This document shows positions 1 through 64,000 of a DNA stretch of 64,000 bases, piece after piece. The position numbers and the translations under genes were made by a program. The first letter of the stretch is position 1; every line of letters starts with the position of its first letter. The notes under the pieces were generated by a model. That model did no database searches. It was given only the letters and a program-made list of their open reading frames with translations, and had not been told where the DNA came from. Source of the DNA: Streptomyces sp. NBC_00582 (GTDB taxonomy: Bacteria > Actinomycetota > Actinomycetes > Streptomycetales > Streptomycetaceae); assembly GCF_036345155.1 (NCBI RefSeq), contig NZ_CP107772.1, forward strand, positions 1,426,001 through 1,490,000. The letters run 5' to 3'.

Positions 1-1120
1 CCAGGAGGACGGCGCTCGTACGGTTGCGGCGCGGCCGCGGCGGCACGCCCGAGGAAGGGACCGTCACGCCGCCGGGTGACAGGGTGGGAACGGACGGGGG
101 CGGGGCGAGCTGATAGGAGGTCGGCGCGCCGGTGTACGCCGGGGCCTGGTCCGCGTAGGGAGTGACCGTCGCGGGCGACGGCGGCGGCCCGAAGCCCGCG
201 GGCGGAGCCGGTGGGGCCCCGAATGCGACGGCGCCCCCGGCCGGAGGCCCGAAGACGCCCGGCGACGGGTCCGCCGGTGCCTCCCCCGTCGCCACGGCGA
301 GCAGCCGGTCGACCTCCTCGGCGTCCGGGCGGGCCTGGGGGTCGCGGACCAGGAGAGCGGTGAGCAGACCGGTCAGCGGGCCCGCCTGCCGGGGCGGCGG
401 CACCTCCTCGCCGAGTACGGCGGCCAGGGTGGCGAGCGTGCTGGAACGGCGCAGTGGGTGGTGGCCCTCCACGGCGACGTAGAGCAGCATCCCGAGCGAC
501 CAGAGGTCGGCGGAGGGGCCGCCGTCCTTGCCGGTGACGCGCTCCGGTGCCATGAAGTCGGGCGAGCCTATGACGGAGCCGGTGGCGGTGAGGCTGGTGG
601 CCTCGCGCAGGGCGGCGATGCCGAAGTCGGTGAGCACCGGCCGTCCGTCGGGGCGCAGCAGCACGTTGGCCGGCTTCACGTCGCGGTGCTCGATGCCGAC
701 GGCGTGCGCGGCGCGCAGCGCGGACAGCACCTCGCGCCCCATGCGTGCGGCCTCGACCGGGGTCAACACGCCCTGCTGGAGCCGGTCCTGGAGCGAGCCG
801 CCGGTGACCAGCTCCATCACGATCCAGGGGTACGTGTTCTCCCCGCCGTCGACGATGTGGTGGATGGTGACGACATTGGGGTGGTGGACGCGGGCGAGGG
901 CGCGCGCCTCCCGCAGGACGCGCTCCCGCAGGGTGCGGGCGCCCTCCGGGTCGTATTCGGCCAGCGCCGGATCCGGCGGCCGTACCTCTTTCACGGCCAC
1001 GTCACGGTGCAGTGCCAGGTCGCGGGCGCGCCACACCCACCCCATGCCTCCGCCCCCGAGCCGGTGCAGCAGCTCGAATCGGCCATCGACGACGCGTCTG
1101 TCGGGTTCCCCGGTGTTCAT
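1..1120 (-). CDS. Ser/Thr protein kinase (PknB type), 3' end outside window
   Basis: Reads from an ATG at 1120 leftwards and is still open at base 1, so only the first 373 residues are present. All kinase landmarks are visible: glycine loop LGGGGMGWVW near residue 20, catalytic lysine in VAVKEV, HRDVKPANVLL, TDFGIA and MAPERV. The kinase domain spans about residues 13-270. A Pro/Gly/Ala-rich linker follows and ends in RPRRNRTSAVLL at the window edge, which looks like the basic stretch before a membrane helix. That fits a membrane receptor-like Hanks kinase with an extracellular sensor beyond the window. No good ribosome site precedes the ATG, so the start rests on homology-like reading (VDGRFELL follows closely). 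Confidence 0.93.
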   Translation of the reverse strand, partial: MNTGEPDRRVVDGRFELLHRLGGGGMGWVWRARDLALHRDVAVKEVRPPDPALAEYDPEGARTLRERVLREARALARVHHPNVVTIHHIVDGGENTYPWIVMELVTGGSLQDRLQQGVLTPVEAARMGREVLSALRAAHAVGIEHRDVKPANVLLRPDGRPVLTDFGIAALREATSLTATGSVIGSPDFMAPERVTGKDGGPSADLWSLGMLLYVAVEGHHPLRRSSTLATLAAVLGEEVPPPRQAGPLTGLLTALLVRDPQARPDAEEVDRLLAVATGEAPADPSPGVFGPPAGGAVAFGAPPAPPAGFGPPPSPATVTPYADQAPAYTGAPTSYQLAPPPSVPTLSPGGVTVPSSGVPPRPRRNRTSAVLL

Positions 1121-1296
1121 GGGGGGAGCTTAGGGGTAGACGCGGACGGTGGTGTGTCCGCCAAGGGGGGCACAGCGCGAATGGTCCGTCCCGGCACGGG
1201 CATGCTGTGAACGAGGTCACTTCCGGCGGGCCGTCGTGCCGGGACCGTTCCGGACTCGTCGCCCTCCCCCCACGAACGCCACGAAGGACATGTGCA

Positions 1297-1890
1297 TTGG
1301 CTCTTACGTACCCTGACGCCCCCTCGGCCCGCCGTCCCGGCCGCTGCTGGACGATCCGTGTGGTCGGGCACCGCGACCGCAGCGCTTCGGTCACCTGCTC
1401 GTCGTCGTGCGCGATGCCGCCCCGCTCGCGGGACCTCGCGGCGCTGCGCCGCTTCGCGGAGGCCCACGCGGCCGCGCACGCCAGAGCGGCGGCGGTGCAT
1501 CACGACGCCGCCTGCTGGTGCCGGCGCCAGCGGTGTGCGCTGCACGAGGGCACCCGGGTCAACTGCGCGGGGGCGGTGGTTCTCGTGATGCGGCACGATC
1601 CGGCGGTCGGCCAGGTGTGGACGCTCACCGAAGTGTGCTCCGCGTGCGCCCCGTTGATGCCTCACGCGCGGGTGCTGAGCCGTGCCGTCCCGCCGCCGCC
1701 CGCGCCCAGGGACGCGGAGCAGGAGGGCCGTGCCCGTCCCCCGTCGGCCACTCCCCCGACGGTGGCCCCGCCCCGCCTCGTCCCCGGCGGCTTCAGCGCG
1801 CCCTCGGGCCCCGGTCCCGGCCCCGACCGGGTGGGACCCCGCCGCCGTACGGCCACCGGACGCCGCGGCCGCGAGGGCACCGCCGACTGA
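1297..1890 (+). CDS. Cysteine-rich hypothetical protein, possible metal binder
   Basis: A 197-residue protein from a TTG start; GAAGGA lies 8 bases upstream, which decides this start over the many longer frame extensions. It has nine cysteines in the first 130 residues, arranged as C-x3-C, C-x-C-x3-C and C-x2-C (VCSAC), with several histidines between. This resembles a zinc- or cluster-binding fold. The last 65 residues are low-complexity Pro/Arg/Gly. I do not recognise a named family; proteins of this look occur in Streptomyces. The gene runs towards the repeat array that fills the convergent gap to the Roadblock gene. Confidence 0.7.
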   Translation: MALTYPDAPSARRPGRCWTIRVVGHRDRSASVTCSSSCAMPPRSRDLAALRRFAEAHAAAHARAAAVHHDAACWCRRQRCALHEGTRVNCAGAVVLVMRHDPAVGQVWTLTEVCSACAPLMPHARVLSRAVPPPPAPRDAEQEGRARPPSATPPTVAPPRLVPGGFSAPSGPGPGPDRVGPRRRTATGRRGREGTAD

Positions 1891-1910
1891 AGGGGCCTTG
1901 GCGGGTACAT

Positions 1911-2735
1911 GACACGCCGGGGGCAGCGCCCCCCGGCACACCTCGACCTCCGCGGGCCGTGACACACCGGGGGCAGCGCACCGCCCGGCACACCTCGACC
2001 TCCCCGGGGCATGACACACCGGCGGCAGCACACCCCCCGGCAGACCTCGGCCTCCGCAGGGCGAGCCGCCGGGCGGCAACGCCCACCCAGCCGACCTCGA
2101 CCTCCCCGGGGCATGACACACCAAGCGGCAACACCCACCCGACACACCTCACCTTCGCGGGGCATGACACACCGACGGCAGCACACCGCCCAGCAGACCT
2201 CCGCCTCCCCGGGGGGCGAGCCGCCGGGCGGCAGCACCCACCCAGCCGACCTCGACCTCCCCGGGGCATGACACACCAAGCGGCAACGCCCACCTCACCT
2301 TCGCGGGGCCTGACACGCCGACGGCAGCACACCGCCCAGCAGACCTCCGCCTCCCCGGGGGGCGAGCCGCCGGGCGGCAACGCCCACCCAGCCGACCTCG
2401 ACCTCCCCGGGGCATGACACACCAAGCGGCAACGCCCACCCGACACACCTCACCTTCGCGGGGCCTGACACACCGGGGGCAGCACACCGCCCAGCAGACC
2501 TCCGCCTCCCCGGGGCGAGCCGCCGGGCGGCAGCACCCACCCAGCCGACCTCGACCTCCCCGGGGCATGACACACCAAGCGGCAACGCCCACCCGACACA
2601 CCTCACCTTCGCAGGGCATGACACACCGGGGGCAGCACACCGCCCAGCAGACCACCGCCTCCCCGGGGCGAGCCGCCGGGGGCCAGCGCCGACCCGGCAC
2701 ACCTCGACCTCCGCAGGGCGTACGCCGGGGCAGCG
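1911..2735. repeat. Higher-order tandem repeat array, about 16 monomers of 50-52 bp
   Basis: Monomers begin at about 1911, 1961, 2013, 2063, 2115, 2166, 2218, 2270, 2312, 2364, 2416, 2467, 2517, 2569, 2620 and 2670, with a degenerate copy at 2720. Each starts with GACACACC or GAGCCGCC and ends in CTCCCCGGGGC or CTTCGCGGGGC. From 2063 on they fall into three types in fixed order C-A-B, giving a 153-bp superunit repeated four times (starts 2063, 2218, 2364, 2517) plus a last type-C copy at 2670. One A copy (2270) lacks about 10 bp. Copies carry short palindromes such as CCCCGGGG and GCCGCC-G-GGCGGC. The array lies between the 3' ends of two convergent genes. Long open frames across it on both strands follow from 153 being divisible by 3 and are probably not genes. 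Confidence 0.95.
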
Positions 2736-2829
2736 ACCGGCAGGGGTCCGCGTGCTCGGCATCGCCCGGCGCGGCTCCCGCGCCTGCACCCGCCCGCCCG
2801 GTACGCCTTGGGTTCCGCGGGGCCGGGGG

Positions 2830-3303
2830 TCAGGAGCCGTAGCGGGACTGCGGGGGGATGCGCAGGGGGAGGGAGCCGAGGGGGCGTGGCGGGGGCGGGG
2901 GCAGGGGGGTCCCGAGGGGGCGGTCGGGGGTGGCGGGTGCCGCCATCAGTTCGGCGATGCGGGTGCCGCTGCGGCGGCCCTCCAGGTGGAGGCGTCCGAC
3001 GTTCACCCGGTCGTCCGCGAGCAGCGTGAGCACGGCGGACGGGCCGGCCGCGTAGGTCGCGACATATCCGCCGGCGCCGCGGACGAGCAGTTCACGGAAC
3101 GCGCCGCGCGCCGCGAGGTCGGCCATCCGGCGCCCCACGCCCAGCGCCGCCGCGGTGAGCGCCGCCAGCGCCTCCGCCTCGACGCCGGGCATGTCCCGGG
3201 CGAGCACGAGCCCGTCGGCGCTGGCCGCCAGCGCTCCACTGAGCTGCGGCACACGCGTGCGCAGCCGCTGGAGTTCGTTCAGTACCTCGGCCTCGACGGC
3301 CAT
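2830..3303 (-). CDS. Roadblock/LC7 domain protein
   Basis: A 157-residue protein starting at ATG 3303 with AAAGGA 7 bases upstream. Residues about 5-120 match the Roadblock/LC7 pattern seen in MglB-like regulators (start LNELQRLR, then ALAASADGLVLAR, and a central repeated Ala-rich helix). The tail is proline-rich and basic. In Streptomyces such proteins usually sit in conservon-type groups and are thought to be partners of small GTPases. Here no GTPase is adjacent, and the only signalling neighbour is the HATPase protein at 3546-3971. Function beyond a regulatory scaffold is inference. Confidence 0.85.
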   Translation of the reverse strand: MAVEAEVLNELQRLRTRVPQLSGALAASADGLVLARDMPGVEAEALAALTAAALGVGRRMADLAARGAFRELLVRGAGGYVATYAAGPSAVLTLLADDRVNVGRLHLEGRRSGTRIAELMAAPATPDRPLGTPLPPPPPRPLGSLPLRIPPQSRYGS

Positions 3304-3545
3304 GACCGTGTCCTTTCGGCGCGTGGGCGGCAGGAGCGGTGCAAGTGCGGGGCGGGGAAGGGCCGTTGACGCGACCCGGCGGTGCGGGAGTGCGTGGGGG
3401 TACGGGTGAACGAGAAAGTGCGGGTGACACCGAGGTTACGGAAAGTACCGGCCGCTGGGGACCCCTTTGGCATTTTCCGCTGGAACATGCTGCCCCTCGA
3501 GCGCGCGCGCCGATGCGCGATCAGGAGCCCCCGGCCCGGGTCCGC

Positions 3546-3971
3546 TCAGGCGGCGACGAGATCCGCCCACCGCGTGACCCCGCCGGAGTGGATCCGCTTG
3601 CCGTGCCGCGCGGCGAGGGCGTGGACGATCTGTTCGCCGCGGCCGTGCTCGTCGGGGTCGATGTCCGCGCGCGTCTGACCGGGCACGAGGGCCGGCCCCG
3701 CGTCCGTGACCTCCACCCGCAGGGTGCCGGCGCCCTCCCCGCGCATCCAGAAGAGCCGCAGCTCCGCCGGGGGCAGGGCGTGCACGATCGCGTTGGTGAG
3801 CAGCTCCGACACCACGAGGAGCGAGTCGTCGACGATGTCCCCCGACACCTTCCAGTCGGCGAGGACCTCCCCCACGCGCCGGCGTACGGCTGCGACGGCC
3901 CCGGGGACGGGCGGCAGCGGACACACGTGTTCCACTGTCTCCCGGGGCAGTATGCCGAGCTGTACCGCCAT
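3546..3971 (-). CDS. Anti-sigma-type ATP-binding protein (HATPase_c_2)
   Basis: 141 residues, ATG at 3971 preceded by GGAGGAGAGAAG, a strong ribosome site. The GHKL ATPase boxes are visible: N box SELLTNAIVHA, G1 VTDAGPAL and a G2-like DEHGRGEQIV. These match the stand-alone RsbW/SpoIIAB-like kinases that are abundant in Streptomyces. It would phosphorylate or bind an anti-sigma antagonist. Its own partner is not in the window, but three PP2C phosphatases are. The 242-bp gap between this gene and the Roadblock gene holds no ORF I can support. Confidence 0.88.
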   Translation of the reverse strand: MAVQLGILPRETVEHVCPLPPVPGAVAAVRRRVGEVLADWKVSGDIVDDSLLVVSELLTNAIVHALPPAELRLFWMRGEGAGTLRVEVTDAGPALVPGQTRADIDPDEHGRGEQIVHALAARHGKRIHSGGVTRWADLVAA

Positions 3972-4069
3972 CTTCTCTCCTCCGGTGAATGCTGTCGGCC
4001 GATACCGGGCACCGGCACTCTTGCCGGACCTCAGTGCACGTTAGGGAGCAAAGGGGCAGAGGGTCAACG

Positions 4070-4090
4070 AATGCCGGTCGGCATTGCCGA
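4070..4090. promoter_or_regulatory. Overlapping palindromes, likely IclR/GylR-type operator
   Basis: AATGCC-GGTC-GGCATT (4070-4085) is a perfect 6-4-6 inverted repeat. It overlaps TCGGCA-T-TGCCGA (4078-4090), a perfect 6-1-6 repeat. Both lie 77-97 bases before the IclR-family gene at 4167. IclR regulators usually bind such sites and control their own gene and the neighbouring catabolic gene, here glpK. The role as an operator is inferred. Confidence 0.45.
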
Positions 4091-4166
4091 ACGCCGCCGC
4101 CGTCAGGTGATCGCGGGTCCGCCCGCAGCGGGGGCGAACCCCTCCCCGCGGTAATAGGCTCGGCTC

Positions 4167-4934
4167 ATGACCGGCCCGGTCCAGTCGATCGAACGGGCGG
4201 CGGCGATCCTGCGTCTTCTCGCCGGCGGACCCCGTCGTCTCGGGCTCGGCGAGGTGGCGGCCTCGCTCGGGCTGGCGAAGGGCACCGCCCACGGCATCCT
4301 GCGCACACTCCAGCACGTGGACTTCGTGGAACAGGACCCCGCCACCGGAAAGTACCAGCTCGGGGCGGCCCTGCTGCATCTGGGCACCAGCTACCTCGAC
4401 GTCAACGAACTGCGCTCGCGGTCCATCAACTGGGCCGACGCCCTCGCCGCCCGCAGCGGGGAGTCGGTCCGTCTCGGCACCCCGCTGGAGGGCAGGGTCC
4501 TCGTCGTCCATCACGTGTTCCGGCCGGACGACACCTTCCAGACGCTGGACGTGGGGTCGCTGCTGCCGCTGCACGCCTCCTCGCTCGGCAAGGTCCTGCT
4601 CGCCTTCGGCACCGCGCCCCTGGAGTCGGCCGTGGAATCGGGACTGGAGGCCTACACCCGGCACACCCTGGTGGACCGCGACCGCCTGGGCCGGGCGCTC
4701 GCCGAGACCCGGGAGCGCGGCTGGGCCGCCGAGGTGCAGGAGATGAGCATGGGGGAGGCCGGGGTCGCCGCGCCGATCCGCGGACACGGCGGTCTGGTGG
4801 TGGGCGCGATCGGGCTGTCCGGCCAGCTCGAGCGGGTGTGCGACCACCAGGGGCGTCCCCGGTCGAACCTGATCAACCTGCTGCGCGAGGCCGCACGGGC
4901 GATCTCCAGGGATCTGGGCGCGACCCGCTGGTGA
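4167..4934 (+). CDS. IclR-family regulator, GylR-like
   Basis: 255 residues. The N-terminal winged helix (about 4-65) contains [22 protein letters not shown]. The C-terminal effector domain (about 75-250) has the usual [11 protein letters not shown] and a closing GLSGQ stretch. The gene ends 61 bases before glpK on the same strand. IclR regulators of glycerol use (GylR) are known in Streptomyces upstream of glycerol genes, so this is probably the local glycerol repressor. Ribosome site is weak; ATG 4167 is chosen because the domain starts at once ([12 protein letters not shown]). Confidence 0.88.
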
Positions 4935-4995
4935 TCACCCTCCCCACAGACAGCGAGCAGACGGCGCCGGACGTCATCGGAAGGGAGACCCGATC

Positions 4996-6510
4996 ATGGT
5001 CGAACGGTATGTGATGTCCATCGACCAGGGCACCAACTCCACCCGATGCATCCTCTTCGACCACCACGGACGGCTCGCCGCGGTGGCCCAGCGTGAGCAC
5101 CAGCAGCACTTCCCCCGGCCGGGCTGGGTCGAGCACGACGCCGTCGAGATCTGGCGCAATCTTCAGCGGATCGTGCCCGAGACGCTGTCCGGCGCGGGGG
5201 TCGGCGCGCACGACATCGCCGCGATCGGCCTCGCCAACCAGCGGGAGACCACGGTGGTGTGGGACCGGAGCACGGGCGCCCCGCTGAGCCGGGCGATCGT
5301 CTGGCAGGACACCCGCACCGAACCGCTCGTCACGGCCCTCAGGAGCGACCCCGGGGACGAGTTCTTCCTGGACCGGTGCGGACTGCCCCCGTCGACGTAC
5401 TTCTCCGCGCTGCGGCTGCGATGGCTGTTCGACCAGGTCGACGGGCTGCGGCGACGCGCCGAGGCCGGCGAGGTGCTGTGCGGCACGATGGAGAGCTGGC
5501 TGATCTGGAACATGACCGGCGGCCCGGACGGCGGGCTGCACATCACCGACGCCACCAACGCCAGCCGCACCATGCTGATGAACATCCGCACCCTGACCTG
5601 GGACGAGGAGCTGCTGGCGTTCTTCGGGGTGCCGCGCCCCATGCTGCCCGAGATCCGCTCCTCCGCCGAGTACTACGGCACCGCCCGTTCGCTCCTGCCC
5701 GGAGTGCACATCACGGCCGCCCTCGGGGACCAGCAGGCCGCCCTGTTCGGCCAGACCTGTTTCTCCCCGGGCGAGGCGAAGTGCACGTACGGGACCGGCA
5801 GCTTCCTGCTCCTCAACACCGGCGGCGACCTCGTCCGCTCCCGGCACGGGCTGCTCAGCACCGTCGCCTACACGATCGGGGAGCAGCCGCCGGTGTACGC
5901 CCTGGAGGGCTCCATCGCCGTCACGGGGTCGCTGGTGCAGTGGTTCCGCGACCGGCTGGGGCTGATCAACAGCGCGCCGGAGATCGAGACGCTCGCCCGC
6001 ACGGTCGAGGACAACGGCGGCTGCTACATCGTCCCCGCGTTCTCGGGACTGTTCGCCCCGCACTGGCGCAGCGACGCGCGCGGGGTCATGGTCGGCCTCA
6101 CCTCGTACATCACCAAGGGGCATCTGGCCAGGGCCGTGCTGGAGGCCACCGGCTGGCAGACGCGGGAGGTCGTCGACGCCATGAACGCCGACTCGTCGGT
6201 GGCCCTCAAGCAGCTCAAGGTGGACGGGGGGATGACGGCGGACAACCTGCTGATGCAGTTCGTCGCGGACGTCCTCGACGTGCCCGTGGTGCGGCCCATG
6301 GTCGCCGAGACGGTCTCCCTCGGCGCGGCCTACGCCGCCGGGCTGGCCGCCGGCTACTGGCCCGATCTGGAGGTCCTGCGCCGCAACTGGCACCGGGCGG
6401 CCCAGTGGATCCCGGACATGGACCCCGAACGGCGGGAGACGGAGTACGACAACTGGAAGCGGGCCGTCGAGCGGTCGCTGGGCTGGGTGAAACCGCCGAG
6501 GCCGCCGTGA
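4996..6510 (+). CDS. glpK: Glycerol kinase
   Basis: 504 residues, the usual family length. Start ATG 4996 is preceded by GGAAGGGAG. It phosphorylates glycerol to glycerol-3-phosphate with ATP in the cytoplasm. The ASKHA phosphate motif [13 protein letters not shown] is at residues 8-20. The substrate residues NQRETT and WQDTRT, the [10 protein letters not shown] segment and the C-terminal [14 protein letters not shown] are all intact. No glycerol facilitator (glpF) or glycerol-3-phosphate dehydrogenase (glpD) follows, unlike the classical gyl operon, so this may be a second, dispersed kinase copy under the IclR gene just upstream. Confidence 0.97.
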
Positions 6511-6655
6511 CCGGAGCCCGTTGGCCGTCGGCCCCGCCCCCGCTCGTCCGGACGGCTCCGCGCGCCGGGACCCGACGTCGGGCTGTCTGCGCCGCGTCCG
6601 CACTCCTATCGTGGAACGGCACACCGATGCCCGGCGCGAACCAGACAGGCAGGAC

Positions 6656-7885
6656 ATGAGGAAACCGCAGATCGACTACGCGGCGGTCTTCCGGGCCCTG
6701 CCCGGCATGGTGGCACTGCTCACCCCCGAGCTCGTGTACACCGACGCCAACGACGACTTCGTACGGCTGGCCGGGCGCACCCGCGAGCAGCTCGTGGGCC
6801 GCTACATCTTCGACGTCTTCCCCGAGAACCCCAACGATCCGGCGGCGGCCGGCCGGCGGGAGACCGAGACGTCGATGCTGCGCACGGTGGCGACCGGCGA
6901 GCGCGACACGATGGCGCTGCTCCGCTACGACATCGAGGACCCCGACCGGCCCGGTCAGTGGCAGGAGCACTTCTGGAGCCCGGTGAACGCGCCCGTCCTC
7001 GGCCCCGACGGGCAGGTGGAGCTGATCGTGCACCGGGTGGAGGAGGTCACCGATCTGATCCGTGCCTTCGGCGGGCCGGGCGACGACAGCCGGGCCCGGG
7101 TCCTGGAGGCCGAGCTGTACACCCGTGCGCGGGAACTGCAGGAGGTCAACGAACGGCTGCGCCGGGCGCACGCCCATGAGCGCGAGGTCGCCCTGGCCCT
7201 GCAGGCGGCGATGCTGCCCGCGCCGGGGCCGACCGGGGAGCACGCGGCGGCGGTGCGCTACCGGCCCGCGATCGGCGCGCTGAACGTGTGCGGCGACTGG
7301 TACGACCTCGCGGACCTGCCCGGCGGGAACCTCGCGGTCGCCGTCGGCGACGTGGTCGGCCACGGCCTGGCGGCGGCCTGTGTCATGGGGCAGCTGCGCA
7401 GCGCGCTGAGCGCGGCCTGCCGGGTCGCCGACGGCCCGGCGCAGGCGCTGGAGGCCCTCGGCCTGTACGCCCGCTCGGTCGAGGGAGCCGAGTCGACGAC
7501 GGTCGTGACGACGTTCGTCGACTGGGACGCGCGCACCGTCACCTACAGCAGCGCCGGCCACCCGCCCCCGGCCCTGCTGCACCCCGACGGCTCCGTCCGG
7601 TTCCTCGACGGCGCCACCGATCCGCCGCTCGCGGCCCGACCCGAGCACCTCGCGCGCCCCGAGGCCCGTACGTCCTTCACCGAGGGCTCCACGCTCGTGC
7701 TCTACACCGACGGGCTGATCGAACGCCGTACGGAGGACATCGACACGGGTCTGGACCGGCTCGCCGACTCCCTGGCCCGCCACCGCGAGGACGATCCCGA
7801 GCACCTGGCCGACGCGCTGCTCACCGATCTCCTTCCGGCGACCGGCAACACCGACGACACCGCCCTCATCGTCATCCGTCTCTGA
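6656..7885 (+). CDS. PAS-PP2C (SpoIIE-type) phosphatase
   Basis: 409 residues from ATG 6656; longer upstream frame is rejected because the PAS domain starts right after this ATG (YAAVFRALPGMVALL). PAS domain about 10-125, coiled coil about 140-180 (ELYTRARELQEVNERLRRA), PP2C domain about 190-405 with GDWYDL, VGDVVGHGLAAA, SSAGHPPP and YTDGLIERR. Metal-binding aspartates are intact, so it should be an active Ser/Thr phosphatase. Such proteins act in sigma-factor partner switching; the stimulus sensed by the PAS domain is unknown. Confidence 0.92.
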   Translation: MRKPQIDYAAVFRALPGMVALLTPELVYTDANDDFVRLAGRTREQLVGRYIFDVFPENPNDPAAAGRRETETSMLRTVATGERDTMALLRYDIEDPDRPGQWQEHFWSPVNAPVLGPDGQVELIVHRVEEVTDLIRAFGGPGDDSRARVLEAELYTRARELQEVNERLRRAHAHEREVALALQAAMLPAPGPTGEHAAAVRYRPAIGALNVCGDWYDLADLPGGNLAVAVGDVVGHGLAAACVMGQLRSALSAACRVADGPAQALEALGLYARSVEGAESTTVVTTFVDWDARTVTYSSAGHPPPALLHPDGSVRFLDGATDPPLAARPEHLARPEARTSFTEGSTLVLYTDGLIERRTEDIDTGLDRLADSLARHREDDPEHLADALLTDLLPATGNTDDTALIVIRL

Positions 7886-7972
7886 CCCGACTCCGGCCCG
7901 CGGCCCTGCGGCGCGGGACCATCGGGGGCAGAGTGGAAGGAGGAGCACATGTGACCTCAGGAGGCGGGAGCA

Positions 7973-8623
7973 ATGTCGCATCCCATGCCTGCCCCGGTCC
8001 GGGTGACCGCACGGCTCGACGCACCCCTGTCGCGCTGGCTGTGGCTGGTCAAATGGATCCTGGTGATCCCGCACCTCATCGTGCTGTTCTTCCTGTGGAT
8101 CGCCTTCACGGTGGTCGGGGTGATCGCCTTCTTCGCGATCCTGTTCACCGAGAAGTACCCGCGTGCCCTGTTCGACTTCAACCTGGGCGTGCTGCGCTGG
8201 AGCTGGCGGGTCGCCTACTACGCGTACAACGCGCTGGCCACCGACCGCTACCCGCCGTTCAGCCTGGGCGAGGAGCCCGACTACCCGGCCCGGCTGGACA
8301 TCGTCTACCCCGAGCGGCTCTCCCGGGGCCTGGTCCTGGTGAAGTGGTGGCTGCTGGCCATCCCGCACTACATCGTCCTGGGCTTCTTCGTCGGCGGCTG
8401 GGGATACGGCTGGTGGAACGGCGGTCTGGTGCCTTTCCTGGCGATCGTCGCGGCCGTGGTCCTGCTCTTCACCGAGAAGTACCCGCGGGACCTGTTCGAC
8501 CTGATCGTCGGTCTCAACCGCTGGGTGCTGCGGGTCGCCGCCTACGTCACCCTGATGACGGACGCCTATCCCCCGTTCCGCCTGGACATGGGCGGCCGGG
8601 ACCCCGACGACGTCCTGCCCTGA
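7973..8623 (+). CDS. DUF4389 membrane protein
   Basis: 216 residues, ATG 7973 preceded by AGGAGGCGGGAGCA. Two membrane-rich halves each contain the signature LFTEKYPRALFDF / LFTEKYPRDLFDL followed by a Trp/Arg helix (RWSWRVAYYAYNAL, NRWVLRVAAYVTL) and DRYPPFSL / DAYPPFRL. This internal duplication is diagnostic for the DUF4389 family. Four or so transmembrane segments are expected. Biochemical function is not known; the gene stands alone between the PP2C and the secreted hydrolase. Confidence 0.88.
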   Translation: MSHPMPAPVRVTARLDAPLSRWLWLVKWILVIPHLIVLFFLWIAFTVVGVIAFFAILFTEKYPRALFDFNLGVLRWSWRVAYYAYNALATDRYPPFSLGEEPDYPARLDIVYPERLSRGLVLVKWWLLAIPHYIVLGFFVGGWGYGWWNGGLVPFLAIVAAVVLLFTEKYPRDLFDLIVGLNRWVLRVAAYVTLMTDAYPPFRLDMGGRDPDDVLP

Positions 8624-8741
8624 GGGCTCCGCGGCTTCGCCCCCGAGTCCGCCGGCCCTGCCCGGACGGTTCTGACGGCTGATCACGTTCCTTGCGATGC
8701 TGTGATCCATTTGTGAGCTTCTGATTCACGGAGGATCATTC

Positions 8742-10322
8742 GTGTCGTTACTCCCTTCCGTCGCCGCACGCCCGAAGCGGCGCGGCCGACTCGCCGTCGG
8801 TGTCCTCGCCACCGCCCTGTTCGCCCAGTTGCTCGGCGGGACGTCCGTCGCCGCACCGGCACCGCGGCCCCTGTCCTGGCAGCCCTGTGCGTCGCCGTAC
8901 GGCGAGGGCGCCTTCGAGTGCGCCACCGCCACGGTCCCCGTCGACTGGGAGCGGCCAAGAGGCGAGACCCTCGACCTGGCGCTCGTCCGTCATCGCGCCA
9001 CCGACCCGGAGCACCGGATCGGCTCGCTGCTGATCAACCCGGGCGGCCCGGGCGGCTCGGGGGTGGAGTTCGCGTTCGGCGCGCCCCACTCCTTCTCGCC
9101 CGAGCTCCTGGAACGCTTCGACATCGTGGGCCCCGACCCTCGAGGCATCGGTCTCAGCAACCCGGTGACCTGCGACGAAGAGCTGATCGCCGCCCAGGAG
9201 TCCCTGCTCTACCCGGACAGCGGATCGTCCTTCGCCGCCCTGCGCCGGACGAACGGCGCGCTCGGGGACGACTGCCGCGCCCGCACCGGGTCCCTCGTCG
9301 GGCACATGGACTCCACGAGCGTCGCCCATGACCTGGACGCGATCCGCGCCGGCCTCGGCGAGGAGCGGATCAGCTACTACGGCGTCTCGTACGGCACCGC
9401 CCTCGGCCAGCGGTACGCCGAGCTCTACCCGCGGCACGTCCGCGCGATGACCCTGGACTCCGTCATCGACCACAGCCTGGACGCCTGGACCCTCCAGAAG
9501 ACCAGGGCGGTCGCGATGGAGGAGACGTTCGGGCAGTTCGCCGACTGGTGCGCCCGCACCACGTCCTGCGCGCTCCACGGCCGCGACGTCCGGGCCCTGT
9601 TCGACTCGTTGTACCGGCGCGCCGCGGCCGGTGAACTGGGCGACGGGGGCGACTACGTCTTCACCGACGAGCATCTTCAGGATTTGTCCCTCAAGTTCCT
9701 GTACACCACCGCCGACTGGTTCCGGTTCGCCGAGTTCCTGGCCGACCTGGACACCCCGGACCCCGCCGAGGCGCGCCCCTCCCTGCGGCAGCGGGCGGAG
9801 GCCGCGCCGTACGCGTACGTCCCGGTGCTCTGCCAGGACTTCGACCTCCATGTCCCGTCGTACGCCACGCTCGCCGGCTACCAGCGGCGGCTCGCCCGGA
9901 TCGCCCCCGTCACCCGGTTCAGCACGCTCGCCTGGGGGGATCTGACCGGCTGCCAGGGCTGGCCCGCGCCGGTGACCAACCCGCAGCACGCCACGGCCGT
10001 CGACGGCACCCCGCCGATCCTGGTCACCAACAGCCGTTACGACGTGGCCACCCCGCACGCCTGGGGTGCCGGCGCCGCCCGTCAGATCGGCCGCGAGGCG
10101 GTGTTCCTCACGTACGACGGCGTCGGCCACGGCGACTACTGGGCGAGTCCCTGCGCGCGCGACGCCATCGACACCTACCTGATCTCCCTGGAGACCCCCC
10201 GCGACGGCACGCACTGCCCCGCCGTCTGGCCGACCGGCGCCTCGGCCCGGTCGCAGCAGTCCCCGGGGGACGATCTCGTCAACCCGCCGGCCGCCCTGCC
10301 GAGCACCGGCGCGCGCGACTGA
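8742..10322 (+). CDS. Secreted tripeptidyl-aminopeptidase-like alpha/beta hydrolase
   Basis: 526 residues from GTG 8742 with CGGAGG upstream. A Sec signal (RRGRLAVGVLATALFAQLLGGTSVAAPA) covers residues 13-40. Oxyanion loop NPGGPGGSG, nucleophile elbow GVSYGTALG, and the C-terminal TAP-type lid domain with SRYDVATP and GVGHGDY supply the Ser-Asp-His triad. Family members (Slp/Tap proteases of Streptomyces) remove short peptides from N-termini outside the cell. The last residues are LPSTGARD; there is no hydrophobic tail, so this is not a working sortase signal. Confidence 0.93.
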   Translation: MSLLPSVAARPKRRGRLAVGVLATALFAQLLGGTSVAAPAPRPLSWQPCASPYGEGAFECATATVPVDWERPRGETLDLALVRHRATDPEHRIGSLLINPGGPGGSGVEFAFGAPHSFSPELLERFDIVGPDPRGIGLSNPVTCDEELIAAQESLLYPDSGSSFAALRRTNGALGDDCRARTGSLVGHMDSTSVAHDLDAIRAGLGEERISYYGVSYGTALGQRYAELYPRHVRAMTLDSVIDHSLDAWTLQKTRAVAMEETFGQFADWCARTTSCALHGRDVRALFDSLYRRAAAGELGDGGDYVFTDEHLQDLSLKFLYTTADWFRFAEFLADLDTPDPAEARPSLRQRAEAAPYAYVPVLCQDFDLHVPSYATLAGYQRRLARIAPVTRFSTLAWGDLTGCQGWPAPVTNPQHATAVDGTPPILVTNSRYDVATPHAWGAGAARQIGREAVFLTYDGVGHGDYWASPCARDAIDTYLISLETPRDGTHCPAVWPTGASARSQQSPGDDLVNPPAALPSTGARD

Positions 10323-10403
10323 TCCGGACGCACCTCACGCCGGCGCGGGGGCATCCGTCCGTCGTCGTCCGCCGTGCCCTCGGACGGTGAGGGCGCGGCG
10401 AGG

Positions 10404-11237
10404 TCAGCGCAGGGCCCCCTTCGTGGCGTCGGCGATGAAACCGCGGGCGAAGAAGGTGAACACCATCACCAGCGGGATCACCGACAGCAGCACCCCGGAC
10501 ATCACCATGCTGTAGTCGGTGGAGTGGCCGGCGTAGAGCTGGGCGAGCGCCACCTGGAGGGTGAGCTTGTCCGGGTTGACCAGCATCACCAACGGCAGGA
10601 TGTAGTCGTTCCAGGCGCCGATGAAGGTGTAGATGCCGAGGAACGCCAGCGCCGGGCGGACGCACGGCAGCACCACGTGCCAGTACTGGCGGAAGAACCC
10701 GGCGCCCTCGATGCGGGCGGCGTCGAGGAGTTCGTCGGGGACGCTGGTGGAGGTGTACTGGCGCATCCAGAAGATGCCGAAGGCGTTCGCCGCGGCGGGC
10801 ACGATCAGCGCCTTCAGGGTGCCCAGCCAGCCGAGCTGCACCATGATCTCGTACTGCGGGATGATCGCGAGCTGGGTCGGCAGGATGTACATCGACAGCA
10901 GCACACCGAAGAGGAACTTCTTCGCGGGGAACTCGTACTTGGCGAAGGCGAAGGCGGCCAGCGAGTCGAAGAACAGCACCAGCGCGGTCGTGCAGACCGC
11001 GACGATCATCGTGTTGCCCAGCGACCCGAAGAAGTCCATCTTCGCGAACAGGTGCCGCAGGTTGGTGAGCAGGTTGTCGCCGAACCACAGCTTCGGGGGG
11101 TAGCTGTAGATGTCCTGCGAGGTGTTCGTCGCCATGACGACGATCCAGTAGAACGGGAACACCGAGACGACGACGCCGGTCATCAGGATCGCGTGGACGC
11201 CGAAGCCCCGCAGGCGCTTGCGGTTCAAGCCGTTCAT
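10404..11237 (-). CDS. Sugar ABC transporter permease (MalG type)
   Basis: 277 residues, six predicted membrane helices. The EAA loop that contacts the ATPase is present as DELLDAARIEGAGFFRQYWHVVLPCVRP. The start codon at 11237 overlaps the stop of the upstream permease by four bases (ATGA), so the two are translationally coupled. No ATP-binding subunit is encoded here, as is usual in Streptomyces, where a shared MsiK-type ATPase serves many importers. Its 3' end faces the hydrolase gene across an 81-bp gap. Confidence 0.94.
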   Translation of the reverse strand: MNGLNRKRLRGFGVHAILMTGVVVSVFPFYWIVVMATNTSQDIYSYPPKLWFGDNLLTNLRHLFAKMDFFGSLGNTMIVAVCTTALVLFFDSLAAFAFAKYEFPAKKFLFGVLLSMYILPTQLAIIPQYEIMVQLGWLGTLKALIVPAAANAFGIFWMRQYTSTSVPDELLDAARIEGAGFFRQYWHVVLPCVRPALAFLGIYTFIGAWNDYILPLVMLVNPDKLTLQVALAQLYAGHSTDYSMVMSGVLLSVIPLVMVFTFFARGFIADATKGALR

Positions 11238-12289
11238 GGCCGTCGCTCCTTACGCTGCACCAGCCACCAGTTGAGGGCGACGATGAGCAGGATCAGCAGG
11301 AAGAAGGCCCAGACGATCGCGGCGCCGTAGCCGAAGTCGTTGTTGTCGAAGGCCTGGTGGTAGAAGTACAGGAGGGTGGTCAGGCCCGCCTGGCCCGGTC
11401 CGCCGGAGTTGGGGTTGGTGGACGCGTCGCTGCCGAACAGCACCTGGGGTTCGGTGAAGCTCTGCAGACCGGTGACGGTGGAGATCACCACGCTGAACAA
11501 AATGATGGGCCGCAGCAGCGGGATCGTGATCGAGAAGAAGATCCGCACCGGGCCCGCCCCGTCCATCCGGGCCGCCTCGTAGAGCTCCGAGGGGATCGCC
11601 TGGAGGCCTGCCAGATAGATGATCGCGTTGTAGCCGGTCCACTGCCAGGTCATCAGCGCCGCGATGACCAGCTTGATCGTCCACTCGTTGCTCATCCAGG
11701 GCACGGCCGACAGGTGCAGACCCCTGAGGATGGCGTTGATCAGGCCGAAGTTGTTGCTGAAGACCGCGCCGAAGAAGATAGCGATGGCCACCAGCGAGGT
11801 GATGCTGGGGATGAACAGACAGACCCGGTAGAACGCGGTGAACCGCTTGGTGGAGTTCACCAGCACCGCGAGGACCAGGGCCATGAAGAGCATCGGCACG
11901 GTCGACAGCACCCAGATGACCAGGGTGTTGCGGATGGACATCCAGAACACCGGGTCGTCCCACAGGAAGCGGAACTGCTGGAGCCCGACGAACTGCATCT
12001 CCCCGATGCCGTCCCACTTCTGGAACGCCAGATACACGGTGTAGAGCACCGGGAAGAGCATGAAGACCGAGAAGATCAGGTAGTACGGCGAGATCGCGAG
12101 GTACTGCGGCCAGTGCCTGAGGACCCGCCGGCGCGGCCCGGGCCGGGCCGCGGCCGACACCGGCCGGATCCGGGGGGCGCGCCGCCCCGGACCGCGCGAG
12201 GGGTCCGGAGCGGGCTGCCCGAGGGGGCCGGTGTCGGGTCCGGAGGTCGGTCCGGTGGGTGCCGGACCGGCTACCGGGCTTGACGACAT
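11234..12289 (-). CDS. Sugar ABC transporter permease (MalF type)
   Basis: 351 residues with a proline/arginine-rich cytoplasmic N-terminus of about 60 residues, then six membrane helices from YLAISPYYLIFSVFMLFPVLY. EAA loop: SELYEAARMDGAGPVRIFFSITIPLLRP. It forms the channel with the MalG-type partner. The gene begins one base after the binding-protein stop (12291), so the three genes form one tight operon read from 13568 to 10404. Confidence 0.94.
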   Translation of the reverse strand: MSSSPVAGPAPTGPTSGPDTGPLGQPAPDPSRGPGRRAPRIRPVSAAARPGPRRRVLRHWPQYLAISPYYLIFSVFMLFPVLYTVYLAFQKWDGIGEMQFVGLQQFRFLWDDPVFWMSIRNTLVIWVLSTVPMLFMALVLAVLVNSTKRFTAFYRVCLFIPSITSLVAIAIFFGAVFSNNFGLINAILRGLHLSAVPWMSNEWTIKLVIAALMTWQWTGYNAIIYLAGLQAIPSELYEAARMDGAGPVRIFFSITIPLLRPIILFSVVISTVTGLQSFTEPQVLFGSDASTNPNSGGPGQAGLTTLLYFYHQAFDNNDFGYGAAIVWAFFLLILLIVALNWWLVQRKERRP

Positions 12290-12290
12290 G

Positions 12291-13568
12291 TCACTTCACT
12301 CCCTGCCGCTGGGCGATCTGCTTGGCCTGGCCGACCGCGTCCTTCCAGGCCTCGTCCGGGTCCTTGCCCTTGGCCTCGATGCTGGTCAGCTCGCTGTAGT
12401 ACGGCGCGGAGACCGCCGCGTCGGCCGGGGCCTCGTAGGCGGCGGGGATCTTCTGGGCCGCCGGGCCGAAGATCTCGATGGTCTTCTGGCCGCCGAAGAA
12501 CGCGTCCCCGCCGGTCAGCGCGGGCAGCTTGTAGGCGGCCGGCGCGGTCGGGAAGAGGGCGGCGTCGGTGAAGCCGCGGGCCTGGTTCTCCGGGCTGAGG
12601 ATCCAACTGATGATCTTGAAGGCTTCCTCGGGGTTGCCGCTGGTCGCGGGGATGGCGAGGAAGGACCCGCCGAGGTTGGACGGTCCGCCGGGCAGGCTCG
12701 CCACCCGCCACTTGCCCTTGGTGCCGGGGGCGGCGTTGCTGATGTCGAGGGCGTGCCAGGCGGCGCCGATCTCGGTGCCGAGGGTGCCGTTGCCGATGGC
12801 GGCGTTCCAGGTGTTGTCGTTGATCTTCGCGTCGATGCCGAGGCTGTAGGGCTTCACGGCGGTGGTCCAGGCGGTGCGGATGTGGTCCTGGTCGCCGATG
12901 AACTTGTTGTCCTCGTCGATGAAGCGCCGGGTGCCCTGGCCGACGATCATCGAGAACACCGAGCCGATGTTGTTGATCAGGTACGTCTTCGGCACGGCCT
13001 TGTGGAGTTCGACGCCGGCCTTGAAGTAGTCGTCCCAGGTGGCCAGTTGGGCGGAGACCTGGGTGGGGTCGGTGGGCAGGCCCGCCTTGGCGAAGAGGTC
13101 CTCGCGGTAGAACGTGGCGCAGGGGCCGATGTCGATGGGGAAGCCGATGAGCTTGCCGTCCTGGGTGGTGGCCTGCTTCAGCTTCCACGCCAGGTAGTCG
13201 GGGGCCAGCTTCTTCGCGCCGACCGTGTTCAGGTCGACGAACCGGTTGGCGTTGGGGAGGAAGGAGGCGATGTCCTCGCCCTTGATGCCGGTGATGTCGG
13301 GGGCGGTCTGCGCGGCCCGCAGACCGGTGAGCAGCTTGGTCTTGAAGTCGCCGCCGACCACGGAGGTCTTCAGGGTGATGTCGGAGAAGTGGGTCTTGGC
13401 GTCCGCCACGACCTTGTCGCTCAGTCCGCCGGCCCAGTACCAGAACGTCAGGTTCTTGCTGTCCTTGCTGCCGCTCGACGCCGAGCCGCCGCCGCACGCT
13501 GCGGTGGCGCCGGCCGCGGCGGCCGTCAGTACGGCGGCCTGAAGGAATCGTCTGCGGGAAAGGTCCAC
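12291..13568 (-). CDS. Sugar ABC transporter binding lipoprotein
   Basis: 425 residues from GTG 13568 with TAGGAGAAGATC in front. The N-terminus MDLSRRRFLQAAVL carries a twin-arginine motif and ends in a lipobox (TAAC), so it is a Tat-exported, lipid-anchored solute-binding protein. The mature part starts NLTFWYWAGGLSD and follows family-1 binding-protein layout. Substrate is not readable from sequence; the divergent GH4 enzyme and DeoR regulator point to a glycoside or small saccharide. Confidence 0.93.
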   Translation of the reverse strand: MDLSRRRFLQAAVLTAAAAGATAACGGGSASSGSKDSKNLTFWYWAGGLSDKVVADAKTHFSDITLKTSVVGGDFKTKLLTGLRAAQTAPDITGIKGEDIASFLPNANRFVDLNTVGAKKLAPDYLAWKLKQATTQDGKLIGFPIDIGPCATFYREDLFAKAGLPTDPTQVSAQLATWDDYFKAGVELHKAVPKTYLINNIGSVFSMIVGQGTRRFIDEDNKFIGDQDHIRTAWTTAVKPYSLGIDAKINDNTWNAAIGNGTLGTEIGAAWHALDISNAAPGTKGKWRVASLPGGPSNLGGSFLAIPATSGNPEEAFKIISWILSPENQARGFTDAALFPTAPAAYKLPALTGGDAFFGGQKTIEIFGPAAQKIPAAYEAPADAAVSAPYYSELTSIEAKGKDPDEAWKDAVGQAKQIAQRQGVK

Positions 13569-13657
13569 GATCTTCTCCTAGATCTCGGCGGGTTCGGCGT
13601 GTCCGGCATGTCCGGCAGGACCTGTGTCGGGGCCGTGGTGGGGGCACGGCGGGGAGG

Positions 13658-13706
13658 CCGGGTGGCTGAAGAGCATCGGCGTGGGTGGAACCCTTCAGCC
13701 ACCCGG
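13658..13706. promoter_or_regulatory. Perfect 14-bp inverted repeat in the transporter leader
   Basis: CCGGGTGGCTGAAG (13658-13671) and its exact reverse complement (13693-13706) flank a 21-base loop. The element lies 90-138 bases before the binding-protein start on the minus strand. It could act as an RNA stem controlling read-through or stability, or as a protein-binding site. Part of a 344-bp gap (13569-13912) that otherwise holds only the DeoR-side operator. Confidence 0.55.
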
Positions 13707-13843
13707 GGTGCGTGACCTGGTCCTCTCAGACGGTGCCGACGCGTCCGAGACGGCGGAACGCGCCGTTCATCCGCTTCGGCCGACCGGAGTGGGGTCCGGA
13801 CCTGGCTCCGAATTACGCAAGAGAGTGCACCCGGTGAGCGAGT

Positions 13844-13857
13844 TTGACAAGGGTCAA
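13844..13857. promoter_or_regulatory. TTGAC-AAGG-GTCAA operator candidate
   Basis: Perfect 5-4-5 inverted repeat between the divergent binding-protein and DeoR genes. Related words recur nearby (GTCAAGCGAGT just right of it; GCTTGAGTTTG at 13888-13898). DeoR-family regulators often bind such repeated direct/inverted words in their divergent promoters. Binding is inferred. Confidence 0.4.
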
Positions 13858-13912
13858 GCGAGTATCGAGACATTCATGCGCGACTTTGCTTGAGTTTGGC
13901 GAGTTCACGAGT

Positions 13913-14677
13913 ATGGTTCGCCGCATGCTCCCTGACCGAAGACACCAGCTGATCCTGCGCTCCCTGCGCGCGGACGGGCCCACCTCGGTGGCCGCCCTGG
14001 CCGAGAGGGTCGGGGCGAGCCAGGCCACGATCCGCCGTGACCTCGCCCAACTGGAGGACGAGGGCCTGCTCAAACGGGTCTACGGCGGCGCCGCTCCCGT
14101 CGTGGGCGAGGACGATCCGTTCGCGGACGTGGCCGGCGTGCGGGTCGAGGCAAAGGACGCCCTGGCGGCCTGGTGCGCAAACCTCGTCAAGGACGGCGAG
14201 ACCGTGCTGCTCGACATTGGCACCACGGCCCACCGGGTGGCCCGGCAGCTGCACGGCCGGTCCCTCACCGTGATCACCAGCAACCTGGCCGTGTACGAGG
14301 AGCTCCAGGACGACAAGGACGTCCAGCTGATCCTGCTCGGCGGGGTGGTCCGGCGCGACTACCGCTCCCTGGTGGGCTTCCTCACCGAGGACAACCTGCG
14401 GCAGGTCCACGCCGACCGGCTGTTCCTCGGCACCAGCGGGGTCCGCCCCGACGGGCAGGTGCTGGACACCACCGCCGTGGAGGTCCCGGTCAAACGGGCG
14501 ATGATCGCCGCCAGCGCGCAGGTGGTCCTGGTCGCCGACGCCGGCAAGTTCCCCGGCACCGGGATGGCCCGGGTGTGCGGGCCCGAGGACCTCGACGTGG
14601 TGGTGACCAACGCGCCCGGCGAGGAGAAGACCTGCGCACGGCTGCGCGAGGCGGGGGTCGAGGTGGTCGAGGTATGA
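13913..14677 (+). CDS. DeoR-family sugar regulator
   Basis: 254 residues if started at ATG 13913; ATG 13925 (MLPDRRHQLIL) is almost as good, and neither has a clear ribosome site. HTH: TSVAALAERVGASQATIRRDLAQLEDEG at about 22-50. The sensor domain (about 80-250) has the sugar-phosphate signature DIGTTAHRVARQL and a C-terminal VLVADAGKF. DeoR regulators respond to phosphorylated sugars. It is divergent from the transporter operon and 36 bases before the GH4 gene, and so probably controls both. Confidence 0.9.
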   Translation: MVRRMLPDRRHQLILRSLRADGPTSVAALAERVGASQATIRRDLAQLEDEGLLKRVYGGAAPVVGEDDPFADVAGVRVEAKDALAAWCANLVKDGETVLLDIGTTAHRVARQLHGRSLTVITSNLAVYEELQDDKDVQLILLGGVVRRDYRSLVGFLTEDNLRQVHADRLFLGTSGVRPDGQVLDTTAVEVPVKRAMIAASAQVVLVADAGKFPGTGMARVCGPEDLDVVVTNAPGEEKTCARLREAGVEVVEV

Positions 14678-14713
14678 GCACGGTGACGCACGGATGAACG
14701 AGGTGGTCGGCGT

Positions 14714-16072
14714 ATGAGACTCACGATCCTGGGCGGCGGGGGCTTCCGCGTCCCGCTGGTGTACCGGGCGCTGCTGGGCGACCGCGGCGCGGGGCGCGTC
14801 ACCGAGGTGACCCTGTACGACCTGGACGCCGCCCGGCTGGCGATCATCCGCAAGGTCCTCGCCGACCAGGCGGCCGGGCACCCCGATCCGCCCGTCGTCA
14901 CCGTCACCACCGATCTGGACGAGGCGGTCACCGGGGCCGACTTCGTCTTCTCCGCGATCCGCGTCGGCGGACTGGCCGGCCGGGCCGCGGACGAGCGGAT
15001 CGCCCTGGAGGAGGGCGTCCTCGGCCAGGAGACCGTCGGCGCCGGCGGCATCTCCTTCGGCCTGCGCACGGTCCCGGTGGCCGTCGCCATCGCCCGCCGG
15101 GTCGCCGCGCTGGCGCCGGACGCCTGGGTCATCAACTTCACCAACCCGGCGGGCCTGGTCACCGAGGCGATGACGGCGCACCTCGGCGACCGGGTGATCG
15201 GGATCTGCGACTCCCCGGTGGGCCTCGGCCGCCGGGTGGCCGGGGCGCTCGGCGTCGCACCGGCCCGCGTCCGCCTCGACTACGTGGGCCTCAACCACCT
15301 GGGCTGGCTGCGCGGTCTGTACGCCGAGGGCCGCGACCTGCTGCCGTCCCTGCTCGCCGACGAGGGAGCGCTGACCTCGTTCGAGGAGGGCAGGCTCTTC
15401 GGCGCCGACCTGCTGCGCACCCTCGGCGCGCTGCCCAACGAGTATCTGCACTACTACTACTTCAGCCGTGAGTCGGTCAGCTCCGCACGCGCCGCCGAGC
15501 AGACCCGGGGCGCCTTCCTCCACTCGCAGCAGCAGCGCTTCTACGACGCCCTGGCCCCCTCCCCGGGGCACCCCGCGCCCCGCGCCGCCTGGAACGCCTG
15601 GGACGCCACCCGGCTGGAGCGCGAGACGACCTACATGGCGGAGAACCGCGAGGCCGTCGGCATGGGCGAACGCGACTCCTGCGACCTGGAGTCCGGCGGC
15701 TACGAACAGGTCGCCCTGGCCCTGATGCGGGCCATCGCGCTCGACGAGCGGGCGACCCTCATCCTCAACGTCCGCAATCGGGGGCGGATCCCCGTCCTCG
15801 ACGACGACGCCGTCATCGAGGTCCCCTGCCATGTCGACGCCAACGGCGCCCACCCCATCGCCGGGGCCGCGCTGCCCGACCACGGCACGGGCCTGGTGTG
15901 CTCGGTCAAGGCCGTCGAACGCGCGGTGATCCACGCCGCGACGACCAACGAGCGCGCCCACGCGGTGCGGGCGCTGACCATCCACCCGCTGGTCGACTCG
16001 TACGCCGTCGCCAAGCGGCTGCTGGACGCCTACCAACGGCACTTTCCCGAGCTGGCCTATCTGGGCGGCTGA
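14714..16072 (+). CDS. GH4 family NAD-dependent glycosidase (6-phospho-beta-glucosidase type)
   Basis: 452 residues. GH4 enzymes use NAD and a divalent metal to oxidise, eliminate and hydrate the glycosidic bond. Visible: N-terminal Rossmann LGGGGFRVPLVYRAL, NFTNPAGLVTEAM, the metal-binding cysteine in ICDSPVG, GLNHLGWLRG, and GQETVGAGGISFGLRTVPV, the last typical of phospho-beta-glucosidase members. No PTS is nearby and the neighbouring importer delivers unphosphorylated sugar, so the true substrate may be unphosphorylated or be phosphorylated by an unlinked kinase. A strong hairpin follows at 16091-16133. Confidence 0.9.
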   Translation: MRLTILGGGGFRVPLVYRALLGDRGAGRVTEVTLYDLDAARLAIIRKVLADQAAGHPDPPVVTVTTDLDEAVTGADFVFSAIRVGGLAGRAADERIALEEGVLGQETVGAGGISFGLRTVPVAVAIARRVAALAPDAWVINFTNPAGLVTEAMTAHLGDRVIGICDSPVGLGRRVAGALGVAPARVRLDYVGLNHLGWLRGLYAEGRDLLPSLLADEGALTSFEEGRLFGADLLRTLGALPNEYLHYYYFSRESVSSARAAEQTRGAFLHSQQQRFYDALAPSPGHPAPRAAWNAWDATRLERETTYMAENREAVGMGERDSCDLESGGYEQVALALMRAIALDERATLILNVRNRGRIPVLDDDAVIEVPCHVDANGAHPIAGAALPDHGTGLVCSVKAVERAVIHAATTNERAHAVRALTIHPLVDSYAVAKRLLDAYQRHFPELAYLGG

Positions 16073-16090
16073 GGGCACGGGGCGTACGGC

Positions 16091-16133
16091 GGCCAGGGCC
16101 CGCCCCGACGCGGATGGAGGGCGGGTCCTGGCC
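16091..16133 (+). terminator. Hairpin terminator after the GH4 gene
   Basis: A 15-base stem with one G-U pair: GGCCAGGGCCCGCCC (16091-16105) against GGGCGGGTCCTGGCC (16119-16133), 13-base loop, no clear U tract, as is common in Streptomyces. It begins 18 bases after the GH4 stop. The rest of the 317-bp gap to 16390 shows nothing I can support. Confidence 0.7.
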
Positions 16134-16389
16134 GTCGAGGTCGATTCTCCGGGGCGTGGCGCCGGGTGCCCACGGGTGCGCGGACGGCGACCGTGGTGAG
16201 CGGCGGCCACCCCGTGCGCGGGGCGCACACCCCGTACGCATGTGCGGGGTCGAGGCGTGACGGCGGGCCCGGTGGGGAAGGGGCATCCCGAAGCGGGCCG
16301 GGCCCGGCCCCGCGTGATCAAGCACACCCCGGGGCGCGCGATACTGGCCCTTGGCCCATCGCTCTCGTCCACCGCTCACGAACGGACTC

Positions 16390-17541
16390 ATGCACATCTC
16401 CGCGACCGCCCCGCCCACCACGCCCTCCACGGTCTGGCTCGGCCGTGGCCGCCACACCGGTCCCACCGCGCCGGACGTGCTGCGCACCCACCTGCGGGCG
16501 CTCAAGGACGGCGAGAGGCTCCAGGACTTCCGGGAGCTGCCCGACAGCGAGACCGCCGAGGGCGAGTCCGCGTTCGAGGCGCGCTGGCATGTACCCGACG
16601 ACATCACCGTGCGGGCCAGGCTGAAACTGGCGGAGTGGTCGGGCCGGGGTCAGGAGTGGACGCTGGTCGCGGAGGCCGAGCGGCCCTGGGACCCGCGGTG
16701 GCCCTCGCCCGCCGAGATGTTCTGGCCATGGGAGACGGACTCCGCGTGGGGCCAGGAGACCGTGACCGGTCTGCGCTTCCTCGACGTCAACCCGCTCCCG
16801 GCCGACGACAAGGATCTGCGCCGCACGCTGAGGGCCGCCCTGCGCGACACCTGGACCGTCGACGTCGTCGTCCACGAGGCGATGACGCCCGACGAGCGGG
16901 GCCGGCGCCCGCTGGTCTCCCTGCTGCCGCCGGGCCTGCACCACCGGGTGGTCGAACACCGAGCGGCGCCGCACCAGCTACGGACCGTGAACTGGGCCCT
17001 GAAGGACTTCGGGGTCGAGGTCCCGCGCGGCGGTGCGCTGGTGCTGCCCGGCAGCCCCGCGCCGGACGGGTACGACGCCGGGTCCTTCTCGGTGCGCAGC
17101 GTCTTCCTGGACGGCTCGCATCCGACCGAGGTGCTGGACGCCGTACGGCGCTACGTCGCGCTGCCCGCGCCGCTGCCCGAGGGCGGCGACGCCGCGCTCA
17201 CCCTGCTCCGGGAGAAGTGGCAGTTGCTCACCCTGGAGGAGGAACTCGCCCGGGAACGCGAGCTGGTCGCCATGTACAAGGAGGCCCTGGCGGCGATGAC
17301 CGAATCCCGGGACCTGTACCGGGAGGCGGCCGAGCAGGCCCACGAGGCGCTGGCCGCCTACCGTGACGCGGCGGCCGAGGCCGGGGTCGAACCGCAGGCG
17401 CCGACGGCACCGGCGAAGAAGAGCGGCTCCCCCTTCCAGCAGTGGGGCCGGACCCTGGAGCGCCTCAAGGAGACCACCATGGGCCTGCGTCCGGCGTCGT
17501 CCGCCGATTCCGACGGGCCCGAGGAGGCCTCCGACCGGTAG
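16390..17541 (+). CDS. Hypothetical protein with C-terminal coiled coil
   Basis: 383 residues from ATG 16390. No family recognised. The first 270 residues look globular, mixed alpha/beta, with conserved-looking blocks FEARWHVPDDITVRARLKL, HHRVVEHRAAPHQLR and SFSVRSVFLDGSHPTEVLDAV. Residues about 285-340 are a long Glu/Ala/Arg heptad helix (LEEELARERELVAMYKEA onward), followed by a Ser/Lys tail. No signal or membrane segment, so cytoplasmic. Separated from the RiPP genes by the DUF1232 gene; no operon partner. Confidence 0.75.
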   Translation: MHISATAPPTTPSTVWLGRGRHTGPTAPDVLRTHLRALKDGERLQDFRELPDSETAEGESAFEARWHVPDDITVRARLKLAEWSGRGQEWTLVAEAERPWDPRWPSPAEMFWPWETDSAWGQETVTGLRFLDVNPLPADDKDLRRTLRAALRDTWTVDVVVHEAMTPDERGRRPLVSLLPPGLHHRVVEHRAAPHQLRTVNWALKDFGVEVPRGGALVLPGSPAPDGYDAGSFSVRSVFLDGSHPTEVLDAVRRYVALPAPLPEGGDAALTLLREKWQLLTLEEELARERELVAMYKEALAAMTESRDLYREAAEQAHEALAAYRDAAAEAGVEPQAPTAPAKKSGSPFQQWGRTLERLKETTMGLRPASSADSDGPEEASDR

Positions 17542-17699
17542 CCGGTCGCCCCGGCCCCGCCGTAAGCGGAGGACGAACGACCGGAAACAGGCTCCTTCTT
17601 GTGAGGTAATCCCGCCGGAAAAGGGGAATTCGGGAACCGAAATCGGGGAAATCGACTCAGGGGCGCACCTGCGCGCGACGGACCCCGGAGGGAGGGCCC

Positions 17700-17990
17700 G
17701 TGGACACGACCACCACGCTCGTCATCGTCGCCGCGACACTCGCCGCGGCCCTGCTCGCGTGCGCCGCCGCGGTGCTGGTCCGGTTGGTCCGCACCCGCCG
17801 GGACCTCAGACGCGCCGGCCTGCCCACCGGCCCGCGCTGGGTGTTCTGGGGCGCGGTCCTGTACTTCGTGCTCCCGGCCGATCTGCTGCCCGATCCGGTC
17901 TACCTCGACGACATCGGTGTCCTGCTGCTCGCCCTGCGCTCCCTGCGCCGTGTCCCCGACTCCGTGGGCACCCCAACTGACCGTATTTGA
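17700..17990 (+). CDS. DUF1232 (YkvA-type) small membrane protein
   Basis: 96 residues from GTG 17700, preceded by GGAGGGAGG. One N-terminal membrane helix (TLVIVAATLAAALLACAAAVLV), a basic stretch, then the DUF1232 core WVFWGAVLYFVLPADLLPDPVYLDDIG split over residues 47-72, with the diagnostic PADLLPD. Function of the family is unknown. The 158-bp gap upstream is unusually A-rich for this genome (around 17610-17660) and probably holds its promoter. Confidence 0.85.
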   Translation: MDTTTTLVIVAATLAAALLACAAAVLVRLVRTRRDLRRAGLPTGPRWVFWGAVLYFVLPADLLPDPVYLDDIGVLLLALRSLRRVPDSVGTPTDRI

Positions 17991-18074
17991 AGACGTTTTC
18001 ACCCCCCGTTCGGCACATCTCCCCTGCTCCGCGCCCTGTTGGGATCCGAACTCGCCGATGATCACGGAGAGTAA

Positions 18075-18102
18075 GGAAACCAACCACCCGTTCGATTCGT
18101 AT
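18075..18102 (+). promoter_or_regulatory. Possible ECF-type promoter for the RiPP pair
   Basis: GGAAACC (18075-18081) and CGTAT (18098-18102) are 16 bases apart, resembling the GGAAC / CGT pattern of extracytoplasmic-function sigma factors. They lie 92 bases before the precursor start. This is a weak match by eye only. Confidence 0.25.
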
Positions 18103-18194
18103 AAGTGACTGAAGGTCGCACGTAATGCAGCGGGCCCGAGTGACGTCGCACAGCGGCACCGCTTGATCGAGGCAGTACCGACGAGGGAGAGAAC

Positions 18195-18386
18195 ATGCAA
18201 CCGTTCGCGCTCAACTACGCACGCCCTGCGGCGGAGTTGGAGTTCGCAACTCCGTACGCCTATGACCCCGGACTGCAGTTGAACGTACTCCTCGACGGCC
18301 GTGTCGCCGCTCGTGACCACGCCCTGCTCAGAGAACTGGGGACCACCACCTCCACCGCGGGTTCCAAGACCCACTTCGACGACTGA
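18195..18386 (+). CDS. tgmA: ATP-grasp-modified RiPP precursor peptide
   Basis: 63 residues, ATG 18195 with GAGGGAGAGAAC in front. The leader begins MQPFALNYARP and runs to about residue 48; the probable core is the C-terminus TTTSTAGSKTHFDD (50-63), rich in Thr/Ser plus one Lys, ending in two Asp. This layout fits a graspetide-type peptide, in which an ATP-grasp enzyme joins side-chain hydroxyls or Lys to Asp/Glu. With only two acidic residues in the core, at most two links are possible there. The maturase follows 16 bases downstream. Family: putative ATP-grasp-modified RiPP; product not known to me. Confidence 0.88.
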   Translation: MQPFALNYARPAAELEFATPYAYDPGLQLNVLLDGRVAARDHALLRELGTTTSTAGSKTHFDD

Positions 18387-18402
18387 GCACGGGCCGCGCA
18401 AG

Positions 18403-19389
18403 ATGACCGTGCTCATCCTGACCTGCGAAGAGGACGTCACGGCGGACATGGTGGTCGTGCACCTGAACGCCGCGGGCGTCCCGGTCGTCCGGCTCGATCC
18501 GGCCGATCTGACCAGCACCGTCGCCCTGTCGGGCGAGTACGTCCACGGTGCGTTCCGGGGTCATCTGTCCTCGGCCGGCCGGCTGGTGAGCCTGGACGGA
18601 CTGCGGTCCGTGTGGGTGCGCCGGCCGGGCGTCGCGGCGGCGCGGGCGGCCCAGCCGTCCGCATGGCTCACGGAAGAGGCCTCGCAGGCCCTCTACGGCA
18701 TGCTCCGGGGCACCGGCGTGCGCTGGATGAACCATCCGGACGCGTCCGTGCGCGCCCGGCACAAGCCGTGGCAGCTGCGGCTCGCGCAGCGCAGCGGGCT
18801 GCCCGTGCCCGCGACCCTCATCACGACCTTCCCGCAGGCGGCGCGGGATTTCGCGGAGCGCTACCCGGACCTGGTGGTCAAGCCGGTGTCCGGGGCGCAT
18901 CCGCAGGACCCGCCGCGCGCGGTCCCCACCACCAGGGTGCCGCCCGGCGCCGACTTCGCGGCCGTGGCCTACGGTCCGACGCTGCTGCAGCGCCGGGTGG
19001 CCAAGCGGGCCGACATCCGGCTGACCGCGGTGGGCGAGCGGATCCTCGCCGCCCGCAAGGACACGGCCCCGGGCGCCGACCCGGACGTGGTGGACGTGCG
19101 GTACGCGCCCTCCACCACGCCGTGGCGCCCCGCCGACGTACCGCCCCGGCTCGCCGACGCCGTACGGACGTATCTGCGCGAGGCGGAACTGGCCTACGGC
19201 GCCTTCGACTTCGCGGAGGACGCCGACGGCACCTGGTGGTTCCTGGAGTGCAACCAGTCCGGGCAGTTCGGCTTCGTGGAGGTGGACACCGGTCAGCCGA
19301 TCGCGCGCACCATAGCGGAGTGGCTGGCCGGCCCCGCCCCGATACCGGGCCCCCGGTCCGCCGACCGGTGCGGCTCGGCGGCCTCCTGA
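18403..19389 (+). CDS. tgmB: ATP-grasp ribosomal peptide maturase
   Basis: 328 residues from ATG 18403. The pre-ATP-grasp part (1-95) has VLILTCEEDVTADMVVVHL. The ATP-grasp fold follows with the hinge lysine region DLVVKPVSG and the metal-binding end GAFDFAEDADGTWWFLECN, QSGQFGF, the signature of the SAV_5884-type peptide maturases. It would activate the Asp side chains of the peptide at 18195-18386 by phosphorylation and form the ester or amide links. The third gene often present in such loci, an isoaspartate-type methyltransferase (tgmC), is not here; the next gene is on the other strand. Confidence 0.9.
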   Translation: MTVLILTCEEDVTADMVVVHLNAAGVPVVRLDPADLTSTVALSGEYVHGAFRGHLSSAGRLVSLDGLRSVWVRRPGVAAARAAQPSAWLTEEASQALYGMLRGTGVRWMNHPDASVRARHKPWQLRLAQRSGLPVPATLITTFPQAARDFAERYPDLVVKPVSGAHPQDPPRAVPTTRVPPGADFAAVAYGPTLLQRRVAKRADIRLTAVGERILAARKDTAPGADPDVVDVRYAPSTTPWRPADVPPRLADAVRTYLREAELAYGAFDFAEDADGTWWFLECNQSGQFGFVEVDTGQPIARTIAEWLAGPAPIPGPRSADRCGSAAS

Positions 19390-19397
19390 GCGGACGC

Positions 19398-19436
19398 GGC
19401 GCGGCCGGGACCCCGGGCGGGGGTCCCGGCCGCGCC
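19398..19436. terminator. Perfect 17-bp bidirectional terminator
   Basis: Stem 19398-19414 pairs exactly with 19420-19436, five-base loop GGGCG. It starts 9 bases after the maturase stop and ends 10 bases before the stop of the convergent DUF5133 gene, so it should end both transcripts and isolates the RiPP pair. Confidence 0.85.
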
Positions 19437-19445
19437 GGTCACCGC

Positions 19446-19679
19446 TCAGACGGCGAGCGACAACCCCTCGCCGGCCGCCGCACCCCGCGAGGCGAGGAGG
19501 GCGTCCGCCGCGGCGAGCGCCTCCTCCACGTCGGACGTGCCCATCAGGACACAGAGCGTGTAGGTCACGTCACGCAGTTCCCGGGCCGTCTCCGGCCGCT
19601 CCCGCTCCGCCTGAGCGATCCTCAGCGTCGCGTACCGGGTCAGCAACGTCCTGGCGACCTTGGGGTCCGGAACGATCAC
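19446..19679 (-). CDS. DUF5133 small protein
   Basis: 77 residues from GTG 19679 with GAGAGGGG upstream. Sequence IVPDPKVARTLLTRYATLR, TARELRDVTYTLCVLMGT and EEALAAADALL matches the small helical DUF5133 family of Streptomyces. Function unknown. No membrane segment. The 190-bp gap to the divergent PucR gene holds no further ORF I can support. Confidence 0.8.
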   Translation of the reverse strand: MIVPDPKVARTLLTRYATLRIAQAERERPETARELRDVTYTLCVLMGTSDVEEALAAADALLASRGAAAGEGLSLAV

Positions 19680-19869
19680 GAGCGCCCCTCTCTTCGGTTG
19701 TTGCGCTGCGTGTGCCCGGACCTGGGCGAGTCATGCGCACGAGGCACACACGTCACCCTCCGGGGGCACGATCGCGCCACGCGGGTTCGTGCCGTACGTA
19801 ACGCGGGTGCGCACACAGAGTCACGCGGGTCGCACGCTCGGACACGTGAACGACGAGGAGGACACCCGG

Positions 19870-21489
19870 ATGGACGAGGCGCCCCCGGCCGCCGTGACGC
19901 TCCGCTCCCTGTTGGCCTTCGAGGACGGTGACGCGCTGCGCCTGCTGTGCGCGCCCGACGCTCCCGACACCGCGGTCCGGCGGATCGCGGTCGGCCTGGA
20001 CGATCTGAGCCCGGGCCAGGAGGGTGCCCTGCTGCTGGCCGTGGGGGCGCCGCCGGACGCCGGGACCGTCCGGGAGGCCGCCCGGCGGGGTGCGGTCGCC
20101 GTCGTGCTGGGCGCGGCGGACGAGCGGCTCGTGCCGGTGGCCCGCGGGGCGGGCGTCGCGCTGCTGGTCCGCGCCGAGGGCACCGACTGGGCGGAGACCG
20201 CGGCGCTGCTGCGCTCGGCGCTGTCGTACGCCGGCGTCGGCCGCGACGCCGGGGAGCCGCCGCACGGCCCGCAGGCCGCGTCCTCGCTGGCGGTGCTGGC
20301 GGCGCGCGTCGCGGCATACGTGAAGGGCTCGATCACCGTCGAGGACACCCGGTTGCGGGTCCTCGCCCACTCGGCGACCGGGGACGGCGCGGACGCCCTG
20401 CGCCGCACGGTGATCCTCGGCGGGCGGGTGCCGGACTGGCGGGTGGCCGAGCTGCGCCGCAGCGGCCTGCTGCGTGCCCTGTGGACCTCGCCCGACGTCA
20501 TCCACCGGCCCGCCGACGGTGACAGTCCCGAACGGCTGGTGGTCGCCGTGCGCAGCGGCCGGGAGGTGCTCGGGTCGATCTGGGCGGCCGCGGACGGGGG
20601 AGCCCTGGCCCCGGACGCCGCCCGCCATCTGCGCACGGCCGCCGCCCTCGCCGCTCCCCTGCTGGTGCGCGAGCGGCTGCGGGAGAGCGGCACGGCACAC
20701 CGCCGGGAGACCGCGCTGCGCGGTCTGCTGCACGGCCTCGGGGACCGCCGTACGCACGCCTGGTCGCTGGGGCTGTCCCCGGACGCGCCCTGCGCGGTGG
20801 TGGTGGCCGAACGGCGGTCCGCCGGACCGGCCGACGACCGGTCCCTGGACCTGCTGGTCCTGGAGATGTCGGCGCACCGCCCCGGCACCGGTGTCCTGCG
20901 CGAGGGCGACCGGCTGGCGCTGCTGCTCACCGGGGAGGGCACCGCGGGGGACCATGAGCGGACCGTACGGTCCGTGGCGCGAGACCTGGACGCGGCCCTG
21001 TCCTCGCTGCCGGACGCGGGAGCGGTGTGGCTGGGCGTCGGCCCGGTCGTGCCGCCGGAGCGGGCCGCCGCCTCGCACGAGCGGGCCGTGCTGGTCGTGC
21101 GGGCGCTGCGGGAGCGGGAGGCGCGGGCGCTGGCGGCGGGGCGGCCCCGGCCGGCCCGGTTCTCGGACGCGGCCGGGGTCGGCGCGTCGCTGGAGGTGCT
21201 GCGGGTCCTGGACGCGGCCCGACCGGTGTGGGAGTCGGGCGAGGGGCCGGTGCCCGAGCTGGTCCGCTCGGACCTGGCCTCGGGCGGGGAGCTGCTGCGG
21301 ACGCTGGCGGTGTGGTTCGAGGCGGGGCACGACGTCCGGGAGGCGGCCCGTCGGCTCCTCGTGCATCCCAACACCCTGCGCTACCGGCTGGGCCGGGTCG
21401 GGGAGCGGTACGGCGTGGACCTGGACGATCCCGACACCCGGCTGCTGCTCGCCCTCGCGGTCCGGCTGGCGGTTCCGCCCCCGGGCTGA
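19870..21489 (+). CDS. PucR-family regulator
   Basis: 539 residues from ATG 19870, preceded by GAGGAGGACACCCGG; an in-frame GTG at 19846 lacks a ribosome site. The N-terminal PucR-type domain (1-130) has LRSLLAFEDGDALRLL. The middle (140-400) is GGDEF-like/GAF-like. The C-terminal HTH_30 is clear: LLRTLAVWFEAGHDVREAARRL then HPNTLRYRLGRV. Relatives regulate purine or amino-compound catabolism. It precedes the PLP enzyme at 21605 by 115 bases on the same strand and may control it. Confidence 0.88.
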   Translation: MDEAPPAAVTLRSLLAFEDGDALRLLCAPDAPDTAVRRIAVGLDDLSPGQEGALLLAVGAPPDAGTVREAARRGAVAVVLGAADERLVPVARGAGVALLVRAEGTDWAETAALLRSALSYAGVGRDAGEPPHGPQAASSLAVLAARVAAYVKGSITVEDTRLRVLAHSATGDGADALRRTVILGGRVPDWRVAELRRSGLLRALWTSPDVIHRPADGDSPERLVVAVRSGREVLGSIWAAADGGALAPDAARHLRTAAALAAPLLVRERLRESGTAHRRETALRGLLHGLGDRRTHAWSLGLSPDAPCAVVVAERRSAGPADDRSLDLLVLEMSAHRPGTGVLREGDRLALLLTGEGTAGDHERTVRSVARDLDAALSSLPDAGAVWLGVGPVVPPERAAASHERAVLVVRALREREARALAAGRPRPARFSDAAGVGASLEVLRVLDAARPVWESGEGPVPELVRSDLASGGELLRTLAVWFEAGHDVREAARRLLVHPNTLRYRLGRVGERYGVDLDDPDTRLLLALAVRLAVPPPG

Positions 21490-21604
21490 GCCTGTCCGGG
21501 GACACAAGGGTTCCGGTTGTCTTCGTGCGGGGCTCCAAAGACGCGGGGCCCCCGCGGGGGCGAACCTGGAGGTGTCCCGCCCCTGATGCGAAGGAGACCC
21601 GGAC

Positions 21605-22939
21605 GTGTCGTTCTCCACCGACAAGGTCGCGCTCGCCGTACGGCAGGCCGTCGCCGACGGACTGCTCACGGAGGACCGGCCCGTGGCCGGCTTCCTCGAC
21701 GTCCGGGGGATCCGCGAGAGCGTCGCCGCGCTGCACGAGGCGTTCGCGGGCGTGCCGGACGTGCTGCACGCCTTCGCGGCCAAGGCCTGCCCCCTGGTGC
21801 CGGTGCTGCGGCTGCTCGCCGACGCGGGGATGGGCTGCGAGGTGGCGAGCCCCGGTGAGCTTCGGCTGGCGCTGGACGCGGGCTTCGCACCGGCGCGGAT
21901 CGTGCTGGACTCGCCCGCCAAGACCCGCGGGGAGATCCGCGAGGCGCTGGAGCTGGGCGTGGCGCTGAACGCGGACAACCTCGCCGAGCTCGACCGGATC
22001 GACGCACTGCGCCCCGACGACTGCCGTTCCGTGCTCGGGCTGCGGGTCAATCCCCAGGTCGGCAGTGGCTCGATCGGCGCGATGAGCACCGCGACCGCCC
22101 ACTCCAAGTTCGGGGTGGCCCTGCGGGACGCGGGGGCCCGGGAGCGGGTCGTCGAGGCGTACGTACGGCGGCCGTGGCTGACCCGGCTGCACGCGCACGT
22201 CGGTTCGCAGGGCTGCCCGCTGCCGCTGATCGCGCAGGGGCTCGCGGAGCTGCACCGGCTCGCCGAGGAGATCAACGCCCGCGTGGGCCGCCGCCAGGTC
22301 ACCAGTCTCGACCTGGGCGGCGGGCTGCCGGTGAACTTCACCGACGACTGCGTCACGCCGACCCACGCCGCGTACGTGGCCGCGCTCACCGCCGTGGAGC
22401 CGGCCCTGCTGGACGGCCGCTACCGGCTGGTGACCGAGTTCGGCCGCTCCCTGCTCGCCAAGAACGGGGTCACGGCCGCGCTCGTCGAGTACGTCAAGGA
22501 GGCGGGCGGCCGCCGGATCGCCCTCACCCACGCCGGTGCCCAGGTGGCGACCCGGACGGTGTTCATGCCGGAGTCCTGGCCGCTGCGGGTCACCGCGTAC
22601 GGTCCGGACGGCACGCCCCGGCGGGGCCCGCTGGTGCCGTACGACGTCGCCGGTCCGCTCTGCTTCGCCGGGGACGTGGTCGCGCACGAACACCCGCTGC
22701 CCGAGCTCGCCGAGGGCGATCTGCTGGCCCTGCACGACACCGGCGCGTACTACTTCTCGGCGCCCTGGGCGTACAACAGCCTGCCGCGGCCCGCCGTGTA
22801 CGGGTGCCTGTTCGAGGACGACGGCGTCACGTTCGCCACGGTCCGCCCCGCCCAGTCGCCGCGCGAGATCTCCCTGGAGAACGGCCTGGACCGGGCGGAC
22901 GCCCTGCTGACGGGGTTCTCCGCGCCCTCGCTGCGCTGA
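21605..22939 (+). CDS. Fold-type III PLP enzyme (decarboxylase-like)
   Basis: 444 residues from GTG 21605 with GAAGGAGACCCGGAC. TIM barrel with PLP lysine in AFAAKACPLVPVLRLL (about residue 60), HVGSQGCPLPL and the phosphate loop SLDLGGGLPVNF, then the beta domain ending AYYFSAPWAYNSLPRP. This is the diaminopimelate/ornithine decarboxylase family. The usual CESGD motif reads LCFAGD here: the cysteine and aspartate remain but the substrate-contacting glutamate is lost, so it is probably not a meso-diaminopimelate decarboxylase. Substrate unknown. Confidence 0.87.
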   Translation: MSFSTDKVALAVRQAVADGLLTEDRPVAGFLDVRGIRESVAALHEAFAGVPDVLHAFAAKACPLVPVLRLLADAGMGCEVASPGELRLALDAGFAPARIVLDSPAKTRGEIREALELGVALNADNLAELDRIDALRPDDCRSVLGLRVNPQVGSGSIGAMSTATAHSKFGVALRDAGARERVVEAYVRRPWLTRLHAHVGSQGCPLPLIAQGLAELHRLAEEINARVGRRQVTSLDLGGGLPVNFTDDCVTPTHAAYVAALTAVEPALLDGRYRLVTEFGRSLLAKNGVTAALVEYVKEAGGRRIALTHAGAQVATRTVFMPESWPLRVTAYGPDGTPRRGPLVPYDVAGPLCFAGDVVAHEHPLPELAEGDLLALHDTGAYYFSAPWAYNSLPRPAVYGCLFEDDGVTFATVRPAQSPREISLENGLDRADALLTGFSAPSLR

Positions 22940-22991
22940 ACCGGGGGGTGTCCCCGGCGCGGACCGGTGTGCGAAGCTCGCCCGTGTTCGC

Positions 22992-23045
22992 GTGCGCTCG
23001 TCACGCCACGTGCTCGCGTCACAGCAGGTGCTCCGGTCACAGCAG
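22992..23045 (+). repeat. Three 18-bp tandem units before the oxidoreductase
   Basis: Units 22992-23009, 23010-23027 and 23028-23045; the last two differ at a few bases (GTGCTCGCGTCACAGCAG and GTGCTCCGGTCACAGCAG), the first is more diverged. They end 15 bases before the ATG at 23061 and are in frame with it, so a GTG start at 22992 would add hexapeptides like VLASQQ VLRSQQ. Confidence 0.8.
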
Positions 23046-23060
23046 GGGAGATTCAGCGGT

Positions 23061-23960
23061 ATGCGCATCGGTCTGCTCGGTACCGGCCCGTGGGCCGGGA
23101 TGGTGTACGGCCCCGTCCTCGCCTCGCACGAGGGCCTCGACCTCACCGGAATCTGGGGCCGCCGCCCCGAGGCCGCCAAGGAACTGGCCGACCGTCATGG
23201 CACCCGTGCCTACGACGACGTCGACGCGCTCCTGGCGGACGTGGACGCGGTCGCCGTGGCGCTGCCGCCGGACGTCCAGGCCGACCTGGCGGTCCGGGCC
23301 GCGCGGGCGGGCCGGCACCTCCTGCTGGACAAGCCGGTCGCCACGACGCCGGCCGGCGCGCGGGCGGTGGCCGCGGCGGCCGAGGAGGCGGGGGTCGCCT
23401 CGGTCGTCTTCTTCACCACCCGGTACCTGACCGAGACCGCCGACTGGATATCCGCGCAGGCGGAGGCCGGGGGCTGGTTCACCGGGCACGCCCGGTGGCT
23501 GGGCTCGGTGTTCGCCGAGGACGGCGACAGTCCGTTCGCCACGCCCTGGCGGCGGGCCAAGGGCGCCCTGTGGGACGTGGGCCCGCACGCCCTGTCGGTG
23601 CTGCTGCCGGTCCTCGGCGACGTGCGGCGGGTGACCGCCGCCGGACCCGGCCCCCGGGACACCGTCCACCTGGTCCTGGAGCACACCGGCGGCGCCTCCA
23701 GCACGGTCACGCTCAGCCTGACGGCCCCGCCCGCCGCGTCGGGGGCGACCGTCGAGCTGTACGGCGACGGCGGGACCGTACGCCTCCCCGAACCCACCGG
23801 CAGCGCCGCCGACGCCCTGTCCCGGGCCGCGGACGAGCTCCTCGCCTCGGCCGCGAACGGGCAGGCGCACCCGTGCGACGCCGCGTTCGGGGTGCGGGTC
23901 ACCGAGATCCTCGCCGACGCCGAGGCGCTGCTGGCCCCGGGCGCCGGCGAGCCGCGCTGA
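23061..23960 (+). CDS. Gfo/Idh/MocA-type oxidoreductase
   Basis: 299 residues from ATG 23061 with GGGGAG 10 bases upstream. N-terminal Rossmann fold RIGLLGTGPWAGMVYGPVL, then the family signature LLDKPVATTPAGARAV with its catalytic-lysine EKP-type motif (here DKP), and a C-terminal dimer domain with WRRAKGALWDVGPHALS, containing the usual D..H pair. NAD(P)-dependent oxidation of a sugar or inositol-like substrate is likely. The stop codon and that of the convergent GNAT gene lie in one TGATCA with no gap. Confidence 0.9.
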   Translation: MRIGLLGTGPWAGMVYGPVLASHEGLDLTGIWGRRPEAAKELADRHGTRAYDDVDALLADVDAVAVALPPDVQADLAVRAARAGRHLLLDKPVATTPAGARAVAAAAEEAGVASVVFFTTRYLTETADWISAQAEAGGWFTGHARWLGSVFAEDGDSPFATPWRRAKGALWDVGPHALSVLLPVLGDVRRVTAAGPGPRDTVHLVLEHTGGASSTVTLSLTAPPAASGATVELYGDGGTVRLPEPTGSAADALSRAADELLASAANGQAHPCDAAFGVRVTEILADAEALLAPGAGEPR

Positions 23961-24848
23961 TCAGCTCGGTGCGAAGTTCGCCCGCTCCCGTACGACCGGG
24001 TAGCCGGCCCGGGTGAAGTGGGCGGCCATCGGGAAGTTGCCCTGGTCGGTGGCGGCGGCGATGAACTCCGCGCCCCGTTCGACGAGATGGTGGGTGCACT
24101 CGGCGAGCAGGTCGTAGGCGTAGCCGTGGCCGCGGTGCTCCGGCAGGACGCCGATGAAGCCGACGCAGGGGCCGGAGGGGTTGTGGGCCGGGATGTGGAT
24201 CCCGGCCAGGTCGCCCTCGGGGGTGCGGGCGACCTGCCACCACTCGCGCGGGGACGGGCACCAGCGGAAGAAGTCCAGCTCCTCCTGGGCGGCCTGGTCG
24301 AGTCCGCCCTCCGCGACGGCCTTGCGGGCGTGGGCGTCGAGGGTGACGGAGTGGATGCGGCGCAGCGCGTCGAAGAACACCGCGTCGTCGGGTTCGGGCG
24401 CGAAGGTCAGCCGGCCGGGACGCTCGGGCAGTCCGCACGACGGGGTCCAGCGGTAGACGAAGCGCTCCACGAGCAGGGTCTGGCCGGCGGCACGGGCGGC
24501 GGCGTGGCGGGTCTCGGCGGCGGCCCGCAGGGCCGGGTCCTCGCGCCAGCCGCCGGGCAGGACCAGTTCCAGACCGACCTGCCAGGGTGCGGTGCGCAGG
24601 AGTTCGGCGCCCGCCTCCTCCTCGCCGTCGGCGAAGTCGAACCACTCGACGGTGAGCGGTTCGGTGTCGTCGGGCCCGCCCCACCAGGCGGCGCGGGCGA
24701 CGACCCGTCCGTCGCGCAGGGCGACCCGCTTCCAGTGCGGCCGGTAGGTGGCGTTGCGGAACGCCTCGGCGTTGCCCAGCGGGTCGGGCAGGGTGTCGAA
24801 CAGATGGGCGTCGCGCTCGTCGAGCGCGCGGATGACCAGATCGGTCAA
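23961..24848 (-). CDS. GNAT family N-acetyltransferase
   Basis: 295 residues from TTG 24848 with CGGAGGAATCCC in front. The C-terminal half carries the acetyl-CoA fold: GFIGVLPEHRGHGYAYDLL is the motif A pyrophosphate loop, followed by AAATDQGNFPMAAHFTRAGY. The N-terminal half looks like a second, degenerate GNAT-like domain (WKRVALRDGRVVARAAW), as in tandem GNAT proteins. Substrate unknown. A very small ORF with a strong ribosome site lies 55 bases upstream. Confidence 0.88.
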   Translation of the reverse strand: MTDLVIRALDERDAHLFDTLPDPLGNAEAFRNATYRPHWKRVALRDGRVVARAAWWGGPDDTEPLTVEWFDFADGEEEAGAELLRTAPWQVGLELVLPGGWREDPALRAAAETRHAAARAAGQTLLVERFVYRWTPSCGLPERPGRLTFAPEPDDAVFFDALRRIHSVTLDAHARKAVAEGGLDQAAQEELDFFRWCPSPREWWQVARTPEGDLAGIHIPAHNPSGPCVGFIGVLPEHRGHGYAYDLLAECTHHLVERGAEFIAAATDQGNFPMAAHFTRAGYPVVRERANFAPS

Positions 24849-24903
24849 GGGATTCCTCCGGGAGGCGAATGACGTGAGGCGCTCCCGGGCGTCGGACGAG
24901 GGG

Positions 24904-24960
24904 TCAGACGCGGCACGCCGGGGTCACGGAACGGGAGCGCGGGATGCGTGAGAGCTTCAT
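24904..24960 (-). CDS. Possible 18-residue leader peptide upstream of the GNAT gene
   Basis: ATG at 24960, peptide MKLSRIPRSRSVTPACRV, stop at 24904. A GGAAGGAGG ribosome site sits 9 bases before the ATG, far better than that of many genes here. It ends 55 bases before the GNAT start on the same strand, as translated leader peptides do. The Arg/Ser-rich peptide with one late cysteine resembles the small Streptomyces leader peptides only in size; no known family recognised. The 55 bases after it could form alternative structures. Confidence 0.5.
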   Translation of the reverse strand: MKLSRIPRSRSVTPACRV

Positions 24961-25065
24961 CGGCGCTCGCCTCCTTCCGTGGTGTCCGGGCGTGCGGTCA
25001 CACCGTAGAAGATCGTCCGCCGGGGCGTCCACCTCTTTTCCCGGCGTGCGCATGCCGGTGGCGGG

Positions 25066-26169
25066 GTGGAGCGTGGTGGTGTGGCAGGAGTGGACGGGGA
25101 GCGGCGGGGCTGGCTGCGGGGCGCGCCGCCGCCGCGCTGGGTGCGGGCGCTGCCGATCGCGCTGATCACGGCCGTGTGCGTCGCCACCCTGGTCAGTCCC
25201 GACCCCCTGGACATCGGCTTCCTGCTCGGCGCGATCCCGCCCCTCGCGGTCCTGTCGTACGGGCCGGTGGCGACCGCCGTGCTGGGCGCGGTCGTGGTGG
25301 TCATGCTGAACGTACCGGCGTTCCGGCTGGACGATCCGGGGCAGACGGACCTGCTGACGATCTGTTTCGTCGCCGTGCTGAGTGTGTTCGTGGCGTTCGT
25401 GCGCAGCCGCCGGGACGTGCAGCTGGACGTGGAGCGCACCATCGCGGAGGCGGCGCAGCAGGCCGTGGTGCCGGCGGTGCCGGAGCGGGTGGGACGGGTG
25501 CGCTGCGCGGGCCTGTACCGGGCGGCCGAGCGCGGGACGCTGGTCGGCGGCGACTTCTTCGACGTACGGGACAGCGCGCACGGGGTGCGGGCGGTGCTGG
25601 GCGACGTACAGGGGCACGGGCTGGCGGCGATCGCGACGGTGGCGTCCCTGATGGGGGCGTTCCGGGAGGCGGTGCTCGACCAGCCGTCGCTGGAGGCGGT
25701 GGCGGCCCGGCTGGACCGGCGGCTGGCGGTGGACTCGGCGCGGGTGCCGCACGCGGAGCTGTTCGCGACGGCGGTGCTGCTGGAGTTCACGCCGGGCGCG
25801 GACGCCGTACGGGTGGTGGTGTGCGGGCATCCGCCGCCGGTGCTGCTGCGCGACGGTACGGCGACGGAGGTGGCGGTCACCCCGGGGGCGCCGCTGGGCC
25901 TGGACCTGCCGGACGCGCCCCGGCCCGGTGGGCTCCTGCTGCCGCTGTGCGCCGGTGACCGGCTGTTCCTCGCCTCGGACGGGGTGTGGGAGGCGAGGAA
26001 CACCGCGGACGTGTTCTATCCGCTGACCGACCGGCTCCCCGGCCTCACCGCGGGCGCGGACCCGGCGACGACGGCCGTGCGGGTCTGGGCCGATGTCCTA
26101 CGGCACTCCCCCGCCGTCCGCGACGACGTCACGATGCTCGTCCTCGCGCCCTGGAGTCCGGACCGGTGA
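25066..26169 (+). CDS. Membrane PP2C (SpoIIE-type) phosphatase
   Basis: 367 residues from GTG 25066 (GTG 25081 also possible). Three or four membrane helices at about 28-125 ([52 protein letters not shown]), then the PP2C domain with [33 protein letters not shown] and [11 protein letters not shown] short linker without PAS or GAF. Active-site aspartates are present. Its 3' end overlaps the convergent MMPL gene by 41 bases. Confidence 0.92.
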
Positions 26170-28372
26170 GGGTCTCCGCGTCGCCCTCGGCGTCGATGTG
26201 CGGCAGGATCCGGTCCAGCCAGCGGGGAGTCCACCAGGCCTTCTCCCCCAGCAGCGTCATCACGGCCGGCACCATGAGCAGCCGGACCACGGTGGCGTCG
26301 ATCAGCACGCTGACGGCGAGGCCCAGACCCAGCATCTTGACGACGATGTTGTCGCTGATGATGAACGCGGCGAAGACGCTCACCATGATCAGGGCGGCGC
26401 AGGTGATGACCCGGGCGGTGATCTCCAGCGCGTGGGCGACGGAGTCCTTGGCGTCGCCGGTGCGCAGCCAGGCCTCGTGGACGCGGGAGAGCAGGAAGAT
26501 CTCGTAGTCCATGCTGAGGCCGAAGATGATCGCGAACATCATCATCGGCACATAGCTCTCGATGGGCACGTCGCCGTGGACGCCCAGCGCGGGGCCGCCC
26601 CAGCCCCACTGGAAGACGGCGACGACCACGCCGTACGAGGCCGTGATGGACAGGACGTTGAGGACGGCGGCCTTGACCGCGACGAGGAGGCCGCGGAAGA
26701 CGGCGAGGATGATCAGGAAGGCGAGGCCGACGACCACGCAGATGATCAGCGGCAGCCGGCTGGCGACGATGTCGCGGAAGTCGACCTGTGCGGCGGTGGT
26801 CCCGGTGACGTAGCCGTGGGCGTCGTAGCCGGAGACCGCGTCGGGCAGGGTCGTGTCCTTGAGCCGGTTCACCAGGTCGGTGGTGGTGGCGTCCTGCGGG
26901 GCCTTGGTCGAGTAGACGGTGCCGACCAGGACGTCGCCGTCCTGGGTGGCCGTCAGCGGGGTGACGGTGGCCGCGTCGGGCACGGCGTTCAGCGTCTTCT
27001 GGGCCTGCGACTGGAGGTCGGAGCGTTTGTCCGAGGGGACGGACGTCTGGTCGACGACGACGGTGAGGGGCCCGTTGGAGCCGGGTCCGAAGGCGTCGGT
27101 CATGAGGTCGTAGGCGCGCCGGTCGGTGAAGGAGGTCGGGTCGGCTCCGTCGCCGATGTGGCCGAGCTGGATGGAGAAGACGGGGATGGCGAGGATCGCG
27201 ATCACGGCGACGCCGGCGCCGAGGTACTGCCAGGGTCTGCGCTCGACGCGCTTGGCGTAGCGGTGCCAGGTGCCGTGGGGGGTGGTGCCCGGTTCGGCGT
27301 CGGTCTCGGCGACGGGTCTGCGGACGTGCCAGCGGTCGATGTGGTGGCCGATGAGGCCGAGCAGGGCGGGGACGAGGGTGAGGGCGCCGACGACGGCGGA
27401 GATCACGGTGATGGCCGCGGCGAGGCCGAGTTTGCCGATGAAGGACACCCCGGACGCGTACAGGCCCATCAGCGCGATGATCACGGTCGTGCCGGAGACC
27501 AGGACGGCACGTCCGCTGGTGGCCGTGGCGTGTCCGGCGGCCTCGGCGGGATCGGCGCCGTCCATCAGGTTCTGCCGGTGCCGGGTGATCAGGAACAGGG
27601 CGTAGTCGATGCCCACGCCGAGGCCGATCATGGTGGCGAGGGTCGGTGAGACGGTCGCGAAGGTGAACGCGGCGGCCAGCAGGCCGAGGATGGCGAGTCC
27701 GCCGACGACCCCGATCAGCGCGGTGATCAGGGGCAGACCGGCCGCGATGACACTGCCGAAGCCGATGAGCAGGACGACGACGGCGACCGCGAAGCCGATC
27801 GCCTCGCTGAGGTAGTCGTTGGCCTTGGGGCGGGCCAGTTCGCCGAGCGTGCCGCCGTACTCGACGTCGGCGCCGGCCGCCCGCAGCGGCTGCACGGCTT
27901 TGTCCACGCCGTTCAGGTAGTCGTCGCCGAGGGTGTTGGGCTGTTCGTCGAAGCGGACGGTGATGTAGCCGGTCTTGCCGTCGCTCGACACGGGCCCGAC
28001 CTTGGTCGGGCTCTGCGAGAGGGGGTTCTGCGCCGACAGGACATGGGGCAGCTTCTGCAGATCGTCGACCGTGGTCGACATCTGCGAGCTCAGCGCGCTC
28101 AGGGGCTGCTTGTCGTCCCGCATGACGATCTGTGCGCTGTATCCGCCGGCCTGCGGGTCGTGCTCCTGGAGGACCTCGAGGCCCTTCTGGGACTGGGTGT
28201 CCGAGAGCTGGAAGTTGTCCTCGTAGGTACCGCCGACGGCGCGGTCGATCAGCTGGAGGGCGACCAGGGCCACGAGCCAGGCGATGATGACGAACAGGAA
28301 GTGGCGGGCGCACCAGGCGCCGAGTCTGCGCAGTACCCCGCGTCGCGGTGTCCCGGCGGTGGTGGGTGCCAT
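26129..28372 (-). CDS. MMPL/RND-family exporter
   Basis: 747 residues, ATG 28372. Two repeated halves, each with one leading helix, a large extracellular loop and five helices. Family signatures: [17 protein letters not shown] in half one and [17 protein letters not shown] in half two, both with the Asp that carries protons in RND pumps. These proteins export lipids, polyketides or antibiotics. No regulator or biosynthetic partner lies beside it. Tail-to-tail overlap with the PP2C gene. Confidence 0.95.
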
Positions 28373-28503
28373 GGGGCCATTACACGCCCGTGCGATCTTC
28401 TCGGCATCTCGGAGGTCATGGGCATGAGGTGATCGGGATTGCAGGGCGCGCCGGGAGGATGAATGGTGTTAGTACATTCCTTCGGACGCGAGGAGCAGAC
28501 ACC

Positions 28504-28710
28504 ATGCCGACGTCACCGCAGGACGCCGCCCGGCCCTCCCCGGACCGCGTCACCCCGGACAGCCTGCTCCACACGCGCACCGGCACCGAGGTGTCGCCGG
28601 AGGACATGGTCCTGGCCACGGGCAGGGACCTCACCCCGCGCAACCTCGAGTGGGCCAAGCGCAAGCTGGCCGAGGAGGGCCCGAGCGCGATCGAGAAGCT
28701 GCTGCCGTAG
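28504..28710 (+). CDS. Small conserved-looking hypothetical protein
   Basis: 68 residues, ATG 28504 with GAGGAGCAGACACC upstream. Soluble, charged: TPDSLLHTRTGTEVSPEDMVLATGRD then LTPRNLEWAKRKLAEEGP and end AIEKLLP. No family recognised. It precedes sthA by 51 bases on the same strand and may share its transcript. Confidence 0.7.
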   Translation: MPTSPQDAARPSPDRVTPDSLLHTRTGTEVSPEDMVLATGRDLTPRNLEWAKRKLAEEGPSAIEKLLP

Positions 28711-28761
28711 ATCCTTCTGTGTGCCTTCCCCGGGGCCCGTGTCGCTGTCACACTGCGGAGG

Positions 28762-30165
28762 GTGCCCGACTTCGACATGCTCGTCCTCGGATCAGGTCCC
28801 GGCGGTCAGAAGGCCGCCATCGCCGCGGCCAAACTGGGCCGCCGCGTCGCCGTCGTCGACCGCCCCGACATGGTCGGCGGGGTCTCCCTCCACACCGGAA
28901 CCATCCCCTCCAAGACCCTGCGCGAGGCGGTGCTGTACCTCACCGGTCTCACCCAGCGCGATCTGTACGGACAGAGCTACCGGCTGAAGGAGGACATCAC
29001 CGTCGCCGATCTGACCGCGCGCACCCAGCATGTGGTGGGCCGTGAGATCGACGTCATCCGCAGCCAGTTGTCCCGCAATCACGTCTCCCTGTTCTCCGGC
29101 ACCGGCCGGTTCGTCGACGACCACACCGTCGCGCTGCGCGAGGTCACCGGGCAGGAGCGGACGATCGGCGCCGAGCACATCGTCATCGCCACCGGGACGC
29201 GGCCGGCCCGGCCGCAGAGCGTGGAGTTCGACGGGCGGACCATCCTGGACTCCGACAACGTCCTGACGATCGAGCGGGTCCCGCGGTCCATGGTGATCGT
29301 GGGCGCCGGGGTGATCGGCATGGAGTACGCCTCGATGTTCGCCGCGCTCGGCAGCAAGGTCACCGTGGTGGAGAAGCGGGCCGGGATGCTCGACATGTGC
29401 GACGTCGAGGTCATCGAGTCGCTCAAGTACCATCTGCGCGACCTCGCGGTCACCTTCCGGTTCGGGGAGACCGTCGCCGCCGTGGAGCGGCACCAACGGG
29501 GCACGCTGACCGTACTGGCCAGCGGCAAGAAGATACCGGCGGACGCCGTGATGTACTCGGCCGGCCGGCAGGGTCTGACGGACGAACTCGACCTCGGCAG
29601 GGCGGGGTTGGCGGCGGACCCGCGCGGCCGGATCGAGGTCGACGAGCACTACCGCACCCGGGTGCCGCACATCTACGCCGTCGGGGACGTCATCGGCTTC
29701 CCGGCGCTGGCGGCGACCTCGATGGAGCAGGGCCGGGCCGCCGCGTACCACGCCTGCGGGGAACCGGTCGCGCGGATGCACGACCTCCAGCCGATCGGGA
29801 TCTACACCATCCCGGAGATCAGCTTCGTGGGGCGGACGGAGGACCAGCTCACCGAGGACAGCGTGCCGTTCGAGGTGGGCGTCGCGCGCTACCGGGAGCT
29901 GGCCCGCGGGCAGATCATCGGGGACGCGCACGGCATGCTGAAGCTGCTGGTCTCGCCCGAGGACCGCCGGCTCCTCGGCGTGCACTGCTTCGGGACCGGG
30001 GCGACGGAACTGATCCACATCGGGCAGTCGGTGATGGGGTGCGGCGGCACGGTCGACTATCTGGTCGACGCGGTGTTCAACTACCCGACGCTGGCGGAGT
30101 CGTACAAGGTCGCGGCCCTCGACGCCACCAACCGGCTGCGGCAGCTGGACCGGATCGGGGACTGA
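28762..30165 (+). CDS. sthA: Si-specific NAD(P)+ transhydrogenase (soluble)
   Basis: 467 residues, GTG 28762. A flavoprotein of the dihydrolipoamide dehydrogenase superfamily that moves hydride between NADPH and NAD. FAD loop [16 protein letters not shown]; the redox disulfide position reads [13 protein letters not shown], lacking the CxxxxC pair, which separates soluble transhydrogenase from disulfide reductases. Second dinucleotide loop [22 protein letters not shown]-closing [13 protein letters not shown]. The C-terminal dimer domain is complete. Stop is 11 bases from that of the convergent DUF5709 gene. Confidence 0.94.
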
Positions 30166-30176
30166 CCGACGGCCGG

Positions 30177-30638
30177 TCACTCCTCCACGATGTGCACGGC
30201 GGCCTCCTCGGCGCCCGCCGCCCCGCCGTCGATCCCCTTGTCCTCGGCGATCTCCTCCTTCACGGTGGCGGGGTGGGCGCCCTCGTCGGGGGCGACCAGA
30301 CGGCCGGCGCGGGCGTCGCCCGCCTCGGGGTCCAGCGGCTCCCCCTCGCCGCCCGGGAGGTCGCCGATGCCGTCCCCGGCGGGCGGGGAGACGTCCGGGA
30401 CCTCCTGCGCCAGCCGCTGGTCGAGGGTCTCGCCGTCGCGCTGTTCGGCCGCGGTGGTCCCGTGCCGGGTCACGCCGAGCGGCTTCTCGGGCGGCGAGAA
30501 GCCCTCGTCCAGGATGTCGTCGTAGGTACGCTCGTCCACGGCGTCCTGGAGGTCGAGCGGGCCGGCGTCCTCCTGCTCCTCGTTCGTGCCGGTCGGCTGG
30601 TAGGCGTCGTCGCCCATCGGCGCGCGCTCGGTGCTCAT
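30177..30638 (-). CDS. DUF5709 acidic protein
   Basis: 153 residues from ATG 30638 with CGAGGGAGGCC upstream. Very acidic and largely disordered; conserved block PLDLQDAVDERTYDDILDEG, FSPPEKPLGVTRHGTTAAEQ and GETLDQRLAQEVPDV identifies the Streptomyces DUF5709 family. Function unknown. Divergent from the APC permease across a 311-bp gap. Confidence 0.88.
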   Translation of the reverse strand: MSTERAPMGDDAYQPTGTNEEQEDAGPLDLQDAVDERTYDDILDEGFSPPEKPLGVTRHGTTAAEQRDGETLDQRLAQEVPDVSPPAGDGIGDLPGGEGEPLDPEAGDARAGRLVAPDEGAHPATVKEEIAEDKGIDGGAAGAEEAAVHIVEE

Positions 30639-30770
30639 GGGGGGCCTCCCTCGTGTTCCGGGCTGCTCGGACCCCGTCCGCGTTTCCCGTGAGGGGCGCT
30701 CCAATCCCCTGCCGGGCCTCGTCCGGGGAGGGGGCGCGCACGAGGGGGCGCACATTACCCACCCGTCAAT

Positions 30771-30818
30771 CTTGAAAGCTCAAGAGGTGGGGTTATCATC
30801 ACACGCACACTCGGTGTG
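30771..30818 (+). promoter_or_regulatory. Promoter and palindromes for the APC permease
   Basis: TTGAAA (30772-30777), 16 bases, TATCAT (30794-30799) is a near-consensus vegetative promoter. CTTGA-AAGC-TCAAG (30771-30784) covers the -35 box as a perfect 5-4-5 palindrome, and CACAC-TCG-GTGTG (30806-30818) lies near the start of transcription. Both could be operators of a repressor encoded elsewhere. The leader to 30950 is about 145 bases and contains no other ORF I support. Confidence 0.6.
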
Positions 30819-30949
30819 ACCGTTCCGCGACGCTGACGGAACGCCAACCGCCGTGGCTTTCCCCGTCGACGTTTCCCGAGGCCAACCCTTCGGTGCCCGG
30901 CGGCGCTCCACCCACACCCCCCATGTGCACGACGGAAAGCAGCACGAGC

Positions 30950-32425
30950 ATGAGCAACAGCACCGGAAGAGGGCTGCAGGCGAACGTCCTCGGCACCTTC
31001 GACACGGTGGTGATGGCGGTCGCGGGCAGTGCCCCGGCGTACTCCATCGCCGCCACGACGGCTGTCCTGGTCGGCGCGGTGGGCCTGGCCAGCCCGGCGG
31101 CGCTGCTGTACTGCGCGATACCGATGCTGGGCATCGCGCTCGCGTTCAGCCGGCTGAGCCGGATCGACGTCAACGCGGGAGCCAGCTACTCCTGGGTGGG
31201 CCGGACCCTCCACCCGTTCCTCGGTTTCCTCAGCGGCTGGGCGCTCGTCGTCTCGGCCACGATCTTCATGGTGGCGGGCTCGCTGCCGGCCGGCTCGATG
31301 ACCCTCGCCCTCTTCGACGAGGGCCTCGCCGACAACACCGCGCTGTCGACGGTGGTGGGGGCGGCCTGGTTCGTCGTGATGCTGGCCGTGGTGCTGGGCG
31401 GGGCCCGGCTCACCGTGCGGGCGCAGCTCATCATGTCCGGGGTGGAGCTGGCGATCCTGGCGCTGTTCGCGGTGCTCGCCTGCTTCCACACCGAGAACAA
31501 CGCGCTGCCGTTCGACTGGTCCTGGTTCGGGTTCAGCCACTTCGACGGGGTCTCCGGCTTCGCCTCGGGCGCCCTGGTCGCGGCGTTCTACTACTGGGGC
31601 TGGGACGTCACCAGCAACCTCAGCGAGGAGACCCGCAACAGCCGCCGGACGACCGGTCTCGCGGGCCTGGTCGGCGTCGGGATCGTGTTCCTGCTCTTCG
31701 AGGTGTTCACCATCGCGGTGAACGTCATCATGAGCGCCCAGCAGATCGAGGACAACGGCGCCAACGTCCTGGCCGCGCTCGGCGAGGAGCTGATCCCGGG
31801 CTGGGGCGGCAAGCTGCTGATCGTCGCGGTGATGCTCTCCACGATCGCCACCCTGGAGACCACGCTCATCCAGGTCACCCGCTCGCTGTTCGCGATGGGC
31901 CGCGACCGTACGATGCCGTCCGCGCTCGGCCGGGTGCACCGCACCTGGAACACGCCGTGGATCGCGATCGCGGTCGTCGGCGGGGTGGCGCTGATGATGT
32001 TCGTGGCGTCCAACGCGCTGGGCTCGGTGGGTGACATCCTCGGCGACGCGATCTCGGCGATCGGTCTGCAGATCGCCGTCTACTACGGTCTCGCCGGACT
32101 CGCGGCGGTCGTGGCCTACCGCAAGACGCTGCTGCGGTCGCCGTCGGACTTCCTGCTCGGCGGGGTGTGGCCGCTGTTCGGCGCGGTGTTCATGTTCTGG
32201 ATCTTCGCGGAGTCGCTCGGCGAGCTGGAGCCGGCGGCCATCGCCATCGGCATCGGCGGTCTCGCCGTCGGGCTGGTGCCGATGCTCTGGTACTGGCGAC
32301 AGGGCAGCGACTACTACCGCCCGGCCCGGCTGGACGCCTCGCGGACCGTCGAGGCCGACTACGCGCCCGACGGGCACGCGGCCGCGCACTCCACCGCGTA
32401 CGAGGGTCTCCCCACCGACTTCTGA
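30950..32425 (+). CDS. APC-family amino acid/amine permease
   Basis: 491 residues from ATG 30950 (ATG 30923 is an in-frame alternative). Twelve or so membrane helices. APC hallmarks: FDTVVMAVAGSAPAYSIAAT in TM1, SRLSRIDVNAGASYSWVGRT in TM2-3, and YYWGWDVTSNLSEETRNSRR in TM6. Transports an amino acid or polyamine with protons. The gene is followed after 14 bases by the 32440 gene, probably co-transcribed. Confidence 0.93.
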   Translation: MSNSTGRGLQANVLGTFDTVVMAVAGSAPAYSIAATTAVLVGAVGLASPAALLYCAIPMLGIALAFSRLSRIDVNAGASYSWVGRTLHPFLGFLSGWALVVSATIFMVAGSLPAGSMTLALFDEGLADNTALSTVVGAAWFVVMLAVVLGGARLTVRAQLIMSGVELAILALFAVLACFHTENNALPFDWSWFGFSHFDGVSGFASGALVAAFYYWGWDVTSNLSEETRNSRRTTGLAGLVGVGIVFLLFEVFTIAVNVIMSAQQIEDNGANVLAALGEELIPGWGGKLLIVAVMLSTIATLETTLIQVTRSLFAMGRDRTMPSALGRVHRTWNTPWIAIAVVGGVALMMFVASNALGSVGDILGDAISAIGLQIAVYYGLAGLAAVVAYRKTLLRSPSDFLLGGVWPLFGAVFMFWIFAESLGELEPAAIAIGIGGLAVGLVPMLWYWRQGSDYYRPARLDASRTVEADYAPDGHAAAHSTAYEGLPTDF

Positions 32426-32439
32426 GGAGATCGAGGCCG

Positions 32440-33399
32440 ATGGCGCGCGACCGCTTCACTCCCGAGTTCGACCCCGACTGCGGGGACGTGTCCCTCTCCT
32501 CCGCCCGGCACGACATCGTCATCGGCCGCTGGCAGGGGCTGCGGGAACTGCTGCGCACGACCGGCCCGGACTGGCTCGCCCGAGGCCACCGGGTGCGGCT
32601 GCTGGCGCAGGTCTGCGCGGGCAGTTCGACGGTGGAGACCTGGCTGGCCGCCGAGCCGCAGAGCGCGGACGCGCTCGTGCTGCGGGCGGCCACGGAGACC
32701 GCACGGGCGTTCAACCTGGCCATCTCCGCGGGCCGGGGGGTGGCGATCGACCAGCAGCGGATCGACGCGGCGGTGCTGGCGTGTCTGTCGGCGGCCGAGG
32801 CGTACCCGGCCGATCCCACCCCGTGGGTCTCGCTGATCTCGGTGGCCCGGCTCTACCCGTCCGGGGTGCGCCGGCAGGAACTGGCGCGCTGGTGGGACGA
32901 GTTGCACCGGCGCGACCCGTACAGCATGGAGGGACACCTCCAGGTGCTGCACTACTACTCCGCCCGCTGGCACGGGTCGCACGGGCTGATGTACGACTTC
33001 GCCCGCGACGCGGCCGGGGTGGCGCCGCCGGGCTGTCCGCTGCCGGTCCTGGTGCAGTACGCCCGGGTCGAGGAGTACCGGTACGCCGTCGACACCACCC
33101 AGGGCCGACCGGCCCGGGTGGGTCTCGCGCAGCACTGGAACAACGACGGGGCGGTCAGCGACGTGCGGCGCACGTGGGAGCGGTGGATCACCGGGCGGCC
33201 GGACACGGTCGTGGCGCCCGGTGAGCTGCGGGACTTCAACTACCTTGCCCATGCGGCCTGTTGGGCCGACGTGGGGGATGTGGCCTCGCCGTTGCTGCGG
33301 GTGCTCGGGCGGCGGGCCACGCGGACGCCGTGGTCCTATACGGGGGATCCCGAGCAGCAGATCACGCGGTGGCGCAAGGAGTGGGTCGTTCGGTCCTGA
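32440..33399 (+). CDS. Hypothetical alpha-helical protein
   Basis: 319 residues, ATG 32440 with GAGGAGATCGAGGCC upstream, 14 bases after the APC permease. Built of helix pairs rich in Ala/Arg/Trp, resembling tetratricopeptide-like solenoids (ALVLRAATETARAF, AVLACLSAAEAYPADPTPWVSL, HGSHGLMYDFARDAAG). Similar to DUF4034-type proteins of actinomycetes by general look only. No signal peptide. Function not known. Confidence 0.75.
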   Translation: MARDRFTPEFDPDCGDVSLSSARHDIVIGRWQGLRELLRTTGPDWLARGHRVRLLAQVCAGSSTVETWLAAEPQSADALVLRAATETARAFNLAISAGRGVAIDQQRIDAAVLACLSAAEAYPADPTPWVSLISVARLYPSGVRRQELARWWDELHRRDPYSMEGHLQVLHYYSARWHGSHGLMYDFARDAAGVAPPGCPLPVLVQYARVEEYRYAVDTTQGRPARVGLAQHWNNDGAVSDVRRTWERWITGRPDTVVAPGELRDFNYLAHAACWADVGDVASPLLRVLGRRATRTPWSYTGDPEQQITRWRKEWVVRS

Positions 33400-33416
33400 G
33401 TACGGGGTGCGGGTGG

Positions 33417-33460
33417 TGTGGGGCTGGTCGCGCGGTTCCCCGCGCCCCTCGAGGGGCGCC
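33417..33460. repeat. Streptomyces-type intergenic palindromic element
   Basis: GCGCGG-TTCC-CCGCGC (33430-33445) and the 18-base perfect palindrome GCGCCCCTCGAGGGGCGC (33442-33459) overlap and so exclude each other as hairpins. The leading GGGGCTGGTCGCGCGGTTCC text closely resembles a word I recall as repeated in many Streptomyces intergenic regions. It lies between the convergent 32440 gene and the proteasome gene and may end transcription both ways. Confidence 0.6.
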
Positions 33461-33465
33461 ACCTG

Positions 33466-34323
33466 TCACGGTGTCGCATGCGGGCCGTCGGGGCGGTGGG
33501 TTCGGTGGGCGACCATCTCTCGGGTCAGAGTCTCCGTCTCGTCCTCCGGGAGACGTTCGAAGCCTTCCTCCGTGATGAGGGAGACGATCGGGAAGATGCG
33601 GCGGTTGATGTCCGGGCCGCCGGTGGCCGAGTCGTCGTCCGCCGCGTCGTAGAGGGCCTGGAGTGCCGTGAGGGCCGCCTCGCGGCGGGTCATGTCCGGC
33701 CGGAACAGCTTCTTCAGGGCTCCCCTGGCGTACGGGGAGCCCGAGCCCTCGGCGTGGAAGGGGGCCTTCTCGTAGAGCCCGCCGGCCACGTCGAAGCTGA
33801 AGATACGGCCCCTGGCGCCCTCGGGTGCGGAGAAGTCGTAGCCCGCGAGGAGGGGGACGACGGCGAGGCCCTGCATGGCCTGGCCGAGGTTCTGCCGGAT
33901 CATCGTGGCGAGGCGGCGGGCCTTCGCGCCGAGGGTCATCGCGACGCCCTCGACCTTCTCGAAGTGGGTGAGCTCGACCTGGTACAGCTTCACCATGTCC
34001 AGGGCGAGCCCGACGGTGCCGGCGAAGGCGACGGCGGTGTGGTCGTCGGCCGGGTGCACCTTCTCCAGGTCGCGCTGGGCGATCAGGTTGCCCATGGTGG
34101 CGCGGCGGTCGCCCGCGATCAGGACGCCGTCGCGGTAGGAGAGGGCGAGGACGGTGGTGCCGTGCGGGAACGCGTCGGGGGCGGCGCGTACGCCGTCGGG
34201 GAACGGCGGGCGGGTGGGGAGCAGTCCGGGACGGTGCGCCGCCAGGAACTCGGTGAAGGACGAGCCCCCCGGCGTGAAGAACTCCTCACCCAGCCGGCCC
34301 TCGTGTCCTCGCTCCGCCGCCAT
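33466..34323 (-). CDS. Orphan 20S proteasome beta-subunit paralogue
   Basis: 285 residues, ATG 34323 after GAGGGGGAG. A propeptide of 55 residues with TPGGSSFTEFLAAHRPGLLP ends at PHG, giving mature Thr1 = Thr56 in TTVLALSYRDGVLIAGDRR. The catalytic set is intact: Thr1, Asp17 (GDRR) and Lys33 (DLEKV), with NLIAQRD between. Core similarity to actinobacterial PrcB is obvious (QGLAVVPLLAGYDF, ALYDAADDDSATGGPD). But no prcA, pup, dop or mpa is adjacent, while housekeeping prcB normally lies directly before prcA. This is therefore probably a second, dispersed beta subunit that may form alternative core particles with the housekeeping alpha ring. Confidence 0.93.
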   Translation of the reverse strand: MAAERGHEGRLGEEFFTPGGSSFTEFLAAHRPGLLPTRPPFPDGVRAAPDAFPHGTTVLALSYRDGVLIAGDRRATMGNLIAQRDLEKVHPADDHTAVAFAGTVGLALDMVKLYQVELTHFEKVEGVAMTLGAKARRLATMIRQNLGQAMQGLAVVPLLAGYDFSAPEGARGRIFSFDVAGGLYEKAPFHAEGSGSPYARGALKKLFRPDMTRREAALTALQALYDAADDDSATGGPDINRRIFPIVSLITEEGFERLPEDETETLTREMVAHRTHRPDGPHATP

Positions 34324-34401
34324 GCCGCTCCCCCTCGCCCGTCGCCGTCACCGACATCCCCTACCTACCTGGGCACGGCGGCCGGGAAACACGTGTACTG
34401 C

Positions 34402-36744
34402 TCAACGGCTCTTCGGTGCCCGGTGCGGCGGCTGGGCCGGCTCCTGGCGGATCGTCAGGGGCGGCACCGCGCGCACCACCGGGCCGTCCCCGTTCACGGT
34501 GAGCGGTGTGCCGTGGTGGCGAATCGTCAGGGGGCCGCCGGACAGGAGGGTGTACGTCGCCTTCTCCGGGCCGATCTCCACGCGCAGTCGGCTGCCGAGG
34601 AGCTGGACGCTGAAGGCGAGCCGGCTGAACCGCTCCGGCAGACGGGGCGCGAAGCGCAGGCTGGTGCCGTCGCGGCGCAGCCCGCCGAAGCCCGCGACCA
34701 GGGCCGTCCAGGTCCCGGCGAGGGAGGCGATGTGCAGCCCGTCGCGGGTGTTGTCCTCCAGGTCGGCCAGGTCCATCAGGGCGGCCTCGGCCGTGTAGTC
34801 GTAGGCGAGGCGCAGATGGCCGGCCTGTGCGGCGATGACGGCCTGGCAGCACGCGGACAGGGAGGAGTCGCGGACGGTCAGGGACTCGTAGTAGGCGAAG
34901 TTGCGGGCGAGCTGTTCGTCGTCGAAGTGGCCGCCGCAGGTGTACATCGCGAGAACCAGGTCGGCCTGTTTGACGACCTGCTTGCGGTAGAGGTCGAAGT
35001 ACGGGAAGTGCAGCAGGAGCGGGTACTGGTCGGGGCGGGTGCCGGCGAAGTCCCAGTGCTGGTAGCGGGTGAAGCCGGCGTGCTGTTCGTGGACGCCGAG
35101 CTCGTGGTTGAAGGGCAGGTGCACCGCCTCGGCCGCGTCCCGCCAGGCGGCGCTCTCCTCCTCGTCCACCCCGAGCCGGGCGGCCTCCTCGGGGTGGCGC
35201 TCGATCGCGTCGGCGGCGGCGAGGAGGTTAGCGCGGGCCATCAGGTTGGTGTACGTGTTGTCGTCAGCGACCGCGCTGTACTCGTCGGGGCCGGTGACAC
35301 CGTCGATGTGGAAGGTGCCGTGGGTGTCGTGGTGGCCGAGCGAGCGCCACAGCCGGGCGGTCTCCACCAGCAGCTCGACCCCCGTGGACCGTTCGAATTC
35401 GATGTCGCCCGTGGCCGCGACATAGCGCACGACGGCGTCGGCGATGTCGGCGTTGACGTGGAACGCGGCGGTGCCGGCCGGCCAGTACGCGGAGCCCTCG
35501 GAGCCCTCGATGGTCCGCCAGGGGAACGCGGCGCCGCTCAGGCCGAGCTGGGCGGCCCGCTCCCGGGCGGCGGGCAGGGTGTTCTGCCGCCAGCGCAGGG
35601 CCTCGGCGACGGCGCCGGGCGCGGTGTAGGTGAGCAGGGGCAGCACGAACGTCTCGGTGTCCCAGAAGGCGTGTCCGTCGTAGCCGGAGCCGGTCAGGCC
35701 CTTGGCGGGGATGGCGCGCTGCTCGGCGCGGGCGCCCGCCTGGAGCACGTGGAAGAGGGCGAAGCGGACGGCCTGCTGGATCTCCTCGTCGCCGTCGACC
35801 TCGACGTCCGCGCGGGCCCAGAAGTCGTCGAGGCACTCCTTCTGCTCGTCGAGGAGGCCCTGCCAGCCGCTGTGTCCGGCGGCGGCGAGGGCGGCCTCGA
35901 CCTGGTCGCTCATCGCGGGCCGGGAGCGGGCGCCGGACCAGCCGTGCGCGACGAGCTTCTCCACGCGCAGCTTCTCGCCGGGCTCCAGCACGGAGGTGAC
36001 GGTCAGCCGGGCCACGTCCACGTTGCTCTCGCTGCTCGTCGTGGTCCGCTCGGGCCCGGTGACGGTGTGGTCGGCGGCGACGGCCACCCGCAGCCCGCTG
36101 CGCTTCGTCCGGTGCACCAGACGCAGCCGGTTGCCGACGGCGACGTCCTCCTCGGGCTCCAGAGGCGACTTCAGGGCGCGGGCGGCGCGCGGGTCGCCGT
36201 TCGGGTCGGGCAGGCTCTCGTTGGCGACGAGCTCGGACTGGATCACCACCCGGGAGCGGGAGCCGACGGCCTCCACCTCGTAGGCGACGGCGGCGACGGC
36301 CCGCTGGGTGAGGGAGACCAGCCGGGTCGAGCGCACCCGGACCGTGGTGCCGGCCGGGGAGGTCCACTCGCAGCTGCGCTCCAGGACGCCGCGGCGCAGG
36401 TCCAGCACCCGCTCGTGGGCGACGAGGCGGCCGTAGCGCAGGTCGAACGGCTCGTCGTCGACGAGCAGCCGCAGCACCTTGCCGTTGGTGACGTTGATGA
36501 CGGTCTGCCCGGACTCCGGGTAGCCGTAGCCCGCCTCCGCGTAGGGCAGGGGGTGCAGTTCGTGGACGCCGTTGAGGTAGGAGCCGGGCAGGCCGTGCGG
36601 TTCGCCCTCGTCGAGGTTGCCGCGCCAGCCGACGTGGCCGTTGGACAGGGCGAAGACCGACTCGCTCTGCGCGAGGACGTCGAGACTCAGCGCCGTCTCG
36701 CGCACGCTCCACGGTTCCACGGTGTACGAACGGTGCGTGATCAC
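34402..36744 (-). CDS. GH65 glycoside phosphorylase
   Basis: 780 residues. GH65 enzymes such as maltose, trehalose and kojibiose phosphorylases split an alpha-glucoside with phosphate to beta-glucose-1-phosphate. The N-terminal beta-sandwich (1-290), the (alpha/alpha)6 catalytic barrel and a C-terminal beta part are present. Catalytic acid Glu488 in HIDGVTGPDEYS; KQADLVLAMYTCGG and GYDGHAFWDTETF are family blocks. The downstream beta-phosphoglucomutase overlaps it by four bases and supports phosphorylase rather than hydrolase action. The exact disaccharide cannot be read from sequence. Confidence 0.93.
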   Translation of the reverse strand: MITHRSYTVEPWSVRETALSLDVLAQSESVFALSNGHVGWRGNLDEGEPHGLPGSYLNGVHELHPLPYAEAGYGYPESGQTVINVTNGKVLRLLVDDEPFDLRYGRLVAHERVLDLRRGVLERSCEWTSPAGTTVRVRSTRLVSLTQRAVAAVAYEVEAVGSRSRVVIQSELVANESLPDPNGDPRAARALKSPLEPEEDVAVGNRLRLVHRTKRSGLRVAVAADHTVTGPERTTTSSESNVDVARLTVTSVLEPGEKLRVEKLVAHGWSGARSRPAMSDQVEAALAAAGHSGWQGLLDEQKECLDDFWARADVEVDGDEEIQQAVRFALFHVLQAGARAEQRAIPAKGLTGSGYDGHAFWDTETFVLPLLTYTAPGAVAEALRWRQNTLPAARERAAQLGLSGAAFPWRTIEGSEGSAYWPAGTAAFHVNADIADAVVRYVAATGDIEFERSTGVELLVETARLWRSLGHHDTHGTFHIDGVTGPDEYSAVADDNTYTNLMARANLLAAADAIERHPEEAARLGVDEEESAAWRDAAEAVHLPFNHELGVHEQHAGFTRYQHWDFAGTRPDQYPLLLHFPYFDLYRKQVVKQADLVLAMYTCGGHFDDEQLARNFAYYESLTVRDSSLSACCQAVIAAQAGHLRLAYDYTAEAALMDLADLEDNTRDGLHIASLAGTWTALVAGFGGLRRDGTSLRFAPRLPERFSRLAFSVQLLGSRLRVEIGPEKATYTLLSGGPLTIRHHGTPLTVNGDGPVVRAVPPLTIRQEPAQPPHRAPKSR

Positions 36745-37484
36745 GCGCGTCCTCCCAGCTCGGCGAGGTCCTCGACGACGACGTCGGCGCCGTGCGCGTA
36801 CAGCGCGTCGGTCTGTCCGACGCGGTCAACGCCCACGACGTACCCGAAGTTCCCCGCCCGCCCTGCGTCCATCCCGGCCAGCGCGTCCTCGAAGACGGCC
36901 GCCCGCGCCGGGGTGACGCCGAGATCGCGGGCGGCGGCGAGGAAGGTGTCCGGGCGCGGCTTGCCCGGGAGCCCCCGCTCGGCCGCCACGACCCCGTCGA
37001 CGCGGGTGTCGAAGAGGTGCTCGGCGCCGATGGAGTGCAGGACGTCCTTGGTGTTGGCGCTGGAGGAGACGACGGCCGTGCGCAGTCCCCGCGCGCGGGC
37101 CGCCTCGATGTAGCGCAGGGTGCCCTCGTAGGGCTGGACGCCCTCGGTGCGGATCCTCTCCAGGAGGAGTTCGTTCTTGCGGTTGCCGAGGCCGTGGACG
37201 GTGGGGGCGTCGGGCGGGTCGTCGGGACCGCCCTCGGGCAGCCGGATGTCCCGGGAGGCGAGGAAGGTGCGCACGCCGTCGGCGCGCGGGCGGCCGTCCA
37301 CGTACCGGTCGTAGTCCTCGCCCGCGTCGAACGGCCGGAACCCGTCGCCCTCGCGGGACCGCAGGAAGGCGTCGAAGGTGTCCTTCCAGGCGGCCGCGTG
37401 CACCACGGCCGTCCGGGTGACGACCCCGTCGAGGTCGAAGAGGCAGGCCTGGATGGCTTCGGGGAGGCCGAGCGTCGTCGTCAT
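36741..37484 (-). CDS. Beta-phosphoglucomutase-type HAD phosphatase
   Basis: 247 residues. HAD nucleophile Asp17 and general acid Asp19 in CLFDLDGVVT; the cap helix, the second motif TAVVSSSANTKDVL and third motif GKPRPDTFL, AAVFEDALAGMDAG are all present. Converts beta-glucose-1-phosphate to glucose-6-phosphate. It is the first gene of the pair and its stop overlaps the GH65 start, so the two form one phosphorolytic route for an internal alpha-glucoside. Confidence 0.93.
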   Translation of the reverse strand: MTTTLGLPEAIQACLFDLDGVVTRTAVVHAAAWKDTFDAFLRSREGDGFRPFDAGEDYDRYVDGRPRADGVRTFLASRDIRLPEGGPDDPPDAPTVHGLGNRKNELLLERIRTEGVQPYEGTLRYIEAARARGLRTAVVSSSANTKDVLHSIGAEHLFDTRVDGVVAAERGLPGKPRPDTFLAAARDLGVTPARAAVFEDALAGMDAGRAGNFGYVVGVDRVGQTDALYAHGADVVVEDLAELGGRA

Positions 37485-37520
37485 ACAGGGTCCGGTTCCC
37501 CGGGAACGGCCCGCCCAACG

Positions 37521-37916
37521 TCAGTCGTGCGGGAAGGAGTGGTGTTCGTGCGCGATCAGCCAGCGGCCGTGCTCCTTGCGCAGGCCGAAGGTGAGGCGCA
37601 GTCGCAGGGTGGGGCTCTCGGCGAGCTCCTGGGGTGTGCCGCAGCGCAGCAGGGCGTGGGCGTAGGCGACGTCGTGCCCCGCCGTGACGTCGAGGGTGTC
37701 GACGTCGAAGCGGGCGCCCTGGGCCTGCCAGGCGAAGAACGGCGGCCAGCAGGCGCGGTAGGCGGCCAGGCCGCGGATGCCCTCGTGCGGTGCCGGTACG
37801 TCGTACATGACGAGGTCCTCGGCGTGGCCGGCGAGGACGGTGTCGAGGTCCCCGCGGTGGACGGCGTCGGCCCAGCGGGTGATCAGGGCGCGGATCTGTG
37901 CCTCGTCGTCGGACAC
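37521..37916 (-). CDS. SnoaL-like / NTF2-fold protein
   Basis: 131 residues from GTG 37916 with AAAGGAGGGCGACC, a perfect ribosome site. Fold pattern: IRALITRWADAVHRGDLD, GHAEDLVMYDVPAPHEGIRG, ALLRCGT and a closing RWLIAHEHHSFP. It belongs to the SnoaL/ketosteroid-isomerase-like superfamily (DUF4440 type). Substrate unknown. Divergent from the P-loop kinase at 37986 with 69 bases between. Confidence 0.87.
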   Translation of the reverse strand: MSDDEAQIRALITRWADAVHRGDLDTVLAGHAEDLVMYDVPAPHEGIRGLAAYRACWPPFFAWQAQGARFDVDTLDVTAGHDVAYAHALLRCGTPQELAESPTLRLRLTFGLRKEHGRWLIAHEHHSFPHD

Positions 37917-37985
37917 GGTCGCCCTCCTTTCCCTCCCTGTCGATCTCTGTGGGTCTCCTTCCAGGAGACTGCGACACTCTGCTGT

Positions 37986-38633
37986 GTGCTCACTTTCGAC
38001 GATCTGCTGCACCGGGCCCGTTCCCTCGCGGGGGCCGGCCGGTCGCGCGCGCTCCTCGGTATCGCCGGCAGTCCCGGCTCCGGCAAGACGACCCTCGCCG
38101 AGCGTCTGGTGCGGGAACTGAACGCGGGCGGCGAGCCGTGGGCGGCGCAGGTCCCGATGGACGGCTTCCACCTCGCCGACGTGGAGCTGGAGCGGCTGGG
38201 GCGCCGTGACCGCAAGGGCGCGCCGGACACCTTCGACGCGGCCGGGTACGCGGCGCTGCTGCGGCGGCTGAAGGAGGACACCGGCGACGTGGTCTACGCG
38301 CCGGGTTTCGAGCGGGTGCTGGAGCAGCCGATCGCGGGGGCGATAGCGGTGGAGCCGGCCGCCCGTCTGGTCGTCACCGAGGGGAACTACCTCCTGCTCG
38401 GCACGGGGGCGTGGGCCCGCGTGCGGGCCGAGCTGGACGAGGTGTGGTTCGTCGAGACGGACGAGGAGGACCGGGTCCGCCGGCTGATCGCGCGGCACGA
38501 GGAGTTCGGCAAGGGGCACGAGGAGGCGGTGGCGTGGGTGATGCGCAGCGACCAGCGCAACGCCGAACTGGTGGCGGCCACCCGGGAACGCGCCGATCTG
38601 CTGGTCGCCTCGAGCGTCAGCGGCCCGCGTTAG
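37986..38633 (+). CDS. P-loop nucleoside/pantothenate-type kinase
   Basis: 215 residues from GTG 37986. Walker A IAGSPGSGKTTLAERL at 26-41, then VPMDGFHLADVELE (the substrate-binding DGFH motif of uridine kinase/fructose transport kinases), VVTEGNYLLL and a lid VWFVETDEEDRVRRLIARH. The family phosphorylates small molecules; the true substrate is unclear. The stop codon TAG falls at the beginning of a three-copy 21-bp repeat; see the repeat entry. Confidence 0.9.
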   Translation: MLTFDDLLHRARSLAGAGRSRALLGIAGSPGSGKTTLAERLVRELNAGGEPWAAQVPMDGFHLADVELERLGRRDRKGAPDTFDAAGYAALLRRLKEDTGDVVYAPGFERVLEQPIAGAIAVEPAARLVVTEGNYLLLGTGAWARVRAELDEVWFVETDEEDRVRRLIARHEEFGKGHEEAVAWVMRSDQRNAELVAATRERADLLVASSVSGPR

Positions 38634-38694
38634 CTTCGGGAGCGTGGGCGTCAGCTTCGGGAGCGTGAGCGTCAGCTTCGGGAGCGTGGGCGTC
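38632..38694 (+). repeat. Three 21-bp units overlapping the kinase stop codon
   Basis: Units 38632-38652, 38653-38673 and 38674-38694, nearly identical (AGCTTCGGGAGCGTGGGCGTC). The kinase stop TAG (38631-38633) lies where the other unit junctions read CAG, so an uninterrupted frame would read RERGRQL repeats. A single C-to-T change could have created the stop. Confidence 0.9.
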
Positions 38695-38719
38695 CCGGAG
38701 CGCCCGTGCGCGCCGCGCC

Positions 38720-38746
38720 CGGCCGCCCGTCCGCCGCGGGCGGCCG
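38720..38746. terminator. Bidirectional hairpin terminator
   Basis: CGGCCGCCCG (38720-38729) and CGGGCGGCCG (38737-38746) form a perfect 10-bp stem with a 7-base loop directly before the stop codon of the convergent gene at 38747. Confidence 0.7.
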
Positions 38747-40582
38747 TCAGGGGATGGCGGCCGCCCGTAGGGTCAGCGTCGGCTCGGCGTGCGCGTCGTC
38801 CGGTCCGAGGACGGCGGTGAAGGCGTCCGTGGTCACGGTCAGCCCCTCCTCGGTCCACGCCACGGACACCGCGGACGGCTCCTCGGTGCCGTATCGCACC
38901 GCGAAGACATGCAGGTCGTCCGGGGCGTCGTCGACCGGCCCGGCCTCCAGGGCGCTCGACCGCACGAGGTGGGCCCAGCCCGTGTCCGGGTTGCCGTAGC
39001 CGCGCGGGTCCTCGGCGAGGGCGAAGGCGGCCTGTTCCTGGGTGACCTCGGCGCGGGTGTCGAACTGGTCGGGGCCCGTGGCCTCCGGGTGGGTGAGGCG
39101 CAAAGTACCCGCCGAGGCGACGGGCGCGTGGGCCGTGCGCCGGACCCGGTCGCCGTCGTCCTCGGCGTACGGCAGGCCGGCCAGCAGGTACGGGGTGCCG
39201 TCGAGGCGTTCCACGGCGACGGTCGTCCACAGCGTGGTGCCGTCGGTGACGTACAGCGAGCGCACATGGCGCAGGACGTGGTCGCGGCCGACGACCGGCT
39301 TGGTGACCAGCTTGGCGGTCAGTCCGTCGGCGTGGACGTCGCGGACGCGGACCTCCCCCATGGGGCGGCACAGCAGAAAGCCGTCGGTGACGGGTCCGAA
39401 GCCGTGCTGCCGGTTCACGGCGGCGGGCAGCAGATAGGTGCCGCCGGCCTCGATCACCGCCGGGGTCATCCGGTCGTCGAAGGCGACGGAGACCGTACCG
39501 GCCCGGAGCTGGTGCCGGGAAGCCCCGGTGGACGGCACCCGGTGCCAGGGGGTGGTGTCCTGGATCTGCCAGACCAGCATCCACGCGAAGTGGCCGTCGA
39601 CCCCGCCGTCCGGCTTGACCGCGTGCCGGGCCCAGCGGCTGTCGCCCCGGTAGCGGCCCAGGTCGGAGCCGATACGGGCACCGAAGTAGCGCAGGCCGAG
39701 CACCGACTCGAAGGCGGAGTGCTGCTCGCTGTAGCGGGGACCGCCGTTGTCGAAGCCGCCGTTGGTGAGGCGGGCGTCGATGTAGCGGGCGAGGGCGTCG
39801 CCGTCCTCGGCGAAGACCTCCTCGCCGCTGACCCGGTGGGCCTGGGCGAGGAAGGAGAGGGAGATCGGGCCGTAGTTGTTGTCGTAGGCGCCGCCGTGCT
39901 CGGGGGGCAGCAGGGCACCCCGGTCGGCGACCCGGTGGGCGCGGATCTTCCCGTCGTACAGGGCGAGGGCCCGCGCGCGGACCCGCTCACCTTCCTCGGG
40001 TGCGAGGTGCCGGGCCAGCATCAGGCCGCCCACCACACAGCCGATGGCCTGGTTGCCGGCCTCCTGTGGGTTGAAGAAGGTGGCCTCGGTCAGCCAGCTC
40101 CAGTAGCCGCGCGCCACTTCCACAAGCTCCGCTCGCTGGTCGTCGGCCACGAGGCCGTCCGCCGTGTCGAGGAGGTTCACGGCCTGGAGCAGCGCCCACG
40201 CGGTGCTCGGCCAGTCGCCGACGGGGTGGGCGCCCGCCGCCAGGACGTAGCGGGCGTAGGGCAGCGCGCAGTCGCGGACCGTGAGGTTGGGGTAGCCGGG
40301 GTTGTCGTCCCGGTACACCCGCTCGCGCAGATGGAAGGCGAGGCTGCGGCGGACCGCCTCCGGCAGCCGCGGGTCCTTGCCGCGCTGCCAGGCGAGGGCC
40401 AGCAGCGAGGTGATGCCGAGGGAGGTGTCGCCGATGTCGTCGACACAGTCGGGGTGTTCGAGGTTGCCCTCCGGCGTGAGCCGGGCCAGGGCCTGCTCGA
40501 CGACGTCGGCGAGGACGGCGTCGTACGCCTCCGGGGTGTCCGGGAGGTCGTGCAGCGGGGCGCGCTGGTGGAGGAGGTGCAC
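38747..40582 (-). CDS. Unrecognised toroid-like protein 2 of sugar island 2
   Basis: 611 residues from GTG 40582 with AAGGGCTGAACCCC in front; the longer upstream frame belongs to the next gene's territory and is rejected. Residues about 1-330 are a run of amphipathic helices (VVEQALARLT, ITSLLALAWQRG, LPEAVRRSLAFHLRERVY) with FNPQEAGNQAIGCVVGGLML and GGAYDNNYGPISLSFLAQA. The last 250 residues are beta-rich. This two-part build is that of polysaccharide lyase/heparinase-type proteins, but I cannot place it in a named family. No signal peptide, so it probably acts on imported oligosaccharide. Confidence 0.75.
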   Translation of the reverse strand: MHLLHQRAPLHDLPDTPEAYDAVLADVVEQALARLTPEGNLEHPDCVDDIGDTSLGITSLLALAWQRGKDPRLPEAVRRSLAFHLRERVYRDDNPGYPNLTVRDCALPYARYVLAAGAHPVGDWPSTAWALLQAVNLLDTADGLVADDQRAELVEVARGYWSWLTEATFFNPQEAGNQAIGCVVGGLMLARHLAPEEGERVRARALALYDGKIRAHRVADRGALLPPEHGGAYDNNYGPISLSFLAQAHRVSGEEVFAEDGDALARYIDARLTNGGFDNGGPRYSEQHSAFESVLGLRYFGARIGSDLGRYRGDSRWARHAVKPDGGVDGHFAWMLVWQIQDTTPWHRVPSTGASRHQLRAGTVSVAFDDRMTPAVIEAGGTYLLPAAVNRQHGFGPVTDGFLLCRPMGEVRVRDVHADGLTAKLVTKPVVGRDHVLRHVRSLYVTDGTTLWTTVAVERLDGTPYLLAGLPYAEDDGDRVRRTAHAPVASAGTLRLTHPEATGPDQFDTRAEVTQEQAAFALAEDPRGYGNPDTGWAHLVRSSALEAGPVDDAPDDLHVFAVRYGTEEPSAVSVAWTEEGLTVTTDAFTAVLGPDDAHAEPTLTLRAAAIP

Positions 40583-40640
40583 GGGGTTCAGCCCTTCATG
40601 CCTGGGATGGCCATGGCGTGGGTCGTCGGAGTCGTCGGCG

Positions 40641-42359
40641 TCACACGACGGGTGCGGGCCGGTGGGCACGCAGTGCGACGGTAAGGGTGTGCGGGCCGTG
40701 TCCGCCGAGGTAGACACGGTTGCCGGTCGTCGCGTCGGTGCCGCCCACCACGGTGTGGTCCTGCCCCGGGTCGTAGCGCAGTACGTCGCTCCGGTCCGGC
40801 CCGGCCGGCGGTTCGCCCGCCTCGACGCCGGCCTCGACCCGGATCGCGTGGTCACCGACCCGGTAGGTCATCGGCCCGGTCGTCAGGCACCAGCGCCCGT
40901 CGCCGATCGGTACGGCGCCCTCCGGCTCGCCACCCGGCCGGAAGGTCAGTTCGAGGGCCCAGGGCACCCGTGGTCCGCCGATGTCGATCCGCAGGTCGGC
41001 GCCGTCCTCCCGCAGGTCGACCTCGACATGGGTCGTGTGCGAGACCTCGTCCCGAGGCCGGTCCGGGAAGCTCATCGCGGCCGAGAAGCGTCCCTCGTCC
41101 GTCATCCGGTAGGCGCCGTCGCCGTGCCGCCGGTCCGGTGGCAGCGGCTGGTAGTAGGCGGCCGTGAGGGTTTCGGTGAGCCGGTACCGGTGGGCGGCGA
41201 GCCGCTGCATGTCGGCGGCGCGGAACGGGCCCAGGTCGAAGAAGCCCCGCGAGAGACGGACGGCGTCGAGGACGGCGTCGCCGGCGAACAGACGCAGGAA
41301 GGTGGGATTGCGGGCGAGGCCGGAGCGGATGCGCCGGTGCTCGGGCACGTCCGAGCCGCCGTACACCACCGTGTGCGCGGTGGCCGAGGCGCGTGCGGCG
41401 AGGCGCGCGGTGGTGAGGTACCGGGCGCGGGGCAGCGTCTCCGCGGCCGGTGCCGGCAGGACGCGTGCCAGATCCGGGGTGAGGAGGCTCTGGGCGAGCA
41501 GGTCGGGGTCGTCGACGCCCCCGGCGGCCGCGAGCCGCGCCGCCCGGCTGAAGTCGCCCCGGCCGGTGCGGACCGCGCACAGCCGGTAGTGCGGCAGGTA
41601 GGGCGCCAGCGGGAACGGGCGGTGCTGGTCCTGCCGTCGCGAGTGGACGGTCTCCACCGTGCCGTCCGGCCTGAGGAGGTCCAGGGTGGTTTCGAGGTTG
41701 TGTTCGACGGCGTCCCGCAGGTCGGCGCGGCCGAGCACGTCGGCCAGCAGGAGCAGCGAGGGGTTGGAGACGTGGGCCGCGTAAAGGGGGCTGCGTTCCG
41801 AGTACAGGCCCTCCGCGTCGATGTCGACGCCCTCGGAGAGCCACTCCTCGACACGGTCGGGCAGCCGGTCGTCGGGGAACGACCGGTGCAGCCGGGCCAG
41901 CGCCGCGCACAGCTCCCAGCGGTGGTTCGGGGTGTGCACCCCACCGGTCAGGAGACTGCCGGTGGCGGCGTCGGCGATCTCGGCGAGCGCGGCGGTGACG
42001 TGGTGCAGTTCCGGGCCCGCGCCGGCGGCGAGGACGTGCGCGTCGCACACGTCGTTGACGGTGAACGCGGAGTCCGGCGGTGACTGCACGTTGTCGCCGC
42101 CGGCGAACAGGCCGGTGGGTGTCTGCGCGGCCCGCAGGGCGCGCAGGTGGGTCGTCGCGGCGGCGACGGCCCGCCCGCTGCCGTGCAGGGCCGAGTCCGG
42201 GGAGCGGTAAGCCGCGACCAGGGTCTTCACCCGGCGGGCCAGCACGCGGTGGGTCGCACCGGCGGGGTCCTCGTCGGGGGCGGCCGCCAGGGGGACCGCC
42301 GTCCGGTCGGCGGCGCGGGCCGCCGCACGGACGAACCCGTGGTCGAGCGGGGTGGGCAA
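40641..42359 (-). CDS. Unrecognised toroid-like protein 1 of sugar island 2
   Basis: 572 residues from TTG 42359, with AAGGACTGACC just before it and only two bases after the permease stop; the 833-residue reading that runs into the permease is an artefact. N-terminal helical half (AAARAADRTAVPLAAA, VTAALAEIADAATGSL, HTPNHRWELCAALARLHRSF), C-terminal beta half with TTHVEVDLREDGADLRIDIG and GGTDATTGNRVYLGG. The pairs HTPNHRWE and RYRLTETLTAAYYQP hold His/Tyr that could be catalytic, as in heparinase II/III-type lyases. No signal peptide. Function is inferred from layout and operon only. Confidence 0.75.
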   Translation of the reverse strand: MPTPLDHGFVRAAARAADRTAVPLAAAPDEDPAGATHRVLARRVKTLVAAYRSPDSALHGSGRAVAAATTHLRALRAAQTPTGLFAGGDNVQSPPDSAFTVNDVCDAHVLAAGAGPELHHVTAALAEIADAATGSLLTGGVHTPNHRWELCAALARLHRSFPDDRLPDRVEEWLSEGVDIDAEGLYSERSPLYAAHVSNPSLLLLADVLGRADLRDAVEHNLETTLDLLRPDGTVETVHSRRQDQHRPFPLAPYLPHYRLCAVRTGRGDFSRAARLAAAGGVDDPDLLAQSLLTPDLARVLPAPAAETLPRARYLTTARLAARASATAHTVVYGGSDVPEHRRIRSGLARNPTFLRLFAGDAVLDAVRLSRGFFDLGPFRAADMQRLAAHRYRLTETLTAAYYQPLPPDRRHGDGAYRMTDEGRFSAAMSFPDRPRDEVSHTTHVEVDLREDGADLRIDIGGPRVPWALELTFRPGGEPEGAVPIGDGRWCLTTGPMTYRVGDHAIRVEAGVEAGEPPAGPDRSDVLRYDPGQDHTVVGGTDATTGNRVYLGGHGPHTLTVALRAHRPAPVV

Positions 42360-42361
42360 GG

Positions 42362-43264
42362 TCAGTCCTTCAGTCCGGCGTTGATGTCGGCGCCCATGAC
42401 GTAGCGCTGGAAGACCAGGAAGACGGCGATCAGCGGGATCATGGAGATGACCGAGGCGCCGAGCAGGACCGACCAGTTGATGTTCTGCGCGCCGACGATG
42501 GACTGGATGCCGATCTGCACGGTGAACTTGTTGGGGTCGTTGAGCATCAGCAGCGGCCAGATGTAGTCGTTCCAGCGCCACTGGAAGGACAGGATGGCGA
42601 GCGTCAGCATGATGGGCCGGGAGAGCGGCACCATGATCCGCAGGAAGATCGACAGCTCCTTGGCGCCGTCGATGCGTGCGGCTTCCACGAGTTCGTCGGG
42701 CACCGTCAGGAAGAACTGGCGGAACATGAAGCAGCCGGTCGCGGTGAGCACGGCCGGGAGGATGATGCCGGCGAACGAGTTGTAGAGGCCGAGGTTGCGG
42801 ACCACCAGGAACTCGGGGGCGAGCATGACCTCGGACGGCAGCATCGTGGTGGCCAGGATGCAGATGAAGAAGACCTTGAGCCACTTGTTGTCGTACTTGG
42901 CCAGCGCGTACCCCGTGCAGCAGCTGACTCCCACCGTGAGGATCGTCGTGATCACGCACACGAGGGCCGTGTTGATGAAGTACTGGGAGAAGTTGGCACT
43001 GTCCCACGCCGCCTCGAAACCCGACAGGGTGGGGTTGTGCGGAATCAGTGTCAGCGGATAGGAGAACAGGTCGCTGGCCGGCTTGAGGGAGCTGAGGATG
43101 AACCACAGCACCGGGAACCCGTACAGACACGCCATGATCCACAGCAGTGTCGTCGCGGACACCGCCTGCCGGAGCCCACCGGTGGCCGTCTTGCGGGGCC
43201 GCTTCTTGGAGACTCTCCGTCCGGAGCCGACGTCGGCCGGGCGCGGGATGTCTGTGGTGGTCAT
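42362..43264 (-). CDS. Sugar ABC transporter permease (MalG type), island 2
   Basis: 300 residues. Basic N-terminus, then six helices from TTLLWIMACLYGFPVLWFIL. EAA loop DELVEAARIDGAKELSIFLRIMVPLSRP. The start ATG 43264 overlaps the stop of the partner permease by four bases. Together with the MalF-type partner it forms the importer channel; the ATPase is encoded elsewhere. Confidence 0.94.
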   Translation of the reverse strand: MTTTDIPRPADVGSGRRVSKKRPRKTATGGLRQAVSATTLLWIMACLYGFPVLWFILSSLKPASDLFSYPLTLIPHNPTLSGFEAAWDSANFSQYFINTALVCVITTILTVGVSCCTGYALAKYDNKWLKVFFICILATTMLPSEVMLAPEFLVVRNLGLYNSFAGIILPAVLTATGCFMFRQFFLTVPDELVEAARIDGAKELSIFLRIMVPLSRPIMLTLAILSFQWRWNDYIWPLLMLNDPNKFTVQIGIQSIVGAQNINWSVLLGASVISMIPLIAVFLVFQRYVMGADINAGLKD

Positions 43265-44172
43265 CGGTTCTCCAACCGCCGGTTGGCGATCAGCTGGATG
43301 ATCGCGACGGCCATCAGGATGAGCATGAGCACGAAGGACGCGGCGCTCGCGTAGCCGATCTGGCCCCGTTTGAAGCCGGTCTCGTAGATGTACTGGACGA
43401 GCAGGTTGTTCGACGTGCCGGGTCCGCCGTTGTTGAGGGCGACGAACACCGGGTACTCCTTCATCGCGTTGATCGTGTTGAGCAGGATGACGATGAACGA
43501 GGTGGGCGCGATGCTCGGCAGGGTGATGCTGAAGAACTGGCGCCAGGGGCCGGCGCCGTCGAGCGAGGCGGCCTCGTAGTACGACACCGGTACGTTCTTG
43601 ATCGCCGCGATGAACAGCAGCATCGTGAAACCCGTCCAGGCCCAGGCGGCCGCCATCACCACCACGAGCAGCGAGAGGTCCGCGTTCGACTGCCACGGAA
43701 CGGCGCCTCCGCCGAACTTCTCGATGACGTAGTTGACCAGTCCGAAGTTCTCACCGAACATCCACCGCCACAGGACACCCACGACGATGGGCGACAGCAG
43801 CCACGGGATGAAGAAGATGACGCGGGCGACCGACCCGCCCTTCGCGTGCTTGCTCACGACCAGGTTGGCGGCGAGCAGCGAGACCACGAAGTTCAGCGGC
43901 ACGAAGAGCACGGCGTACAGCAGGGTCCGGGTGAGCGCGTCGTAGAACGTGGAGTCCCCGAACAGGTTGTGGTAGTTGTCCAGTCCGATGAACTGGAACG
44001 TGCCCACACCCGTGTAGTTCGTGAACGAGTAGACGAGCCCGATCACCGCCGGCCAGACGAAGAACAGCGCGAAGAGCACGACATTGGCCGCGATGAGGAC
44101 AAGCGGCGCAAGGGTGTACTTACTGCGTCTCCTGGGCGGGCTCGCGGACACGTCCGAGGCGCGTTTTGTCAT
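43261..44172 (-). CDS. Sugar ABC transporter permease (MalF type), island 2
   Basis: 303 residues, ATG 44172. Six helices from YTLAPLVLIAANVVLFALFFVWPAVIGLVYSF (broken here at about residue 25-50), EAA loop VSYYEAASLDGAGPWRQFFSITLPSIAP. Follows the binding protein after 117 bases that contain a strong hairpin, so transcript levels of the channel are probably lower than those of the binding protein. Confidence 0.94.
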   Translation of the reverse strand: MTKRASDVSASPPRRRSKYTLAPLVLIAANVVLFALFFVWPAVIGLVYSFTNYTGVGTFQFIGLDNYHNLFGDSTFYDALTRTLLYAVLFVPLNFVVSLLAANLVVSKHAKGGSVARVIFFIPWLLSPIVVGVLWRWMFGENFGLVNYVIEKFGGGAVPWQSNADLSLLVVVMAAAWAWTGFTMLLFIAAIKNVPVSYYEAASLDGAGPWRQFFSITLPSIAPTSFIVILLNTINAMKEYPVFVALNNGGPGTSNNLLVQYIYETGFKRGQIGYASAASFVLMLILMAVAIIQLIANRRLENR

Positions 44173-44245
44173 CTTCCTGACTCCGTGCTGGTGGAATGGA
44201 TTCCTGTGGGCCCACGCCGTGAGCCCGGCCTCACCTGGGCGGCCG

Positions 44246-44283
44246 GGGCCGGGCGGCGGTGCCGAGACCCCGCCGCCCGGCCC
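44246..44283 (-). other. Intercistronic 14-bp hairpin between binding protein and permeases
   Basis: 44246-44259 pairs perfectly with 44270-44283, ten-base loop. It starts 6 bases after the binding-protein stop in the minus-strand transcript. In binding-protein transporters such stems commonly stabilise the first part of the mRNA or partly stop read-through, giving more binding protein than permease. Confidence 0.7.
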
Positions 44284-44289
44284 TGTGGC

Positions 44290-45618
44290 CTACGATGCGC
44301 CGCCGACCTGCTGGTTGTAGCCGGCCACGATGTTCTCCAGGGCCTTGTCGGCCGACTGCTGACCGTTGATCGCCTTGCCGAGCTCCGTCTTGGTCGGGTC
44401 CTCGGTGAGGCTCTTGCCCTTCAGCACCCAGTTCGTCTGCGCGGTGTTGAAGTAGCCGGAGATCGGGGCGTACAGCGGGATCTCCTCGTTGTACAGCTTG
44501 AACGCCGCCTGCGCCGCCTCGGACGTGAAGGGGTACTCCGGGTTCAGACCGCTCTCGACGGGCAGGAAGCCGGACGCCTCACAGAGCGTCTTGTAGTGGG
44601 CCGGCTCGTACAGCCAGGACAGGAACTTCTTCGCGGCGGTGGCGCCCTCGCTGTTGTTGTTGAAGCCCACCGTCATGCCGCCGCTGTTGACGTCGCTGGC
44701 CTGCACCGGCTGGGCGGGGGTCGGGACGCTCGCCCACTCGAACTTCTTGATGCTGTCCGCGAAGGAGGCGACCTGCCACACGCCGGACCAGTAGGCGACC
44801 ACGTCACCGCTCTGGAACATGGCCGACGGGTCGGCGCCGCTCGTCCACACCGACTTCGGCATGGTCTTGTCGTCGTTCCATCCGACGAAGGTGTTCACGG
44901 CCTTCTTGGTCGCCGCGTCCACCGAGAACTTGCCGGAGGAGTCCGCGTGGACGTACTTGCCGCCCATCTCGTACACCATGGCGCGGAGCCGGGACGGCGA
45001 CTGGTCGAAGGTCAGGGAGTACTTGGCCTTGGTCTTCTCGCGGACCTTGTTCGCCGCCGCGATGAAGTCGGTCCAGGTCCACGTCTTGTCGGGCGAGGTC
45101 GGGAAGGAGACGCCGGCCTTCTCGAACAGGGTCTTGTTGATGAACAGGCCGGACGCGGTGACGTCCGAGGGGATGGACAGCACCTTCCCGGACGAGTCCT
45201 TCGCCAGGAAGTTGGCGTTGATGTTGTTGCTCTTGTTGTTCGCGATGGAGCTGAGGTCGATCAGCTTGCTCGACCAGATCGGGTCCAGCGCCGGCACGGC
45301 CGCGACGTCGGGCAGGGAGTTCGCCTGCGCGGCGTTGTGCAGCTTCGTCGTGTACCCGTCGTAGGGGATGTTGACGAGCTTGACGTTGACGCCCTCGTCC
45401 TTCTTGTACTGCGCCACCAGCTTCTTCCAGCCCGCGTCCTGCCCCGGAACCGTGGAGATCCAGAACGTCAGCGACTTGGAGTTGCCGCCCGATTCGGATC
45501 CGCCTCCGCAGGCGGTGAGCAGCAGGGCACCTGCCGAGGCCACGGCAGCGAGGGGAACCAGGCGGCGCATGCCGCCGCGGCCGAGACGGCGGGAGCGCCG
45601 CACACCCACAGTGGTCAT
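44290..45618 (-). CDS. Sugar ABC transporter binding lipoprotein, island 2
   Basis: 442 residues from ATG 45618 after AAGGGATCGAA; the longer frame to 45870 would lie across the promoter and is rejected. Signal LVPLAAVASAGALLLTACGG ends in a lipobox LTAC. The mature protein begins SLTFWISTVPGQDAGW and follows the family-1 solute-binding layout, with several Asn-rich loops (NNKSNNINANF) that are unusual in this GC-rich genome. It is the first gene of the operon that also encodes two permeases and two toroid proteins. Confidence 0.93.
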   Translation of the reverse strand: MTTVGVRRSRRLGRGGMRRLVPLAAVASAGALLLTACGGGSESGGNSKSLTFWISTVPGQDAGWKKLVAQYKKDEGVNVKLVNIPYDGYTTKLHNAAQANSLPDVAAVPALDPIWSSKLIDLSSIANNKSNNINANFLAKDSSGKVLSIPSDVTASGLFINKTLFEKAGVSFPTSPDKTWTWTDFIAAANKVREKTKAKYSLTFDQSPSRLRAMVYEMGGKYVHADSSGKFSVDAATKKAVNTFVGWNDDKTMPKSVWTSGADPSAMFQSGDVVAYWSGVWQVASFADSIKKFEWASVPTPAQPVQASDVNSGGMTVGFNNNSEGATAAKKFLSWLYEPAHYKTLCEASGFLPVESGLNPEYPFTSEAAQAAFKLYNEEIPLYAPISGYFNTAQTNWVLKGKSLTEDPTKTELGKAINGQQSADKALENIVAGYNQQVGGAS

Positions 45619-45852
45619 TTCGATCCCTTTTCGTCGTACGAGACGGAGCACGGCGCCGACCGAGCGGCACGGGTGCCTTGTGCAGAATTTGCTTTCCGGG
45701 GGGTGCGGCCTCGCCCGGCCGCGTCTTCCCTGTGGGTGCGTTCCCCGGCCTCCTGGGCCGCCGCCTCGTGAGCACGCCCTCACATGGCTGCCGTACATCT
45801 TCGTGTACCGGCGGGACGCTCTTCCCCAAGCCGATGTCCCGACCGGCTTAGA

Positions 45853-45897
45853 AAGCGCTTGTCCGGACATTGGCAGACCGAGTCCGAGGCCGTCAAT
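45853..45897 (-). promoter_or_regulatory. Promoter and AAGCGCTT operator of the island 2 operon
   Basis: On the minus strand TTGACG (45897-45892), about 18 bases, then CAATGT, followed at once by ACAAGCGCTTTCT with the perfect palindrome AAGCGCTT (45853-45860). The -35 box lies across the stop codon of the ROK gene. AAGCGCTT-centred sites are typical of LacI-family repressors (the CebR site GAGCGCTC is similar), but no LacI gene is in the window. The remaining leader, about 235 bases to 45618, holds no ORF I support. Confidence 0.5.
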
Positions 45898-47038
45898 CCT
45901 TGGGCCGCGCGGCCTGGGTCACGGTTTGGACTCCCCGGGCGACCGCGAGTCTCGCGGCACCGGCGACGGTGCCGGAGTCGCCGACCGTACTGCTCACCAC
46001 CTCGGTGGGCCAGCTCAGCCGGTTCAGCTCCGCCCGGACACCCGGCAGCAGGCCCGGATCGGCGCCGGTGCTGCCCCCCAGCACGATCAGGCCCGGGTCC
46101 AGTACGGCCGTCACGGCGGCGGCCAGCCGGCCCACGTCGGCGGCGTGGCGGTCCACGGCGGCACGGGCGCTGGCCCGGCCCTGTCCGGCGAGGACGAAGA
46201 GCCGCTCGGTGGTGCGCGGGCACGGCCCGTCCCGCTCCGCCCAGGCCTCCCTGGCCCGGCGCAGCAGCGAGCGGGCGCCGATGTACTCCTCCAGGGCCTC
46301 CCGGCGGGGCTCCCGGCCGTCGTCCCAGGGGTAGGGCAGTCGGGCGAGCTCACCGGCGGCGCCGTTCGAGCCGCGCAGCACCTGGCCGCCGACGACGATG
46401 CCCAGGCCGATGCCGACACCGATCCGCAGATAGCCGAAGGTGTGCCGGCCGCGCGCGGCCCCCTCGTGCAGCTCGGCGAGGGCGGCGCAGTTGACGTTGT
46501 TCTCCAGGTGGACGGGGACGCCCGGGGGCAGGGCCACGGCCATGGCGTCGAAGACCGGTCCGGCCTTGGCGGTGGCGGGGCGCATCCCGCTGCCCTGCCG
46601 GTCGCGGGCGGTGACGTCGCCGACGGCGACGACGATGGAGCGCAGCGGCGCACCCTCGGGCAGCGCGGCGAGCGCCTCGCGTACGGCGTCCGCGGCGTCC
46701 TCGCGGGAGGCGGTGGCCTCGGCCAGCAGGGTGCCGTCCAGGGCGCAGCCCCTGACGCGGGTGTGCGCGGGGCCGAGGTCGACCGCCAGGACGGCACCGG
46801 CGACGGGACCGAGCCGGTATACCGCCGCGGAGCGGCCGGTGCCGCTGGAGGCGGTGCCGGAGTGCGCGGCCAGCCGGGCGCTCTCCAGTTCCGCCACGGC
46901 GGAGGAGACCGTCGGTTTGGAGAGCCCCGCCAGGCTCGCGAGCTGCGGCCGGGTGGCCGTGCTCGCCTGGGCCAGCACGGCGAAGACCGCGCTGGCGCTC
47001 TCGGTCAGGCGGGGGGCTTCCGCCACGTCGTGTTCCAC
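45893..47038 (-). CDS. ROK-family repressor
   Basis: 381 residues from GTG 47038 with GGGGGAAACT before it; a longer reading from ATG 47188 would start inside the promoter/operator and has a disordered Pro/Arg head. HTH TRPQLASLAGLSKPTVSSAVAELESARL at about 22-50, then a ROK domain with AVDLGPAHTRVRG and GVGIGLGIVVGG. The zinc motif C-x-C-G-x2-G-C-x-E of most ROK proteins is replaced by DDGREPRREALEEYI without cysteines, so it probably lost metal binding and kinase activity. It likely represses the divergent kinase through the 47194-47217 palindrome, and perhaps the transporter. Confidence 0.88.
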   Translation of the reverse strand: MEHDVAEAPRLTESASAVFAVLAQASTATRPQLASLAGLSKPTVSSAVAELESARLAAHSGTASSGTGRSAAVYRLGPVAGAVLAVDLGPAHTRVRGCALDGTLLAEATASREDAADAVREALAALPEGAPLRSIVVAVGDVTARDRQGSGMRPATAKAGPVFDAMAVALPPGVPVHLENNVNCAALAELHEGAARGRHTFGYLRIGVGIGLGIVVGGQVLRGSNGAAGELARLPYPWDDGREPRREALEEYIGARSLLRRAREAWAERDGPCPRTTERLFVLAGQGRASARAAVDRHAADVGRLAAAVTAVLDPGLIVLGGSTGADPGLLPGVRAELNRLSWPTEVVSSTVGDSGTVAGAARLAVARGVQTVTQAARPKD

Positions 47039-47179
47039 AGTTTCCCCCACACGGGTACCGGGCCGCGCACCCGGCCGATCGGTTCGGCGGACTGCGGCGA
47101 AAGGATGCGACGACGGCGCGCGTTCCCCGCCCCGCGACGGCCCGGAAGGGGGCCGCGGTGGTCGAGTGCGCGACTTCTC

Positions 47180-47217
47180 TTGACGCACTGTACTTCGTTA
47201 GTTAACTTCCTAACGAA
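47180..47217 (+). promoter_or_regulatory. Promoter with a perfect ROK-type operator
   Basis: TTGACG (47180-47185), 16 bases, TTAACT (47202-47207) gives a promoter for the kinase. TTCGTTAG (47194-47201) and CTAACGAA (47210-47217) form a perfect 8-8-8 inverted repeat over the -10 box. AT-rich palindromes of this kind are typical NagC/XylR-type ROK operators. The rest of the 311-bp divergent gap shows nothing else I can support. Confidence 0.7.
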
Positions 47218-47349
47218 CTTCACGGTACTCGCCTGCCGTGCTCGTCAGAAGCCCGTCCCGGGGCTTCCCTAGTTCACCAGAAACCAGCAATCCCGCAGGT
47301 CACGGTTTCGCCCACCGTCGCGGCTCGACGCACCGACGAAAGAGGATCC

Positions 47350-48258
47350 GTGCAGGACTCTCCCCCTTCGCGCCCCCTGGTGGTCGGCGTCGACGTGGGC
47401 GGCACCAAGACGCACCTCCGCGCAGTGGCGGGTGAGGACGTCGTGGCCGACCACGTCGGGCCCAGCAGCGGCTGGCGGCCGCACGACCACGCCGCCGCCG
47501 CTCACTGGCTGGCCGACCTGGTCCACGCGTCGCTGCCCCCTGGCGTTCGCCCCGCCGCGCTCGCCGTGGGCGCGCACGCCTGCGAGACCCCCCGGCAGTG
47601 CGCGCAGATCCGCGCCGCCGTACAGGAACTTCTCGGCGTCCCCGCGCACGTCGTGGGCGACGCCGAGCTTCTCGTGCCCGCCGCCGGACTGGCCAAGGGG
47701 GCCGGCCTGGTCGCCGGCACCGGTTCGGTCGCGGTGGGTCTGCTGCCCGACGGCACCCCCGTCCAGGTGGGCGGCTGGGGCGCGGTCCTCGGCGACGAGG
47801 GCGGCGCCGCCGGGCTCGTCCGGGAGGCGGCACGTGCCGTATGGGCCGCCCATGACCGCGGTGAGGAGCCGGACGCCCTGGCGGCCGGTCTCGTCGCCGC
47901 GTTCGACGTCCCCGAGGTGCCCGCGCTCGGCGCGGCCCTGGAGGGCGCCCGCGACGTCTCCGCCGAGTGGGGCCGGCACTCCCCCGTGGTCTTCGCGGCC
48001 GCCGACGCCGGCTCCGCGCTCGCCCGTGCCGTGATCGCCGAGGCGGGCGAGGCCCTCGCCGCACTCGTCGCCCGGCTCGCCGCCCGCGGACTCGCGGTCG
48101 ACGACGTGGTGGTGGCGGGCGGCACGGTCCTGCACCAGCCCACGCTGTACGAGGCGTTCGCCGCCGCGCTGGAAAGCGCTGTACCGGGCGCCCGGCCGCA
48201 GCGGCTGACCGTGCCGCCGGTCCAGGGCGCGGTGGCGCTGGCCCGTTCGCTCCTGTGA
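47350..48258 (+). CDS. BadF/BcrA-type ATPase, N-acetylglucosamine-kinase-like
   Basis: 302 residues from GTG 47350 with AAAGAGGATCC. ASKHA fold: phosphate 1 loop VVGVDVGGTKTHLRAV, phosphate 2 LVAGTGSVAVGL, and GGWGAVLGDEGGAAGLV, the signature of N-acetylglucosamine kinase and related BadF proteins, then adenosine loop VVVAGGTVLHQ. It should phosphorylate an amino sugar or sugar derivative. Divergent from the ROK repressor; probably handles the sugar taken up by island 2. Confidence 0.88.
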   Translation: MQDSPPSRPLVVGVDVGGTKTHLRAVAGEDVVADHVGPSSGWRPHDHAAAAHWLADLVHASLPPGVRPAALAVGAHACETPRQCAQIRAAVQELLGVPAHVVGDAELLVPAAGLAKGAGLVAGTGSVAVGLLPDGTPVQVGGWGAVLGDEGGAAGLVREAARAVWAAHDRGEEPDALAAGLVAAFDVPEVPALGAALEGARDVSAEWGRHSPVVFAAADAGSALARAVIAEAGEALAALVARLAARGLAVDDVVVAGGTVLHQPTLYEAFAAALESAVPGARPQRLTVPPVQGAVALARSLL

Positions 48259-48450
48259 GCCCCGGGCCTCACGTTCACCGGCAGGACATGTACACGTCGC
48301 CGGGCCCTCGCGGAAGCGACACGGCCCGGCCGTAGATCTTCGCTCGTACGCGTCATCCGGCTCACGAGTCGTCATCGGGCCCACGAGCCGCACATGAGCG
48401 CACCTCTTCCCTCTGGCCTCACGGCCGAAGAACTCAAGAGAGGCACACCC

Positions 48451-50367
48451 ATGCCGTCACCCGCCGGGATCAACGCCCCCTCGGCCGTGAACAGAAGGCG
48501 CTTTCTGAAGGTCTCCTTCGGTGGCTCCGCCGCCCTGGTCGCCGCCCCGACGCTGGTCTCCTGGCTGGGCGCGGCCGATGCCAAGGCCGCCACGAGCCCG
48601 CTGCCGTTCGTCGACGACTACAAGACGAACGTCCTGGCGAACCTCACGCCCGAGACCAACGCCGTGGTGCGGGTCCTCGGCGGTTTCGCCCAGGTGTGGA
48701 AGACCGGCGCGGCCTGGAACACCGGCACCCCGCTGCGGCCCGACGTCCTGCGCGCCAACATGCGCTACTGCGCCGCGCTCACCGGCGCCCGCACGGAGGC
48801 CCAGGGCAAGGAGGCGTTCGTCTACGACCGCCAGCACCAGAGCTACGCGATGATCGCGGGCCTCGGCCCCCTGGCCGACCTGTACAAGGCCGGCGCCAAG
48901 GCGGTCACCTCGATCACCAGCGCCCCGGACACCACCCCCGCGACCACGATCAGCGACGCGGTGCCCGCCGACGCTCCGGCCGGCTCCGCGCTCGGCGCCG
49001 GCTCGTACACCTCGGACCTCGGCCAGGTCGCCAAGCTCGTCGACACCGTGCGCGGCCCCTACGCCTCCGGCAACCCGGGCAAGTACGCCTTCCAGTACCC
49101 GCGCCCGTGGCGCATGAACGAGAACAGCGAGGTCGTCGACACCGGGAAGACCGACGCGCTCGGCTACCCGGTCTACGACTCGAAGGTGGTCGTCGTCCCG
49201 CAGCTGCTGCGCCAGCGCGGCACCTCCCCGACCGACGACGGCGGCTTCCCGAGCGGCCACACCAACGCCTTCCACCTGGCGTCCCTGGCGTTCGCGTACG
49301 CCGTGCCCGAGCGGTTCCAGGAGCTCGTGACCCGCGCCCTGGAGCTCAGCCACACCCGGATCATGTCCGGCATGCACTCCACGGTCGACGTCATCGGCGG
49401 CCGCGTCATGGCCACCGCGCTCGCCGCGGCCACCCTCGCCGACCCGGCCAACGCCGGCCTGAAGGCCGCCGCCCGCGCCCAGGCCCTCGCCTACTTCACC
49501 GGCAGGACCGGGACGACGGCCGACACGCTGTTCGCCTACGCGCACTCCGACGCCTCCGACCGGTACGCCGACCGCGACGCCAACCGGCGTGCCGCCGAGC
49601 CGCGCCTGACGTACGTCCTGGAGCGCGAGGGCCGCAAGGAGCCCCTCACCGTGCCCAAGGGCGCCGAGGTGCTGCTGGAGACCCGCCAGCCCTACCTGAG
49701 CGCCGAGCAGCGCCGCGAGGTGCTGCGCACGACCGCGCTGCCCTCGGGGTACGTCCTGCTCGACGGCTTCGAGCAGTGGGGCCGCCTCAACCTGTTCGCC
49801 GCCGCCGACGGCTACGGCTCCTTCGACTCCGACGTCACGGTCACCCTGGACGCGGCGAAGGGCGGCTTCCACACGGCCGACGCCTGGCGCAACGACATCG
49901 AGGGCGACGGCTCCCTGACCAAGCGCGGCTCCGGCACCCTCACCCTGACCGGCCACAACCGCTACCACGGCGGCACGGTCGTGGAAGAGGGCACGCTCGT
50001 CGCGGGCCACGCGAACGCACTGGGTCAGGGCGACGTCCGGCTCACCGGCGGCACGGTCCGCGCCGAGCAGCCGCTGCGGGTGCGCGGCGCCTGGACCCAG
50101 TCGAAGGGCGCGACGCTGGACCTGCCGCTGCGCCGGGGCCACGGCGCGGCGCTCACCGTGTCCGGTCGGGTGACCCTGGGCCAGGGCTCGGTGCTGTCGC
50201 TGCGCCTGGACGAGAGGCAGCCCGCCCGCGCCGGGGACGTCGTCCCGGTGATCGACACCTGCGCGCTGCGCGGCCAGTTCGACGCGGTGGAGCTGAACTC
50301 CGCCACGCTGCGCGCCGTACCTCTCTACACGGCGGACGGTCTGTCGGTACGACTCCTGAAGCGGTGA
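48451..50367 (+). CDS. Tat-exported PAP2 phosphatase with autotransporter-type beta strands
   Basis: 638 residues from ATG 48451 (AAGAGAGGCACACCC; the in-frame ATG 48394 is less likely). Tat signal NRRRFLKVSFGGSAALVAAP. PAP2 acid phosphatase domain about 60-340 with all three motifs: KYAFQYPRP (K-x6-RP), PSGHTNAFHL and HTRIMSGMHSTVD. Residues about 440-638 are beta strand-loop-strand repeats (GSGTLTLTGHNRYHGGTVVEEG and GHANALGQGDVRLTGGT) of the autotransporter-associated type. Likely a secreted phosphomonoesterase with a beta-helical stalk. Substrate unknown. Confidence 0.9.
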   Translation: MPSPAGINAPSAVNRRRFLKVSFGGSAALVAAPTLVSWLGAADAKAATSPLPFVDDYKTNVLANLTPETNAVVRVLGGFAQVWKTGAAWNTGTPLRPDVLRANMRYCAALTGARTEAQGKEAFVYDRQHQSYAMIAGLGPLADLYKAGAKAVTSITSAPDTTPATTISDAVPADAPAGSALGAGSYTSDLGQVAKLVDTVRGPYASGNPGKYAFQYPRPWRMNENSEVVDTGKTDALGYPVYDSKVVVVPQLLRQRGTSPTDDGGFPSGHTNAFHLASLAFAYAVPERFQELVTRALELSHTRIMSGMHSTVDVIGGRVMATALAAATLADPANAGLKAAARAQALAYFTGRTGTTADTLFAYAHSDASDRYADRDANRRAAEPRLTYVLEREGRKEPLTVPKGAEVLLETRQPYLSAEQRREVLRTTALPSGYVLLDGFEQWGRLNLFAAADGYGSFDSDVTVTLDAAKGGFHTADAWRNDIEGDGSLTKRGSGTLTLTGHNRYHGGTVVEEGTLVAGHANALGQGDVRLTGGTVRAEQPLRVRGAWTQSKGATLDLPLRRGHGAALTVSGRVTLGQGSVLSLRLDERQPARAGDVVPVIDTCALRGQFDAVELNSATLRAVPLYTADGLSVRLLKR

Positions 50368-50460
50368 CGCCCCTGGCGGCGGGAGCCGGTGCACAGTGGC
50401 CTCGTGGCCGCCGCGCACCGCTTCCGCCGCCGCCCCGCGGGTGTCGCCTCGGGGCACACG

Positions 50461-52128
50461 ATGAAGCACACCCAGCACACGGACACGGTCCCGCGACCGG
50501 TCGCGGGACCGCCGGCGGTACGCCCGCGCCCCTCGGCGCCGGTGCGCCGCAGACCCTGGCTCGTGCCGCTGCTCGTGGGCCTCCTCCTCGCCCAGATGGC
50601 CGCGGCGATGGTGACCACGGCCGTCCAGCAGACACCGACCGTCGACGAGCCGGTGTACGTGGCCACGGCCGCCGACTATCTGCACGAGCACCGGATCCGG
50701 TACAACCCCGAGCACCCGCCCCTGGGCAAACTCGTCGTCGCCGTCGGTGTCGCCGTCGCCGCCCCGCACGTCGACCCGCACGTCACCGGCGACCAGACCG
50801 CGGCCGGCCGGCATCTCCTCTACGAGTCGGGCAACGACCCGTGGCGGCTGATGCTCTGGGCACGACTGCCCGTGATCGTCCTGACGCTCCTGTTCGGGCT
50901 CGTGGTGTTCGGCTTCGCCCGTGATCTCGCCGGGCCCGCCCCCGCCCTGGCCGCGCTCGCCCTGTACGCCTTCTCCCCCGATGTGATCGCGCACGGTTCG
51001 CTGGCGACGCTGGACGTCCCGGCGGCCGGTTTCCTGCTGACCTCGGCCTGGCTGCTGTGGCGGTCCCGCCGCTCCGGACGGGCCCGGGTGTGCCTTCCGC
51101 TCGCCGGGGCCGCGCTCGGCGCCGCCCTCGCCACGAGGATGAGCGCGCTGCCCGCCGTACCCGTCCTGGTGGCCCTCGCCGCCTGGTCCGTGGGGCTCCG
51201 GCACGTGCGCCGGGCCCTGGCGGCGGCGGCCGTGGTGGCGACGGCCGCCGTGACGGTCGTCTGGCTGACGTATCTCGTGGTGGACCCCCGACTGCGCTGG
51301 GACCCGCGGGCGACACATGTGCCCGTCGTCCACGGGCTGCGCGGTCTGCTGGTCCGGCTGATGCCCTTCCCGGAGGCGTACCGCGACGGCATGCGGATGC
51401 AGTTCGGACTGGAGAACCAGTCCTGGCAGGGCTTCCTGTTCGGGCACGTCTACTCGGGGTCGCGCTGGTACTACCTGCCGGTCGCGCTGGTGGTGAAGAC
51501 CCCGCTCGGGATGCTCGCGCTGTGGGCGGCGGGGGCGGTCGCCCTGGTGGCGGTACGACGGCTGCGGCCCGCGGCGCCCTACGTGCTGGTCCCCGCGGCG
51601 GTCCTGCTCGCCTCGGCGATGACCGGGGCGCGGAACTTCGGCACCCGGTACGCCGTGTTCCTGCCGATGTTCCTGGCGGTGGCCGCCGGCTGCGTCCTGG
51701 CCGTCCGGTGGCGGGGGCGGCGGGCGGTGACCTGGGCGCTGGTGGCGTTCGTCGCGGTCAGCTCCCTGCGGACGTTCCCGTACTACCTGCCGTACTCCAA
51801 CGAGGCGTTCGGCGGGCCCGCGAAGACGCATCTGCGGCTGCACGACTCCAACGCGGACTGGGGCCAGGACCTCGGCCGGCTCGCGGGCCGGCTGCACGGA
51901 CGGTACGCGGGCGAGCGGGTCTGGCTCGTCTACAAGGGCAGCGGCGTGCCCTCCTTCTACGGCATCCGGGCGTCCGATCCACGGCGCGCGCCGCTGCGGA
52001 AGGTGCACGGCGTGATGGCCGTGTCGGACTCCGCCGTGGCCAAGGCCAGGGGGCGGCTCGCCCGGCTGATCGACTCCAGCCACGCCGTGGACGAGGTCGG
52101 TCACTCGATCACGATTTACCAGCGGTAG
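50461..52128 (+). CDS. GT-C glycosyltransferase, GT39-like
   Basis: 555 residues from ATG 50461 (ribosome site weak). Ten or more membrane helices. The first outer loop carries the DE motif of GT-C transferases, TPTVDEPVYVATAADYL, with NPEHPPLGKL after it; later QSWQGFLFGHVYSGSRWYYL and DSNADWGQDLGRL. GT39-type enzymes move a lipid-linked sugar (mannose) to proteins or the cell wall outside the membrane. Partner genes for dolichol-type donor synthesis are not in the window. Confidence 0.85.
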   Translation: MKHTQHTDTVPRPVAGPPAVRPRPSAPVRRRPWLVPLLVGLLLAQMAAAMVTTAVQQTPTVDEPVYVATAADYLHEHRIRYNPEHPPLGKLVVAVGVAVAAPHVDPHVTGDQTAAGRHLLYESGNDPWRLMLWARLPVIVLTLLFGLVVFGFARDLAGPAPALAALALYAFSPDVIAHGSLATLDVPAAGFLLTSAWLLWRSRRSGRARVCLPLAGAALGAALATRMSALPAVPVLVALAAWSVGLRHVRRALAAAAVVATAAVTVVWLTYLVVDPRLRWDPRATHVPVVHGLRGLLVRLMPFPEAYRDGMRMQFGLENQSWQGFLFGHVYSGSRWYYLPVALVVKTPLGMLALWAAGAVALVAVRRLRPAAPYVLVPAAVLLASAMTGARNFGTRYAVFLPMFLAVAAGCVLAVRWRGRRAVTWALVAFVAVSSLRTFPYYLPYSNEAFGGPAKTHLRLHDSNADWGQDLGRLAGRLHGRYAGERVWLVYKGSGVPSFYGIRASDPRRAPLRKVHGVMAVSDSAVAKARGRLARLIDSSHAVDEVGHSITIYQR

Positions 52129-52226
52129 GGGCCGACGGGGTGTGCGACCTGCGAGGTCTCGGGCACGCTGTCCCGCACGCTCCGTGAGCTATGTTGAGCT
52201 GCGTGGGAGACAAAGGAGGCGCATCG

Positions 52227-53150
52227 GTGCCATCGCCGCAACAGGCACGCGCACAGGCATCAGCGATCACCTCGGGCAAGACGGATCCGGAGGCGGAGGT
52301 GTCCCCGACCTCACGGCTCAGGGCCCTCTTCGACGGGCCCCATCTGTCACCGGGACAACGGCGCATCGCCCAGTATCTGATCGAGCACATCACCGAGGCG
52401 GCGTTCCTGTCGATCACCGACCTCGCCGACCGGGTCGGGGTCAGCCAGCCCTCGGTGACCCGGTTCGCCGCGGCCGTCGGGTTCAGCGGCTACCCCGCCC
52501 TGCGCGAGAGACTCCAGTCGATCGCGCTGGGCACCCTGGCCGGCGGGCCCGCCCCGGCCGAGGTGAACCGGAGCAACGAACTGCAGGCGGCGGTCGACGC
52601 GGAGATCGAGAACCTGGAGAACCTGCGGCGCGACTTCGCCGATCCCGACCGGGTGATCGAGATCGGCCGGGCGCTGTCGCAGTCGACGCCGCTGACCATC
52701 CTCGGCCTCAGGATCTCGGCCTCGCTCGCCGAGTACTTCGCCTACGCGGCCCGCCGGGTCCATCCGGACGTCCGGCTGGTGACCCGGGGCGGCAGCGTCG
52801 CCTACGACGCGCTGCTGCAGTCCCGGGAGGCGGGCGGGACCTGGGTGCTGGCGTTCTCGATGCCCCGGCACGCGCAGGAGACGCTGACGGGCCTGCGGGT
52901 CGCCCGCAGCGCCGGCCTGAAGGTCGCGCTGATCACCGACCTGGCGCTCGGCCCGGTGGCCGACGAGGCCGACGTCACCTTCGCCAGCGGCACCGGGTCC
53001 CGGCTGGTGTTCGACTCCTACGCCGCCCCCGGCGTGATGGCGGCCGCGCTGCTCCAGGCCATGACCGACGCGGGCCCGGAGCGCACCCAGGCGCGGCTGG
53101 AGGAGTACGAGCAGATCGCCGAACAGCACCAGTTCTTCCTGCGCGAGTGA
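52227..53150 (+). CDS. MurR/RpiR-family regulator
   Basis: 307 residues from GTG 52227, with AAAGGAGG 7 bases upstream that decides the start. HTH_6 domain about 28-105 with LSPGQRRIAQYLIEHI and ITDLADRVGVSQPSVTRFAAAVG. SIS domain about 130-260 binding a phosphosugar (TILGLRISASLAEYFAYAARRV, RGGSVAYDALL). These regulators respond to sugar phosphates such as GlcNAc-6-P or MurNAc-6-P. No target enzyme is directly downstream; an AT-rich palindrome follows at 53225. Confidence 0.88.
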   Translation: MPSPQQARAQASAITSGKTDPEAEVSPTSRLRALFDGPHLSPGQRRIAQYLIEHITEAAFLSITDLADRVGVSQPSVTRFAAAVGFSGYPALRERLQSIALGTLAGGPAPAEVNRSNELQAAVDAEIENLENLRRDFADPDRVIEIGRALSQSTPLTILGLRISASLAEYFAYAARRVHPDVRLVTRGGSVAYDALLQSREAGGTWVLAFSMPRHAQETLTGLRVARSAGLKVALITDLALGPVADEADVTFASGTGSRLVFDSYAAPGVMAAALLQAMTDAGPERTQARLEEYEQIAEQHQFFLRE

Positions 53151-53224
53151 TCCGCCGACCCGGCGGACAACCCGGCACCCCCCTCCCCGAAAAGACGCAG
53201 AGGGATCATTGCGGGCACATCGCA

Positions 53225-53273
53225 CATGAATGTTTTCATGCGCCTTGCAAACCCGTCGGTATATATAAATACT
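53225..53273 (+). promoter_or_regulatory. AT-rich promoter with palindrome CATGAA-TGTT-TTCATG
   Basis: A perfect 6-4-6 inverted repeat (53225-53240) precedes TTGCAA (53245-53250), 17 bases and AATACT (53268-53273). The stretch 53255-53275 is one of the most AT-rich in the window. It would drive the small protein at 53466 after a leader of about 190 bases; that leader and the rest of the 315-bp gap contain no ORF I support. TGAA...TTCA words fit RpiR-type operators. Confidence 0.5.
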
Positions 53274-53465
53274 GCTCACGGCCGCACCCGCCCGCGCAGG
53301 GCCCCTGTACGGGCACCCGAAGCCGTCGTCCCCTACCCACGTCGGCGTCCAGGGTGCTCGGGGCGCCGCACCTGCGAGCGCCCGTGGCGGCCCCGGTCAT
53401 CCCCTAGACCGGGGCCGCCCCACACAACGTCGGACCACCCGTCCCGACGCCGCACACCGGAAGCG

Positions 53466-53849
53466 ATGACCATGACTCTGACGACGACGCAGCGCATCAG
53501 CCCGGACTGGCCGTGCCAGGTCAAGACGCCCGGCAGCTACGACTGGGAGCGTTCCGCCGCGAAGTGGCTGCGCGAACTGGTGCCGGCGCGGTACGCGAGC
53601 TACCCGCTCATGCTGCGTCAGCCCGTACTCCTGGGCCGTCACGCCACGATCCAGGTGCAGCAGGAGATCCGGGTGGCCCGCACCGCCCTGCAGACCGCGC
53701 GCGCCGACCTGCCCCGGCTGGGGATGCCGGAGTCGGTCATCGAGCACACCATCAAGCTGTACGCCGCCGAGCTCATGCAGCTCCAGCACATCGCCCGCAG
53801 CGTGCGCTGTGTGACCCAGGCCCTCGTCGAGTCCCACGCCGGCCGCTGA
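53466..53849 (+). CDS. Small helical hypothetical protein
   Basis: 127 residues from ATG 53466 (ATG 53472 close by). Alpha-helical, cytoplasmic: WERSAAKWLRELVPARYASY, TIQVQQEIRVARTALQTAR, ADLPRLGMPESVIEHTIKLY, AAELMQLQHIARSVRCVTQA. No family recognised; looks conserved and lacks low complexity. Its strong AT-rich promoter suggests regulated expression. Ends 79 bases before the PP2C gene. Confidence 0.75.
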   Translation: MTMTLTTTQRISPDWPCQVKTPGSYDWERSAAKWLRELVPARYASYPLMLRQPVLLGRHATIQVQQEIRVARTALQTARADLPRLGMPESVIEHTIKLYAAELMQLQHIARSVRCVTQALVESHAGR

Positions 53850-53928
53850 CCGTCCCGGGCGTCGCTCCCGGCCCGGGCGTTGACGCAAGGCCCTGATCGA
53901 ATCCACGCGTTTGTGCCATGCTCGATGC

Positions 53929-56307
53929 GTGACGAGCGAATCCGCGCTGCCCCCAGGGTCCGGCGAGGCGCCCGACATGGCCGCCCTGACCCGGGTCGTG
54001 GCACGTCAGCGCGCGGAGATGGACCGGCTCCAGGACCTCGCGGCCACCTCGGCGGTGGTGGAGCGGGCCAAGGGAGCGGTGATGGCGCGACTCGCCTGCT
54101 CCCCGGACGCGGCCCAGGAGGAGCTGCAGCGACGGGCCAGGGCCGCCCGGCGGACCCTGCTCGAGGAGTGCTGGCTCACGCTCGGCTCACTGACCCCGCC
54201 GACGCCCGGGGAACCCCGCCCGGCCGCGGACACCGCCGCCCGGGACACACCCCTCCCGCCCCCGGACGAGGCCGGCTCCTCGGCCCTGGCCCGGCTCGCA
54301 CGGGCCCTCGTCCGCGTCGGCACCCCGCAGGACCTCGCCCGCTGTCTGCTGGACCGGCTCGCCGTCGACGTCGACGCCGACGCGGTCATGCTCTACGCCC
54401 GGCTGCCCTCCGGCGGGCTGGAACTCGTCGGGCACGCCGGGATCGACGAAACCCTCGCCCTGCAGTGGGGCCGGGTGCCGCCCCTCGCCGGGATCGCCGC
54501 CCTGGACGCCCTCGCCGCCGGTGAGGCCCGGTGGCTGGAGGACCCGGCGGCGGACCGCGAGCGCTATCTGCTGATAGGGGACCCCTCCCGGCAGTGGGGC
54601 TCGCGTGCCTGGCTGCCCGTGACGACCGGCGAGTCCGCCGAGGTCGCGCTCGGCGTGCTGCGCCCGTCCGCGGCTCCGTTCCCGCCCGCCGAGCGCGAGC
54701 ATTTGCTGGCCGTCGCCCGGTTGTGCGCGGGCCCGCTGCGCACCTTCGGCATCCGTCGGGAACCCGCCCTCGGCGCCGCCGCGGACGCCGTGCAGATCGT
54801 GTTCGACCGGCTGCCGGTCGCCGCGGTACTGCTCGCCCCGGTGCGCGGGCCCTCCGGTGCCGTCGAGGACTTCCGGATCGAGGCCGTGACCGCCGGGACC
54901 TCCGACGCCGTCGGCCGCACCGGCCGGGAACTGCTCGGCCTGCGCTTCCTGGAGTGCTGGCCGACGGCGGCCGCGGACGAGCCGCTGTGGCAGGGCTGCA
55001 TGAAGGCGCTGGAGGGCGAGGAGCCGTACGAGAGCGAGCCGTTCGCGCGGCAGCAGAGCGTCGCCGGGGTCAGTGAACTGGTCACCTACTCGGCGCGGGT
55101 GGCGCGGCTCGGCGACGGGCTGGTGGTGAGCTGGGTGCGGCACGACCCCTCCGACCGGCAGGAGCAGCGGCTGGCGGAGGTGCAGCGGCTGGGCCGGCTC
55201 GGCTGGGCCACCTGGAACCTGACCACCGGCGAGGGCAACTGGTCCGCCCAGGTCTTCGCCCTCCTCGAACGCGACCCCGTCCACGGGCCGGTCCCGCTCA
55301 CCCAACTGCCCTCGCTCGCCGTCCCCGAGGACGTGCCCGCGCTGGCCCGGGCCATCGGTGAGCTGGTGCGCGAGGGGCGGCCGTGCGACGTTCCCTTCCG
55401 GGTCGCCGCCCGTGACGGCGTCCGTCATCTGCGGGCGGTCGCCGAGGCGGTGACGGACGCCGAGGGCACCCCCGTCGAGGCGCACGGCTTCCTCCAGGAC
55501 GTCAGCGCCCAGCGCAGCGCCGAACTCGCCCTGCTCGCCAGCGAACGCGCGATGCTCACCCAGCAGGGCGCGCTGTCGGCCGAACGCCTCGTCGCGTCCC
55601 GGCTCCAGGACGCGCTGCTGCCGCTGCCGAAGGAGACCGTGCGGCTGGCCGGCCTCCGGGTCGACATCGCCTATCTGCCCGCGCAGTCGGGGCTCAACGT
55701 GGGCGGCGACTGGTTCAGCGCCATCGAACTCCCGGACGGCGACGCCCTGTTCGTGGTCGGAGACGTCACCGGGCACGGCCTGGACGCCGTCGCCTCGATG
55801 GCCCTGCTGCGGTTCACCGCCAAGGGCATGGTCATCACCGGCTCCTCGCTGACCGGGGCGCTCGCCCGGCTCAACGCGCTGCTGCTGCACTCCCGTGACC
55901 CGCACGGCACGGCGACCCTGGTCCTGGCCCGCTACAGCCCGCGCGGGCGGCGGCTGGTGTGGGCCCAGGCCGGGCATCCCCCGCCGCTGCTGCTGCGCGC
56001 CGGCGAGGCCCGCTATCTCGAGCGCCCGCACGGCATGCTGCTCGGCGCCCGCGACACCCCGCGCTACGAGGAGGCGGAGTGCCGGCTCGCCCCCGGTGAC
56101 CGTCTGGTGCTGTACACCGACGGGCTGGTGGAGCGGCCCGGGGAGAGCATCGACCGGGGTCTGGAGCGGCTCGCCCGCGCCGCGTCGGCGCCCGGCCCCG
56201 ACGGACCGGTGCCCCTCGCGCGGCTGCTCGGTTCGCTGCCGGAGCCGGAGCGGCGGGACGACGTGTGCGTGCTGGACATCCAGGTGCCGGGGGACGCCGG
56301 GGACTGA
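53929..56307 (+). CDS. ANTAR-GAF-PAS-PP2C signalling protein
   Basis: 792 residues from GTG 53929. Order: ANTAR-like three-helix region about 20-80 (LQDLAATSAVVERAKGAVMA, DAAQEELQRRARAARRTLLE), GAF-like about 110-270, two PAS-like regions about 290-540, then PP2C from about 575 with NVGGDWFSAIE, VVGDVTGHGLDAV, QAGHPPPLLLR and LYTDGLVERPG. ANTAR normally ends RNA-binding response regulators; at the N-terminus here it may bind RNA or serve as a dimer helix. Active-site aspartates are intact. Confidence 0.9.
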   Translation: MTSESALPPGSGEAPDMAALTRVVARQRAEMDRLQDLAATSAVVERAKGAVMARLACSPDAAQEELQRRARAARRTLLEECWLTLGSLTPPTPGEPRPAADTAARDTPLPPPDEAGSSALARLARALVRVGTPQDLARCLLDRLAVDVDADAVMLYARLPSGGLELVGHAGIDETLALQWGRVPPLAGIAALDALAAGEARWLEDPAADRERYLLIGDPSRQWGSRAWLPVTTGESAEVALGVLRPSAAPFPPAEREHLLAVARLCAGPLRTFGIRREPALGAAADAVQIVFDRLPVAAVLLAPVRGPSGAVEDFRIEAVTAGTSDAVGRTGRELLGLRFLECWPTAAADEPLWQGCMKALEGEEPYESEPFARQQSVAGVSELVTYSARVARLGDGLVVSWVRHDPSDRQEQRLAEVQRLGRLGWATWNLTTGEGNWSAQVFALLERDPVHGPVPLTQLPSLAVPEDVPALARAIGELVREGRPCDVPFRVAARDGVRHLRAVAEAVTDAEGTPVEAHGFLQDVSAQRSAELALLASERAMLTQQGALSAERLVASRLQDALLPLPKETVRLAGLRVDIAYLPAQSGLNVGGDWFSAIELPDGDALFVVGDVTGHGLDAVASMALLRFTAKGMVITGSSLTGALARLNALLLHSRDPHGTATLVLARYSPRGRRLVWAQAGHPPPLLLRAGEARYLERPHGMLLGARDTPRYEEAECRLAPGDRLVLYTDGLVERPGESIDRGLERLARAASAPGPDGPVPLARLLGSLPEPERRDDVCVLDIQVPGDAGD

Positions 56308-56344
56308 GCGGCCGCCCGCCCGGCGCCCCCGCCGACCGCCGGCG

Positions 56345-57760
56345 TCAGCCGCCGGTGCGTGACTCCAGCGCCTGCCGGGTGTCGTCGCCGTACACGCCGT
56401 CCTCGTCGCCGCGGATGCCGTACCAGAGCTGGAAACGGGCCACGGCCTCGGTGAGGGTCGAGGTGTAACGGCCGTCGGTGGCTCCGTCGCGGTACACGTC
56501 CGGGATCTTCAGCAGCCGCTGCTGGAGATCGGTCACCTCGGCGCCGCTGTCGCCCTCCCGCAGCGTGCCGGCGCCGTCGGGGTCGGCGGACGGCGAGGAG
56601 GTCTCCGGCTGGGTGGCGCTCGGCTGCGGCCGCACGGTCTCCGCGGCCGCCTCCCCGCCGCGGCCCGGCACCAGGAGGGCGCCCGCGAAGCCGACGAGCG
56701 CCGCGGCGCACACGCCGATCGTGATGGCGGCCCGGCGCAGCCCCGTGCCGGCCCCGTCGTCGTCGCGCGCACCGAGCGGCGCGGCCTCCGCGTGCGCGCC
56801 GCCCGGGCGCCGAGCGGCCCCCCGGGGCACGGCCCCACGGCCACCCGCCCGGCCGGCGCCGATACGCCCCGCAGGGGGCCCGTAGGGACGACCGGCGGGA
56901 CGACCGGGGCGGGATCCGTACCGGGGCCGCTCCCCCGGCGACGACGACACGGAGGCGGCGTGTCCCCGCGCCTGCTCGTGGGCGTGTTCGCCCCACCCGG
57001 CCTCGGGCCCTGCGCTCCGCCCCGCGGTGGACGCGTCGGTCTGCTCGCCCCACCCGGCCTGGGGCCCGCTCTGTCCCGCGGCGGACGCCCGGGCGTGCTC
57101 GCCCCACCCCGCCGCGGTTCCGGCGTCCCGCCCCGCGGTGGACGCGTCGGTCTGCTCGCCCCACCCGGCCTGGGGCCCGCTCTGTCCCGCGGCGGACGCC
57201 CGGGAGTGTTCGCCCCACCCCGCCGCGGTTCCGGCGTCCCGCCCCGCGATGGACGCGTCGGTCTGCTCGCCCCACCCGGCCCGGGGCCCCGTGCTCAGTC
57301 CCGCGGCGGACGCCCGGGCGTGCTCGCCCCACCCCGCCGCGGTTCCGGCGTCCCCGCCCGAGGGGGGCTCGTGGGTCTCGGGGGCGCTCCAGTCCGTGCC
57401 GGGGGCGCCGCTCGTCCCGGGTTCGCGCGGGGAGTGCTCGTCCGCCCAGTCCTGGCCGACCACCGGTTCCGTCGCCGGTCCGGCGCTGTCGTACCCGTCT
57501 GCCCGGGTGCCGTCGGCGCCGGGCGCGGGGACGGTGTCGGTCCAGTGCCCCACCGGGGGAAGCTGCTCGGTCGCCGGCTCGTCGGTGCCGCCCGGCAGGC
57601 CCTGCAGCGGGATCGACTCGTAGGAGACGGGCTCCTTGGTCAGTTCGGTCATCTCACGGAACAGGTCCGCCAGGGCATCGGTGTTACGGGGCCGCAGCAC
57701 CCGGATGGGCTCCACGACCTTGCGCTCCTGCGGCTGTCCGGGTTCGGCCGGTGTCGGCAC
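56345..57760 (-). CDS. Membrane protein with WGE repeats and peptidoglycan-binding domain
   Basis: 471 residues from GTG 57760 with CGGAGGGAGACCAGG. A conserved-looking N-terminus (VVEPIRVLRPRNTDALADLF, REMTELTKEPVSYESIPLQG), then residues about 140-265 with seven AGWGE modules in alternating 18- and 19-residue forms (GWGEHARAS / GWGEQTDAST). A Pro/Arg/Gly linker and one helix (AAITIGVCAAALVGFAGALL) follow. The C-terminal domain about 395-470 is a PG_binding_1 fold (LREGDSGAEVTDLQQRLL). So the repeats should be cytoplasmic and the last domain outside. The ATP-grasp gene lies 59 bases upstream. Confidence 0.85.
   Translation of the reverse strand: MPTPAEPGQPQERKVVEPIRVLRPRNTDALADLFREMTELTKEPVSYESIPLQGLPGGTDEPATEQLPPVGHWTDTVPAPGADGTRADGYDSAGPATEPVVGQDWADEHSPREPGTSGAPGTDWSAPETHEPPSGGDAGTAAGWGEHARASAAGLSTGPRAGWGEQTDASIAGRDAGTAAGWGEHSRASAAGQSGPQAGWGEQTDASTAGRDAGTAAGWGEHARASAAGQSGPQAGWGEQTDASTAGRSAGPEAGWGEHAHEQARGHAASVSSSPGERPRYGSRPGRPAGRPYGPPAGRIGAGRAGGRGAVPRGAARRPGGAHAEAAPLGARDDDGAGTGLRRAAITIGVCAAALVGFAGALLVPGRGGEAAAETVRPQPSATQPETSSPSADPDGAGTLREGDSGAEVTDLQQRLLKIPDVYRDGATDGRYTSTLTEAVARFQLWYGIRGDEDGVYGDDTRQALESRTGG
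57000..57355. repeat. In-gene 111-bp tandem repeats coding the WGE modules
   Basis: Nearly identical DNA words recur at 111-bp spacing, e.g. GTGGACGCGTCGGTCTGCTC at 57027 and 57138 and with one change at 57249. The period is 37 codons, so copy-number change keeps the frame. Confidence 0.9.
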
Positions 57761-57819
57761 CCTGGTCTCCCTCCGTTCCGTTCCCCCGCGGAGAGATACG
57801 GGCGGACGGGCGGACGGGT

Positions 57820-58647
57820 TCAGCCGGTGAGGAACCGGCGCAGGGAACGCGTGGTCGCGGCGACGAAGGCGTCCCGCGTGCCGGCGTCGAGGGCGTCCAG
57901 GGAGAGATAGGGGTTGAGGTCCTCCAGTTCGACGAGGAGCAGTTCACCGCCCGGCGCGCGGCAGGCGTCGACGCGCTGGATGCCGTACGCCAGGGTGTTC
58001 CAGTCGATGAACCGGCGGGCGAAGTCCAGGTCGGCGGGGGTGGGTTCGTAGGGCTGGAGCTGCCAGCGGCGGCCGGGGTCCGGGGCGGACAGGGCGTACT
58101 GGAAGTCCTGGTCGACGAAGTAGAAGGAGACCTCGTAGGCGAAGTCGACGAACGGCTGGACGAGGACGTCGTCGTCGGCGAGCGCGGGCAGACGGTCCGG
58201 CGTGACGATCTCCAGCCCCCGGGAGTCGGCGCCCAGCTTGGGCTTGACGACGTAGCGGTCCGCCGCGGGGAGCAGGTGCAGGTCCTCCGCGCGGTCGACC
58301 GTGGGGATCACCGGGTACCCCGCGGCCCCGAGGTCCAGGAGGTACTGCTTGCCGGCCATGTCGGCGCGCCCGGTGAGCGGGTTGTAGACCCGGACGCCGT
58401 CGCGCAGGGCGCGCTCGCGGAAGGCCTCGTAGGCGTCCTGGTAGCCGAGGACGGGTCCGCTGTTGCGGACGACCACGGCGTCGAAGGCGTCCATGAGGGC
58501 TGCCGCGTCCAGCGGATGGCACAGGGCGAGGTCGAAGTCCGCGCGCAGCCGGGAGGTGAGGAGGACGTCCTCGTCGCCGTAGCGCCGTCCGCGGGCCGGG
58601 TAGGCCAGGTCGGTGACGTAGAGGAGACGGGGGCGGGCGGACGGCAC
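57820..58647 (-). CDS. ATP-grasp-type protein, substrate unknown
   Basis: 275 residues from GTG 58647 with AGGAG 8 bases upstream; longer frame (to 58794) is rejected. ATP-grasp look: N-terminal [20 protein letters not shown], central [15 protein letters not shown] and [20 protein letters not shown], nucleotide lysines [20 protein letters not shown], and the metal end [16 protein letters not shown]. The family includes RimK-like and peptide ligases. It stands 59 bases before the WGE-repeat gene on the same strand and may act on it or on a metabolite. Divergent from folD. Confidence 0.8.
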
Positions 58648-58781
58648 GGGGAAGCTCCTCGGGCTGGGCGGCGGTGCGGAAAGGTTACGCCGGGGTGCCA
58701 GGTGCTCCTGCGGGGAGGGGGACGGAGGGGTCGTACGATGACAGGACCGTCGTTTTCTCTCCCGAAGGGCTCGTCGACTCC

Positions 58782-59630
58782 GTGACCACCGCAACTCTTC
58801 TCGACGGCAAGGCCGCCGCGGCCGACATCAAGAACGAACTCGCCCTCCGCGTCCAGGCGTTGAAGGAGCGCGGCATCACCCCCGGGCTGGGCACGATCCT
58901 CGTCGGCGACGACGCGGGCAGCCGCTCCTACGTGGGCGGCAAGCACCGGGACTGCGCACAGGTCGGCATCGCCTCGATCCGGGTCGAGCTGCCCGCCGAC
59001 GCCTCCCAGGCCGATGTCGAGGCCGCGGTGCTGCGGCTGAACGCCGACCCGGCGTGCACCGGCTTCATCGTGCAGCTCCCGCTGCCCGCCCACATCGACA
59101 CGCACGCCGTCCTGGAGCTGATCGACCCGGTCAAGGACGCCGACGGACTCCACCCGACGAACCTGGGCCGGCTGGTGCTGGGCATTCCCGCGCCGCTGCC
59201 CTGCACTCCGCGCGGCATCATCGACCTGCTGCGCCGCAACAACGTGGCGATCACCGGGCAGCAGTTCTGCGTCATCGGCTGCGGGGTGACGGTGGGCCGC
59301 CCGCTCGGCCTGATGCTGACCCGGGCCACCGAGCACGCCACGGTGACCCTGTGCCACGAGGCGACCCAGGACGTCGCCGCGCACGCCCGGGAGGCGGACG
59401 TGGTGGTGGCCGCCGCCGGGGTGGCGCACCTGGTGCGGCCCGACTGGATCAAGCCGGGCGCCACCGTGCTGTCGGTGGGTCTGACCCGTACGGTCGAGGG
59501 TGTCCTCGGTGACGTCCACCCGGACGTCGGCGACGTCGCCGGCTCCTTCGCCCCGCCGATCGGCGGCGTCGGCCCGATGACCCGCGCGATGCTGCTGACG
59601 AACGTCGTCGAGGCGGCCGAACGGCTCTGA
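58782..59630 (+). CDS. folD: FolD: methylene-THF dehydrogenase/cyclohydrolase
   Basis: 282 residues from GTG 58782. Bifunctional enzyme interconverting 5,10-methylene- and 10-formyl-THF with NADP. Catalytic lysine in [16 protein letters not shown] and the aspartate of DADGLHP are present; the dinucleotide loop reads [14 protein letters not shown] where the usual text is GRS..VG-RP, and the end is [12 protein letters not shown] rather than a V-PGGVGPMT motif. This makes it probably a divergent second copy. A common housekeeping folD may lie elsewhere. Confidence 0.9.
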
Positions 59631-59660
59631 TCCGGCCTGTTTCGGCACCCCGTGCCAGGT

Positions 59661-59690
59661 ACTCAGTTCCCCACCAGGAGGGAACTGAGT
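59661..59690. promoter_or_regulatory. Perfect 11-bp inverted repeat, TetR operator
   Basis: ACTCAGTTCCC (59661-59671), eight bases, GGGAACTGAGT (59680-59690). It ends 35 bases before the TetR gene start, a normal place for self-repression. The following bases give ACTGAGTGCCAT, which recurs before the DUF35 gene. Confidence 0.65.
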
Positions 59691-59725
59691 GCCATCGGAG
59701 GGTCCCAGGTGTTACGTTCCCGTCC

Positions 59726-60454
59726 ATGAGCGCCACTGAGAAGGCGGAGGCCAAGCCGCCCATGCGGGACGCCCTGGTCGCGGCGGCCTTCCGGCTCTTC
59801 GTGGAGCGGGGCTACGAGCAGACCACGGTGGACGACATCGTGACCCTCGCGGGCGTCGGGCGCCGGTCGTTCTTCCGCTACTTCCCGTCCAAGGAGGACG
59901 TGGTCTTCCCCGACCACGAGCGGTGCCTGGCCGACATGACCGCCTTCCTCGCCGCGAGCACGGAGGACGCCGAGCCGGTGCGGCGGGTGTGCGACGCCGC
60001 GCGCCTCGTGCTGCAGATGTACGCCGAGAACCCCTCGTTCTCGGTGCAGCGCTACCGGCTCACCAAGAAGGTGCCGGGGCTGCGGGCGTACGAGCTGTCG
60101 GTGGTGTGGCGCTACGAGCGCGCCCTCGCCGAGTATCTGCGGGACCGCTTCGCGGGCCGGTCCGACGGCAGTCTGCGGGCCGATGTGATCGCCTCTGCGG
60201 TGGTCGCCGCGCACAACAACGCCCTGCGCTCCTGGCTGCGTTCGGACGGCGAGGGCGACGCGACCGCCACCGTGGACCATGCGCTCGGCTATGTGCAGTC
60301 GGCGTTCGGCGCGGCACCGGCCCCCGAGCCGACGCCGGTGCCGGTGCCGGTCGCGGAGGAGCACCCCGAGGACGTGGTCGTCGTGGTCTCCCGGCGGGGG
60401 GCTCCGCTGTGGCGGGTGGTGCAGGAGATCGAGACCACCCTGGCCCGCGACTGA
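59726..60454 (+). CDS. TetR-family regulator
   Basis: 242 residues, ATG 59726. HTH at about 15-60: MRDALVAAAFRLFVERGYEQ then TTVDDIVTLAGVGRRSFFRY and FPSKEDVVF. The sensor part is helical (LVLQMYAENPSFSVQRYRL), with a Pro-rich hinge PEPTPVPVPVAEEHPED and an extra C-terminal stretch VVVVSRRGAPLWRVVQEIE that is not part of the basic fold. The perfect palindrome upstream and a matching site before the DUF35 gene suggest it controls both. Confidence 0.9.
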   Translation: MSATEKAEAKPPMRDALVAAAFRLFVERGYEQTTVDDIVTLAGVGRRSFFRYFPSKEDVVFPDHERCLADMTAFLAASTEDAEPVRRVCDAARLVLQMYAENPSFSVQRYRLTKKVPGLRAYELSVVWRYERALAEYLRDRFAGRSDGSLRADVIASAVVAAHNNALRSWLRSDGEGDATATVDHALGYVQSAFGAAPAPEPTPVPVPVAEEHPEDVVVVVSRRGAPLWRVVQEIETTLARD

Positions 60455-60481
60455 CCCCCTCCCACCTCTTCACATTTTCAG

Positions 60482-60518
60482 GGTACGCAGTACCTTTACG
60501 CCTGACACTCAGTGCCAT
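60482..60518. promoter_or_regulatory. Second TetR site before the DUF35 gene
   Basis: GGTAC-GCA-GTACC (60482-60494) is a 5-3-5 palindrome. ACTCAGTGCCAT (60507-60518) matches the right half of the first operator with its flank (59684-59695) at 11 of 12 bases. This lies 38-74 bases before the DUF35 start. Confidence 0.5.
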
Positions 60519-60555
60519 ACGCTGACGCCAGTGGGTTTCCGGGCCGAGGCAGGGA

Positions 60556-60963
60556 GTGACCAGCGTGTACCACCACACGGGAACCGGCGGCACGGCGGGT
60601 CTGCTCGACCGCGCGAAGTCCGACGGTGAGGCGATCCTCTTCCAGCGCTGCACCTGGTGCGGCACCGCGATGTACCACCGGCTGCTGTGTCCGGTGTGCC
60701 AGGGCAGCGACCTGCGCACCGAGCGCAGCGGTGGCGTCGGGACGGTCCGCCACGCGACCGTGGTGCACCGCAACACGCCGTCCGCGCGCAATGTGTCGCT
60801 GGTGGAGATGGCGGAGGGGTTCGTCGTCCGCGGCCGGGTCATGGGCCCTCTCATCGGCATCCACAGCGGCGATCGCGTCCGCCTCTCCACGGTGAAGGAC
60901 CCGGTACGGGGCGAGCCGGTGTTCCAGCTCGTCGACGAGCCGTACCGGGGCTGGCACCACTAG
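60556..60963 (+). CDS. DUF35 Zn-ribbon/OB-fold protein
   Basis: 135 residues from GTG 60556 (GTG 60565 nearly as likely, with AGGGAG 8 bases before it). Zinc ribbon FQRCTWCGTAMYHRLLCPVCQ holds two CxxC pairs, followed by an OB fold (VGTVRHATVVHRNTPSARN, GFVVRGRVMGPLIGIHSGD). Such proteins are acyl-CoA-binding partners of thiolases and hydratases in steroid and CoA-ester breakdown. No thiolase or acyl-CoA dehydrogenase is beside it here, so the partner is elsewhere. Confidence 0.87.
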   Translation: MTSVYHHTGTGGTAGLLDRAKSDGEAILFQRCTWCGTAMYHRLLCPVCQGSDLRTERSGGVGTVRHATVVHRNTPSARNVSLVEMAEGFVVRGRVMGPLIGIHSGDRVRLSTVKDPVRGEPVFQLVDEPYRGWHH

Positions 60964-61124
60964 GGTCTCCCCCCTCTCTCTCCTTGGCGGTCGCTCAATT
61001 CCGGTCATTCGCAGGCCGATTCGCTCGTCACAGGCAACCCACAGGCCTCCTCTCGCTTCCTTCGTGTCGTGAGGTGATCCCGGTACGGACGGGGCGCCCA
61101 CGCGCGAAGTGTGAGGAGGGGACC

Positions 61125-63902
61125 TTGATCCATGCCCGTCGCATAGGTGTCACCGCCGTGGCCGTGCTCGCGGCACTGGCGGGAACACCCGGGTTGGCCC
61201 AGGCCCAGGAGTCGCCCGGTACGACGGCCTCGGCTGCCGCCGACGGCCCACTGCCCCCCGGGTGGCGCGTCACCGGCGAGGGCGCGTCGCGTGAGCTGGT
61301 CTGGCGCTCGGAGCGGTCCGTGCCCATGGGGGACGCCCGGGTGGAGTTCCACGCGGGCGGCCGGCTGCTCGGCGTGCCCAGGGCCGCGAAGGACGGCCGT
61401 ACCTTCCGGCTCGCCCTCGACCGGGCCGCGCCGCTGACGGAGCTCCAGGTCCTGGCCGCCGGACGCCGGCTGGACGCGCACGCCGCGGACTCCGGCACGC
61501 CGTCGAAGGAGTCCCTGGCCGCCGCGCGGCCCCCGGCCGCGCTCCCGGCGAACTCCGTGGACCCCGGCAAGCCGGGCGCGTACCGCACGGTCACCGGTGA
61601 GTACGACCTCGACCCGGTGAAGCTGCCCGACTTCGCCCAGCCGGTCGAGATGCAGGCCGTGGTCGTCGCGCCGAAGGGCGCCACCGGCAAGCGGCCGGTC
61701 GCGCTGTTCCTGCACGGCCGCCACGGCACCTGCTACAAGCCGGGCGGCGGTGACGAGGACGTGACCGGCGACTGGCCCTGCCCCGCCGGGCTGAAGGCGA
61801 TCCCCAGCTACAAGGGTTATCTGCAGGACCAGAAGCTGCTGGCCTCCCAGGGCTATGTGACGGTGTCGATCTCGGCGAACGGCATCAACGGCCAGGACTT
61901 CGCGGCCGAGGACGGCGGCGCCCAGGCCCGTTCCTCGCTGGTGCGGCAGCACCTGGCGAAGTGGGCCGCCTGGACCGCGCACCCGGGCGACGCACCGGCG
62001 GTCGTCCGAGACGCGCCGAAGGCCGACCTGAGCCGTGTCCTGCTCGTCGGCCACTCGCGCGGCGGCGAGGGCGTCAACCGGGCCGCGATGGACAGCCTCT
62101 ACCCGGCGCCCGCCGCGCAGGACGGCTACCGGGGCCCGGTCCGCTGGAAGATCCGCGGCACCGTGCTCATCGGACCCACGATCTTCGGCCAGAACCCGGT
62201 CGCCGACGTCCCGTCCGCGACGATCCTGCCCGGCTGCGACGGCGATGTGTCCGATCTCCAGGGCGAGGTGTACGCCGACGGCACGCGTGGTGTCAGCAAG
62301 GGCAACGCCCTGCACAGCGCCGTGTACGTGATCGGCGCCAACCACAACTTCTTCAACACGGAGTGGACGCCGGGCAAGGCCGAGGCGCCCGCGTTCGACG
62401 ACTTCGGGGAGGACCCGGAGAGCACCGACCGCGACGCGGTGTGCTCCACGGGCACCCGCACCCGGCTGACCGGCGACCAGCAGCACAAGGCGGGCGCCAC
62501 CTACATCGCCGCCGCGGCCCGGCTGTTCGTGGCGGGCGACGACCGGGTGCGCCCGCTCCTCGACGGCACCGGCCGGCGCGCCCCCTCGGCCGACCCGGCC
62601 CGGGTGCTGACCCACGCAGTGGGCGCCCGCCGCACCGGCGGCCTCCTGCCCGACGCCGGGGTGAAGGTGTCCGGCGGCCGGCTGTGCGCGGCGATCGACC
62701 CCGCCCCGGCCAAGGCCTGCCTCGGCGAGGCCGACAAGGGGTCGTCCCCGCACTTCGCCTGGTGGGCGCTGGAGAAGGAGGCCGGCCGCGGCGCGGTCGC
62801 GCTGAAGTGGTCCGCGCCCGGCACGGCGACCAGGGTCACCCCCGCCAAGCCGCTCTCCCTGTCCGGCGCCAAGAACCTGACGCTGCGCGTCTTCGTGCCG
62901 CCGAACACCACCGGCACCAAGCTGGACGTGTCGCTCACCGACTCCGCCGGTCACCGGGCGAAGCTCGGACAGGTCAAGGTCGACGGGCTGCCCGGCACCG
63001 AGCGCACCGCCTCGTACTGGGCGCGCGAGGTGCGGGTTCCGCTGACCGCCGCCACCCGCGCCGGGTTCGACCTCAAGCACGTCAAGTCCCTCGAGCTGAC
63101 CCCGCGTTCACGCTCCGGGAAGGCCTGGCTGATGGACGCCTGGGGCTGGGCGCCCGGCACCCCGGCGGTCACGACGGCGGCGCTGCCGCGGGTCGACATC
63201 GGCCGGCTGACGGTCGAGGAGGGCGACTCCGGCACCCGCACCTACCGCATCCCGGTCGAGGTCACCGGACACGGCACCGGCACGGTCCGCTTCAGCGTCC
63301 TCGACCCGGACACCGGCCGGGCCGTGGACAAGCTGGTCACGGTACGCCCGGGGACGAATCCGGTCGACGTACCGGTCAAGGTCACGGGGGACACCCGGTT
63401 CGGCTACGACAAGCGGTACGACCTCGTCGCCAAGGCCGTGCGCGGCGCGGTCGTCGGCACGTACGCGGGCGGCGTCACCGCGCTGAACGACGACCCGGCG
63501 CCGAAGGTGACCCTGACGCCGGTCACGGACAAGGTGACCGAGGGCGGGACGCTGACCTGGCGGATCACCCTCTCCGAACCGGCCGACGTGGACATCTGGC
63601 AGCCCGTCCGGGTGCTGCCGGTCACGGAGGGCACCGAGCTGTCCACCAAGGACGTGGACCCGCAGTGGCTGCTGGACTGGTCCGGTGACGTACCCGACCC
63701 GGAGCGTCCGCTGTCCAGGGCGAACCTGTGGGCGTGGATGGGCATCCCGGCCGGGACCACGACCGCCGACTTCATCGTGAAGACGGTGAAGGACCAGGTG
63801 GCCGAGCCGGTCGAGTCGATGCGGCTGGCGCTGACGGACGACAACGCCGACCCGCTGCCGGACCAGCCGGTGCTGACGGGGACGGTCGAGGACGCGCCGT
63901 AG
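61125..63902 (+). CDS. Large secreted alpha/beta hydrolase with Calx-beta-like end
   Basis: 925 residues from TTG 61125 with GAGGAGGGGACC. Sec signal RRIGVTAVAVLAALAGTPGLAQA. The hydrolase domain (about 150-510) has the oxyanion stretch ALFLHGRHGTC, nucleophile elbow GHSRGGEGVNRAAM and closing HNFFNTEW. A beta-sandwich region follows (LSGAKNLTLRVFV, LMDAWGWAPG), then about 200 residues of Calx-beta-like repeats (VTEGGTLTWRITLSEPAD, VEEGDSGTRTYRIPVEVTG). Extracellular; substrate unknown. Ends at the strong terminator. Confidence 0.88.
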   Translation: MIHARRIGVTAVAVLAALAGTPGLAQAQESPGTTASAAADGPLPPGWRVTGEGASRELVWRSERSVPMGDARVEFHAGGRLLGVPRAAKDGRTFRLALDRAAPLTELQVLAAGRRLDAHAADSGTPSKESLAAARPPAALPANSVDPGKPGAYRTVTGEYDLDPVKLPDFAQPVEMQAVVVAPKGATGKRPVALFLHGRHGTCYKPGGGDEDVTGDWPCPAGLKAIPSYKGYLQDQKLLASQGYVTVSISANGINGQDFAAEDGGAQARSSLVRQHLAKWAAWTAHPGDAPAVVRDAPKADLSRVLLVGHSRGGEGVNRAAMDSLYPAPAAQDGYRGPVRWKIRGTVLIGPTIFGQNPVADVPSATILPGCDGDVSDLQGEVYADGTRGVSKGNALHSAVYVIGANHNFFNTEWTPGKAEAPAFDDFGEDPESTDRDAVCSTGTRTRLTGDQQHKAGATYIAAAARLFVAGDDRVRPLLDGTGRRAPSADPARVLTHAVGARRTGGLLPDAGVKVSGGRLCAAIDPAPAKACLGEADKGSSPHFAWWALEKEAGRGAVALKWSAPGTATRVTPAKPLSLSGAKNLTLRVFVPPNTTGTKLDVSLTDSAGHRAKLGQVKVDGLPGTERTASYWAREVRVPLTAATRAGFDLKHVKSLELTPRSRSGKAWLMDAWGWAPGTPAVTTAALPRVDIGRLTVEEGDSGTRTYRIPVEVTGHGTGTVRFSVLDPDTGRAVDKLVTVRPGTNPVDVPVKVTGDTRFGYDKRYDLVAKAVRGAVVGTYAGGVTALNDDPAPKVTLTPVTDKVTEGGTLTWRITLSEPADVDIWQPVRVLPVTEGTELSTKDVDPQWLLDWSGDVPDPERPLSRANLWAWMGIPAGTTTADFIVKTVKDQVAEPVESMRLALTDDNADPLPDQPVLTGTVEDAP

Positions 63903-63916
63903 GCAGTCGTCGCGCA

Positions 63917-63949
63917 GGGGGGCATGGACCAGGCCGGTCCATGCCCCCC
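63917..63949. terminator. Perfect 14-bp hairpin, bidirectional terminator
   Basis: 63917-63930 pairs exactly with 63936-63949, loop AGGCC, followed by a T-rich stretch (TTCCGTTTTCC). Between the convergent hydrolase and the minus-strand gene entering from the right. Confidence 0.9.
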
Positions 63950-63964
63950 TTCCGTTTTCCGTGC

Positions 63965-64000
63965 TCAGAGCGTGATGCGGATGCCGACCGTCCCGTCCAG
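63965..64000 (-). CDS. C-terminal end of an unknown gene
   Basis: Only LDGTVGIRITL and a stop at 63965 are inside the window. The frame is plausible because a strong terminator lies right after the stop, but identity cannot be given. Confidence 0.5.
   Translation of the reverse strand: MDGTVGIRITL

Follow-up and report, generated by a model that had tools for sequence, protein, structure and literature searches.

A probable prunipeptin-type graspetide gene pair in Streptomyces sp. NBC_00582, with a nearly frozen core peptide and a promoter-like upstream element

The 64,000-nucleotide stretch of DNA analysed in this work (the window; contig bases 1,426,001-1,490,000 of the 11.1-Mb genome of Streptomyces sp. 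NBC_00582) carries two adjacent genes that very probably (probability about 0.92) form a prunipeptin-type graspetide pair, in which, judging from the sequence, a leader-guided maturase would link Asp62 and Asp63 of its precursor into a bicyclic peptide. The pair belongs to an already described and widespread two-gene family and is not a new minimal form. The locus as such is of a known kind; the unexplained part is the constancy of the core peptide together with the private element that lies upstream of the precursor gene. The features of the locus are as follows.

17700-17990, plus strand: gene for a small DUF1232 protein (25.7 bits, cut-off 23), just upstream of the precursor gene
18062..18074, no strand assigned: possible dyad next to the promoter-like element, TTAC-N5-GTAA (TCAC-N5-GTAA in the window); weak, seen from column conservation
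18076..18105, plus strand: promoter-like element GAAACCANNCACNCGTTCGATTCGTNTAAG, 30 nt, shared by the aligned upstream regions and ending 89 nt before the precursor ATG
18195..18386, stop included, plus strand: graspetide precursor gene (pruA-like), 63 residues; PF14404, TIGR04186
18195..18341, plus strand: putative leader, residues 1-49; evolving, dN/dS about 0.30
18342..18383, plus strand: putative core TTTSTAGSKTHFDD, residues 50-63; near-invariant across homologues
18403..19389, plus strand: ATP-grasp graspetide maturase gene (pruB-like), 328 residues; TIGR04187, relative of 9bou_A
19397..19437, no strand assigned: perfect 18-bp hairpin with a 5-nt loop, between convergent genes
19446-19679, minus strand: DUF5133 gene (93.2 bits), convergent with the maturase gene

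Direct reading of the precursor frame gave an ATG at 18195, 63 codons with a C-terminus of ...GTTTSTAGSKTHFDD, and a TGA at 18384-18386. After a gap of 16 bases, the maturase frame starts with the ATG at 18403, and its TGA ends at 19389. This reading confirmed the 63-residue peptide and the maturase ATG 16 bases further on that an earlier note on this DNA had described. In profile scans, the precursor scored 128.9 bits against PF14404 (Strep_pep; cut-off 25) and 49.7 bits against TIGR04186 (cut-off 25), and the maturase scored 383.2 bits against TIGR04187 (cut-off 350). These scores, all above the cut-offs, bear out the graspetide class and the two-gene anatomy of precursor and ATP-grasp maturase proposed in that note, and rule out chance open frames. 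In the whole genome there is a single TIGR04186 precursor and a single TIGR04187 maturase above the cut-off, another match elsewhere reaching 38 bits. The precursor has 243 homologues at E ≤ 0.001, 120 of which were listed. The border between leader and core is placed after residue 49, where a step in conservation suggests that it lies.

Prunipeptin is reportedly the product of two genes and is said to contain one ester and one isopeptide bond; we take it to be MIBiG entry BGC0002725. The genome of Streptomyces prunicolor NBRC 13075 contains three graspetide loci, with three precursors above the TIGR04186 cut-off and three maturases above that of TIGR04187. At two of these loci, PIMT-type matches lie beside the maturase and the precursors contain several Asp, with Asp-Gly included at their ends. 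Because of these PIMT-type neighbours, the third locus (L180) alone fits a two-gene cluster, and by elimination we take it to be the prunipeptin locus of S. prunicolor. This locus and that in the window are alike in several respects: both consist of a precursor and an ATP-grasp enzyme, the last 21 residues of the precursors are identical, the maturases are 83% identical, and the upstream element described below is present at both. The difference lies in the leader of the window's precursor, which diverges, with 86% identity across the whole precursor. S. prunicolor is the source of prunipeptin (Unno and Kodani 2021), and a preprint describes a prunipeptin cluster family of 3,589 members in six genera, of which 3,572 (99.53%) are in Streptomyces (PMC11888242). 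In our class-level sample, PF14404 was found in 22 of 394 genomes, all of them Streptomyces, and in none of the 136 other genera sampled. In all PF14404 genome searches absences are less certain than presences, as scoring was limited to 29 candidates in each genome (15 at class level). The six genera in the preprint imply that a few exceptions outside Streptomyces exist. The genus and class genome samples overlap.

The earlier note had also presented the pair as lacking a methyltransferase. No such gene lies beside the pair, as it had stated, and a tgmC above the TIGR04188 cut-off (380 bits) is absent from the whole genome, where the best matches score 260.5-261.9 bits and the nearest of eight matches below the cut-off is about 1 Mb from the locus. 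These weak matches carry little meaning, because at E ≤ 0.001 every one of the 14 control genomes has TIGR04188 matches too, likewise below the cut-off. Five proteins of the genome are TIGR04188-like at E < 1e-28. Three of them (L001, L002 and L005) match TIGR04188 better than any other NCBIfam model, though below its cut-off, and the remaining two are FxLD-system methyltransferases that score above the cut-off of that family. At 2.43-2.46 Mb of the same genome (L080 and L081), four PIMT-like methyltransferases lie within about 25 kb, in a region that, at a guess, is perhaps lanthipeptide-type.

What was not borne out is the reading of the missing methyltransferase as a special or minimal trait. 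A PIMT partner is described as the mark of group 13 graspetides, and graspimiditides as combining a PIMT with a methylated Asp in the loop (PMC13097080; PMC13001092). The group 13 members fuscimiditide and amycolimiditide resemble the expected product as actinobacterial ATP-grasp graspetides with side-chain links, but their PIMT and their loop Asp are both missing at the window's locus, where no TIGR04188-type methyltransferase is adjacent and the only Asp in TTTSTAGSKTHFDD are at the last two positions, which leaves none in the loop for an aspartimide. All 57 Strep_pep neighbourhoods of 11-14 kb were without a PIMT above the filter (matches were dropped at E > 1e-6, below 60 bits or below 40% of the query length), and the same queries do detect a PIMT beside both other S. 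prunicolor graspetide loci. Across 199 Streptomyces genomes, Strep_pep was found above the cut-off in 105 and TIGR04188 in 79, with both in 44, Strep_pep alone in 61, tgmC alone in 35 and neither in 59. The two occur independently (odds ratio 1.22, p = 0.56), and the closest pair sharing a contig is about 563 kb apart. The comparison of related genomes for a distant tgmC, which the earlier note had suggested, has thus been made and gives no association with Strep_pep. Given the 57 neighbourhoods and the genus-wide independence, the absence of a methyltransferase is the normal state of the Strep_pep family. It is therefore highly improbable that the locus is a degenerate group 13 graspetide (graspimiditide) whose methyltransferase gene was lost or acts from afar: the precursor does fall in the broad TIGR04186 family, which includes PIMT-linked precursors, and the five TIGR04188-like proteins, three with that model as their best match, would be candidates for a distant partner, but none reaches 380 bits, two are FxLD-system enzymes, and neither the neighbourhoods, the genus-wide counts nor a core with Asp at its final two residues only agree with such an origin.

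The prunipeptin-type reading is also supported by the constant pairing of the two genes. Each of the 186 precursors examined is followed directly by a maturase match, and 183 of these maturases are whole and start 1-38 nt past the precursor stop, with a spacing of 16 nt in 100. At one locus (L102), the maturase frame was misread in the automated reading and the gene was found to be present by tblastn. At two others (L128 and L198), the maturase match that follows the precursor is split in two, possibly through a broken gene or a sequence error. A solved structure is available for this maturase type, since the window's maturase is 83.6% identical over 311 residues (577.9 bits) to PDB 9bou_A, an MvdD-like pre-ATP grasp domain-containing protein. 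The strain of 9bou is a different one, its closest counterparts among the loci examined being in a Streptomyces (L063, 98.4%) and, among named species, in S. violaceorubidus (L135, 98.1%). Asp269, Glu282 and Asn284 (D269, E282 and N284), which we take to be the ATP-grasp metal site, are invariant in all 26 aligned maturases. A maturase loop at about residues 160-167 was considered as a feature that tracks Lys58 and was rejected, as inspection by eye found the rule broken by four loci (L044, L051, L092 and L096).

The core is nearly frozen compared with the leader. In the 120 precursor homologues listed, one protein differs at position 52 and one at position 58, and positions 50-63 are otherwise constant. 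A larger sample comprised 186 loci at E ≤ 1e-8, a threshold that the frame-shifted copy L057 fails, and 150 distinct precursor genes after removal of identical DNA. The exact TTTSTAGSKTHFDD is present in 116 of these 150, encoded in 84 different ways, a share that overstates the frequency of the identical core because 80 loci were drawn from the close-relative list; the best 80 of that list correspond to 77 distinct genes, all with the identical core, and among the genes from whole-genome searches the exact core is found in 55 of 89 distinct ones (105 loci). The other distinct precursors have seven core variants with changes confined to positions 50, 52, 54 and 58, and none of the 150 lacks Thr51, Ser53, Ala55, Gly56, Ser57, Thr59, His60, Phe61, Asp62 or Asp63. 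At position 58, 128 genes encode Lys, 16 Ala and 6 Gln, and six of the 16 Ala58 precursors have Lys at position 54 instead. On a quick maturase tree, built from 73 of 111 maturases thinned at 93% identity and including L102 as a misread row, parsimony needs position 58 to change five times, with one change possibly due to that row. Across the 148 genes that share one length, the core has a dN/dS of about 0.04 (dN 0.026, dS 0.66) and the leader one of about 0.30 (dN 0.212, dS 0.72), both ratios being rough because dS is high. A partial search of the literature returned no report of the invariance of this core or of the upstream element, and an earlier report may exist.

The predicted pathway would start with the binding of the precursor leader to the neighbouring ATP-grasp enzyme, which would phosphorylate the side-chain carboxylates of Asp62 and Asp63. 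Thr or Ser hydroxyls or the Lys58 amine in TTTSTAGSKTHFDD would then attack the activated Asp62 and Asp63, giving a bicyclic C-terminal peptide with a loss of 18 Da per link and two links at maximum. The pathway would have no methyltransferase step, because no Asp remains for an aspartimide, and the leader would be removed by an unlinked protease. Transcription would start at the private promoter provided by the upstream element and end at the hairpin past the maturase gene. Catalysis, the linked residues, leader removal, export and the biological role are all given here as predicted. Asp62 and Asp63 are the sole acidic residues among the last 14, and the upper limit of two side-chain links set by the earlier note holds provided that the putative core is correct. 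Of the donors listed in that note, Thr and Ser are universal, with Thr51, Ser53, Ser57 and Thr59 in all 150 precursors, whereas Lys is not, as Lys58 is replaced by Ala or Gln in 22 of 150. A single linkage pattern with a Lys58 amide therefore cannot cover the whole family, and if the amide donor in prunipeptin is Lys58, the relatives that lack this Lys must be linked otherwise.

In the main line of the family, the promoter-like element is conserved as tightly as the core. In a comparison of 154 distinct upstream regions, the element was found with at most three mismatches in all 116 regions whose precursors are at least 78% identical to that of the window (with none in 101), and with one to five mismatches in seven of the eight regions whose precursors are 66-78% identical, the remaining one having 12. 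It was found in none of the 30 distinct upstream regions of relatives or paralogues below 66% precursor identity, where the best matches had 10-15 mismatches; subgroups of these distant relatives have conserved upstream blocks of their own. Within columns -5 to +30, 30 of 36 are at least 97% one base. In the columns of the possible dyad, A/C at -12/-11 and G at -5 are present in 116 of the 116 close relatives and T at -4 in 114. With two mismatches allowed, the genome contains the 17-nt core of the element once, and the 165-nt upstream region likewise has a single match. At up to one mismatch, this core occurs in 68 of 199 genomes with one site each, and every one of the 68 sites precedes a Strep_pep gene in the same orientation by 28-98 nt; the reversed control pattern has zero matches in the 199 genomes, and 37 of the 105 Strep_pep genomes are without a site at this threshold. 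A regulon site with other targets was rejected, as the 199 genomes contain only Strep_pep-linked sites and the genome of the window only one. An RNA structure or Rfam family was rejected as well, with an ordinary fold (z 0.47) and no Rfam match.

The element is most likely a promoter private to the precursor gene, and its regulation may involve a dedicated factor. With GAAAC and CGTA separated by 17 nt, it presumably resembles an ECF-sigma promoter. At some loci, the element lies 28-31 nt before the ATG instead of 86-108 nt, with about 60 nt missing in between and the sequence of the element kept, a pattern in keeping with a promoter whose leader RNA is dispensable. It is unlikely, in our judgement, that the element is not a promoter and acts otherwise, as a binding site or an RNA element. 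The near-uniformity of 30 of the 36 columns, which is beyond the needs of a bare promoter, and a sigma-70 scan that found no promoter at the locus would be in keeping with such a site, but the retention of the element at 28-31 nt from the ATG is what a promoter with a dispensable leader RNA would show, and the fold and Rfam results argue against an RNA element in particular.

At the other end of the predicted transcript, the hairpin has a folding energy of -56.2 kcal/mol (z -6.2). The earlier note had called it a perfect terminator; the 18-bp stem is indeed perfect, but no T tract follows it and the stretch 17500-19900 has no terminator-like site. Lying between convergent genes, it is likely a two-way terminator that lacks a T tract. 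Five flanking proteins (16390-17538, 17700-17987, 19446-19679, 19870-21486 and 21605-22936) were scanned, and no protease, exporter or immunity family was found above the cut-off among them, in agreement with the earlier statement that no protease or exporter is adjacent; the protein at 16390-17538 has no family match at all. Of the 25 neighbourhoods whose precursor is 79% or more identical, 18 have a DUF1232 gene just upstream and 19 an opposite-strand DUF5133 gene 1.2-6.5 kb downstream, so neither is obligatory.

The combination of a ring-stapled peptide whose core is kept nearly letter for letter and a family present in more than half of the sampled genomes of the genus (105 of 199) suggests a conserved job, and a frozen core points to a fixed partner, either within the producer or common to its neighbours. 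We propose, as a tentative reading, that prunipeptin serves Streptomyces genus-wide as a signal or a housekeeping peptide, in which strong selection holds one bicycle constant in about half of the genus under a private promoter and a paralogue line, with Lys58 mostly replaced, makes a variant under separate regulation. We consider it doubtful that the product, instead of signalling or acting on its own producer, is a weapon, for example a microviridin-like protease inhibitor. Peptides of conflict usually diversify, which this core does not, and the five flanking proteins include no immunity or export family. Microviridin clusters have two ligases, whereas the window's locus has a single one, and its core motif differs from the microviridin motif. 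The ligases (MvdC/MvdD and MdnB/MdnC) are nevertheless related to the maturase, with 5ig8, 5ig9 and 7m4s among its structure matches, and the MvdC and MvdD models match it at 123.1 and 105.5 bits, below their cut-offs of 425 and 475. This kinship gives the weapon reading some ground, as microviridins are described as potent serine protease inhibitors (PMC9826346).

Two further observations concern individual Strep_pep copies. In one genome (G085, contig 75, near 6956-7105), a Strep_pep frame (L057) shifts before the core and leaves the core out of frame; it adjoins a full-length maturase match and is either a pseudogene or an assembly error. Second Strep_pep copies (L039-L049) make up a paralogue line whose members, apart from L044 with its Lys, have Ala or Gln at position 58 of the core, and the Ala members of this line have a conserved upstream block of their own that is, by eye, close to GACCTTCACCCCGATGTGGCGGAAAGTGATGAATTCCTTAC.
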